From a virus: a stretch of DNA of 37,191 bases. Below are positions 1-37,191 of the stretch, one piece after another (the stretch's first letter is position 1; every line of letters begins with the position of its first letter). Made by a program: the position numbers and the translations under genes. The notes under the pieces are model-generated. The model searched no databases. It was not told the DNA's origin and saw nothing but the letters and a program-made list of their open reading frames with translations. Where the stretch lies: IMG/VR virus record IMGVR_UViG_3300032676_001408, positions 1 to 37,191 of that record; one strand, given 5' to 3'.

Positions 1-787
1 TAAATATAATCAATATGGCTCTATTGATTATATAAAAACATTTAAAGATTTAAAACCTTTTCAATTCTTAAAAGATATAAAATTAGACATATCTAAATAT
101 GATAAAATTATTACTGATTTTGAACCAATTACAGCATGGGCTTGTAAAAAACAAAATATAGATTGTTTAGGAATATCTCATCAATATTCATTTACATCTG
201 ATAAATCTCCACGTCCAAAAAATAAAAGTTATTTTGGTGAGTTTATTCTTAAAAATATGGCTCCAGTAAGTAATGAAATAGGACTTCATTTTAAAAAATA
301 TGATAATAATATCTTATATCCTATCATAAGGGATGAGATTATGTATTCTAAACCAGTAAAAGGTGGTGTATATACAGTTTATTTACCATCTTATTCATTA
401 AATATGTTATTGCCTATTTTATCTAAACATAATGCAGTTTTTGAGATTTTTTCAAAAGAAATTAATACAACTAAGATATACAAAAATTGTATTATCAAAC
501 CAAATTCAATAAAAGATTTTACAAAATCTTTTATAAATTGTAGAGGAATCATAACTTCTGCGGGATTTGAAACTCCTTCAGAAGCAATGTTTATGAAAAA
601 GAAATTAATGTGTATTCCTATATTAGGACAATATGAACAATTATGTAATGCAGAATCTCTGAAAGAGTTAGGAGTTATGGTTAAATATGATTTATCAGAA
701 TTAGATAGTTTTATTCATAATAAACCTAAGTATAAGTTTGAATGGGAAGATCCTATGGAAAAAATACTAAAAAAGATTACGAATTAA
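1..787 (+). CDS. Glycosyltransferase, MJ1255-like (C-terminal part; start lies outside the window)
   Basis: The reading frame is open from base 2 and ends with TAA at 785-787, so the gene begins before the window; the first ATG at 257 is internal. Two stretches identify it. An ITDFEPITAWACKK-like segment (about bases 110-155) and a later AGFETPSEAM...GQYEQLCNA segment match the GT-B fold family of UDP-sugar glycosyltransferases typified by MJ1255, in which AGFET...E is the nucleotide-sugar binding part of the C-terminal Rossmann domain. The protein would transfer a sugar from a nucleotide donor. The acceptor cannot be read from sequence; phage DNA bases and host surface glycans are both possible. 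It converges on the UvsY-like gene with a 4-nt overlap. The family call is fairly secure, the substrate unknown. Confidence 0.75.
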   Translation, partial: KYNQYGSIDYIKTFKDLKPFQFLKDIKLDISKYDKIITDFEPITAWACKKQNIDCLGISHQYSFTSDKSPRPKNKSYFGEFILKNMAPVSNEIGLHFKKYDNNILYPIIRDEIMYSKPVKGGVYTVYLPSYSLNMLLPILSKHNAVFEIFSKEINTTKIYKNCIIKPNSIKDFTKSFINCRGIITSAGFETPSEAMFMKKKLMCIPILGQYEQLCNAESLKELGVMVKYDLSELDSFIHNKPKYKFEWEDPMEKILKKITN

Positions 788-1269
788 CGACCTAAATAAT
801 TCATTAAATCAATAATATTTTTGATTGCATAACTAAAAGAATCTAAATTCTTTGAACAAGACCTAAGAAACTCTATATGATTCTCAATTAGTTCTAATGT
901 TCTTTGATTTTCTGCTATATGACCTTCAATTAACATTATTTTTTCACCTGTATTAGTCTTTAATGGAGAAGCAACAGCATATAATACAAACTTATCTTGT
1001 TTTAATCTTTTAAGGTGAGTATCTTCTTTTGACCTCTTAGATAAGAAAAGAGATATTTGTTCCATAATTATTTGTTTATATGAAAGAGCTAGTGCTTGAT
1101 TTTCCATAATGCAATCAGGACTTGTTAATTTTTCTTTAAGAACGTCAAATAAAGGATTAATTTTTCCGTTCCATTCATTCATTCTTGTTTGAAAGAAGTC
1201 TTCCATTGCTTGGTTCTTCTCAGAGCATTTTTTAATTCTATCTAATTCTTCTTGAGTATATAAATTCAT
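784..1269 (-). CDS. uvsY: UvsY-like recombination mediator
   Basis: A 161-residue, charged, helical protein without cysteine-rich or membrane segments. Its last 40 residues, with SYAIKNIIDLMNYLGR at the end, resemble the C-terminus of T4 UvsY (137 residues, ending in a GFAIKHIQDMRAFE-like segment). The central LSKRSKEDTHLKRLKQDKF region sits where UvsY has its DNA-binding basic helix. UvsY loads the UvsX recombinase onto single-stranded DNA coated by gp32. In T4, uvsY lies beside uvsW and baseplate genes, and here a UvsW-like helicase is 2.5 kb away and a baseplate operon follows, which supports the call. The assignment rests on short remembered similarity, so a different helical protein cannot be excluded. 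Confidence 0.6.
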   Translation of the reverse strand: MNLYTQEELDRIKKCSEKNQAMEDFFQTRMNEWNGKINPLFDVLKEKLTSPDCIMENQALALSYKQIIMEQISLFLSKRSKEDTHLKRLKQDKFVLYAVASPLKTNTGEKIMLIEGHIAENQRTLELIENHIEFLRSCSKNLDSFSYAIKNIIDLMNYLGR

Positions 1270-1293
1270 AACATTATATATTTATATTTAAAT

Positions 1294-1324
1294 TTTGTTA
1301 TTACAATTTTTTTATTTATATTTG
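1294..1324 (+). promoter_or_regulatory. Bacteroidota-type promoter for the AlaRS-like gene
   Basis: TTTG at 1294-1297 and TATATTTG at 1317-1324 are separated by 19 nt, matching the Bacteroidota housekeeping promoter TTTG-N17-23-TAnnTTTG. The ATG of the next gene follows 15 nt after the -7 box, implying a very short leader. The same octamer, spacing and distance recur in front of the bifunctional nuclease gene at 19438. Confidence 0.6.
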
Positions 1325-1339
1325 TAAAAATATAAAAAT

Positions 1340-2176
1340 ATGAATGTAAAAGAAAAATATAAAGAATATTGCCTATCAAAAGGAATTAATTTTGAATTGA
1401 TTGATAAAGTTAATTCATATGATGATACCACTATTTTTTGTCCTGCTGGAATGCAAAAATTTAAAGATAAATTTAAAGATTTAGATTATACAGGAACCGA
1501 ATCTAATATACAAAGTTGTATTAGAATGAATGATTTTGAAGAAATTGGAGATAGTTCCCATTTATTATATTTTAATATGATTGGGTTATTTAGTTTTCGT
1601 CAAATGTCTATTCAAGAAGCTATTGATTTTTGGTGTGATTTTTTGATAAATCATTTAAACTTAAAAATTGATTATATCACAATTCATGAAGATAAATATG
1701 ATGAATGGAAAAATTTTTATTCTAAATGGAATCTACAAACTAGAATTAGTGAAGATTGTATTTGGTCAGATGGTGAAATAGGCGGTTATTGTACTGAGTT
1801 TTTTATTAATGATGTAGAAATAGGGAATATAGTTAATCCTTTAGGAACATCAATAGACGCAGGTTTCGGTTTAGAGAGGATTGAGATATTCGTAAATAAT
1901 AAAATAATTGATAAAGAAACTACTTTAAGAGAATCTATATTAAAAATTATTGATAGTGGATTTATTCCATCAAATACAAAAGGTGGATATGTATTACGAA
2001 AGCTTCTTAGGGAAGCTTTCAAATTAAACATTCATATAGACCATGAGTTTTATGATGCTGAAATTAAAAGACAAACTAAAATAGTAGAAAGATATAATCG
2101 CTTAAAAGATAAGCATAAAGATATGCCTAAAGAATGGTGGTATGATACTCATGGTATTATTATAGATGAATTATAA
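1340..2176 (+). CDS. Alanyl-tRNA synthetase-like catalytic core protein
   Basis: A 278-residue class II synthetase-like protein aligned to the AlaRS active site. CPAGMQKFKD (34-43) corresponds to the AlaRS TNAGMNQFK segment. R62 and the GDSSHLLYFNMIGLFSF stretch (70-86) correspond to motif 2. IWSDGEIGGYCTEFF (141-155) matches the MGD-GPCGPC-E loop, GFGLER (175-180) is motif 3, and IPSN..GGYVLRKLLREA (209-226) matches the helical domain entry. Bacterial AlaRS has about 870 residues; the editing domain, C-Ala and most of the tRNA-recognition domain are missing here. It may still form alanyl-adenylate (or another aminoacyl-adenylate) and pass it to a non-tRNA acceptor or a minimal tRNA-like substrate. 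It has its own host-type promoter and overlaps the convergent GNAT-like gene by 6 nt. Confidence 0.75.
   Translation: MNVKEKYKEYCLSKGINFELIDKVNSYDDTTIFCPAGMQKFKDKFKDLDYTGTESNIQSCIRMNDFEEIGDSSHLLYFNMIGLFSFRQMSIQEAIDFWCDFLINHLNLKIDYITIHEDKYDEWKNFYSKWNLQTRISEDCIWSDGEIGGYCTEFFINDVEIGNIVNPLGTSIDAGFGLERIEIFVNNKIIDKETTLRESILKIIDSGFIPSNTKGGYVLRKLLREAFKLNIHIDHEFYDAEIKRQTKIVERYNRLKDKHKDMPKEWWYDTHGIIIDEL
1998..2020. repeat. Hairpin inside the AlaRS-like coding sequence
   Basis: A 9-bp perfect inverted repeat, GAAAGCTTC (1998-2006) and GAAGCTTTC (2012-2020), with loop TTAGG. It lies in codons for the conserved RKLLREAF segment and uses CTT, GCT and TTC, while neighbouring leucine codons are mostly TTA. 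It may be coincidental or a mark of a transferred tract. Confidence 0.45.
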
Positions 2177-2734
2177 TTTTTTTGCATATACATCACATAA
2201 ACTTTTTTCATTACGCAAAAACATTGTGTATATAAGGTCATAACCTTTTTTAGTATAATCTATATTTTCTTTTAAATTTCTATCTTGTTTTAAAAATATA
2301 TAATCATAACTATTATTAATAGCATCTAATAATTTAGATGCTATTTTATTATTTCTAAATTCTGGTTTAACAGATATAGCTTCTAATTCAATTCCTTTTA
2401 AATTATCAAATTGATTTATATCTTGGTAATATTCGGTTCTAAAACTAGGATCATTTTGTTTAAATTTTTCAATATCTTTTGTTATTTCACTTTCATAACA
2501 TATAGCAGAACCTAATGGATAATTGGTATCATCTAAAGCTATTAATGATAATTTAGGATTTCCTTTATCTCTAATGTCTTTATAAATATAGTTATATGGG
2601 ACTTGTGGTAAAGATTTGTGTAATTCTTCTGCACATAAAGTAACTGCGTCTAAATATTCTTTATAATCTAAGTTAGATTATACATTAAAAAATTTATTTG
2701 ATTGAAAGTCTTCAAAAAGTCTTAAATATCTCAT
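2171..2734 (-). pseudogene. GNAT-like acetyltransferase gene with an in-frame TAA after an 18-codon leader
   Basis: The minus-strand frame from ATG at 2734 to TAA at 2171 is 188 codons long and is interrupted once, by TAA at 2678-2680 (codon 19). Before the stop it encodes MRYLRLFEDFQSNKFFNV, a leader of the type shared by several genes here. After the stop, 168 codons read cleanly and include IELEAISVKPEFRNNKIAS, which resembles GNAT motif A (acetyl-CoA pyrophosphate-binding loop), so an N-acetyltransferase fold is likely. No ATG near the beginning of the second part would rescue it. The stop lies inside a 21-nt perfect palindrome. Possible explanations are a nonsense mutation, recoding, reinitiation, or a sequence error. 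Absence of other lesions suggests the break is recent or tolerated. It ends overlapping the AlaRS-like gene tail to tail. Confidence 0.65.
2662..2682. repeat. Perfect palindrome over the in-frame stop of the GNAT-like gene
   Basis: Ten-base arms at 2662-2671 and 2673-2682 flank a single central base (2672). The stop codon of the broken gene (2678-2680) lies in one arm. As RNA the two arms could pair only with a very tight turn; as DNA it looks like an operator for a dimeric protein. Confidence 0.6.
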
Positions 2735-2794
2735 AATTATAGTATATTATATATATCATGATCTTGCATGAATTCAAATTTTTTACTTATCAAT

Positions 2795-3679
2795 TTATAT
2801 CTTCTTATCAAAAATATAAACATCAAACATTTTATTACCTTTAACCCCTTTTATTTTTCTTAGATCATCCCCTGAGATTGATGTTAAAACTTTAAAAACA
2901 CCTAAGTTTTTACCTTTTTCATCAATTAGTTTTGCGGTATTTCCAGGTCTTCCCATAGCTCCTAATATAACAAAATAAGTATTACCATAAACACTTTTTA
3001 AGAAAGATATTCTAACATTTGCTATATCCTTAACATTATTTAAATAAGGACATTCTAATGGTTCATCCATATTTAATTTAGTTCCTGTTGATTTAACTTT
3101 TACTGATACAAAAGCATTTTTTTGATCATCTAATACAATCTTTTCTTTATTTTGTATTTCTTCTGATTTAACCAAACTTTGTTGATTTCTTCTGATTTCA
3201 TTAAAATCTGCTTTAGCAATTATACCACCCTTCATTCCTCTATCATTCATATTATATCCACTTGGAGGAAGTCTATAAAACGAACCTGTGAATGTAATTG
3301 AAAGAACTCTGTCTAATCTAAACATTCTCCATATTTTTTCAACATGTCTATTGTTAGATATAGACCAACCTTTTAAGTGATAACCTCTTATTAATATATT
3401 ACCTACACTTGATTTTCCTATAACCATTGGATAAATAACACGTTCATGTCCTTTTGGAGCAAAGTCATTTTTTCCTTTATAAGTTACTAAGAATATCATA
3501 CCATACTTTATGGCTTTTTCTATTAATTCTTGAGTTGGTTTAATAGGTTTATTAACTTCAATCCCTTCTATACCATTATTGTTTTTCAATTGAAAACGAG
3601 GTATATATTCGGCATCTTCATTGATTTTTTGGTATAAAATGTATTCAACAGGTTTTATGTTTATATTAAATAAGTTCAT
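2795..3679 (-). CDS. WYL-domain-like protein
   Basis: A 294-residue soluble protein. Residues 60-145 resemble a WYL ligand-binding domain: RVIYPMVIG (80-88), then NILIRGYHLKG (94-104), then WRMFRLDRVLSI (117-128). This follows the usual order of a P-containing strand, an L-A-Y/R-Y-like strand and an FRLDRI-like helix. WYL domains bind nucleic acid or nucleotide ligands and often control repair or defence genes. No helix-turn-helix is evident, so a transcription factor is not indicated. The C-terminal 100 residues form no recognised domain. It is transcribed divergently from the UvsW-like helicase across a 66-bp AT-rich gap. Function remains unknown. Confidence 0.55.
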   Translation of the reverse strand: MNLFNINIKPVEYILYQKINEDAEYIPRFQLKNNNGIEGIEVNKPIKPTQELIEKAIKYGMIFLVTYKGKNDFAPKGHERVIYPMVIGKSSVGNILIRGYHLKGWSISNNRHVEKIWRMFRLDRVLSITFTGSFYRLPPSGYNMNDRGMKGGIIAKADFNEIRRNQQSLVKSEEIQNKEKIVLDDQKNAFVSVKVKSTGTKLNMDEPLECPYLNNVKDIANVRISFLKSVYGNTYFVILGAMGRPGNTAKLIDEKGKNLGVFKVLTSISGDDLRKIKGVKGNKMFDVYIFDKKI

Positions 3680-3745
3680 ATTTTATATATATTAAATTCT
3701 AAACATTTAATTATAATAATATATAATGGAAAAATAAATACTTTA

Positions 3746-5473
3746 ATGAAGTTTAGATATGATAAAAACACTGAAAAATTGATAGTAAGTGATTCAACAA
3801 GAACCGAATATCATCAAATAAAAATTTGGCTAGAAAGATATGTGAAAGGATATAGATTTATGGGTGCTTTTAAAGCCGGAGTATGGAATGGAAAAGAATC
3901 ATATTTTGATGATGGTAAGGTTAATATGGGACTATGGAAAGAATGTTTAAAGGCTTGTAAAGAAATAGGAGTTAAATTTGAAATAGAAAATAAAGAAGAA
4001 TTTCCTTTAGATAGAGATATAAATATAGATGATTTAGTCGATTTTTGTGATGATTTTTTTCAAAATCATCAAGTAAGAAATAAAGAAGGTCAATGGATAG
4101 ATTTTAGACCCCATGATTATCAAGTAGATACCGCTTTTAAGATTCTTAAAAATAGATATTGCATGGCGGAAGTAGCTACATCGGGTGGTAAATCTTTAGT
4201 TATTGCTTTAGTTATATTTTATATACTTAAAAATGTAAATCCTGATGCTAAATTTTTGATTATAGTTCCTTCTATAACATTAGTAACACAATTTTATGAT
4301 GATATTATTTCATATTATTATGGACAAAATAATATACAAAATTCATTTGATTATACTTATGAAATAGAATTAGAAAATGGTGATGTTATTATGAAAAATC
4401 CTAATGATAAAATTACTATTGATAAAAAAGGAGAAATTGATGTAATCAAATTAACAGATAAACATAAAATAGATGGAGTTTCTATTAAAAGAATTATCAA
4501 AAATAAATTAGATAAACCTTTAAGAATAGAAGAAATAATGAGTGATAAACCTAGAAAATTTTCAGGAGTAGAAAGTCCTAATATTTATATTGGTTGTTAT
4601 CAATCATTAGAAAAATGGCCTAAATCTTTCTTTCAACAATTTTATATGGTAGCTTGTGATGAAGCTCATGGTTCAAAATCAACTACCGTTAAAGCAATTT
4701 TGAAAAAAACATTTGGAGCTGCTCATATTAGATTTGGGGTATCCGGTACATTCCCATCTGATGATACATTGGAAATATTAACTATTCAATCAGTATTAGG
4801 TCCAAAAGTAACACAGATTGATGCGGATACATTAGTTAAAAGAGGTAATATAACTCCGATGAGTATTAAAGTACTTTTATTAAATCATGATGATAAAAAT
4901 TTTAATACTTCGTTAAATATAGCAAAAAGATCAGGTATTGGTAAAGATGTTTTTAATTTTGAAAAGCAATGGATACAAAATTCAGAAAAGAGATTGAATT
5001 TTATTTATAAAATAGTAGAAAAGTGTGAAGCAAATACGTTAATCTTATTCCATACTATAGAATATGGTCATAAGATTTTAGATAAAATAAAAACTATTAG
5101 TGGTAAAGATTTTTATTATATTGATGGAGAAATAAATAATAAGAGTAGGGAAGAAATTAAAAAACAAATGGAAGTTACAAAAGATAATGTAAAAGTTCTT
5201 GTGGGTAGTTATGGAACATTAGCTGTAGGATGGTCTGTTAATGCAATAACCAATGTTATATTTGCTGATTCTTTTAAATCTGAACAAATAGTTATACAAG
5301 CAATAGGTAGGGCTTTAAGAAAACATTCTGAAAAATCCGTAGCTAATATATTTGATTTAGTTGATATATTTGATTCCTCTATGAGTAATATATTATATAA
5401 GCATTTTTTAGAGCGAGAAGGTTTTTATAAAAAGCGTAAATATCCTTATAAGATAGTTAAAATTAACTTATAA
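3746..5473 (+). CDS. uvsW: UvsW-like SF2 DNA helicase
   Basis: A 575-residue superfamily 2 helicase. The N-terminal 90 residues (IWLERYVKGYRFMGAFKAG...) match the small DNA-binding domain that precedes the motor in T4 UvsW. Motor motifs appear in order: Walker A ATSGGKS (144-150), DEAH (305-308), SGT (333-335), then in the second RecA domain GSYGTLAVGWSVNA and QAIGRALRK (motifs V and VI). UvsW unwinds R-loops and branched recombination intermediates and drives the switch from origin- to recombination-dependent replication. Between the Ia region and DEAH there is an extra segment of roughly 70 residues (about 200-270), making it longer than T4 UvsW. A strong terminator follows immediately. This call is secure. 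Confidence 0.9.
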   Translation: MKFRYDKNTEKLIVSDSTRTEYHQIKIWLERYVKGYRFMGAFKAGVWNGKESYFDDGKVNMGLWKECLKACKEIGVKFEIENKEEFPLDRDINIDDLVDFCDDFFQNHQVRNKEGQWIDFRPHDYQVDTAFKILKNRYCMAEVATSGGKSLVIALVIFYILKNVNPDAKFLIIVPSITLVTQFYDDIISYYYGQNNIQNSFDYTYEIELENGDVIMKNPNDKITIDKKGEIDVIKLTDKHKIDGVSIKRIIKNKLDKPLRIEEIMSDKPRKFSGVESPNIYIGCYQSLEKWPKSFFQQFYMVACDEAHGSKSTTVKAILKKTFGAAHIRFGVSGTFPSDDTLEILTIQSVLGPKVTQIDADTLVKRGNITPMSIKVLLLNHDDKNFNTSLNIAKRSGIGKDVFNFEKQWIQNSEKRLNFIYKIVEKCEANTLILFHTIEYGHKILDKIKTISGKDFYYIDGEINNKSREEIKKQMEVTKDNVKVLVGSYGTLAVGWSVNAITNVIFADSFKSEQIVIQAIGRALRKHSEKSVANIFDLVDIFDSSMSNILYKHFLEREGFYKKRKYPYKIVKINL

Positions 5474-5499
5474 AAAATCCCCTTTAGGGGATTTTTTAT
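5470..5499. terminator. Bidirectional intrinsic terminator
   Basis: A 13-bp perfect stem (5470-5482 with 5487-5499) and TTTA loop, with four G:C pairs next to the loop and A/T runs on both sides, between convergent uvsW and the gp5-like gene. The stop codon of the minus-strand gene lies within the stem. Confidence 0.9.
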
Positions 5500-6917
5500 G
5501 TATGTTTAATAAATAAAGCATTAGACCTAGAATTTAAACCACTTAATCTTCCGCATTGATTTAGTATATCATTAGCGGGAACATTTAGTCTTTGTTTTCC
5601 CCCATTTGGATCATGTACTATATATGTACCATCTAAATTTTTTCCAACTATTAACATCCAATGCTGATGCCCATGTACATATTGTGGATTCCCCCCATGA
5701 TTTTTACTTTCCCAAAGTATAGGGGCATTTCCTAATAAAAAATCTAATTTATTTTGGTTACAATTATAATTAGGTGTTGGTAATGGGAAACCATATTTAC
5801 TTTGAATTTGATTCCAAGATACAATTATTTTTCTACCATTAGCATTGAAAAAATCTAATGGACTTGCATTTTTACCGAAAGCAGAGGCATACATCGCAAA
5901 TGTAGATAAAGCACAACCTGCTTGCCTTATAGTATATGTACCATCTCCATAATTAGCCCAGGTAGGATCCCCTTGATTAAATAAATTACAATTCCATAAA
6001 ATAGATACTGTTTTAGGATCTATATCTACTTTTTTAGATGAAACTATAGAAGGAGATTCTGAACCTAAATTATCTTTAGTAATTAAATTTGCAGGATTTT
6101 CAGAACCTGTGGTTGATGTATAATCAGAAGTTGGGGTATATGGAGCTGCTTGTGTAGTTGTTAATACTTCCCCTACGTTTGTAGTATAATTATCTCCAAA
6201 TTGTTTTACATAAGGTCTTTTTTGGGAAGCTATATTAGAGTTTTTAGATATTTTTACATGTTTAGATAAGAAATTTTCTCTTAAATCTTGATATTGCTGT
6301 AAACAATCTATAAAACTTGGATTTGGTGTGACAGGTGCTCCTAGATTTCCTAAGTAAGGACCTCCATTAGAACCTAGAAGATTTTCAACAAAAGTATCAA
6401 ACCAATTCATCCAAGTTGTAGCTAAAAGGGCATTCTCATCGGCATCATTAGAACCTAATGTTATAATTGAAGAAGGGTCTCTTAGATTTAGAGCAATATT
6501 TCCATATTGATCTAAATTAATATTAGTATATTCATGGTCTATTTTTAAACCTTCACTGTTGTTTCTATAAATTTGCGTAGAATGATCTAAGAATATAGAT
6601 TTAAAACTAGTGTAATCTTCTGCACTAAGGGCTTTTAATTTATTTTCTAAATTTATATTATAATGTTCTGCATAAATATACTCAGGTAATTTATCATCTC
6701 CATCTTGAAACACAACCGAAACAATTTTACCTATATCAGGTACATTATATTCATTACCATTAAGATCTTTGAAAGGACTTGCCCAAGGTATATTTTCTTT
6801 AGTTACACCATCATAAACTTTTATTACTCTAGCTTTAACTCTACCAATTCTATCGGGATCATTATTTTCTTCAACAACACCGACAAATATTTTATCTTTT
6901 AATTCTTCTCTTATCAT
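5496..6917 (-). CDS. gp5/VgrG-like baseplate spike with C39-type cysteine peptidase
   Basis: A 473-residue protein. Residues 10-90 form an OB-fold of the gp5/VgrG type (FVGVVEENNDPDRIGRVKAR, then PWASPF and DIGKIVSVVF), the part that sits under the gp27-like hub. The middle (about 160-225) contains a WMNWFDTFVENLL...GPYLGNLGAPV segment seen in related phage spike proteins. The C-terminal part (about 305-473) resembles a C39-like papain-fold peptidase. A glutamine at 332 precedes C335 in QAGCALS, H419 lies in HQHWMLIVG, and D436 in HDPNGG, giving a plausible Cys-His-Asp triad. T4 gp5 carries a lysozyme at this place, so peptide cleavage in the cell wall during entry is inferred. It is the last gene of the baseplate operon. 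Confidence 0.8.
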   Translation of the reverse strand: MIREELKDKIFVGVVEENNDPDRIGRVKARVIKVYDGVTKENIPWASPFKDLNGNEYNVPDIGKIVSVVFQDGDDKLPEYIYAEHYNINLENKLKALSAEDYTSFKSIFLDHSTQIYRNNSEGLKIDHEYTNINLDQYGNIALNLRDPSSIITLGSNDADENALLATTWMNWFDTFVENLLGSNGGPYLGNLGAPVTPNPSFIDCLQQYQDLRENFLSKHVKISKNSNIASQKRPYVKQFGDNYTTNVGEVLTTTQAAPYTPTSDYTSTTGSENPANLITKDNLGSESPSIVSSKKVDIDPKTVSILWNCNLFNQGDPTWANYGDGTYTIRQAGCALSTFAMYASAFGKNASPLDFFNANGRKIIVSWNQIQSKYGFPLPTPNYNCNQNKLDFLLGNAPILWESKNHGGNPQYVHGHQHWMLIVGKNLDGTYIVHDPNGGKQRLNVPANDILNQCGRLSGLNSRSNALFIKHT

Positions 6918-6956
6918 AAATTATATATTATATAAAACTTTTTCCTTATATAATAA

Positions 6957-9266
6957 TTATAGATTAAGTCCTAAATTACCACCTAATGATAATCCACCAG
7001 GATTTAATGATAAATTACCCCCTAGTGATAATCCCCCAATAGAAAATCCACCATTTAAACTAAGTCCGAATTTATCATAATAAACATTATCATCTCCTAA
7101 ATTAATAAAAGCAGATCCACTTAAAAAAGGAGAACTAAATCCAAAATCTATAATAGGAACTACATCAGGTAATAAAAATACATTTTCAGCATATATAGAA
7201 TTTCCGGTATTAGTGTTTGCTAAAACCCTAACATCTTGACCATATGTTCCTTTTACAATAACGTTATCTATTGTACTATTCGCTACATATTGTCCAAATG
7301 GATTTATATTATAAACATCAGTTTCATTATAAACTGAACTATATACATTTGAATTTACTTTTTGGTTACTATCTTTTGAATCTCCTGCTTTTATTGTAGA
7401 ATTAAAATTACTAATCATATTTATTCTTGAACTTTCATATAATTGTTTAATATCATCTTTCATTTTATCTGTTATATTAGGCTGAATTATAGTTGCAGAT
7501 ACAGTTGAACGAAATCTATTTAAATCAAAATTAGCAATATCCATTTCTGATGGTAATTTACCTTTTGGATTATTTAAAGGTTGAGAAACACCATCAAGAG
7601 TATTACCAAAATCACCTATTTTACCTGATATATTTCTTTTTCCATAAGTATGAGGAGTTGATACACTAGAAATCATTGAAGGATTTCCAGAAGCTCCGAT
7701 TGGAAATACTCCACCATAAATATTTAATTTACCATTGTCAATTGATTTTTCAGTAAATTGTAAAGAATTAGGGATATTACTATCTCCTAATTCGATATTT
7801 GTAGCATTATATGTACTCATTTTAACATTGGAATACTTATATGTAAAAGAAATATCTACTCCTTCATCTAATGATTTAATTGCGGACATATCAATAGAAT
7901 CTCCATGTGACATTTTATCAAAAACAAATTGACACTCATATAAAAAATAAGTATATTTATTAGGAATATCTGCCATAACTTCACCTCCTACAACTCTGTT
8001 ATAATGTCTAGTTTCGCTAACTGTTATCTCTAAATCAAATCTTAATAAATTATCAGGTATCATTTTTTTACCACCTCTTTTAGACCAACTTAAAGTTTTA
8101 TATAACATTATTAAAGCTCCTGATGATAAATTAGTATCTTCATTTAGAGTTAAAGTAATAATATCTGTTCCATAATCAATAAAATTATCTTTACCATCAA
8201 ACCCATTCTTTTCTATTAAATTATTTAAACCAGATATTTTTTTTAAATAATATGGAGTTTTATTAAAATTATTTCCTTGTCTACTATTGGTAAAATCAAA
8301 TAAATCTTCTGGTGTATAGATTCCGTCATTAGTAACCTTACTATACCAATTATCCATATCAGGAAAATTACTATTATAATCTACTCTTGAATCTCTTAAT
8401 TCATCTCTAACCAATTCTAATTCAAATAAAGAAAAGAAACTATAAAAAAATTGATAGTATGTTACTAACCTTGTTTTTAAATCTGTCATTGTTGAATATT
8501 TATATAAAAAATCAGGTATAGCACCATTAAAAAGAGGTGAGGTTTCTGAGATTATTGATAATTGATAACCAAACACAACAGGATCTTGATTATTAATAGT
8601 TGTTTGATATTGAGCAAAATTTATATTCGTTAATCTTCTATCCTTATTATCATTGTCTATTGAGAAGCCTCTAGTAAAAGTATATTGAGGAGCTAATTTA
8701 TTTATTAAATGTTCATCCGGAAATTCTAAATAGTTATTGCTTATATTTACATCTAAATCAGTTGCATTAGTATAAGAGTAAGGATTTTGTAAAGAACCTT
8801 CATGTCCAGGGTATAATCTTAAATTACCATTTGATCCTTTAAAAGCATAATTTTGAAATGGCTCATTAATCCAACCTCTTTCTTGTTCAAAACCTGTTTC
8901 AGTTGACATTAAATTAGTTTGATAAAAACCTTCAGGAGCCATGAAACCACTATTATCAGAATTACTAAAATCTGCATCATATAACCCACCTATATTAGAA
9001 GAATTTCCATCATCAAAATAATTTTGCCATCTATTAACTACAAAAATTGGGCTATTTGTATCCCCATAAAATAAACCAGTTCTTTTAAATTTTTCTTGTA
9101 ATACAGGAACGCCTGTATTTGGTTTATCTGCTTCAGCTATAACTGGATTAATTTTAGGATTTAGATCTTGAGGTACTTGAGGATTTAATGTTTGTGCTGA
9201 AGCAGGTGGTATATCCATACCTCCACTACTAGGTACTGAAATTGGGGAAGTGATGTTTTCTGCCAT
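6957..9266 (-). CDS. Large baseplate or tail structural protein with tube-like domain
   Basis: A 769-residue protein between the spike and hub genes, so probably a baseplate or tail-tip component. The N-terminus is rich in proline and serine. The segment at about residues 370-500 (LYKTLSWSKRGGKKMIPDNL, then LRFDLEITVSETRHYNRV and YTYFLYECQFVFDKMSH) follows a pattern I know from large myovirus structural proteins and is reminiscent of tail-tube-like subunits, in which a beta-strand ending in ECQF precedes a MPSH-like turn. The last 40 residues are a glycine/leucine repeat (GGLSLGGNL-type units) that could form a flexible or beta-stacked tail. No enzymatic motif was seen. The exact T4 counterpart is uncertain; gp48 or gp54 analogues are candidates. 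Confidence 0.6.
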   Translation of the reverse strand: MAENITSPISVPSSGGMDIPPASAQTLNPQVPQDLNPKINPVIAEADKPNTGVPVLQEKFKRTGLFYGDTNSPIFVVNRWQNYFDDGNSSNIGGLYDADFSNSDNSGFMAPEGFYQTNLMSTETGFEQERGWINEPFQNYAFKGSNGNLRLYPGHEGSLQNPYSYTNATDLDVNISNNYLEFPDEHLINKLAPQYTFTRGFSIDNDNKDRRLTNINFAQYQTTINNQDPVVFGYQLSIISETSPLFNGAIPDFLYKYSTMTDLKTRLVTYYQFFYSFFSLFELELVRDELRDSRVDYNSNFPDMDNWYSKVTNDGIYTPEDLFDFTNSRQGNNFNKTPYYLKKISGLNNLIEKNGFDGKDNFIDYGTDIITLTLNEDTNLSSGALIMLYKTLSWSKRGGKKMIPDNLLRFDLEITVSETRHYNRVVGGEVMADIPNKYTYFLYECQFVFDKMSHGDSIDMSAIKSLDEGVDISFTYKYSNVKMSTYNATNIELGDSNIPNSLQFTEKSIDNGKLNIYGGVFPIGASGNPSMISSVSTPHTYGKRNISGKIGDFGNTLDGVSQPLNNPKGKLPSEMDIANFDLNRFRSTVSATIIQPNITDKMKDDIKQLYESSRINMISNFNSTIKAGDSKDSNQKVNSNVYSSVYNETDVYNINPFGQYVANSTIDNVIVKGTYGQDVRVLANTNTGNSIYAENVFLLPDVVPIIDFGFSSPFLSGSAFINLGDDNVYYDKFGLSLNGGFSIGGLSLGGNLSLNPGGLSLGGNLGLNL

Positions 9267-9312
9267 GCTGATAAAACTTTTTTATTATATATTAAATAAG
9301 AAACATTACTTA

Positions 9313-12084
9313 TCATTTAATGTTAAATAGTTGATTTATCGTAGTATCAGTAGTTAAACCAGATATACCAAAAGTATTAAAGTCTGATAATATACCCATA
9401 GCATAATCATGAGGATTATTACCATCAGAAATTGGGGCATAAATATCCATATATCCTGTTTTAGGATCACCATTCCATAGCGGGCTATTTCCTGCTAATG
9501 GGAAATTTTGGTTTTGTCCATTTTTAATCCTAGTTATTAAAAAATAAAGAGCTTTAACCCCTTCAATAACATTAGGAAATTTACAATATCCATTTTTTGG
9601 AGTATCCGATACTGGATTAAATTGTGCGTAAATAGTACTATATCTTAATGCTCCTGGGTTATTAGTTCTTCTAGTTCTATGTTTCGCATCAGCTGCTGCC
9701 ATTTGTGGATCTCCTTGTTCAATACCTCCCCATCCTTCGTGTAAAGCATGTGCTAGCATTAGTATCCCAATACCTTTTGGTATTCCTAATTGCTGTATAA
9801 TAGGATATAAAGATTGATAAGTATAAGTTTTAAATATGCTTGATAATTTATCAGTTTTCTTTGGTAAACTTGTATTATAATTAGTAGGTACTGCTGGAAC
9901 TTTTGTTGGATTTGAATAATCAACTAAAGCAGGTGTTCCTGTAGTTTGTTGATTTGGTTCTGGATTTTGAGTATTTTCGGATAATTCTTTTTTATAATTA
10001 GTATTTGTATTATTTTTCTCTGCATCTAATTCTTCTTTAGATAATTCTAACTCTCTTTTTACTAAACGAAAAATTTGTGAAAATTTATTTTGAGAGAGTA
10101 CATATTCTATATCAATTAATAACCATTCACCAGTTAATCTACTATTAATCATACTATCATCTCCACCCATAGGAGATTTATTACTTAATATAAGACTAAC
10201 TTTTTGAAATTGATAAAGATTAAAGTTAGGATTACCCATTTCAATCTCAATCTCAATTTTACCTAAATCAGTTATATTTTTCCAATTATTTATTTTTGTA
10301 TAAAAATAATTATTATGTACATTTGATGTATCTAATTTACCTAAATAATGATAATTTTGATTATTATTAACAGTTTCTGATGAATTAGGATCATTAGGAT
10401 CTCCTTTTAAAATTATTCTATCATTTTCATTTTTAGTTATAGAATCTATTTTAAAACTAACTAATTGTTTTTTATTTCTATCATAAAACGCAGTATTTTG
10501 AATATATCCTGTTTCAGCACTTATTTCAGCAGACCTATTTATTACCTTAAATTTAGAAAAATAATTATTTGATTGTAACATTGATTCATCATTTGTTAAA
10601 ATTAAAGGTTGAATATCTGTTTTAGAATTAGAACCATTAGCACTTTCTAATCCAGTTGTATTAATTCCATGTTGATCAGTTATATCTCTATCCATTTCCT
10701 TTTCTATATCAATATAGTTAAAACATTGATAGTAATCAATATATCCTGATAAAAAAGTTTTATCAGATATATAAGATCTTTCTACAATTGATTCGATAAA
10801 ATCTAAAAACTTTTTACCATTTTGAAGCCAATTCATTCTATCATTTGAATCAGTTATATTACTATTAAATCCAATACCTATATCAGTACATATTTGTTTA
10901 AGAGCAGTATAAGATGTAGAATTTGCGTAATTTTTATAATTTTTAGTATATAATTTAGATGATTGTAATATACCATCTATCATCATTATATCATCATCAT
11001 TATTAAAATTTGTAATTTTAAAATCTAATATTATAGATTTTAAATTATTAGAACGAGAACTAATAAATATTTTAATTTTTGTATCATCTAATGGAAATCC
11101 TTTACTTTTAATTGTACCACTAGAGTCTTTAAAATTAAGTTTTATACAAGGAATAAAACCATCATTATATAATGAAAAATAATCAATTGTTGAATTATCA
11201 ATTAATAACGAATTATAATAAATAACAGGAGAAAAACCTGAACCTCTTATAAACTCACTTTGATAATCTGGATTATTTGGAGTTTGTATTTTTATATTTG
11301 TTGCTTGTTCATCAGGTTTAGTCTCATTTACATTTGCTGTCTTATCTACCTGATTTTGAGGTTTAGTATCAGGATTATCAGGAGTTGTATCTTGTTTTTT
11401 TGATTCAACAACAGGATCTATTGGTTTTTTAATAGTAACTGTTTGTGAATATGTCGCTGATAAATTATCACTTGATACAGTAGTTAGTACTATATTATAT
11501 GTTCCTTCAGTTGTGTATGTTTTATTAGGCTCTTTAAGTATAGATTTTTCTCCATCACCAAAATCATATTGATATTTTACACTATTCTTTGATTGATCAA
11601 CAATTTTTATATCAGTTGGAAACTGATTAGGGTCATAATTTACTTTAAAACTAGGAGTTGGTAGAGTTGGTGTAGGTATATCTTTAAGGAAAAAATTCAT
11701 AAGATAACCTCCACCATTAAGTTTAGGGTCAAAATTATTAACAATAGAATCTTCTTTACTACTTATATTAACTAATGCATTACATTTACTATAAATATTA
11801 TGTATACCTGTTTGTATTTTTTGTGTAAAAACTTGTAAATCTAAATTTTCTTGATTAAATAAATCTAAATTTATAACTAAATCGTATGATATCATGTCAT
11901 TAACATGAGTTATTTCTTTAGATGTTGTATCTATAAATTTATAACCTTTTGATGGCCAAAATTCAGATAAATAATCTATTATAGATTCTCCTAAATCATT
12001 ATCTCCTAATTTATAATCAGGATATAATTTTTTAGAACCTTTTAAAACATAACAATTTACATTTATAACATATAACATACTCAT
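9313..12084 (-). CDS. gp27-like baseplate hub fused to PKD and lysozyme-like domains
   Basis: A 923-residue mosaic. Residues 145-220 are a PKD-like immunoglobulin fold (YDFGDG at 172-177 and the KTYTTEGTYNIVLTT strand pair). Residues 220-275 are a low-complexity P/T/Q/K linker. Residues about 280-700 resemble gp27/gpD hub proteins, with a FLDFIESIVERSYISDKTFL segment and a GYIDYYQCFNYIDIE segment. Residues about 748-923 resemble a glycan hydrolase of the lysozyme/glucosaminidase type: AHALHEGWGG, with E783 as probable acid, then RTNNPGALRYS and a KFPNVIEGVKALYFLI helix. It would form the trimeric hub that holds the spike. It overlaps nothing and starts 4 bases after the gp53-like stop, so it is translated from the same transcript. 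Confidence 0.75.
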   Translation of the reverse strand: MSMLYVINVNCYVLKGSKKLYPDYKLGDNDLGESIIDYLSEFWPSKGYKFIDTTSKEITHVNDMISYDLVINLDLFNQENLDLQVFTQKIQTGIHNIYSKCNALVNISSKEDSIVNNFDPKLNGGGYLMNFFLKDIPTPTLPTPSFKVNYDPNQFPTDIKIVDQSKNSVKYQYDFGDGEKSILKEPNKTYTTEGTYNIVLTTVSSDNLSATYSQTVTIKKPIDPVVESKKQDTTPDNPDTKPQNQVDKTANVNETKPDEQATNIKIQTPNNPDYQSEFIRGSGFSPVIYYNSLLIDNSTIDYFSLYNDGFIPCIKLNFKDSSGTIKSKGFPLDDTKIKIFISSRSNNLKSIILDFKITNFNNDDDIMMIDGILQSSKLYTKNYKNYANSTSYTALKQICTDIGIGFNSNITDSNDRMNWLQNGKKFLDFIESIVERSYISDKTFLSGYIDYYQCFNYIDIEKEMDRDITDQHGINTTGLESANGSNSKTDIQPLILTNDESMLQSNNYFSKFKVINRSAEISAETGYIQNTAFYDRNKKQLVSFKIDSITKNENDRIILKGDPNDPNSSETVNNNQNYHYLGKLDTSNVHNNYFYTKINNWKNITDLGKIEIEIEMGNPNFNLYQFQKVSLILSNKSPMGGDDSMINSRLTGEWLLIDIEYVLSQNKFSQIFRLVKRELELSKEELDAEKNNTNTNYKKELSENTQNPEPNQQTTGTPALVDYSNPTKVPAVPTNYNTSLPKKTDKLSSIFKTYTYQSLYPIIQQLGIPKGIGILMLAHALHEGWGGIEQGDPQMAAADAKHRTRRTNNPGALRYSTIYAQFNPVSDTPKNGYCKFPNVIEGVKALYFLITRIKNGQNQNFPLAGNSPLWNGDPKTGYMDIYAPISDGNNPHDYAMGILSDFNTFGISGLTTDTTINQLFNIK

Positions 12085-12088
12085 ATTT

Positions 12089-12553
12089 TTAATTATTTCC
12101 TAATATTATTGTATTTCCACTAATTGCTGCTGGAGGTCCTCCCGCTTCATTAAATGTAGGTGGAAATGAATACCCATTTGATACATAAACTTGTCTTGCT
12201 GGGTCAATTTGAGTTTTCTTATTTGTATTTATTAAACCTAAACTAACTGTATCTACTTTAGATACATTTATTTCTATTGAATTTAATTGAGTTGGACTTA
12301 TCCATTTAATATAATCCCCACTCATTATATTTAATGGATTATCAATATCATTCAATGTTAATAAATAATCAACATTATCAACATTATTATATATAGCATA
12401 ACTAACTAAATCTAATCTCATTTCTTCTTCATCTGATAAAACAAAATAAGTACCTTGAATACTAGGGTCAAATTTAAGATTATTTTGTGTTAGGTCATAT
12501 AAATTATCTTGATTAGGATCTCTTTGTAATAAATCTAAATCTTTAATATCCAT
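12089..12553 (-). CDS. gp53-like baseplate wedge protein with LysM-like fold
   Basis: A 154-residue protein. The core (about residues 48-90: LDLVSYAIYNNVDNVDYLLT, then LNDIDNPLNIMSGDYIKW) has the LysM-like pattern found in T4 gp53, where an aspartate-isoleucine strand and a YGN-like helix are followed by N-x-I-x-NP and G-D-x-I. T4 gp53 joins adjacent wedges round the hub. The C-terminus ends in a glycine/alanine/proline stretch. It lies directly between the hub gene and a large structural gene in the minus-strand operon, agreeing with a wedge role. No peptidoglycan-binding function is claimed, because gp53 uses the fold structurally. Confidence 0.6.
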   Translation of the reverse strand: MDIKDLDLLQRDPNQDNLYDLTQNNLKFDPSIQGTYFVLSDEEEMRLDLVSYAIYNNVDNVDYLLTLNDIDNPLNIMSGDYIKWISPTQLNSIEINVSKVDTVSLGLINTNKKTQIDPARQVYVSNGYSFPPTFNEAGGPPAAISGNTIILGNN

Positions 12554-12569
12554 TTTTTATTTTTATTTT

Positions 12570-14513
12570 TTAACTGAAAAGGTCACTAGCTTTTACACTA
12601 ACAGGAGTTGTAGTTCCTGATGCAGTCCAACCAATTTTATCATTTAATTGTGATGTCTTATTATAACCATCAAGCCATTGTTTTACAGCATTCGCTTCAT
12701 CTACTGCTGTTATAGTACCATCATATTTTAATTTTTTATCTTTTGCTTCTTTTATTATACTATCTATAATAGGTTGATAATTTTCTTTAGTTGTGTTAGC
12801 CTTATTAGCATCTTTTTTCTCACGAGCCGCATTATTTTTTACCATTTCATCTATTTTTTTATCAACTGCATCTGAGATTTTAGTGTTATTATTAGTTAGA
12901 AAATCAATCCCATTTTCATATCCTGGTGCTACAACATAAGTTCTTTCTTTACCACAATTTAATTTTTGAAATATCTCTTGAGATCCTAAATTTCTAGCAC
13001 TAGAAAATTTAACTTCTAATGCTATACTTGATGGTAAATCATTAAAAGCTAATACATTACCTAATGTCATTGTAACATTGTCTACAATCATATCTCCAGA
13101 TGAAAAAATGGGATGTTTTGGATTTCCAATAGTTATATGCCAAGGTCCAGATGGTGTGCCTGTTAATGAATTAATTACACCTATAATTCTAACTTTGTAT
13201 TTATTAATTATAGAACCTATACCTTTTGCTATTGTTTTTAATATTTGCGATCCAACTTGAGTAAGACTAACATCACCTTTAACTATACTTTTTACCGCAT
13301 TCACTAACTGACTAGCCATATCTTGTAACGCACCAACAATAGCAGCAACAAAATCAACAAGAGCACCAATTAATCTATTAGAATCTCCTGAACTTATATC
13401 ATCAACAAATTTTTTTAATTCCTTACTTAAAGCTCCTGTAAAATTGAATGATGATACAGAAGTACCAAAACTAAGAGCATTTGCTATTATAGAGTAATAA
13501 GCAAATGCAGGATCTATACCATATACATATTTTTGTTCATATTCTATTTTCATAGTTACTCCAAATGCTCCTTTTAATCCACTAAATGGCTCTTTTCCAG
13601 AGCTTGCAACACTTCTTCTTTTTGATTCTCTAATTAAATTAGGATTACCTTGTGGTAATGTAGTAAAATCAACAGTAGACATTTGTGTACCAGCCAATTT
13701 GTTTAAAACATTATATTGGAAAACTTCAGTAAAACCAGCTAAAGGTACAATACCACCACCTGCTGCCGCAGCACTACCCCAATCAGTAGGATTATCCATT
13801 TTACTTATATTAGTGGTCATGTCTTTACCAATTCCGTTTAATATTTCAACAAAACTAGCCTCTGATTCTACCCATTTTTCTGAAAAATCAATACTAATAA
13901 AATCTTCACCATCTTTAACCCATGATATTAATTTAGAAATAGGTTTAGTATTTTTTGAAGCAGTGTTTGTTAAATCATCATAAATGCCAAATGGAAATCT
14001 TCTAGCAATAATTAATCTATTATTTGTATAAACTCCTAAATTTTTAAGAAATATAAAATCCATTTCATTTAATTCAATAGAAGCGTTACCACTTTTTTTA
14101 GACCAATCTATTAAATCTAAAGTACTTATATCATAAGTTGAATCATTATATGAATCAATAATTTTATTTTTATAAACATTAGAATCAAAACTATTATCAT
14201 TTATAGATTTAAATGGTCTTAAATTAGTATTATTAAATAAAGATTTAACACTATCTAAATCATCAATTTTATCACCTTGCTGAATCGAATATCCTTGATT
14301 AGTATTATCATATACAAATCCTCCTAAAGGAGACCCACCTATTAATGGAGATGACCTATCCCCACTTTTTGTATTTGCTTTTATATCATTTATATCAACC
14401 TTGTTACCATTTTGATCCAATTTAAATTTTCTTTGATCAGGTGAATTAAATTCTACATCTGTATTTGGAGTAGGAGCTGATACAGGAGCTGGTGTATTAG
14501 TAGGATTTGCCAT
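12570..14513 (-). CDS. Large myovirus baseplate/tail protein, gp48/gp54-like candidate
   Basis: A 647-residue structural protein. The N-terminal 60 residues are proline- and threonine-rich. The region about 165-235 contains IIARRFPFGIYDDL and ISKLISWV, and residues about 475-540 contain GPWHITIGNPKHP, VTMTLGNVLAFNDLPS and NLGSQEIFQKLN. I associate these last segments with tail or baseplate proteins of large marine myoviruses. A glycine/alanine-rich hydrophobic stretch at about 245-270 and one at about 385-430 (ALVDFVAAIVGALQDMASQL) could be buried helices; they are not clear transmembrane segments. The operon position, first of the large structural genes, fits a tube initiator or wedge component. 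The specific role is inferred only. Confidence 0.5.
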   Translation of the reverse strand: MANPTNTPAPVSAPTPNTDVEFNSPDQRKFKLDQNGNKVDINDIKANTKSGDRSSPLIGGSPLGGFVYDNTNQGYSIQQGDKIDDLDSVKSLFNNTNLRPFKSINDNSFDSNVYKNKIIDSYNDSTYDISTLDLIDWSKKSGNASIELNEMDFIFLKNLGVYTNNRLIIARRFPFGIYDDLTNTASKNTKPISKLISWVKDGEDFISIDFSEKWVESEASFVEILNGIGKDMTTNISKMDNPTDWGSAAAAGGGIVPLAGFTEVFQYNVLNKLAGTQMSTVDFTTLPQGNPNLIRESKRRSVASSGKEPFSGLKGAFGVTMKIEYEQKYVYGIDPAFAYYSIIANALSFGTSVSSFNFTGALSKELKKFVDDISSGDSNRLIGALVDFVAAIVGALQDMASQLVNAVKSIVKGDVSLTQVGSQILKTIAKGIGSIINKYKVRIIGVINSLTGTPSGPWHITIGNPKHPIFSSGDMIVDNVTMTLGNVLAFNDLPSSIALEVKFSSARNLGSQEIFQKLNCGKERTYVVAPGYENGIDFLTNNNTKISDAVDKKIDEMVKNNAAREKKDANKANTTKENYQPIIDSIIKEAKDKKLKYDGTITAVDEANAVKQWLDGYNKTSQLNDKIGWTASGTTTPVSVKASDLFS

Positions 14514-14532
14514 TTTTAGTGTGTTTTATTTT

Positions 14533-14922
14533 TTAATAATCTCTGATTATTTGTGAATTAGAAAATTTAGTTAAATTTCCTAAAGCATCCTGTAATAAAT
14601 CATTATCTTTTCTAAATTCATTATAAAAAATAAGAATATTAAAGTCATTCTCATTTAGAATTTTTTTAATATTCAAAAGTTTCTCAATAGAAAAATCATG
14701 TTCAAAATCAGGAATATAATAAATATCTTTATTCTTTTCTATCGCTTGTTGTATTTTATTAAATACCAGTATTTTAAGATACGTCCTTTCCGAATCATAA
14801 TCTAATCCCTCTTCTTCTGATATTTTTTTAATATCTATGATATATTTATTCCTTATTTTATTTACTTTAACGTATTTTTGGAATTTTTTTATCTGTTTAA
14901 CATATACTACAAAAAACTGCAT
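14533..14922 (-). CDS. Hypothetical protein at the head of the baseplate operon
   Basis: A 129-residue protein rich in lysine, isoleucine and asparagine, not recognised. It starts with a hydrophobic strand (MQFFVVYV) followed by basic helices, with an aspartate/glutamate-rich middle (IPDFEHDFSIEKLL). The layout FFVVYV...IYYIPDF...FNILIFYNE alternates strand and helix and could be a small alpha/beta protein. It ends 19 bases upstream of the next minus-strand gene and is probably co-transcribed with it. It is divergent from the P-loop gene, with 99 bp of AT-rich DNA between them. Confidence 0.55.
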   Translation of the reverse strand: MQFFVVYVKQIKKFQKYVKVNKIRNKYIIDIKKISEEEGLDYDSERTYLKILVFNKIQQAIEKNKDIYYIPDFEHDFSIEKLLNIKKILNENDFNILIFYNEFRKDNDLLQDALGNLTKFSNSQIIRDY

Positions 14923-15021
14923 CTAATTAAATTATTTTAATATATTATATATTAATAATAAACCTTTCTTACATAAACTTTTTATTTGATTGAAATATAA
15001 TATTAATAAAATAAAAAAATA

Positions 15022-15576
15022 ATGAGTAAATTAATTTCTATAGTAGGTGCTCCCAGTTCAGGTAAATCAACTTTAGCCGCATCTATTCACTACCAACTTA
15101 AAAAGAAAGGACTTAATTCTATATTTGTTACCGAAGCAGCCACCGATTATATAGCAGAATGGGGAATACCAAATACCCCAATAGACCAAATGGTTATTTT
15201 CTATAAACAACTAAATAGAGAAAAAATGTATATGGGTTCTAAAGATTACATTATATGTGATTCTTCCTCTATATTAAACTACTTCTATTTTAGATCCCTA
15301 TACCCTAAAAAATTATCTAATAAAGATGTTGCTGCTATAAATCATTTACAAAAAGAAATTCTTAAAAATATAAATCAATGGTATAAAATTTATTATATCC
15401 CACCTATTTTAGATAATGTTGAAGATGGAATACGATTCCAAAATAAAGACGAAATAGCAAGATTAGATAATGTAATAAGAGATTATTTAATATTAGAAAA
15501 TATAGATCATACTGATTTATCAGATATTAATATAGATGAACGTTGTAAATACATCTTTAAAGATATTATTAGTTAA
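15022..15576 (+). CDS. P-loop kinase-like protein (AAA_28/NadR-like)
   Basis: A 184-residue P-loop NTPase. Walker A is GAPSSGKST (residues 9-17), directly after a short hydrophobic strand. FVTEAATDYIAEWG follows after the first helix, and the Walker B-like strand is YIICDSSSIL. This order, with an E-A-x-[TR] segment near residue 40, fits the AAA_28/NadR-like kinase group that phosphorylates ribosides or acts in NAD metabolism. The substrate is not visible. The gene is monocistronic on the plus strand. Its last bases overlap the convergent HNH gene by 8 nt and lie against a long hairpin. Base composition is slightly less AT-rich than its neighbours near the 5' end. Confidence 0.7.
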   Translation: MSKLISIVGAPSSGKSTLAASIHYQLKKKGLNSIFVTEAATDYIAEWGIPNTPIDQMVIFYKQLNREKMYMGSKDYIICDSSSILNYFYFRSLYPKKLSNKDVAAINHLQKEILKNINQWYKIYYIPPILDNVEDGIRFQNKDEIARLDNVIRDYLILENIDHTDLSDINIDERCKYIFKDIIS

Positions 15577-16459
15577 TTCGTTCCTTAAATTCTTCGAAAT
15601 TTTTATTTCTTTTCGAAGAATTTAAGGAACGTTTTGTTATACACAAATTATTTATACAACTTATCTCCTCTGGTTTAATTTTTTTGTAGAACCCTTCATA
15701 AATAGATATTTTATGATCTATAGTTGGATATTTTTTATTATCATAATTTAAATTTAAATAATCTTTTATATATTCTCTATCATAAAAATCATAACCATCC
15801 CATTTTTCATATAATTTATTTTTAACTCTTTTAGTTAATTTTCTTACTTCTTTTCTATAATTAGAAAACTCTATCAAATATTGATCATAAAATTTTTTGA
15901 TTTCTTCATCTGAGTATCTTAATTTAGGGTTTTTTATATCATTTTTAGAGGAAGTAATATTTAGGTTTATAAATTTTATACTACCACTATTTACAAATTC
16001 ATTATTTATATTATTTCTTAGTTCCCAAAAATTAGAAGTACCATATTTTTCCTCCATTATATTTTTCCTTAATTCTTTATTAGATTCTAATAATAAATTT
16101 GTTTTTACTCCATATTTATTTGTAAATTTTTTTGCCATTATTTCCTTTGCTTCTTTTAATTCCATCCAATTATTAACTCCATAAATTTTTTGAGATGTTA
16201 TCACGGCTTTTTGTCTAGAACATTTTTTACAAGAATAAAAACCATGATTATTTTTATTTTTTATATATTTTCCATATTGAATATAATTTTCACTACTGCA
16301 TATTTTACATATTGCTGTTATTTTTACGTGGGAACTTAATGGTAAGTCATATACATTTATATCTAATTTTTCAAATATATTAACACTATATCCTAATTTT
16401 ATATAATGATTTCTATTTACACTAGTTATATTTACTGATATGGTATTTTCTTTAATCAT
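15569..16459 (-). CDS. HNH endonuclease with zinc finger, homing type
   Basis: A 296-residue nuclease. An N-terminal treble-clef-like zinc site uses CKIC and CKKC about 28 residues apart. Two repeats of the YGVNNWMELKEAKEIM / KYGTSNFWELRNN kind occur in the middle; such repeats are common in phage homing nucleases and probably contact DNA. The C-terminal HNH-like part contains TIDHKISIYEGF (DH pair), then NLCITKRSLNSSKRNK, in which N and the final N/K positions complete the motif. It is inserted just before the truncated polymerase gene, where the first half of gene 43 would be expected, and so may have caused or followed the split. The gene is on the opposite strand from the polymerase. Confidence 0.7.
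   Translation of the reverse strand: MIKENTISVNITSVNRNHYIKLGYSVNIFEKLDINVYDLPLSSHVKITAICKICSSENYIQYGKYIKNKNNHGFYSCKKCSRQKAVITSQKIYGVNNWMELKEAKEIMAKKFTNKYGVKTNLLLESNKELRKNIMEEKYGTSNFWELRNNINNEFVNSGSIKFINLNITSSKNDIKNPKLRYSDEEIKKFYDQYLIEFSNYRKEVRKLTKRVKNKLYEKWDGYDFYDREYIKDYLNLNYDNKKYPTIDHKISIYEGFYKKIKPEEISCINNLCITKRSLNSSKRNKNFEEFKERIN
15579..15631. repeat. 21-bp perfect hairpin at the junction of two convergent genes
   Basis: Arms at 15579-15599 and 15611-15631 are exact complements around an 11-nt T-rich loop. The hairpin falls in the last codons of the HNH gene and just after the stop of the P-loop gene. It may terminate the plus-strand transcript, but it is also coding on the minus strand, encoding an NSSKRNKNFEEF-like tail. 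Confidence 0.75.
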
Positions 16460-16514
16460 AAACTTTTTTATTATTTTAATATAAAATTGTATATTAAAAA
16501 ATAATATAAGTTTT

Positions 16515-17258
16515 ATGACTAAAGACGAAAAAATTAAAAAATTAGATTCGTTAAGAGCTAAAGCTTTTGAAGTAAAAAAAGAAGTGGAGTATTATAACGC
16601 CCTTCAATTAGCTTTGAAGCTGGTTCTTAACGGTGCTTACCCCCAGTGGGTGTAAATCTACTGGGGGAAAAGAGGTTCTTACGGGGCATTAGCAACTGCT
16701 TATTTTGTGCTATTCAACAATAACGTAGCTGGCTCAATTACCGCTCATGGTAGAGAAGTAATCCAATTAATGGAAAAAGCCAATGACGATTATTGGTATA
16801 ATATGTGGCATTTAGATACTGAATTACATGAAAAATTAAATCTTAAAAATGTAAAACAAATAGATAAATCTTATCCAGTAAGTATTTATTGTGATACGGA
16901 TTCTTGTCATGCATCAACACTTCTTGATATAGAAGGTGAAAAAATAACAATAGAAAATTGGTATAATCGGAATTTGATAAATGGAACAGGTGGTGAAACT
17001 ATAAAAGGTCATGAATCTGTTTTAACAAATGAAAAAATTCTAAATTATATTGATGATAAAGGGTTAGAATATTCAAAAGTTGTTAGAATAATTAGACATA
17101 AAGTATCTAAACCAAAATGGAAGTTAAAAACTAAAAGTGGTAAAGAAATAATTGTTACAAATGATCATTCTATGATTGTTTTTAGAAATGGTAAAAAAAT
17201 TGAAGTAAAACCTAGTGAAATCTTAAAAACGGATAAAATATTAATAGTTAAAAATTGA
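16515..17258 (+). CDS. 43: Family B DNA polymerase fragment (motif B) with in-frame bypass gap and N-intein
   Basis: ATG at 16515 opens a frame of 42 codons (MTKDEKIKK... to LVLNGAY), then a 42-nt insert with an in-frame TAA (16653-16655), then GALATAYFVLFNNNVAGSIT in the same frame. Without the insert the sequence reads LKLVLNGAYGALATAYF, the conserved fingers-to-palm motif B of T4 gp43 (NSLYGALGN in T4). The palm continues to VSIYCDTD, the first part of motif C, where the intein begins; the frame stops at TGA 17256-17258. The exonuclease domain, motif A and most of the fingers are absent, so the gene is also split upstream. Codons here are visibly more GC-rich than in neighbouring genes. 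GTG at 16707 could start a shorter product, but that would lack motif B. Confidence 0.85.
16641..16682 (+). other. Candidate translational bypass gap (42 nt) in the polymerase gene
   Basis: The insert lies between the Tyr codon TAC at 16638-16640 and GGG at 16683. It ends with an identical TAC (16680-16682), and both are preceded by a near-repeat, GGTGCTTAC and GGTTCTTAC. It contains a TAA stop in frame at codon 5, an 8-bp stem from C16640 to G16667 (CCCCCAGT with ACTGGGGG, 12-nt loop), and AAAAGAGG just before the landing codon. A weaker upstream hairpin is at 16602-16619. These elements match the take-off codon, gap hairpin, stop and SD-like landing aid of T4 gene 60. GGT to GGT is an alternative take-off/landing pair. 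Confidence 0.75.
16902..17255 (+). mobile_element. N-terminal half of a split intein
   Basis: 118 residues, beginning at a Ser (TCT 16902-16904) directly after CDTD. Taking Ser as residue 1 places the conserved Thr at position 6 (S-C-H-A-S-T), as in Ser-type polymerase inteins, and leaves exactly one Ser at the junction after splicing. Block B is visible near the end: VTNDHSMIVFRNGK with the T-x-x-H pair, followed by LKTDKILIV. The piece ends with a stop just after the expected block B strand. A Cys as residue 1, one codon later, would add an extra Ser to the product and is less likely. Confidence 0.85.
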
Positions 17259-17299
17259 TATATAGATTTAATATATAGTGATAAATAAACTTATATAAG

Positions 17300-18403
17300 A
17301 TGGAACTAAATAAAGAATTTATTGAAAAATTTAATAAAACAAAAACTAAAAATTTTTATAGAGAAATATTTGAGAAATATTTTCCAAACTACCCTAAATG
17401 TAGAATTTGTGATGATGTAATATATTATTATGATTCTACATTTAGGGTAACAAAAAATAAAGAAATTATTCTTCATAATAAATCATGTATTTCATCAAAA
17501 AAAGTTGATAATATTGACTATTATTTAACTTGTTGTGAAGATTGTTTAATAAACGAAATTCCATTATATGAAACAAAAAATAAAAGTAGAATTTTTAATA
17601 CTATTAATAGTATGACTTGTTATGCTTTTGATATACCTGAAAATATTATGAAAAAAGTACATAAAGAAAAGGCAGTTACTTTAGAAAATCTAGTAAATAA
17701 ATATGGTAAGATTGAAGGTATAAAAAAATTTGAAAATTATAAAGAAAAACAAGCATATTCTAATTCTTTTGAATATAAAAATAAAAAATATGAATGGGAT
17801 AAAAATACATATGATTTATTTAATAAATCAAGAGCAGTAACTATTAATAATTTAATAAAAAAACATGGTGAGGAAGTAGGAATTTCAAAATGGAATGATT
17901 ATTGTGACAAACAAAGATATTCAACTACATTAGATTATTTTATTAATAAATATGGAATTGATGAGGGTAGTAAAAAATATAATAATTTTGTTATAAATAG
18001 AATTATAACTTATTATTCACCTATATCAAAATTATTATTTGATAATTTAATAAAAAAATTGAATAAAAAATATACATATTTTTATGCTGAAAAAGAAAGG
18101 TGGTTTTATTCAAATAGTAGTAATAAATATTATTTTTTAGATTTTTATATTAAAGAACTAAATATAGGCATCGAATTCAATGGTGATTATTATCATGCTA
18201 ATCCTTTAAAATATAAAGGTGATTATAATAATTTCTTTTTTGATAAAAATATAACAGCAGAAAATATTTGGGAAAAAGACAAAATTAAAAAAGATTTTTT
18301 AGATACAAAGTTAAATAAACTAATAACTATTTGGGAATCAGAATTTAATGAGTTTGGTTTAGAAAAAACAATAGATAAAATAATAAAAGAAATATATGAG
18401 TGA
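17300..18403 (+). CDS. Free-standing homing endonuclease between split-intein halves (EDxHD/Vsr-like)
   Basis: A 367-residue protein. The N-terminal 100 residues carry a cysteine cluster (CRIC, CC..C) likely to bind zinc. Two imperfect repeats of the ITLENLVNKYGKIEGIKKFENYKEKQ kind occupy about 130-235. The C-terminal nuclease domain contains YYSPISKLLFDNL, then LDFYIKELNIGIEFNGDYYH with the acidic pair, ANPLKY, and ENIWEKDKIKK. It belongs to the Vsr-related EDxHD nucleases, known from free-standing endonuclease genes placed in fractured intein genes. It starts 41 bases after the N-intein stop and its end overlaps the C-intein start by 8 nt (ATGAGTGA), so translation of the two is probably coupled. 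Confidence 0.85.
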   Translation: MELNKEFIEKFNKTKTKNFYREIFEKYFPNYPKCRICDDVIYYYDSTFRVTKNKEIILHNKSCISSKKVDNIDYYLTCCEDCLINEIPLYETKNKSRIFNTINSMTCYAFDIPENIMKKVHKEKAVTLENLVNKYGKIEGIKKFENYKEKQAYSNSFEYKNKKYEWDKNTYDLFNKSRAVTINNLIKKHGEEVGISKWNDYCDKQRYSTTLDYFINKYGIDEGSKKYNNFVINRIITYYSPISKLLFDNLIKKLNKKYTYFYAEKERWFYSNSSNKYYFLDFYIKELNIGIEFNGDYYHANPLKYKGDYNNFFFDKNITAENIWEKDKIKKDFLDTKLNKLITIWESEFNEFGLEKTIDKIIKEIYE

Positions 18404-18536
18404 AAAATTAAAATATGAATTTGACGATATTGAAAGTTGTGAAGAAATAGGATTATTTGATGAAGAATATGTTTATGATGTAGAAGTTGATGATGATACA
18501 CATACATTTATTGGTAATGATATATTAGTTCATAAT
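18396..18536 (+). mobile_element. C-terminal half of the split intein
   Basis: Forty-seven residues ending in block F/G: VYDVEVDDDTHTFIGND, then ILVHN followed by Ser as +1 nucleophile. The penultimate His and terminal Asn needed for Asn cyclisation are present. The N-terminal lead MSEKLKYEFDD is acidic and could pair with the basic end of the N-half. Confidence 0.9.
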
Positions 18537-19382
18537 TCGCTTTTTGCTTCATTCCAACCTGCAATGGATCATTGTGAATGGCAACATATGTATTCAAGTG
18601 GATTAGATTTTATCATGGACTTAGATAAGAACAGAATTGCTCAATATTTTATTGATGCTTTAGATGATTATGGTAAAAAGTATGGTGTTGAAAATAAGCA
18701 TGATTTTGAATTAGAAAGAATTTCTGAATCTATAATTAGTATGGCAAAGAAGAAATATATACAACATATTGTATATGAAGATGGTATTCCTTATGATAGA
18801 TTTAATTATATTTATCCAAAAGGAGTTGAGTTGGTTAGATCATCTACACCTTTATTTGCAAGAGAAAAGATTGTAGAAATTGTTAAGTATTTATTTAAAA
18901 ATCCTGATACATTTAATATTAAAGAATTACTTAAATTAGTTAAAGGTTTAAGAAAAGAATTTGATTTATGTGTTCCTGATAGAATTGATGATATAGCTTT
19001 ACAATCTTCTTGTACTAATTATGATGAAAAAGTTATAGACGATAAGAAAAAATTAGAGTTTGTAACAGGTGCTCACTTTGCTGTTAAAGCAGCTGCTTAT
19101 CATAATTTCTTATTATTTAAGCATAAAGATTTACAATCAAAATATGAGTTTATAAAAAGCGGTAGTAAGATTAAGTATTATTATACTGATAATGCGGAAC
19201 AGCCAATATTTGCTTATTTAAGAGATCAGTTTCCGATTGAATTTGCTCCAAAAATTGATCTTGGGGAGCAATTTAATAAAGCGTTATTATCCCCAATCAA
19301 TTCAATAATTGAACCGTTAAATATGCCTGAGATTACGAAAAGATTAGGTGTTGTTATTGATATATTTGGAAGTGGGTTTTAA
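18396..19382 (+). CDS. 43: Family B DNA polymerase C-terminal fragment preceded by C-intein
   Basis: 328 residues: 47 of C-intein, then the palm and thumb of a T4 gp43-like polymerase. The extein begins SLFASFQPAMDH, completing motif C to YCDTDSLFASF after splicing. KKKYIQHIVYEDG is the conserved K-K-x-Y motif of family B polymerases, and the remaining 280 residues match the thumb length after motif C in T4 gp43. The GSGF-like end may be a clamp-binding tail. Together with the fragment ending at 17258 it makes one chain by trans-splicing. The region from the palm onwards keeps ordinary AT-rich codon use. Confidence 0.9.
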   Translation: MSEKLKYEFDDIESCEEIGLFDEEYVYDVEVDDDTHTFIGNDILVHNSLFASFQPAMDHCEWQHMYSSGLDFIMDLDKNRIAQYFIDALDDYGKKYGVENKHDFELERISESIISMAKKKYIQHIVYEDGIPYDRFNYIYPKGVELVRSSTPLFAREKIVEIVKYLFKNPDTFNIKELLKLVKGLRKEFDLCVPDRIDDIALQSSCTNYDEKVIDDKKKLEFVTGAHFAVKAAAYHNFLLFKHKDLQSKYEFIKSGSKIKYYYTDNAEQPIFAYLRDQFPIEFAPKIDLGEQFNKALLSPINSIIEPLNMPEITKRLGVVIDIFGSGF

Positions 19383-19389
19383 AAATTTT

Positions 19390-19420
19390 TTTGAAACTTT
19401 GAAAAAAATTATTATATTTG
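19390..19420 (+). promoter_or_regulatory. Bacteroidota-type promoter for the bifunctional nuclease gene
   Basis: TTTG at 19390-19393 and TATATTTG at 19413-19420, spaced by 19 nt, the same octamer and spacing as at 1294-1324. The ATG is 17 nt downstream of the -7 box. Confidence 0.65.
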
Positions 19421-19437
19421 TGTTATAAATAAAAATT

Positions 19438-20022
19438 ATGAAAAAAATAAAACTAAAAGTATTAAGTTTGGCATATACTCAAACAAATGATGGTTATTTT
19501 ATATTAGTCCTTAATGAATATAAAGGATTAAGAAAATTACCTATAACTATCAATCAAAATGAAGCGCAAAGTATTGCAGTTAAAATGGAATCTAAATCAA
19601 AAGTTAAAATAACTCAAGATTTGATAAAACCAATTCTTGAAGCACTTAGTGCTAGACTAAAATGCGTAGAAATATATTCTATTTTAGAAGGTAAATTTTA
19701 TACTGATTTAGTTATCTTAAATTCACTTGATGAGGAAATTAGAATTCCTTCTACAATTGGTGATGCCGTAGCCCTTTCTATAGGACATGCATGCCCTATA
19801 TATACAAATGAAAGTGTATTAGGTATTGCTGGTATAGAAATGAATGATGATGGTACTATTAATGAAGAACAAATGGATACTAATCAAAAAGCGGAATTTA
19901 ATCCGAAGTCTTTAAATACAAAAGAAAATTTACAGAAGATGTTAAATAATGCTCTTGAAAATGAAGAATATGAAATTGCTTCTCAAATAAGAGATAGATT
20001 AAATCAATTAGATAATGGATAA
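19438..20022 (+). CDS. Bifunctional nuclease (BFN/DUF151) with UVR motif
   Basis: A 194-residue protein. Residues 1-130 form the BFN fold: LAYTQTNDGYFILVLNEYKG, then RKLPITINQNEAQSIAVKM and a STIGDAVALSIGHACPIYTN segment. The C-terminal 35 residues (LQKMLNNALENEEYEIASQI plus RDRLNQL) are a UVR motif as in UvrB/UvrC. This BFN plus UVR combination, about 200 residues long, is standard in Bacteroidota chromosomes, so the gene was probably taken from a host. It has a host-type promoter, implying expression by host RNA polymerase soon after infection. Proposed roles of BFN proteins are DNase/RNase activity; that activity is not evident from sequence alone. It overlaps the next small gene by 8 nt. 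Confidence 0.85.
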   Translation: MKKIKLKVLSLAYTQTNDGYFILVLNEYKGLRKLPITINQNEAQSIAVKMESKSKVKITQDLIKPILEALSARLKCVEIYSILEGKFYTDLVILNSLDEEIRIPSTIGDAVALSIGHACPIYTNESVLGIAGIEMNDDGTINEEQMDTNQKAEFNPKSLNTKENLQKMLNNALENEEYEIASQIRDRLNQLDNG

Positions 20023-20206
20023 AGAATTTATTAGAATAGTAATCCCAAAAAACTTTATGAATACTGCTATAACAACAGATAACTATTTTATAGCAGATAC
20101 AAATGATAGCGTTAATTGGGATTTTATTAAATTTCCATTACCGGAAGGTAATTGGAAAATCTATTCGGTAGAAGGTAAAGTAGTTATATTAAGAAATGCA
20201 AAATAA
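20015..20206 (+). CDS. Small hypothetical protein
   Basis: Sixty-three residues, starting inside the end of the bifunctional nuclease gene (ATGGATAA overlap), so translationally coupled to it. The C-terminus FPLPEGNWKIYSVEGKVVIL has a beta-strand pattern of a type that recurs in small phage proteins. No domain is recognised. It overlaps the next gene by 11 nt, making a three-gene plus-strand operon. Confidence 0.6.
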   Translation: MDKEFIRIVIPKNFMNTAITTDNYFIADTNDSVNWDFIKFPLPEGNWKIYSVEGKVVILRNAK

Positions 20207-20507
20207 AACATTTATTACAGATAATAATAAGCTGTTAATAACACGAATAAGAAGAACGGAAGAAAAGACCCAACTAAAAAATGGGGATAATATTTTTCTT
20301 TATAGAAAAAAAATTAAAGGTAATTATCCTGATATAGGAGAGATTGGTGAAAAATTCCAAATTATTCGTATAGATTCAAATAATAATGTTTGGGTAAGAA
20401 GAATAAGAGATGGGAAAACTTTTAAACATTCTATACATAAAAATTATTTTTGTAGGGATAATGAGCTAAGAGATACAAAATTAAATTATATTTTAAACAA
20501 TTTATAG
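20196..20507 (+). CDS. Small hypothetical basic protein
   Basis: One hundred and three residues, rich in lysine, arginine and asparagine. A DIGEIGEKFQIIRIDSNNN segment followed by VWVRRIRDGK suggests a small beta-barrel (SH3- or Tudor-like) but is too weak for a name. Last gene of the operon that starts at 19438. Its overlap with the preceding gene supports it as real. Confidence 0.6.
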   Translation: MQNKTFITDNNKLLITRIRRTEEKTQLKNGDNIFLYRKKIKGNYPDIGEIGEKFQIIRIDSNNNVWVRRIRDGKTFKHSIHKNYFCRDNELRDTKLNYILNNL

Positions 20508-20533
20508 TCATTATATTTTATATATACTTTATT

Positions 20534-22408
20534 ATGAAGCATATTAAAAAATATAATGACTATTTTTTATTTGAGGCTATATCCGTTAAACAAATTAAAG
20601 AACAATATAAAGATATACCTAATAAAATTTTCGTAGAGTTAATAAAGTGTGATCCTTACACAAAATTTTTAAAAAATCCCGAAACAGGAAAATATAATTT
20701 AACAAATTTAGGTAAGTATGGTATATCTATGCTTAATATTTATAATAATATTGAAAGTGCGGAAGAAAAGCAAAGACTAATAAACGAAGATTTACCTAAA
20801 GCCAAAGAATATATAGAACTTTTCTATAAATATAGAAATGCTGTTAAAGTGAACTATAATGAGATTGATAGTATGAACACTCTTTTTAATACAGCTAAAA
20901 GATTTATGTTATCAAAAGATAATGTAGATATTAAAATACTTTTAGATAATTTAGAAAAAGATATAGACTATTTTATATTATTAAATGGGGATAAATGGTA
21001 TATATTTAAACCAATATCAGAAAAAGGAGCATGTATATTAGGAGCAGGAACTCAATGGTGTACTGCTTGGGGTCAATATTCTACAAATCCTGAGTATAAA
21101 GAAAGATCAAATCATTTTAAAACTCATAATAATCAAGGTCCTTTATATATTATAATAAACAAAGAAGATAATTCAGATAAATATCAATTTCATTTTGGAT
21201 CTAAACAATTTAAAAATAAGTATGATTACGAAATAGATAAAGAGACATTTATAAAAACAAATGAGGAAATAAAAAAATTTTATTTTCCTAGTTTATTTGG
21301 TTTAGAAGGAGATTTTGAAAAGCAATTTGAAAAAATTATTTTATTAAACAATAAAGATATATCAGAATTAATTATTAAAATATATGGGTATGAAAATAAA
21401 TTAGCAGCTGCTATTTTATCTAAAGATGAAGATGAAGTTTTAAGTTGTTATAAAACTAATGAGGATGATGAGGATACATTTTTATATGGTGAAATAGATG
21501 ATTTAGATGAAAATAAAATTGTATTTATATCTGAATTATCTGACGATATGGAAGGTGTTAAAGACGAATTAGAAACATTAAGAAATCAAGAATATAATGC
21601 TAGTGATAATGTTTATAGTAGTGTTCATGAAATGAGTGATGATGAGAACTTTTTTGATGATCTTTGTGAAAAAATATTTAAAGAATATTTTGATACTATA
21701 TCCAAAATAATAGGAAAAATCTCATTTGAAAAATTTAAAGATAGGTATTATGACCAATTTAGAAAAGATGAAAAAATAATTGAAGGTATTAAAGAAATTA
21801 TTTCAGATAACTCAGTCGATGAGTATGAGCAAGAATGTAAGGAAGAAATTAATAAAATAACAAAATATATTGATTTTGAATATAACTCTACTAAAAGTTT
21901 TAGAAAATCTAATAAATATAATATAACTATACCTATTCCTTATTTATTAAAATATATTTTAACTGAAGAAATAGATGAGATATCTAACACTTCAACTTTT
22001 ATTGAAGAATATATGAGACACTACCAAATATGGGCTTCTCATGATGCTTATATATATGTTTCATATAATACCGAAGATGTAAGTTATAAAAAACATACTA
22101 TATCAACTCCAGTAGATGCTTTCTTTGAAGAAATCTATGATAAAATTGAAGTAGATCTTTTAACACCTGAAGAAGTAAAAGAAAGAAAAGATGAATTAAA
22201 TATGTATAATAATATTATTAAAAAATATTTTAATCCAAATATGACTTATCATAATAAAAATCTAAGTATAGGTATTAATGATTTTGATGAACAGAGTTTG
22301 TTAGTTAATGTTAGTATTCATTTTAATAAAACACATAAACAATATAGAGGAGATATAAGTATAGAACAATTAATAAATTATATTACTCATGAAGATTTAT
22401 TTGATTAA
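20534..22408 (+). CDS. Large phage protein with WCT-motif domain and capsid-targeting-like leader
   Basis: A 624-residue acidic protein. The N-terminus MKHIKKYNDYFLFEA matches the leader seen in several neighbours and contains an L-F-E that fits a T4-type prohead protease site ((L/I)-x-E). Residues about 145-235 contain WYIFKPISEKGACILGAGTQ and WCTAW, then GPLYIIINKED and KYQFHFGSKQF; I know this combination from proteins of many large phages, but no function is established to me. The remainder is acidic and helical. Translation starts 13 nt after TATATA-rich DNA with no Shine-Dalgarno. The gene converges on the ART-like gene with a 26-nt overlap. If packaged, it would be an internal head protein delivered to the host. 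Confidence 0.6.
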   Translation: MKHIKKYNDYFLFEAISVKQIKEQYKDIPNKIFVELIKCDPYTKFLKNPETGKYNLTNLGKYGISMLNIYNNIESAEEKQRLINEDLPKAKEYIELFYKYRNAVKVNYNEIDSMNTLFNTAKRFMLSKDNVDIKILLDNLEKDIDYFILLNGDKWYIFKPISEKGACILGAGTQWCTAWGQYSTNPEYKERSNHFKTHNNQGPLYIIINKEDNSDKYQFHFGSKQFKNKYDYEIDKETFIKTNEEIKKFYFPSLFGLEGDFEKQFEKIILLNNKDISELIIKIYGYENKLAAAILSKDEDEVLSCYKTNEDDEDTFLYGEIDDLDENKIVFISELSDDMEGVKDELETLRNQEYNASDNVYSSVHEMSDDENFFDDLCEKIFKEYFDTISKIIGKISFEKFKDRYYDQFRKDEKIIEGIKEIISDNSVDEYEQECKEEINKITKYIDFEYNSTKSFRKSNKYNITIPIPYLLKYILTEEIDEISNTSTFIEEYMRHYQIWASHDAYIYVSYNTEDVSYKKHTISTPVDAFFEEIYDKIEVDLLTPEEVKERKDELNMYNNIIKKYFNPNMTYHNKNLSIGINDFDEQSLLVNVSIHFNKTHKQYRGDISIEQLINYITHEDLFD

Positions 22409-22853
22409 AGTATTCTTCTAACTCTTTTTCATTATCAAAATATAAGACATCTTTTGGATCATATATAACATATTCACGTCCAACTATTTCGATACCATCA
22501 TAACCTAATTTTTGTATTTCATTTTTAATTGTAGTTTTGTTATAAAAGGTTTTTAAATCATACTCTCCTACTATTTTTAGAATTAGGTTTTGTAAGAATA
22601 TTTCCCAATACCAAGTATTTCTAAATTTTAGAGGTTTTTTTGGTTTAGCATTAACTACAAAATATACTTTACCATATTTTCTCGCCATTTCCTTGTTAGA
22701 TAAACAAGCTGTATATAAACCTTCTCCCATAGAAGCTCCTCCTTTATTAAATTCCCCAAATTTAGCAATTCCTCTAATAGAAACATTTTTTCTTTTCCAA
22801 GAAAGATATTCTTTATGTTTTAATAATTCTTCACGACTTTTTAAGTACTTCAT
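22383..22853 (-). CDS. ADP-ribosyltransferase-like protein
   Basis: A 156-residue protein. The sequence GGASMGEGLYTACLSNKEMA followed by RKYGKVYFVVNAKP has the S-x-G-E-G-x-Y-x-T pattern and the A-x-x-Y-G strand of phage ART-fold domains. The C-terminal part LGYDGIEIVGREYVIYDP provides the DGI and the Glu-like E-x-V strand of the family. Catalysis on host proteins would mimic T4 Alt, Mod or ModA, but the catalytic R-S-E triad is not clearly placed, so activity is inferred only. The leader MKYLKSREELL shows only the MKxLK part of the shared leader. It starts 16 bp from a divergent gene at 22870. Confidence 0.5.
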   Translation of the reverse strand: MKYLKSREELLKHKEYLSWKRKNVSIRGIAKFGEFNKGGASMGEGLYTACLSNKEMARKYGKVYFVVNAKPKKPLKFRNTWYWEIFLQNLILKIVGEYDLKTFYNKTTIKNEIQKLGYDGIEIVGREYVIYDPKDVLYFDNEKELEEYFNQINLHE

Positions 22854-22869
22854 ATTAATATATATTAAT

Positions 22870-23478
22870 ATGAAACATTTGAAAAAATATGAAAGTTATA
22901 CCATAACTAAAATAGATAGAAACTCTGAGGGTAAATTTAGAAGGTGTGATGGTGTTTTATATAAATTAGGAAATGAAAAGAATACACTTGAGATAAATGT
23001 AGATAAAATCGAGCATACTACTGAAAATACATTTTATCAAGATCAAATAGATAGATATGTAAAATACTTAGAAAATGATGGTATAATTGAAACTTTTCCA
23101 GTCGAAGAAGTTAATATAGCAAGTAATTTAAAAGATATGTTAGATTGGCTTGATGATATGAAAAATTTTGATGAAACTTGGGACTTATTACATGGATATA
23201 AATTATATGATAAATTTTATAGTGATGGGTTTTATACTATTATTGATGAAGAAGAATGTCCTGAATACAACAGAATTAATAAATATGCTAAAAAAATAGA
23301 TGATGTTTTTCCTTTTGATGACCTTAGTGATGAAGAAAATGAATTATTAGAATTTCTAATTTTAATATTTGATTATTTTGATGAAAATAAAGAATATTAT
23401 TTATTAGATTTTAATCATAGATTTTGTGCTATAAAAGAGTTAGGTAAAACTGAAGTATTAATAGAAATAATGGATTAA
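22870..23478 (+). CDS. Hypothetical acidic protein with MKHLKKYESY leader
   Basis: The frame is open from 22693, but the ATG at 22870 is chosen. It begins MKHLKKYESYTITK, the leader shared with neighbouring genes, and it keeps the divergent ART-like gene from being overlapped. The resulting 202-residue protein is acidic, with a D/E-rich middle (DDMKNFDETWDLLHGYKLYD) and a DLSDEENELLEFLILIFDYF helix. No domain is recognised. It shares a 16-bp spacer with the ART-like gene, and that spacer must hold both starts. Confidence 0.6.
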   Translation: MKHLKKYESYTITKIDRNSEGKFRRCDGVLYKLGNEKNTLEINVDKIEHTTENTFYQDQIDRYVKYLENDGIIETFPVEEVNIASNLKDMLDWLDDMKNFDETWDLLHGYKLYDKFYSDGFYTIIDEEECPEYNRINKYAKKIDDVFPFDDLSDEENELLEFLILIFDYFDENKEYYLLDFNHRFCAIKELGKTEVLIEIMD

Positions 23479-23500
23479 AAACATGATACAAGAAATTTTA

Positions 23501-23818
23501 CTAGTAATCAAAATCTTTTGTTGTATAAAAAATATCTACATCTCCCCAATCAGTAGAAAAGTACCAACCTCCCCAATCAGTATCTTCGACTGATTTGGCA
23601 TTTAATAAATTAAAAATTTTATCTTTCAATTTTTTATTAAATTTTTTATCAGGTATTAGAATATCTATATCATGTTCTGATTCAAGTTTTCCTTTACCAA
23701 ATCCTCCAATTAATTCAGCTTTATTTGAAATATTCTTCTTAATAAGATTAAGAACTTCATTAGCATCCTTTAATAGGATTTTTTCATTTATAAATGAATT
23801 AAATTTTAATATTTTCAT
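23501..23818 (-). CDS. Minimal nucleotidyltransferase (MNT-like)
   Basis: A 105-residue protein. AELIGGFGKGKLESEHDIDI carries the hG[G/S]..x9-DhD pattern of polymerase beta-like nucleotidyltransferases, with DID as the metal-binding pair. WGDVDIFYTT provides a plausible third carboxylate. The leader MKILKFNSFINEK has an I-N-E site that fits (L/I)-x-E. The length suits a minimal NTase of the MNT type, which transfers AMP to proteins or tRNA; several such enzymes act as toxins or antitoxins. No HEPN partner is next to it, so a MNT-HEPN pair is not supported here. Target unknown. Confidence 0.65.
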   Translation of the reverse strand: MKILKFNSFINEKILLKDANEVLNLIKKNISNKAELIGGFGKGKLESEHDIDILIPDKKFNKKLKDKIFNLLNAKSVEDTDWGGWYFSTDWGDVDIFYTTKDFDY

Positions 23819-23835
23819 TTACTATTAATTTTTAA

Positions 23836-24930
23836 TTATATATTAAAAATATTAAGTAATATATCTGCTATTTTATCAATTTCATAATAAGGTATTCTTA
23901 ATAATTTAATATTATTATTCTCACAATATTTATTTTTTATTTCATCATTATTTTTTGTATAATTTAGTCTTTTTTCGCCACCCCAAAAATTAATAGATTC
24001 GAAATGTTGAAGACCATCAAACTCTATACAAGTATTTAATTTTGGTAAATAAAAATCAAATGGTAAAGAATTTTTATTTCGACAATCATCAAATTTCATT
24101 TCTTCAATATATTCAATATTATTTATATCTAAAATATTTTTTATTTTAATAGATCCTTTTGATTTATAACAATTTGGACAACCTCTACTATTTAGATGTT
24201 TATTAGGGGTTTGTTTAAATTCTCCATGTTCTTTACAAATTATAATAATTTTTTTAGCATTATTAATATATTTAGTTTTTGAATAATCATATAAATTATT
24301 GTGTATTAAATTTGCTTCTTCTATAAATTTTTCAGTTGTTTTTGTGATTTTATCAAAATGACATTCTGAACATCCAGAACCTGTTAAATGACTTACAGCT
24401 TCTTGTTCGAATTCACCGTGAGCAGGACATATTATGATCATTTTTTCGTGCGTTGATTTATAAAAAGATTTAGAGTAATCATAATAATTATTGTGTTTTT
24501 CTCTACATTTATTTAAATAATCTTCTTGATTATTTATTTTTTTAGTATAAAAACATTTTCTACATATACATCCATTTCTAATATTAGAAGGTTTAGTCTC
24601 ATAATCACCATGTATTAAACATGTTATAATAACATTAGTTCTAGCATTTTCATATTTAACTTTATCAAAAGTTAAATTTTTATTATTTTTATGTATATCA
24701 ATAATTTCTTTAATAAATTCTTCATTATTTGTTTTATATTTATCACTATAACATTTTCTACAACCACTTCCTGATAAGTGTGTATTAGGACTTTGTATAA
24801 AATCACCATGTATTAAGCAAGTTATAATAACTTTAGATGAAGTTTTTATGTAATTTACTTTATCATATAAATATTTTTCTCCATGTTTTAATTTAGCCTC
24901 CTCTATAAATTTTTTTGTTTTATCTATCAT
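23836..24930 (-). CDS. Homing-type nuclease with four zinc-ribbon repeats and PD-(D/E)XK/Vsr-like domain
   Basis: A 364-residue protein. Four units of about 65 residues follow the pattern VNYIKTSSKVIITCLIHGDF, then SGCRKC (that is, C-x2-H-G plus G-C-x-x-C), as in DUF723-containing phage nucleases; the units probably bind zinc and read DNA. The C-terminal 100 residues (LPFDFYLPKLNTCIEFDGLQ and RIPYYEIDKI) match a Vsr/DUF559-like endonuclease core, with D, E and Q-H in place. It is a stand-alone gene between the nucleotidyltransferase and the RHH/Mom-like pair. It is likely mobile, since these nucleases travel between phages; no intron or intein ends flank it. Confidence 0.75.
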   Translation of the reverse strand: MIDKTKKFIEEAKLKHGEKYLYDKVNYIKTSSKVIITCLIHGDFIQSPNTHLSGSGCRKCYSDKYKTNNEEFIKEIIDIHKNNKNLTFDKVKYENARTNVIITCLIHGDYETKPSNIRNGCICRKCFYTKKINNQEDYLNKCREKHNNYYDYSKSFYKSTHEKMIIICPAHGEFEQEAVSHLTGSGCSECHFDKITKTTEKFIEEANLIHNNLYDYSKTKYINNAKKIIIICKEHGEFKQTPNKHLNSRGCPNCYKSKGSIKIKNILDINNIEYIEEMKFDDCRNKNSLPFDFYLPKLNTCIEFDGLQHFESINFWGGEKRLNYTKNNDEIKNKYCENNNIKLLRIPYYEIDKIADILLNIFNI

Positions 24931-24993
24931 AACTTTTTATATTTTTTATATATACTATATATTATATAAATTTATATACCTTTTAATAAATTT

Positions 24994-25185
24994 ATGATTT
25001 TTATGAAAAATATGAAAAATATGAAAAAAAGAACAACTCAATCATTTTCGATAGATGATTTAATCTACGAAGATTTCTTAAAAATAGTGAATATAAAAAT
25101 GATTAATAAGTCAAAATTAATAGAAAGTTTAATTATATCATTTATTAATGATAATAAAGAATTAATAGATAAAAAAGAAAATTAA
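24994..25185 (+). CDS. Ribbon-helix-helix regulator (putative)
   Basis: Sixty-three residues or fewer. KKRTTQSFSIDDLIYEDFLK followed by a helix SKLIESLIISFIN is the strand-helix-helix shape of RHH DNA-binding proteins. Four in-frame ATG codons (24994, 25003, 25012 and 25021) start the gene. The last, giving MKKRTTQSFS, fits the domain best, and the repeated ATGAAAAAT units precede it. It ends 2 nt before the Mom-like gene and so is a likely partner or autoregulator of it. Confidence 0.55.
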   Translation: MIFMKNMKNMKKRTTQSFSIDDLIYEDFLKIVNIKMINKSKLIESLIISFINDNKELIDKKEN

Positions 25186-25187
25186 TT

Positions 25188-26075
25188 ATGGATTTAATAG
25201 AAAGATTAAAAAATTATAAAGAACCACATTGTTATCAATATCAAATGAGGTTAGATAATTTAGAAAATGATTTAAAAGAACTTAATATGACATTAGAGGA
25301 ATCTAAATTATTAAGGGTTAATGATTTTTATTTTGAATCTGTTGATATGGTGGATTCTAAAACTAAAAAAGAATGTTTTGATTTTATTGTTAAAAATGAA
25401 TACTTAGGTAATCTAACACAATATTCCACAAATTATTATACCTGTAGATTAAAATCTAATAACTTTTTATCTGGTGTATTAATTTTTAGTATGCCTAACG
25501 CTTTTTCTAAATTATTAGGAGAAAATACAAAAGATATTGAGAGATTACTTAGCAGGGGAGCCTGTTCAGGATTTACACCAAAAAATCTTGCGAGTGCTTT
25601 TATTATGTGGAGTATAAAACATATGGTCCAAACTACGAAATATAGGCTCTTTACTTGCTACTCGGACCCTACAGCCCGTGAGCTCGGTACAGTCTATCAA
25701 GCAACAAATTTTTATTATTTAGGTCAAAAATCAGGAACAACTACTCGTTATATAAACCCATATACAGGAAAAGTAGTATCGGATAGGTTTTTTAGACAAA
25801 AAACAGCATATAGAAAATATGCTGTTGAGTTAGGTTTCAAATGGGAAAAAGATTGGAGTCATAAAACAGGTATAAATTGGGAAAATATTCCTGATGATAT
25901 AGAAAAATTATTAAGGGAACATTCTAAACAAAAGCAAAAAAGTTCTCAAAAAATTGATATGCCAAGTAAACATAAATATGCTTATGTTTTAGGTAAAGAT
26001 AATAGAGAAACTAAAATGTTAAGAAAGATATTTGAGGAAAGAAATAAATTATATTCTTATCCAAAAGAAAGATAG
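25188..26075 (+). CDS. Mom-like GNAT-fold protein, putative DNA base modification
   Basis: A 295-residue protein. The segment ERLLSRGACSGFTPKNLASA, then the basic KHMVQTTKYRLFTCYSDP (144-161) and GTVYQATNFYYLG (167-179), follows the Mu Mom-type GNAT architecture, in which an SDP-like segment and the G-T-x-Y-x-A-x-x-F-x-Y-x-G strand are hallmarks. Mu Mom adds a methylcarbamoyl group to adenine in phage DNA and so blocks restriction. The chemistry here is inferred. It has no recognised sensor for that modification, but it is cotranscribed with an RHH gene, which is analogous to the regulatory partner com in Mu. Bases 25620-25700 are clearly more GC-rich than the rest of the gene. Confidence 0.55.
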   Translation: MDLIERLKNYKEPHCYQYQMRLDNLENDLKELNMTLEESKLLRVNDFYFESVDMVDSKTKKECFDFIVKNEYLGNLTQYSTNYYTCRLKSNNFLSGVLIFSMPNAFSKLLGENTKDIERLLSRGACSGFTPKNLASAFIMWSIKHMVQTTKYRLFTCYSDPTARELGTVYQATNFYYLGQKSGTTTRYINPYTGKVVSDRFFRQKTAYRKYAVELGFKWEKDWSHKTGINWENIPDDIEKLLREHSKQKQKSSQKIDMPSKHKYAYVLGKDNRETKMLRKIFEERNKLYSYPKER

Positions 26076-26091
26076 TTATACTATCTTTCTT
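26065..26091. terminator. Bidirectional hairpin terminator
   Basis: A 12-bp perfect stem (26065-26076 with 26080-26091) and TAT loop between convergent genes; it contains the stop codons of both. The A/T-rich arms and T runs suit termination both ways. Confidence 0.75.
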
Positions 26092-26486
26092 AATAATTCT
26101 AAAACAGCAACTTTAGTTCCTTTAACTAAATAATCATAAAGACTATATATTTCTAATGAATCAGGTTTTTCACTATAAAAATTAGAAAAAGTTAAAATCT
26201 CATCTATATCAGACATATATTTAAGATAAAATTCATATACATCAGCATCATTAATTAACCCAATTATTTCTTTTTCTTCGGGATTTTTAACATAAACTTT
26301 AATAAATCCTTTAATAGTTTCTTCATTATTAGAATCTATTGTTTCTGAAATTAATTTTTTAATACCATTTACTAATTCATTATAGGTATTAGGATCTAAT
26401 ACCTTTTCTTCTTCATTTTCAGTTGGTATTTGATCCATGTCATTAGCTTCTGATAAGAAATTAATAAATTTTTTTATATTTTTCAT
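26076..26486 (-). CDS. Hypothetical protein with capsid-targeting-like leader
   Basis: A 136-residue acidic helical protein starting MKNIKKFINFLSEAND. The leader resembles the T4 capsid-targeting sequence (MKTYQEFIAEA of internal proteins) in length and layout: Lys at 2, aromatic at 7 and 10, and an L-S-E at 11-13 that fits the gp21 prohead protease (L/I)-x-E site. Removal would expose an A-N-D terminus. The remaining sequence is an acidic helix bundle without a recognised domain. It is the last gene before the tail fibre gene on the minus strand, 29 bp apart. Confidence 0.6.
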   Translation of the reverse strand: MKNIKKFINFLSEANDMDQIPTENEEEKVLDPNTYNELVNGIKKLISETIDSNNEETIKGFIKVYVKNPEEKEIIGLINDADVYEFYLKYMSDIDEILTFSNFYSEKPDSLEIYSLYDYLVKGTKVAVLELLRKIV

Positions 26487-26515
26487 TCTGTTAAATTATT
26501 TTATTAATCTATATA

Positions 26516-29500
26516 TTAATAACCCCAATTAGATTTAAATACACCATCATACCATATTCCACCTAAGAAATAACCACCTTCAAATATACCAGATGTCCAT
26601 ACCCCACTTTCCCATACAGAATTATTAAAATAACTTGTTAATTTAATTCCTAAATAAGGTAAACTATTGTCATTAAATCCTATATTTGAAGAAGTTCCTA
26701 AATATATATCTTCCGATAAATCAGAATCTATAGTTATTATAGTATATGAATAAGAACCTGATTGTTGTTCAGACCCTATTACCTTAAATGTTTGATATGA
26801 TCCTGATGTAGTTCCTGCTATTATACTATATGTTGTTGATATATTACTATCATTTAATAAATATATATCATCCCCTATATTATATCTAAAATCTCCTCCA
26901 ATTTTTAATTGTGAATTAGTAGATGTACTTAATCCTAAGATTGGTATATCTTCTATTACACCCCCATACCAAGTTCCTGAATTAAAATCAATAGCATGTG
27001 CTATTCCACCATACCAAGTACCACTATTCCATATACCTGTTTTCCAAAAAGAATAGTAATTAACACTTGATTTTATTGGAAATCCACTTGAATCACTATT
27101 TAAACTTGAATGGAATTCCCCACCATTAAACTTACCACTTAACCAAATAGCGGGTCTTGTATTAAATGCCATTGTACCAAATCTTGATAATTTATCTTTT
27201 GGTTGATTAAATAATCCATTAAACCAAACTCCATTTTGAAAATCACCCCCATTCCAAACTCCATCTAACCAATAAGAAATACCATTATTACAATTAAATA
27301 AACCATTATTCCAAACACCACTGATCCATATACCACTACTAAATTCTCCATTATACCAATTACCTCCGTTCCAAACGCCACCATTCCAAACACCATTGTT
27401 AAAATTACCATCATACCATCTACCATCTTCCCAGATACCGCCATTCCAATTTCCGGCATACCATCTTCCTGATAACCATTTTGATTGAGTATTATCTAAA
27501 GTATTTTGGACTTTTGTTGATACTCCATTATAGTTAACATTATAACTATTCCAAGTACCACCATTCCATTCGCCATTATACCAAGTTCCTGAATACCATG
27601 TTCCTCCGAACCATCTTCCATAAATCCAATCACCTTTATAAAAAACTATACCATTTATATCTTTACCTATAATAGCGTTAGATAATTCGGCATCTAAAAT
27701 CCAATAATAATTACTATTGTTAGATAATTCAGATATACTTAAATCATCAACCAATTTATATGTATAATTATTTGGGTCTAAATTAACTAATGAATAAGAA
27801 GAACCAGATACTTGTATGTTATTTGGGTCTATTTTCAAAGCAATTTGAGGTACTAAATCTAAACCTACATTAAATAAATCTATTGGTTGGTAGTTAAAGA
27901 AAGGATCAAATTTATTTATATAAAGAGTTCCTCTATTTGGTGGTTTACTTTCCATATAAAATCTTTTATCAGTATAAAATGTATAATCATCTTTGATATC
28001 TAATACTATTTGAAAACCATAACAATTTGAATAATCTGTCCCATCAAAACTAATACTTATTGCATCTCCTATACTTAAACCGGTTTTTTCTTTTGTGGTT
28101 ATTTGTAAATAGTTAATTTCTTCGCTATATTTATAGTAATTATCTATTATATCAAATTTATCAATACTATTAAGATTAATAATACAAGCAGCTAATTCAT
28201 AATTATTATCTGTAAATATAATTCCTGTTAAATTTTTCTTTATATCCCCATCTGATAATAATATTTTAGCATAAGAATCAGTACTAAATTTAGTATTGAA
28301 GTTTTTATTAAAATTAGTTGTTCCGAAACTTGCTTGACTTTTTTGATAAGAAGGTTTTTGTATATTATTTAATAATTGTAAATCATTACTAATTTGCTGT
28401 AATGTATTTCTACTTTTTATATCAATTGATAACAATGTTGAATTTGAATAATTAATTTGTTTATTAAATTCTAATATATATCCATTTTCAACTTCATCAA
28501 AGTATTTATCTGTAACTAATAATTGAGTAGTTGAATAACTACTTCCTGCTGTATATAAAGTAATATCAACAAAAGTATTTACCCAAAAAGTTTCCCATTG
28601 GAAATTCAAATTAGTCCCCATTAGTAATTTATTAGTATTTGTAGAAGCACCTGTATCTATATAAATATTATCAGAAGTGAAATTACTATTAGCATTCATT
28701 GGAATACCTGTATAAATAGGCATTGTATAAAAAGCTTTAGGTATAGAAGCGGATGGACCAAATAAAGTTTTATTAACTGATGATAAATAATCATATATAT
28801 TGTATGTTGGACTAAATCCAAATGTTTTATAACTCTCTGAATAAATCATTTGTAAACTATTAACACTTAATTCCATATTATAGTAAGCAGTGCTATCATT
28901 AAATAAAGGAGTTATAGTTAAACTACTTGTTGTTCCTGACATTTGATAACCTTGACCTATAAAATGCTTATTAAAATTATAAATTAAACTATTTGTATTA
29001 TAATAAATATTTAAATCACTAATATTAATATTTTGAGTTAATATACTATTAATTATATTTTTAGTGAAGTTATGATTACAGTACAAATATTGCCATCCAC
29101 TATAATTTATTATTTTAATATGAATTAGATTAACATCTATATTTGAAGTTTTGAAGTTAATAACATCTCCTATATTTTGATAAATAGGATCAAATCCACT
29201 CTCTCCTACACTAAATAATATACAATCTTTAAATATAACACATGGATAAGAACCACCGTCAGTTGATATATAATTAATATTAAATAATTTGTTTGAAACA
29301 TCAAATATTTGGTCGTATGATATATTAATAGTTCCATAAGGATAATTTTGTTTTGTAAAATAAGTGTTATATAAAACACGATTATTATCACTTATTGGTT
29401 TATCACTATAATCTTTTTTAATATCTTTATCATAGTCTAACCAACTTAAAGTATCTTCAATACTACTAAAACTAAAACTATCAGTAAAAGATACTGTTAT

Positions 29501-31396
29501 TGATTGTGGTAATATATAATTTCCACTTGTATCAAAAAAATTAGTTTTTGCTGCTATATCATAATCTAAAAATAACATTTTAGAACCATATGTACCATAA
29601 GCATTATATAACTGATTAAATCCAGAATTTATATCATAATTATACGAGGCACTTATGCTGCTTGTAGCAGAACTATCTAATAAAAAAGTATTACCACAAA
29701 CATATAAGTAATCATTACTATCAATAGTAAAATTATTTACATATGTATTACATAATATATTTGCTGAATATGTAGAACTAAGAATATTAGAATCAGGACT
29801 TAATAAATTAAGATTTCTTATATCAAAACTATAAACATAATCTGAACTAAAGTATAAATTATTATCAGAATCAAATGTTTTTAAATTATAAATATCTCCA
29901 TAATCTCCTGTTTTATTTGGGGCTATATTTAGATATAAAAAATAATATTCACCATTCTGTTGATACTTATCATATAAAATAATTTTATTTTCTAATGTAG
30001 CAAATACAATAAAATTACCACTTAATGTTATATTTGAATTATTATTACTAATAACGCTATTTGTTATTCCAATAACTGCAACATCTTTAATATCATAAAC
30101 TAATAAATAATCCCCTTTAATAGGATCATATTGAATAACATCTCTTTTGTATATTATCCAATTACTATTTGTATATGTTAATTCTAAGAAAACCCCATTA
30201 TTCCCAACAATATATAAATTATTAATATCTAAGAAAACTGCTTTATTGAAACTTTCACCATTTAGATATTCTTGACTAATATCAACCCAATTAATACCAT
30301 CTTTTGTAAAGAATATAGTATTATTATCACCAACTATAACTCCATATGTTTTATTATAAAATATAACATGATTAAAATTATTATAAGTATTTAGATTAAT
30401 TGATTCAATACTAAAAGTTATTTTATCTATTTTTAATAAAGTCCCAAATTCACCTACAATAAAGTAATAATTTTCATTTTCATCAATTGAACGTAAATTA
30501 TTTTTAAATTTATTATCAATTAAATTTGAACCCCCACTTTGTATACAAAAAATAACGCCAAAATCACCTACAGATATAATCCTATCTGGTATATCAAAAT
30601 ACCCATTATAAATATTTGAATAAGAACTAGTTCCATTAAAATATTTTATATCATAGAAATTACTATCATAAAAATTATGGTAATCTAATTGATTTCTTAA
30701 ACAATAACTATCACCTTGTGTAAAATTAATAGGATCTACTCCATCTGTTGGATAATAACCATCTAAATTTCTTTGTAATACAAATTTAGAACCTTGATAT
30801 ACACTACCTTTTCTAACCGATACTGTAAAGTTAATACTTTTATCATAAGTACTTAATTTATCTGTTTTAATTAAGTATGAATTATTAACTATATAAACCC
30901 CATTTTGTGTTTGGTCGGTTTGACCAATTACTAATACTAATTGATTATTAATTAAATTAACTCCATCAATTGTTGGAAAAGCAGCTGATAAATCACTATT
31001 TGTATCTAAACACAAATCTACATAAATAAAATTATTAAAATTATATTCTATTAATTTAGTTGGAGTGAAGTAGTTTTTTTCAGTAAAAGCGTATTCTTCA
31101 CAATATTTGCTAAATGTAGCATAGCTATTTTTGTCTAAAAATATAGGATTAATTATAGAATTATCTATATTTTGAGTAGAATAAGAAGCTGATATAACCC
31201 AAGTATTAAAATCTCTATATTGAATTTTATCATAAATGTTATTTAAATCATATATAGAAGAATAGCAAGAGCCACTATTTATTTTAGAATAAAAACGTGT
31301 ATCTTGTAAAGCTTGTTTATAAATATTAAAATTATCTTTAGTTAAAGCTGTAGTAGTATTTTCCCACTGATTAGTATCACTATTTAAGTTCCACAT
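26516..31396 (-). CDS. Giant tail fibre or adhesin-like protein with propeller and Trp/Gly repeat domains
   Basis: A 1626-residue protein. The first third contains Ycf48/BNR-like beta-propeller repeats: VGDFGVIFC, VGEFGTLLKI, VGDNNTIFFTKDGINW and VGNNGVFLEL units. The middle is serine/asparagine-rich with beta strands. The last 370 residues hold a five-residue-periodic repeat of the G-x-W-x-x-G type (SGTWYNGEWNGGTW), predicted to stack as a beta-solenoid. This layout, the size and its place next to phage tail and head genes suggest a long tail fibre or receptor-binding protein. No lyase, glycosidase or chaperone motif was seen. Its promoter would lie in the divergent gap to PhoH, with a 26-bp palindrome. 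The receptor is unknown. Confidence 0.65.
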   Translation of the reverse strand: MWNLNSDTNQWENTTTALTKDNFNIYKQALQDTRFYSKINSGSCYSSIYDLNNIYDKIQYRDFNTWVISASYSTQNIDNSIINPIFLDKNSYATFSKYCEEYAFTEKNYFTPTKLIEYNFNNFIYVDLCLDTNSDLSAAFPTIDGVNLINNQLVLVIGQTDQTQNGVYIVNNSYLIKTDKLSTYDKSINFTVSVRKGSVYQGSKFVLQRNLDGYYPTDGVDPINFTQGDSYCLRNQLDYHNFYDSNFYDIKYFNGTSSYSNIYNGYFDIPDRIISVGDFGVIFCIQSGGSNLIDNKFKNNLRSIDENENYYFIVGEFGTLLKIDKITFSIESINLNTYNNFNHVIFYNKTYGVIVGDNNTIFFTKDGINWVDISQEYLNGESFNKAVFLDINNLYIVGNNGVFLELTYTNSNWIIYKRDVIQYDPIKGDYLLVYDIKDVAVIGITNSVISNNNSNITLSGNFIVFATLENKIILYDKYQQNGEYYFLYLNIAPNKTGDYGDIYNLKTFDSDNNLYFSSDYVYSFDIRNLNLLSPDSNILSSTYSANILCNTYVNNFTIDSNDYLYVCGNTFLLDSSATSSISASYNYDINSGFNQLYNAYGTYGSKMLFLDYDIAAKTNFFDTSGNYILPQSITVSFTDSFSFSSIEDTLSWLDYDKDIKKDYSDKPISDNNRVLYNTYFTKQNYPYGTINISYDQIFDVSNKLFNINYISTDGGSYPCVIFKDCILFSVGESGFDPIYQNIGDVINFKTSNIDVNLIHIKIINYSGWQYLYCNHNFTKNIINSILTQNINISDLNIYYNTNSLIYNFNKHFIGQGYQMSGTTSSLTITPLFNDSTAYYNMELSVNSLQMIYSESYKTFGFSPTYNIYDYLSSVNKTLFGPSASIPKAFYTMPIYTGIPMNANSNFTSDNIYIDTGASTNTNKLLMGTNLNFQWETFWVNTFVDITLYTAGSSYSTTQLLVTDKYFDEVENGYILEFNKQINYSNSTLLSIDIKSRNTLQQISNDLQLLNNIQKPSYQKSQASFGTTNFNKNFNTKFSTDSYAKILLSDGDIKKNLTGIIFTDNNYELAACIINLNSIDKFDIIDNYYKYSEEINYLQITTKEKTGLSIGDAISISFDGTDYSNCYGFQIVLDIKDDYTFYTDKRFYMESKPPNRGTLYINKFDPFFNYQPIDLFNVGLDLVPQIALKIDPNNIQVSGSSYSLVNLDPNNYTYKLVDDLSISELSNNSNYYWILDAELSNAIIGKDINGIVFYKGDWIYGRWFGGTWYSGTWYNGEWNGGTWNSYNVNYNGVSTKVQNTLDNTQSKWLSGRWYAGNWNGGIWEDGRWYDGNFNNGVWNGGVWNGGNWYNGEFSSGIWISGVWNNGLFNCNNGISYWLDGVWNGGDFQNGVWFNGLFNQPKDKLSRFGTMAFNTRPAIWLSGKFNGGEFHSSLNSDSSGFPIKSSVNYYSFWKTGIWNSGTWYGGIAHAIDFNSGTWYGGVIEDIPILGLSTSTNSQLKIGGDFRYNIGDDIYLLNDSNISTTYSIIAGTTSGSYQTFKVIGSEQQSGSYSYTIITIDSDLSEDIYLGTSSNIGFNDNSLPYLGIKLTSYFNNSVWESGVWTSGIFEGGYFLGGIWYDGVFKSNWGY
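26519..27635 (-). repeat. Tandem Trp/Gly pentapeptide-like coding repeat
   Basis: Coding repeat in the fibre gene. Units of about five residues end in W or F, as in GRWFGGTWYSGTWYNGEW and NGGVWNGGNWYNGEF. The first block lies in about 27110-27635 and a shorter final block in 26519-26640. The DNA repeats are ACCA/TCCA-rich on the plus strand, so recombination could change their number. Confidence 0.8.
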
Positions 31397-31449
31397 TAAT
31401 TTTTTATTTTTATATATTAAATAAGTCCTTTTTTGATTAAAAAATAAAT

Positions 31450-31475
31450 AATAGAATTATGATCATAATTCTATT
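31450..31475. repeat. 26-bp perfect palindrome in the fibre/phoH divergent gap
   Basis: A perfect palindrome with no spacer and GATC at its centre (31461-31464), between the starts of the fibre gene (minus) and phoH (plus). Candidate operator for a dimeric regulator, or a double terminator blocking readthrough in the gap. Confidence 0.7.
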
Positions 31476-31507
31476 TAATATATAAAAATAAAAAAATACA
31501 TTAATTT

Positions 31508-33331
31508 ATGGCGAGAAGAAAACAACGGGATTCAAATCTAGAAGATGATTTTAGAGAAATTGAACAAATGAGTAAGTTTATTAAACAAGAAAAATCAAAA
31601 AATTTGATTTTTAAAATCAAAGCAAAATTTAAAAATCAAAAACAAAAATTAATGTATGATACAATTTTAGAAAATAGAATTACTCTTATACAAGGATCCG
31701 CAGGTACAGGTAAAGCTCAACCTATGTTTTGTAACATTTTAACCACTAATGGTTGGGTCAAAATGGGTGATATAAAAATTGGAGATGTTATTATTACACC
31801 TGATAATAAACAATCTATTATCAATGGTATTTTTCCTCAAGGAGAAAAGGACATTTATAAAATAACATTTTCCGATAATTCAGAAACATATTGTTGTGAT
31901 GAACATTTATGGGCTGTTAAAAATGAGGCTCAGAGAAATAAATATAAAAAAATTAATAATAAAAAAATTAAAGAAGAATTACCTTATAGCATTTTACAAT
32001 TAAAAGATATAAAAAATAATTTATATATTAGGAAGGGTAGAAAAAATTATAATATACCAATATCAAACGCAATAGATTTTAAAAAAGAAGAATATATAAT
32101 AGACCCTTATTTAATGGGATTTTTATTAGGAGATGGGACATTTGTAAATCATATTGGGTATTCAACTAGTGATGAAGAATTACATTTAAAAGTAAAAGAA
32201 ATAATTTCTAATACAAATTGCCAATCAAAATATTATTCAAATTATGATTATTCTATAATTGGTTTTAAACAAAAAAATTATATTTTAGATGAAATAAAAG
32301 ATCTTGGACTTTTTAATAAAAAATCAAATGAAAAATTTATTCCTAAAAAATATTTATTTTCAACAATTGAGGATAGAAAAAAATTATTATATGGATTAAT
32401 GGATACAGATGGTACTATTGATAAAAGAAATTCAGTTATATCATACTGCACTATATCTAAACAATTAAAAGATGATATTATAGAATTAGTAAATTCATTA
32501 GGTGGTATAGCAAAAGTAACTACTAAAATTCCTAATTTTACATATAAAGGTGTAAAAAAAGAAGGACAATTATGTTATATTATAAATATTAATTTAGATT
32601 TTAACCCATTTTCTTTGGAAAGGAAAAAATCTTTATTTAAAGAAAAATTAAAATATAAAGCTAGTAGATTTATAAAATCTATAGAATATTATGGAAAAGA
32701 ATTAGCACAATGTATTTCAATTGAAGATAAAAATCATTTATACATAACAGATAATTATATTGTTACTCATAATACGTTCATAGCTTTAATGACAGCTTTA
32801 GAATGTTTAAAAAATAAAAAAATAGGGCAAATAATTTTAACTAAACCTATAGTAGAAGTTTCAAAATCTATAGGTTTATTACCCGGTGAAATAGGGGATA
32901 AAACACACGCTTATTTTATACATTTTTATGATAATTTGAATAAATTAATTGGTTCAGAACAATCTTCTTATTTAAGAGATAATGGATTTATTATAGAATC
33001 AATTCTTAATTTTATGAGAGGGTTGACTTTTGATAATTTAGATGAAAGTGGTAAATCTATTGGAGCAATTGTTATATTAGACGAAGCTCAAAATACAAAC
33101 GTTCATGAAATGAAAACATTTATATCAAGAATGGGAGAAGATTGTAAATTAATAATAATGGGGGATGTTGATCAAAGTGATTTGAGATTACCTTTTAACG
33201 ATAAAAATGGATTAAAAGATGCAATAGATAGATTTCAAGATATGGAAAATGTAGGTTATGTAGAATTTACAGATGATGATATAGTAAGAGATCCATTTTT
33301 AATTGAAATCATGAAAAGATATAGAAAATAG
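31508..33331 (+). CDS. phoH: PhoH-like ATPase interrupted by an intein
   Basis: A 607-residue reading frame: 69 residues of PhoH, a 353-residue intein (70-422), then 185 more PhoH residues. The host protein would be 254 residues, the usual size of phage PhoH. Walker A GSAGTGK (63-69) precedes the intein directly, so the site is the nucleotide-binding loop, and the spliced sequence is GSAGTGKTFIAL. Walker B is IVILDEAQN and later parts are IIMGDVDQSD and FTDDDIVRDP. PhoH belongs to the SF1-like RNA/DNA helicase ATPases; the phage role is unknown. The frame ends in TAG inside a direct repeat. The gene is divergent from the fibre gene. Confidence 0.9.
   Translation: MARRKQRDSNLEDDFREIEQMSKFIKQEKSKNLIFKIKAKFKNQKQKLMYDTILENRITLIQGSAGTGKAQPMFCNILTTNGWVKMGDIKIGDVIITPDNKQSIINGIFPQGEKDIYKITFSDNSETYCCDEHLWAVKNEAQRNKYKKINNKKIKEELPYSILQLKDIKNNLYIRKGRKNYNIPISNAIDFKKEEYIIDPYLMGFLLGDGTFVNHIGYSTSDEELHLKVKEIISNTNCQSKYYSNYDYSIIGFKQKNYILDEIKDLGLFNKKSNEKFIPKKYLFSTIEDRKKLLYGLMDTDGTIDKRNSVISYCTISKQLKDDIIELVNSLGGIAKVTTKIPNFTYKGVKKEGQLCYIININLDFNPFSLERKKSLFKEKLKYKASRFIKSIEYYGKELAQCISIEDKNHLYITDNYIVTHNTFIALMTALECLKNKKIGQIILTKPIVEVSKSIGLLPGEIGDKTHAYFIHFYDNLNKLIGSEQSSYLRDNGFIIESILNFMRGLTFDNLDESGKSIGAIVILDEAQNTNVHEMKTFISRMGEDCKLIIMGDVDQSDLRLPFNDKNGLKDAIDRFQDMENVGYVEFTDDDIVRDPFLIEIMKRYRK
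31715..32773 (+). mobile_element. Class 3 intein with LAGLIDADG endonuclease in PhoH
   Basis: A 353-residue intein starting with Ala (AQPMFCNILTTNGW), so it lacks the Ser/Cys nucleophile at position 1. The WCT triplet of class 3 inteins is visible: Trp in the block B segment DEHLW, Cys in AQCISIEDKNHLY (block F), and Thr as +1 after the terminal VTHN. Two LAGLIDADG motifs (LMGFLLGDG and LLYGLMDTDG), about 100 residues apart, indicate an intact homing endonuclease. Confidence 0.85.
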
Positions 33332-33352
33332 AAATCATGAAAAGATATAGAA
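33305..33352 (+). repeat. 22-bp direct repeat at the end of phoH
   Basis: GAAATCATGAAAAGATATAG plus AA occurs at 33305-33326 and again at 33331-33352, period 26. The first copy codes for the last residues (EIMKRYRK) and the second follows the TAG stop. It looks like a recent short duplication. Confidence 0.85.
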
Positions 33353-33373
33353 TGTAAATTTAATATATACTCT

Positions 33374-33625
33374 ATGAAATATATTTTGGAATATAAATCC
33401 TATTATAAATTAGGAGATAAAGTTCTTATTGAATATTGGTATGATTCTGTTGGAATTGTTCCAGTTGAAATTATAGAGAAAAAAGGTAATAAATATAAGA
33501 TATCTTATAATGTCGAAGGGTCTAAAATAAAAAATGCTCCTGATCAAATTATATCAGGAGCAGACATTATAGATTTTTATAAAACTAAACCTAGTTTTTC
33601 CATTGAGAATTTTAATTCCATTTGA
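33374..33625 (+). CDS. Small hypothetical protein, SH3/KOW-like
   Basis: Eighty-three residues, beginning MKYILEYKSYYKLGD with a leader resembling those of neighbours, though the E is at position 6. KLGDKVLIEYWYDSVGIVPV and IIEKKGNKYKISYN form a short beta-barrel pattern as in KOW or Tudor-like domains. The function is not recognised. It overlaps the convergent peptidase gene by 49 nt and has a hairpin near its 3' end. Confidence 0.55.
   Translation: MKYILEYKSYYKLGDKVLIEYWYDSVGIVPVEIIEKKGNKYKISYNVEGSKIKNAPDQIISGADIIDFYKTKPSFSIENFNSI
33535..33562. terminator. Hairpin inside the 3' end of the small gene at 33374
   Basis: A 10-bp perfect stem (33535-33544 with 33553-33562) and 8-nt loop. A second, weaker 7-bp hairpin follows at 33581-33598. 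Both lie close to the convergent gene ends and could slow or stop polymerases, but no long U tract follows the first. Confidence 0.4.
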
Positions 33626-34632
33626 TTAATAAACTTATTATCAGCTTCATCAAATGGATCTAAAAAATTATATCTTAAACTAAGAAAATCTTCTTTATTA
33701 AAGTTATCATTTAAATAAAAATCTTTTATACCTAAATAACAATCCCTTTTATAATCTAATAAAAGGGGTTTATTTTTTTTACCTCTTTTACCCCTTTTTT
33801 CTCTCTTAGTATATTCAACTTTTTCCCTTTTATTCTTATTCTTATTGTAGTAATAATTATCATTATTACAATCATAAAAATATGAACCTGTTTCTTTATA
33901 TTCTATTTCACCAACATTTCTTTTAGTAACTAAACTCTCCCAATCAACCATAGCAGATGCTACTGCTAATTTTTCTAAATAAAATATGTTTTGTTGTTCA
34001 TTATTAGTATGCTCATACATATAACCAACTGATATATTAGTACACTCAGGTATAACATCTGTAAATTCTGCTGAATCTGTATATACTCCATTTTGGTCTT
34101 TTTCTAAAATTAATCCAGATTTTTCATATTCGTATATTAAACTATTTGCAAAATCATCAGAACAAGTTCTTTTTCTTGATTGGTGAGTTATTACAGAAGT
34201 TTCTCCTCGTCTATCAAATGATATAATCCTTTTATATTTGTTAAATAAAAGTATATTTTTAGAAATATTCTTAGAACCTATACATCCAACTTCTTCTCCA
34301 ATAAAGAAATAATATAAACCAGGGATGTTTTTTTGTATCATGTAAAATAAAATACACATTCCTGCCTTATCATCTGCTCCTAATATAGTTTTACCATCTG
34401 TTTTTATGATATTGTCATCAATAACATGTTTAACATTAGATTTAATTTTACAAGCAGTATCTATATGACACGCAAATACTGTGTCACTATTTCCAATTTT
34501 TAGAAAATAGTTACCGACCATATCTTTTTGTGTATTATCAGGTAGATAACGAATGATATCATCTTCTGTACCATTTGGATAGGTTTCAGATGTTAGTGTT
34601 AAAAATGTTTCTTTGATGTTTAGATAATTCAT
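33577..34632 (-). CDS. M28/M20-type zinc metallopeptidase
   Basis: A 351-residue protein. Zinc-ligand positions are visible in order: ACHIDTA (H56 and D58), GADDKAG (D87/D88), GEEVG (E113, E114), SFDRRG (D140) and GYMYEHTNNE (H208). This is the H-D-E-E-D-H layout of co-catalytic metallopeptidases such as M28 or M42. The N-terminal 220 residues make up the catalytic domain. The last 120 contain a lysine/arginine-rich linker (KREKVEYTKREKRGKRGKK), probably unstructured or nucleic-acid binding, then an acidic tail. Substrate and role in infection are not known; processing of peptides for nucleotide or amino acid supply is possible. It starts 60 bp from a divergent gene. Confidence 0.75.
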   Translation of the reverse strand: MNYLNIKETFLTLTSETYPNGTEDDIIRYLPDNTQKDMVGNYFLKIGNSDTVFACHIDTACKIKSNVKHVIDDNIIKTDGKTILGADDKAGMCILFYMIQKNIPGLYYFFIGEEVGCIGSKNISKNILLFNKYKRIISFDRRGETSVITHQSRKRTCSDDFANSLIYEYEKSGLILEKDQNGVYTDSAEFTDVIPECTNISVGYMYEHTNNEQQNIFYLEKLAVASAMVDWESLVTKRNVGEIEYKETGSYFYDCNNDNYYYNKNKNKREKVEYTKREKRGKRGKKNKPLLLDYKRDCYLGIKDFYLNDNFNKEDFLSLRYNFLDPFDEADNKFINQMELKFSMEKLGLVL

Positions 34633-34645
34633 ATTTTTATTTTTA

Positions 34646-34676
34646 CAAATATAAGAAAAATATTTGAAATAAAAAA
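34646..34676 (-). promoter_or_regulatory. Weak Bacteroidota-type promoter for the peptidase gene
   Basis: On the minus strand TATATTTG (34653-34646) lies 13 nt before the start codon at 34632. At the expected -33 position (19 nt further) only TTTT is seen instead of TTTG, so the call rests on the -7 octamer and spacing to the start. Confidence 0.4.
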
Positions 34677-34691
34677 ATTAATATATATAAT

Positions 34692-35399
34692 ATGATTAAG
34701 ATAGATAATACACATGATGCTAATAAATACTATAAATTAGTTAATGACTTTATAGATAAGTATATTGTAGATTGGAAAATCAAACCTTCTAGGTTAGCGA
34801 GCTATTTAAAGAATAGTGAAAAATTTGAAAAATTTTTAGATAAAAATAATTTAAAAGAAGTGTGGAATATTAATAGAATAATTAACGATGTTATAGAAGA
34901 CAGAACAGGTTTAGAACACGATGGGGTTTTAAAATTTGAAAAATACTCTTTATTAAAAGAAAATTTAATAAACTTAGGGACAGCAGATATTTCTTATGAA
35001 AAAGTATTAGCAGATTATTATAATATTGGATTAAGTCATATTTTATTAAGAGATGCTTCTTTAAATATGTATTTAATACAAGATTTTGATACTAAAAAAT
35101 ATGCAGTAATATATTCTGATAGTGACTTAACTAAAAATTTAGAAAATATTAGATTTACTATTCAAAAGAAAATAATATTAGATTATCATGAGATTGATGA
35201 TTTAGAAGGTTATAGTTTTAATTTAGATTTAAGAATTGGTGATGTTACTGATAATAAAAAATTAACAACAAAATTAAATGAGGTAATAGATGAAAACTTT
35301 TTCTTATCTATATTAAAACAAACTATATATAAAAAATATGATAAATATAGTAAATACCATAAAGAAGGAGTTTATCATATATTAGAATTAATAGACTAA
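34692..35399 (+). CDS. Hypothetical protein
   Basis: A 235-residue protein, not recognised. It is soluble and highly charged, with an N-terminal helical part (WKIKPSRLASYLKNSEKFEK) and an alternating strand/helix second half (LNMYLIQDFDTKKYAVIYSD). It contains no transmembrane segment or catalytic signature that I can see. It starts 11 nt after the TTAATATATATAAT element typical of gene starts here, without Shine-Dalgarno. Its position before the gp26-like gene allows, but does not prove, a tail-assembly role. Confidence 0.6.
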   Translation: MIKIDNTHDANKYYKLVNDFIDKYIVDWKIKPSRLASYLKNSEKFEKFLDKNNLKEVWNINRIINDVIEDRTGLEHDGVLKFEKYSLLKENLINLGTADISYEKVLADYYNIGLSHILLRDASLNMYLIQDFDTKKYAVIYSDSDLTKNLENIRFTIQKKIILDYHEIDDLEGYSFNLDLRIGDVTDNKKLTTKLNEVIDENFFLSILKQTIYKKYDKYSKYHKEGVYHILELID

Positions 35400-35460
35400 A
35401 ATTTAAAAATTTTGAGTTAGGAACAAATATTTTAATTATATATAAAAGAAAAAATTATAT

Positions 35461-36387
35461 ATGAACGAAAATATTTCAGAACAAGATTATTTAAGAAAAC
35501 ACTTAGAACAAGTCGAAGGAAAGAATATTAACCCTGAAAAAACACAAACTGAAAATAAAACTACTATAGATACTACTGTATCTAATTTAAATTATTTTAC
35601 AGTTGATGTAAAAGAACTACCTTCTGGTATTTTTTATCCTGCTGGAACTACAATTCAAATAAGACCTGCTGAAGTTAAAGAGATACAAGCATATTCAATG
35701 GTAGATGATAATAATTTCCATGACATCGTTGAAAAAATGAACGAGATGTTATCTGCTTGTGTAAGAGTTAAATATGCGAATGGTAAAGTTGGTTCTTATT
35801 TAGATTTAAGAGATTCTGACAGATTCTATTTAATATTTGCTATTAAAGAATTAACTTTCCAAAACGGAACAAACTTAATATCAACTGTTGAGTGTTCTTG
35901 TGGAGCAGAAGTTAATATAGAATTAGTTAGAAAGAATTTCAGATTTTTTAAAATTGATGATAAGTTAAAAAACTATTTTGATCCAACAAATGGTTACTTT
36001 ACATTTGAAACTACATCAGGTAATACATACAATATGTGTCCTCCTACAATAGGATTACAAAAGAATTTTACAGATTATATTATTGAAACTAAACAAAAAG
36101 ATAAGAAAATTAATATGTCTTTCTTAAAGATAGTTCCATTTACATTAGTAAATAGAACATCTATAACTACAGAAGGTATTAATTCTAAATTAAATGAGTT
36201 TACAAAAATGAATGGGGCTGATTTCCAATTTTTATTTTCCGCAGTTGATTTAATGAATTTTGGAATTGAAAAAATTGTTAAGAATTGTAGCTGTGGCTTG
36301 GAGGTCCACAGCAAAATGTTGTTTCCCGACGGAGCGTCAGCTCTTTTCGTTGTTTCAAATGCCTTTGATAAGTATATTAAAAAATAA
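35461..36387 (+). CDS. gp26-like baseplate hub assembly protein
   Basis: A 308-residue protein. The segment VDVKELPSGIFYPAGTTIQI followed by RPAEVKEIQAYSM matches the LPS-x-G-x-x-Y-x-x-G-x-x-I-x-x-R pattern of the T4 baseplate (gp26) family. Two C-S-C-G motifs (VECSCG and NCSCGLEV), about 120 residues apart, probably bind zinc. T4 gp26 is needed for assembly of the hub and tape measure. The frame ends at AAAAAATAA, and the following gene reads in the +1 frame with no good upstream start. A GC-rich segment (36285-36365) with a hairpin lies near the 3' end. Confidence 0.65.
   Translation: MNENISEQDYLRKHLEQVEGKNINPEKTQTENKTTIDTTVSNLNYFTVDVKELPSGIFYPAGTTIQIRPAEVKEIQAYSMVDDNNFHDIVEKMNEMLSACVRVKYANGKVGSYLDLRDSDRFYLIFAIKELTFQNGTNLISTVECSCGAEVNIELVRKNFRFFKIDDKLKNYFDPTNGYFTFETTSGNTYNMCPPTIGLQKNFTDYIIETKQKDKKINMSFLKIVPFTLVNRTSITTEGINSKLNEFTKMNGADFQFLFSAVDLMNFGIEKIVKNCSCGLEVHSKMLFPDGASALFVVSNAFDKYIKK
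36290..36312 (+). other. Hairpin with SD-like loop in the gp26-like gene
   Basis: A 7-bp perfect stem (36290-36296 with 36306-36312) and a 9-nt loop CTTGGAGGT that contains GGAGG, in otherwise AT-rich coding DNA. It could affect ribosome movement about 75 nt before the gene end. Confidence 0.5.
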
Positions 36388-36427
36388 ACTTTTATTACAA
36401 AAGCACTACAACTGTCAAGAAATAAGT

Positions 36428-36607
36428 ATGAATACTTGGCCTTTTTGGATGTTTGAAGAGAATATAAAATTAGTTAATCAACTAATTGAAGAAGAAGAAA
36501 AGCAAAGAAAAACCGAAGAAGAAAAACAAAAAACAAATATGCCTAATATGAATACATCATCTATGATGAGTGGTATGTCATCAATGGCAAATAAATTCAA
36601 GCGTTAG
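36428..36607 (+). CDS. Small helical protein or frameshift extension of the gp26-like protein
   Basis: From ATG 36428 this gives a 59-residue protein (MNTWPFWMFEENIKLVNQLI, then a K/E/Q-rich helix and a methionine-rich tail). The same frame stays open back to 36260, inside the gp26-like gene in +1 register, and upstream of ATG it reads KNKLLLQKHYNCQEIS. This looks like a continuation of the gp26-like chain (DKYIK + NKLLLQ). A +1 (or -2) slip at AAAAAATAA would make a fused product of about 380 residues. A separate small gene is the simpler alternative. It ends within a strong terminator. Confidence 0.55.
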   Translation: MNTWPFWMFEENIKLVNQLIEEEEKQRKTEEEKQKTNMPNMNTSSMMSGMSSMANKFKR

Positions 36608-36628
36608 TTGATACTAACGCTTGAATTT
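36593..36628. terminator. Bidirectional intrinsic terminator
   Basis: A 16-bp perfect stem (36593-36608 with 36613-36628), loop TGAT and T tract afterwards, between convergent ends at 36607 and 36634. The arms share the last codons of the small protein. Confidence 0.9.
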
Positions 36629-36633
36629 TTATA

Positions 36634-37191
36634 TTAATAATCTTCATTAGTATATCTAAATGAAGTTTCCGCATATTCCCCATGTTGGTCATGTAATAAT
36701 CTATAGTCTTTTTCAGGATCAAAATAGATTAAAGATTTAGTTTGCATATCTAACAGATAAAAAGTATCTAAATAAGGATATTTGTTAAAATCACAAAAAT
36801 CTAACTTAATTGAAGCAAAACTTAAGGTATGAATAGAAGTAATACCTTCTGATTCTAAATTTTGTTTCATTATACCTAATTGGTGTTCTCTGTAGTAATA
36901 GATTTTATCATAGTAAAACTTATCATTTACTTTCCAAACAAAACATCTTGCTTGAATTTTATTGTTCTTTTTAAGAACTGCTAATTTAACTACATTAGGA
37001 TTTTTTGTGTAAATTTTAAGATAATTAGTTTTATTATTCATACAAGAACCCCATAAAGAAGAACTATTAATTGGATCATAATTTTCAGTTTTATATCCTT
37101 CTTTAATATCTTCCCCAACTAAAAATGTAAATTCAACATTTTCATCACATCTTGTTTTATACTTGGTAGCAATATCTTCTATATTTTTAGG
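36634..37191 (-). CDS. Phage hypothetical protein (start outside the window)
   Basis: The minus-strand frame stays open from its stop at 36634 to the window edge, so 186 codons are visible and the start lies beyond 37191. An internal ATG at 37041 is not the start. The middle contains LWGSCMNNKTNYLKIYTKNP and VWKV, a G-S-C-M...Y-T-x-N-P...LW pattern found in proteins from many large phages, where it has no assigned function that I know. There are two cysteines, no transmembrane segment, and the C-terminal part is rich in Tyr, Asp and Phe. It converges on the small gp26-linked protein across a terminator. Confidence 0.55.
   Translation of the reverse strand, partial: PKNIEDIATKYKTRCDENVEFTFLVGEDIKEGYKTENYDPINSSSLWGSCMNNKTNYLKIYTKNPNVVKLAVLKKNNKIQARCFVWKVNDKFYYDKIYYYREHQLGIMKQNLESEGITSIHTLSFASIKLDFCDFNKYPYLDTFYLLDMQTKSLIYFDPEKDYRLLHDQHGEYAETSFRYTNEDY

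Follow-up and report, generated by a model that had tools for sequence, protein, structure and literature searches.

A conserved candidate +1 frameshift site in a T4 gp26/gp51-like gene of huge phages

Frameshifting chaperones and the closest described systems

Tail assembly chaperones made by frameshifting are already known; what is new in the gene described here is its particular +1 site, its hairpin, and the reversed direction of the shift. In lambda, the shift that separates gpG from gpGT is -1 (PMC5009743, excerpt), whereas our gene has a candidate +1 shift at UUU_CCC behind an upstream GGAGG hairpin, in a protein apparently of the T4_baseplate family. As in G/GT-type chaperones, a second ORF overlaps the first in another frame without a conserved start, and the overlap holds a conserved slippery sequence, TTT CCC, although the direction is +1 and not the usual -1. 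Genes of G/GT-type chaperones lie between those for the tail tube and the tape measure; in phages PAU and pT24, the directly upstream gene matches tail tube models, and in the stretch studied here, a 37,191-base IMG/VR virus record analyzed over its whole length (hereafter the window), the neighboring ORFs are not recognizable as tail genes. The likeness to T4 gp26 and gp51 lies in two relatives of the window protein that score above the PF12322 cut-off, and in the T4 gp51 C-terminus, which is linked to our +1 extension through phrog_634 and a cyanophage form. T4 differs in having two paralogous genes on opposite strands with the extension in frame, whereas T4-like cyanophage and rhizobial gp26 genes, followed by a small "gp51," carry a homologous extension in a shifted frame, but in the -1 direction.

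Outside chaperones, the nearest comparison is prfB (RF2), which shares a +1 slip and an upstream Shine–Dalgarno (SD)-like element. It differs in slipping at CUU UGA with the SD element 3 nt away (PMC12421855, excerpt), whereas here UUU precedes a sense codon, the spacer is 17 nt, and there is a hairpin; at this distance, the GGAGG is too far upstream for a classical prfB-type push. Flavobacterium johnsoniae prfB retains AGGAGG despite ribosomes that hide their anti-SD (PMC8710568, excerpt). Listeria phage PSA also has +1 shifts in structural genes, but these slip at a proline codon that precedes a pseudoknot or a stop, and they yield proteins of the capsid and tail shaft (PMC5009743, excerpt). 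The +1 slip class has no agreed general motif (PMC10885494, in the part available), and UUU before a rare CCC would give it a natural, conserved slip site. Among the titles and abstract beginnings listed, which covered few subscription journals, we found no paper describing a frameshift in this gene family, and the word "frameshift" does not occur in the portions available of three papers on such phages (PMC12619734, PMC11165621, PMC9723584).

An open +1 frame and its extension

The 308-codon 0-frame ORF of the window ends in ATT AAA AAA TAA (Table 1). The +1 (equally, -2) frame, open from 36257, continues as ...LKNKLLLQKHYNCQEIS ahead of ATG 36428. A sequence-only reading of this DNA had noticed the 0-frame stop, the +1 continuation before ATG 36428, and an upstream hairpin with GGAGG, and had their letters right. 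It took ATG 36428 for the first ATG, which holds only downstream of the 0-frame stop; the +1 frame already has an ATG at 36359.

Table 1. Coordinates of the features of the frameshift locus in the window
Feature	Position	Strand	Basis
0-frame ORF of 308 codons, predicted short form of a tail/baseplate hub assembly chaperone of T4 gp26/gp51 (T4_baseplate) type	35461..36387 (TAA stop 36385-36387)	+	PF12322 above cut-off in 2/12 aligned members, not the window protein; structure matches
Upstream hairpin enclosing GGAGG, with a 7-bp stem in the window and a consensus of 6 bp assessed for covariation	36290..36312	+	Covariation
SD-like GGAGG, with a 17-nt spacer to the slip codon	36300..36304	+	Exact spacing in 61/65
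Candidate slip site TTT CCC, P-site UUU to UUC, rare CCC in the A site	36322..36327	+	Conservation; onset of synonymous suppression; upstream +1 stops
Dual-coding overlap, with constraint on the 0 frame and on the +1 frame	36322..36387	+	Synonymous obs/exp; pN/pS
+1-frame extension, 94 aa, FPTERQLFSLF...KFKR, part of the 381-aa long product	36323..36607 (TAG stop 36605-36607)	+	
+1-frame ATG (MPL), rival internal start, missing in distant relatives	36359..36361	+	Start-like codon at this distance, 49/65
ATG 36428, possible separate-gene start of the sequence-only reading, unconserved	36428..36430	+	Met 35/64

Relatives of the 308-aa ORF were found in 29 phage records, namely 15 Lak phages of Prevotella, six uncultured phages (462-735 kb), five Tenacibaculum records (phages pT24, PTm1, and PTm5), two records of PAU, and the Flavobacterium phage MaF61. 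Prevotella, Tenacibaculum, and Flavobacterium are Bacteroidota. From these relatives, we infer that the window phage, itself a huge phage, probably has a host in this phylum, and no more firmly than that since the listed host of PAU is Sphingomonas, which lies outside it. No relatives came from a viral scan queried with the window protein, nor from bacterial and archaeal genomes scanned with the MaF61 protein.

In the window and in each of 11 relatives retrieved, the open +1 stretch ahead of the 0-frame stop measures 59-131 nt, and the frame continues beyond that stop, by 157-400 nt in 11 of the 12. The remaining one, Lak-B5, reaches a TAG 55 nt past the stop, and would be read through if TAG is decoded as Gln, as in the Lak code. 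With further loci from viral contig scans, the comparison covers 161 loci with a 0-frame stop, window included, and 160 of them combine a +1 overlap of at least 59 nt with an extension of at least 150 nt; the sole exception is again Lak-B5, open with TAG as Gln. The identical test in the -1 frame is passed by 0 of 161. The proposal of a +1-type shift joining both frames is supported, as is the predicted pair of products of 308 and about 380 residues, read-through giving 381. The second copies of pT24 (L164), L004 (L080), and L005 (L165) are kept in this set, while the second PAU copy (L079) is left out, and L067 is dropped as its contig ends short of the 0-frame stop. The 161 loci hold many near-duplicates, and the fair sample size is 65 representatives at <95% identity over the last 450 nt upstream of the 0-frame stop.

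An open overlap in the window alone is weak evidence, because it stays open from TTT to the stop in 54% of 500 synonymous-codon resamplings (mean 46% across the 65 representatives); the evidence for the overlap is its conservation, which reaches relatives sharing as little as about 21% protein identity with the window. The pattern of substitution in 47 close sequences points the same way. Within the overlap, pN/pS is 0.36 in the +1 frame and 0.67 in the 0 frame, against 2.57 in the unused frame; past the stop, it is 0.24 up to the ATG 36428 column and 0.30 beyond. Judged from these alignments, purifying selection acts on both sides of the 0-frame stop. Had its proposal been wrong, the sequence-only reading expected separate genes and no conservation before ATG 36428; that stretch is instead the one at 0.24, and the ATG column is Met in 35 of 64 representatives (I, V, L, or A in the others; L008 is too short to count).

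The same sequence comparisons show the extension to be a genuine protein: its domain is conserved, its start is not. Aligning 25 extensions gives one domain, FSLFQMPL...(L/W)P(F/Y)(W/Y)EFE...EEE, which spans the window group to PAU and MaF61 and is weaker in Lak; in the LR756501 group and Lak, it begins only past the 0-frame stop. A predicted model of the 381-aa product (mean pLDDT 75.4, pTM 0.60) has confident helices at 302-316 and 328-359 and a poorly predicted junction. A Pfam scan of the 25 extensions returned stray matches only, none in more than 2 of the 25, and T4 gp28, considered as a home for the extension, gave no match.

The slip site and the GGAGG hairpin

The slip codon is TTT in all 65 representatives, against 483 TTT and 278 TTC among upstream Phe codons. 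The next codon is CCC in 58 (CAA in four, CCT in two, CGA in one), whereas CCC accounts for only 1 of 329 upstream Pro codons and for 10 of 9,830 codons in the 22 window ORFs, where TTTCCC occurs in frame once. Slip sites were selected by TTTC, and exactly one is present in the searched stretch of 159 of 161 loci. The two without it, L005 and L165, are one sequence and have TAC CCC and no GGAGG instead; this LR756504-type homologue retains the overlap and extension, and its slip mechanism may differ. In PTm1 (L011), TTTC lies about six codons earlier relative to a conserved (L/I)F, with no GGAGG nearby.

The onset of synonymous suppression coincides with the TTT. Across 31 closely related representatives, the observed/expected ratio of synonymous change, scaled to the gene average, falls to 0.10-0.23 in 9-codon windows from TTT CCC to the stop, against a gene-wide window mean of 1.03, with single-codon exceptions at 36334 (0.90) and 36355 (1.07). 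Two codons just before the TTT are unconstrained (1.57 at 36310, 1.21 at 36319), and farther upstream only GAG GAG GTC CAC (36298-36309) is a frozen block, at 0.00-0.32. In nine of the 65 representatives, a +1-frame stop lies 5 nt upstream of the TTT, so in these the shift can be no earlier than the codon preceding TTT, and that codon is variable among representatives. By base-pairing reasoning, UUU to UUC is the sole re-pairing available to all 65; CCC could serve as the slip codon in 58, giving the same product, but not in the seven with CAA, CCT, or CGA next, where only UUU can re-pair.

This site lies 63 nt upstream of the shift place first suggested, AAAAAATAA, which we reject as the last two codons before the stop are not conserved (AAA GAA in 40/65, AAA AAA in 5/65). 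The proposed junction peptide changes with it, from IK-NKLLLQ to a predicted ...MLFP/TERQLFSLF... Another candidate, [CA]TT TTC (36343-36348) as a +1/-2 site, occurs in most relatives but is rejected too, since the constraint begins 21 nt earlier and the motif is missing from Lak, pT24, and L081/L084.

The upstream GGAGG begins exactly 22 nt before TTT in 61 of the 65 representatives, lies elsewhere within 40 nt in two, and is absent in two; the 410 nt of these genes that precede this region contain none. GAG encodes the Glu at -21 in 62 of 65 representatives, where upstream Glu codons number 581 GAA and 184 GAG. The telling feature is the fixed position of both motifs, not their frequency, which is ordinary in the window (GGAGG, 19 found and 15.75 expected; TTTCCC, 15 and 19.1).

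The hairpin noticed in the window, where 36290-36296 pairs with 36306-36312, is a conserved, covarying stem. In an alignment of 60 representatives (L007-L011 being unalignable there), 92.5% of cells are paired and four of six pairs show changes on both sides; the covariation score of 0.206 is reached by 0 of 500 shuffles, and slid versions score at most 0.116. Parsimony on a tree of 56 of these 60 tips (without L004, L006, L081, and L084) gives, for one pair, TA to CG six times, TA to a TG wobble four times, and TA to a CA mismatch three times. Single-sequence folding is more uneven. The 35-nt window piece folds at -13 kcal/mol (z -2.7), its best fold pairing the last two G of GGAGG with CU within the loop, and is the only folded piece clearly more stable than its shuffles; z is -1.6 for L084, -1.2 for pT24, -0.6 for L001, and about 0 for PAU and L004, in which another fold wins. 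In L004, L081, and L084, the stem appears by eye to be shifted by one base, as folding confirms for L084 but not for L004. Lak-C1 can form a different stem around GGAGG (z -0.5 for the Lak form), and L005, L010, and L011 do not have the GGAGG hairpin arrangement. RNAalifold also proposes a 3-bp stem across the slip site.

Taken together, we consider it very probable that one gene encodes two tail assembly chaperones by a +1 slip at TTT CCC, with the hairpin, presumably in roles like those of lambda G and GT. We infer that the shift occurs at an efficiency that leaves the majority of ribosomes terminating at 36385, to give the 308-residue short form, while some would pause with tRNA-Phe on UUU and the rare CCC as the next codon; a slip of tRNA-Phe by +1, from UUU to UUC, would then yield the 381-residue long form. 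The GGAGG hairpin is probably a stimulator that aids the forward move, either through base pairing with 16S rRNA or through refolding where the mRNA leaves the ribosome; a stem that re-forms behind the ribosome would pull the mRNA forward, which would suit a +1 shift. On the lambda analogy, the 308-residue protein would cover the tape measure protein, and its 381-residue counterpart would bring in tail tube subunits.

The alternatives differ in how the second frame would be reached. That two separate genes are present, the second with an internal start at ATG 36359 or ATG 36428, is how annotators treat the tail end in PAU, pT24, MaF61, and PTm1, where it is given as a small gene of its own, and 49 of the 65 representatives do have a start-like +1-frame codon as far from the stop as ATG 36359. 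That codon is missing in the other 16, however, the ATG 36428 column is far from uniformly Met, and the dual-coding constraint begins at the TTT, 37 nt before ATG 36359, all of which makes separate genes improbable. A -2 shift would reach the same frame as +1, and the frame by itself cannot separate the two; phage Mu is a known -2 case. At TTT CCC, however, a tRNA moved two bases back would find no match, whereas a +1 move from UUU to UUC restores perfect pairing in 65/65, and on this base-pairing reasoning we regard a -2 shift as more improbable still.

Two further explanations involve no slip of the ribosome. Transcriptional slippage, which could produce a fused mRNA, is known in other genes (PMC5009743, excerpt), but three T and three C are too short for the usual slippage and the rare A-site codon would then be irrelevant, reasoning that leaves this explanation very unlikely. 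Least likely of all, to the point of being hardly credible, is a functionless overlap present by chance or as a relic: the resampling frequencies make it plausible for the window taken singly, but not the conservation among such distant relatives, the purifying selection on either side of the stop, and the collapse of synonymous change in the overlap.

How ribosomes would read the GGAGG is a separate matter. Bacteroidia ribosomes bury their anti-SD in a pocket of bS21, bS18, and bS6 (PMC9976891, excerpt), and phage bS21 has been proposed to favor phage transcripts late in infection (PMC9723584, excerpt). If the hosts are Bacteroidota, the SD-like element would face ribosomes thought to hide the matching rRNA. 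One conceivable but rather doubtful idea is that the 16S rRNA tail reads the GGAGG hairpin during elongation and that a swap to phage bS21, the protein controlling access to this tail in Bacteroidota, sets the ratio of short to long form late in infection. A bS21 match is present in nine of 17 searched records, L167-L172 being among those searched: LR756502, LR745206, LR756501, LR756504, and five IMG/VR contigs (153-508 kb); none was found in LR756500, PAU, two Lak phages, pT24, MaF61, PTm1, or the window fragment. A tight link between bS21 and GGAGG does not hold, since the L005 phage has bS21 without GGAGG, and Lak-C1, PAU, and LR756500 have GGAGG (Lak-B5, CGAGG) without a bS21 match; because the match is this loose, the regulatory idea stays a guess.

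The T4 family and its -1 counterpart

The chaperone link drawn by the sequence-only reading finds support through the T4 gp26/gp51 family, to which the relatives appear to belong. PF12322 (T4_baseplate, cut-off 24.5 bits) matches PAU gp93 at 33.9 bits and the LR756500 homologue at 29.2 bits, with the LR756501 homologue below the cut-off at 21.1 bits; the window protein has no Pfam match. A 12-member 0-frame profile aligned by hhalign to T4 gp26 gives a weak match (71.7% over 65 columns), and none to gp51 (6%). Foldseek comparison with viral models points to an SP-15 baseplate hub subunit (E 7.6e-8) and to a T4-like protein of baseplate hub assembly (E 9.5e-7). A fold search of the PDB yielded no hit with E under 1, the HK97 tail chaperone at E 2.7 not counting as evidence, and a PDB sequence search with the 0-frame profile gave one stray match (E 0.059). 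On this analysis, the two predicted products resemble a tail assembly chaperone pair, one short and one long.

A second route to the extension appears in T4-like phages. In cyanophage S-RIM8, Sinorhizobium phiM9, and Agrobacterium OLIVR6, a small "gp51," annotated as baseplate hub assembly catalyst, follows gp26 in the -1 frame; the matching -1 frame of Aeromonas phage 65.2 is open and unannotated. These four and at least 80 loci from a scan make at least 84 -1 loci. Among the matches listed, TTTTTTC stands ten bases before the gp26 stop in 82 of 84 loci (77 of 79 representatives), the exceptions being phiM9 (TTTTTTG) and OLIVR6 (TTTTTTC one codon earlier), and no TTT TTC was found among the upstream Phe-Phe codon pairs of those gp26 genes. 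The -1 extension is at least 120 nt in all but one of the 84 listed loci; in that one, L202, it is 41 nt, where the DNA stretch ends. T_TTT_TTC is the likely slip site of a cyanophage -1 shift. In L173-L176 and L181-L260, the small "gp51" is probably a -1 frameshift extension, not a separate gene.

The two extensions are related. By hhalign, the +1 extension profile matches the cyanophage -1 extension at 96% (E 4e-9), against E 2e-4 or worse for eight column-shuffled control profiles, and the cyanophage -1 extension matches the T4 gp51 C-terminus at 97% (E 2e-11); compared directly, the +1 extension and T4 gp51 gave no significant match. A separate line of evidence is phrog_634, "baseplate hub assembly catalyst," against which four of the 25 +1 extensions reach E <=0.01 (best 3e-4) and T4 gp51 reaches E 1.2e-23. 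T4 gp26 and gp51 are themselves paralogues (BLASTP E 2e-6), the extension-related part of gp51 being its in-frame C-terminus. Judging by sequence, the cyanophage counterpart of the extension appears to arise from a -1 shift at T_TTT_TTC, and short and long forms may be produced by +1 slippage, -1 slippage, or two genes, depending on the phage. Three such routes would explain why T4 gp51 is required for assembly but is not in the particle (PMC3004832, excerpt). For huge phages, Lak and one with a 735-kb genome among them, this would provide a recognizable tail assembly chaperone pair, whose second half the annotations examined treat as a small gene of its own.

Other features of the window lie outside this gene. 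A 607-aa ORF (31508-33331) has a PhoH match at its C-terminus, carries LAGLIDADG/Hom_end homing endonuclease domains in an intein-like arrangement, and matches several phage terminase models in its first part. A Mom-like DNA modification protein (PF25680) lies at 25188-26075. Two stretches, 1278-1345 and about 34627-34693, are 84% alike on opposite strands and mostly between ORFs, and may be a promoter region present twice. A near-perfect inverted repeat, AAGCGTTAGT...ACTAACGCTT (36593-36628), lies where the +1 extension ends, between convergent ORFs; it is followed by T-rich sequence and looks like a two-way terminator.
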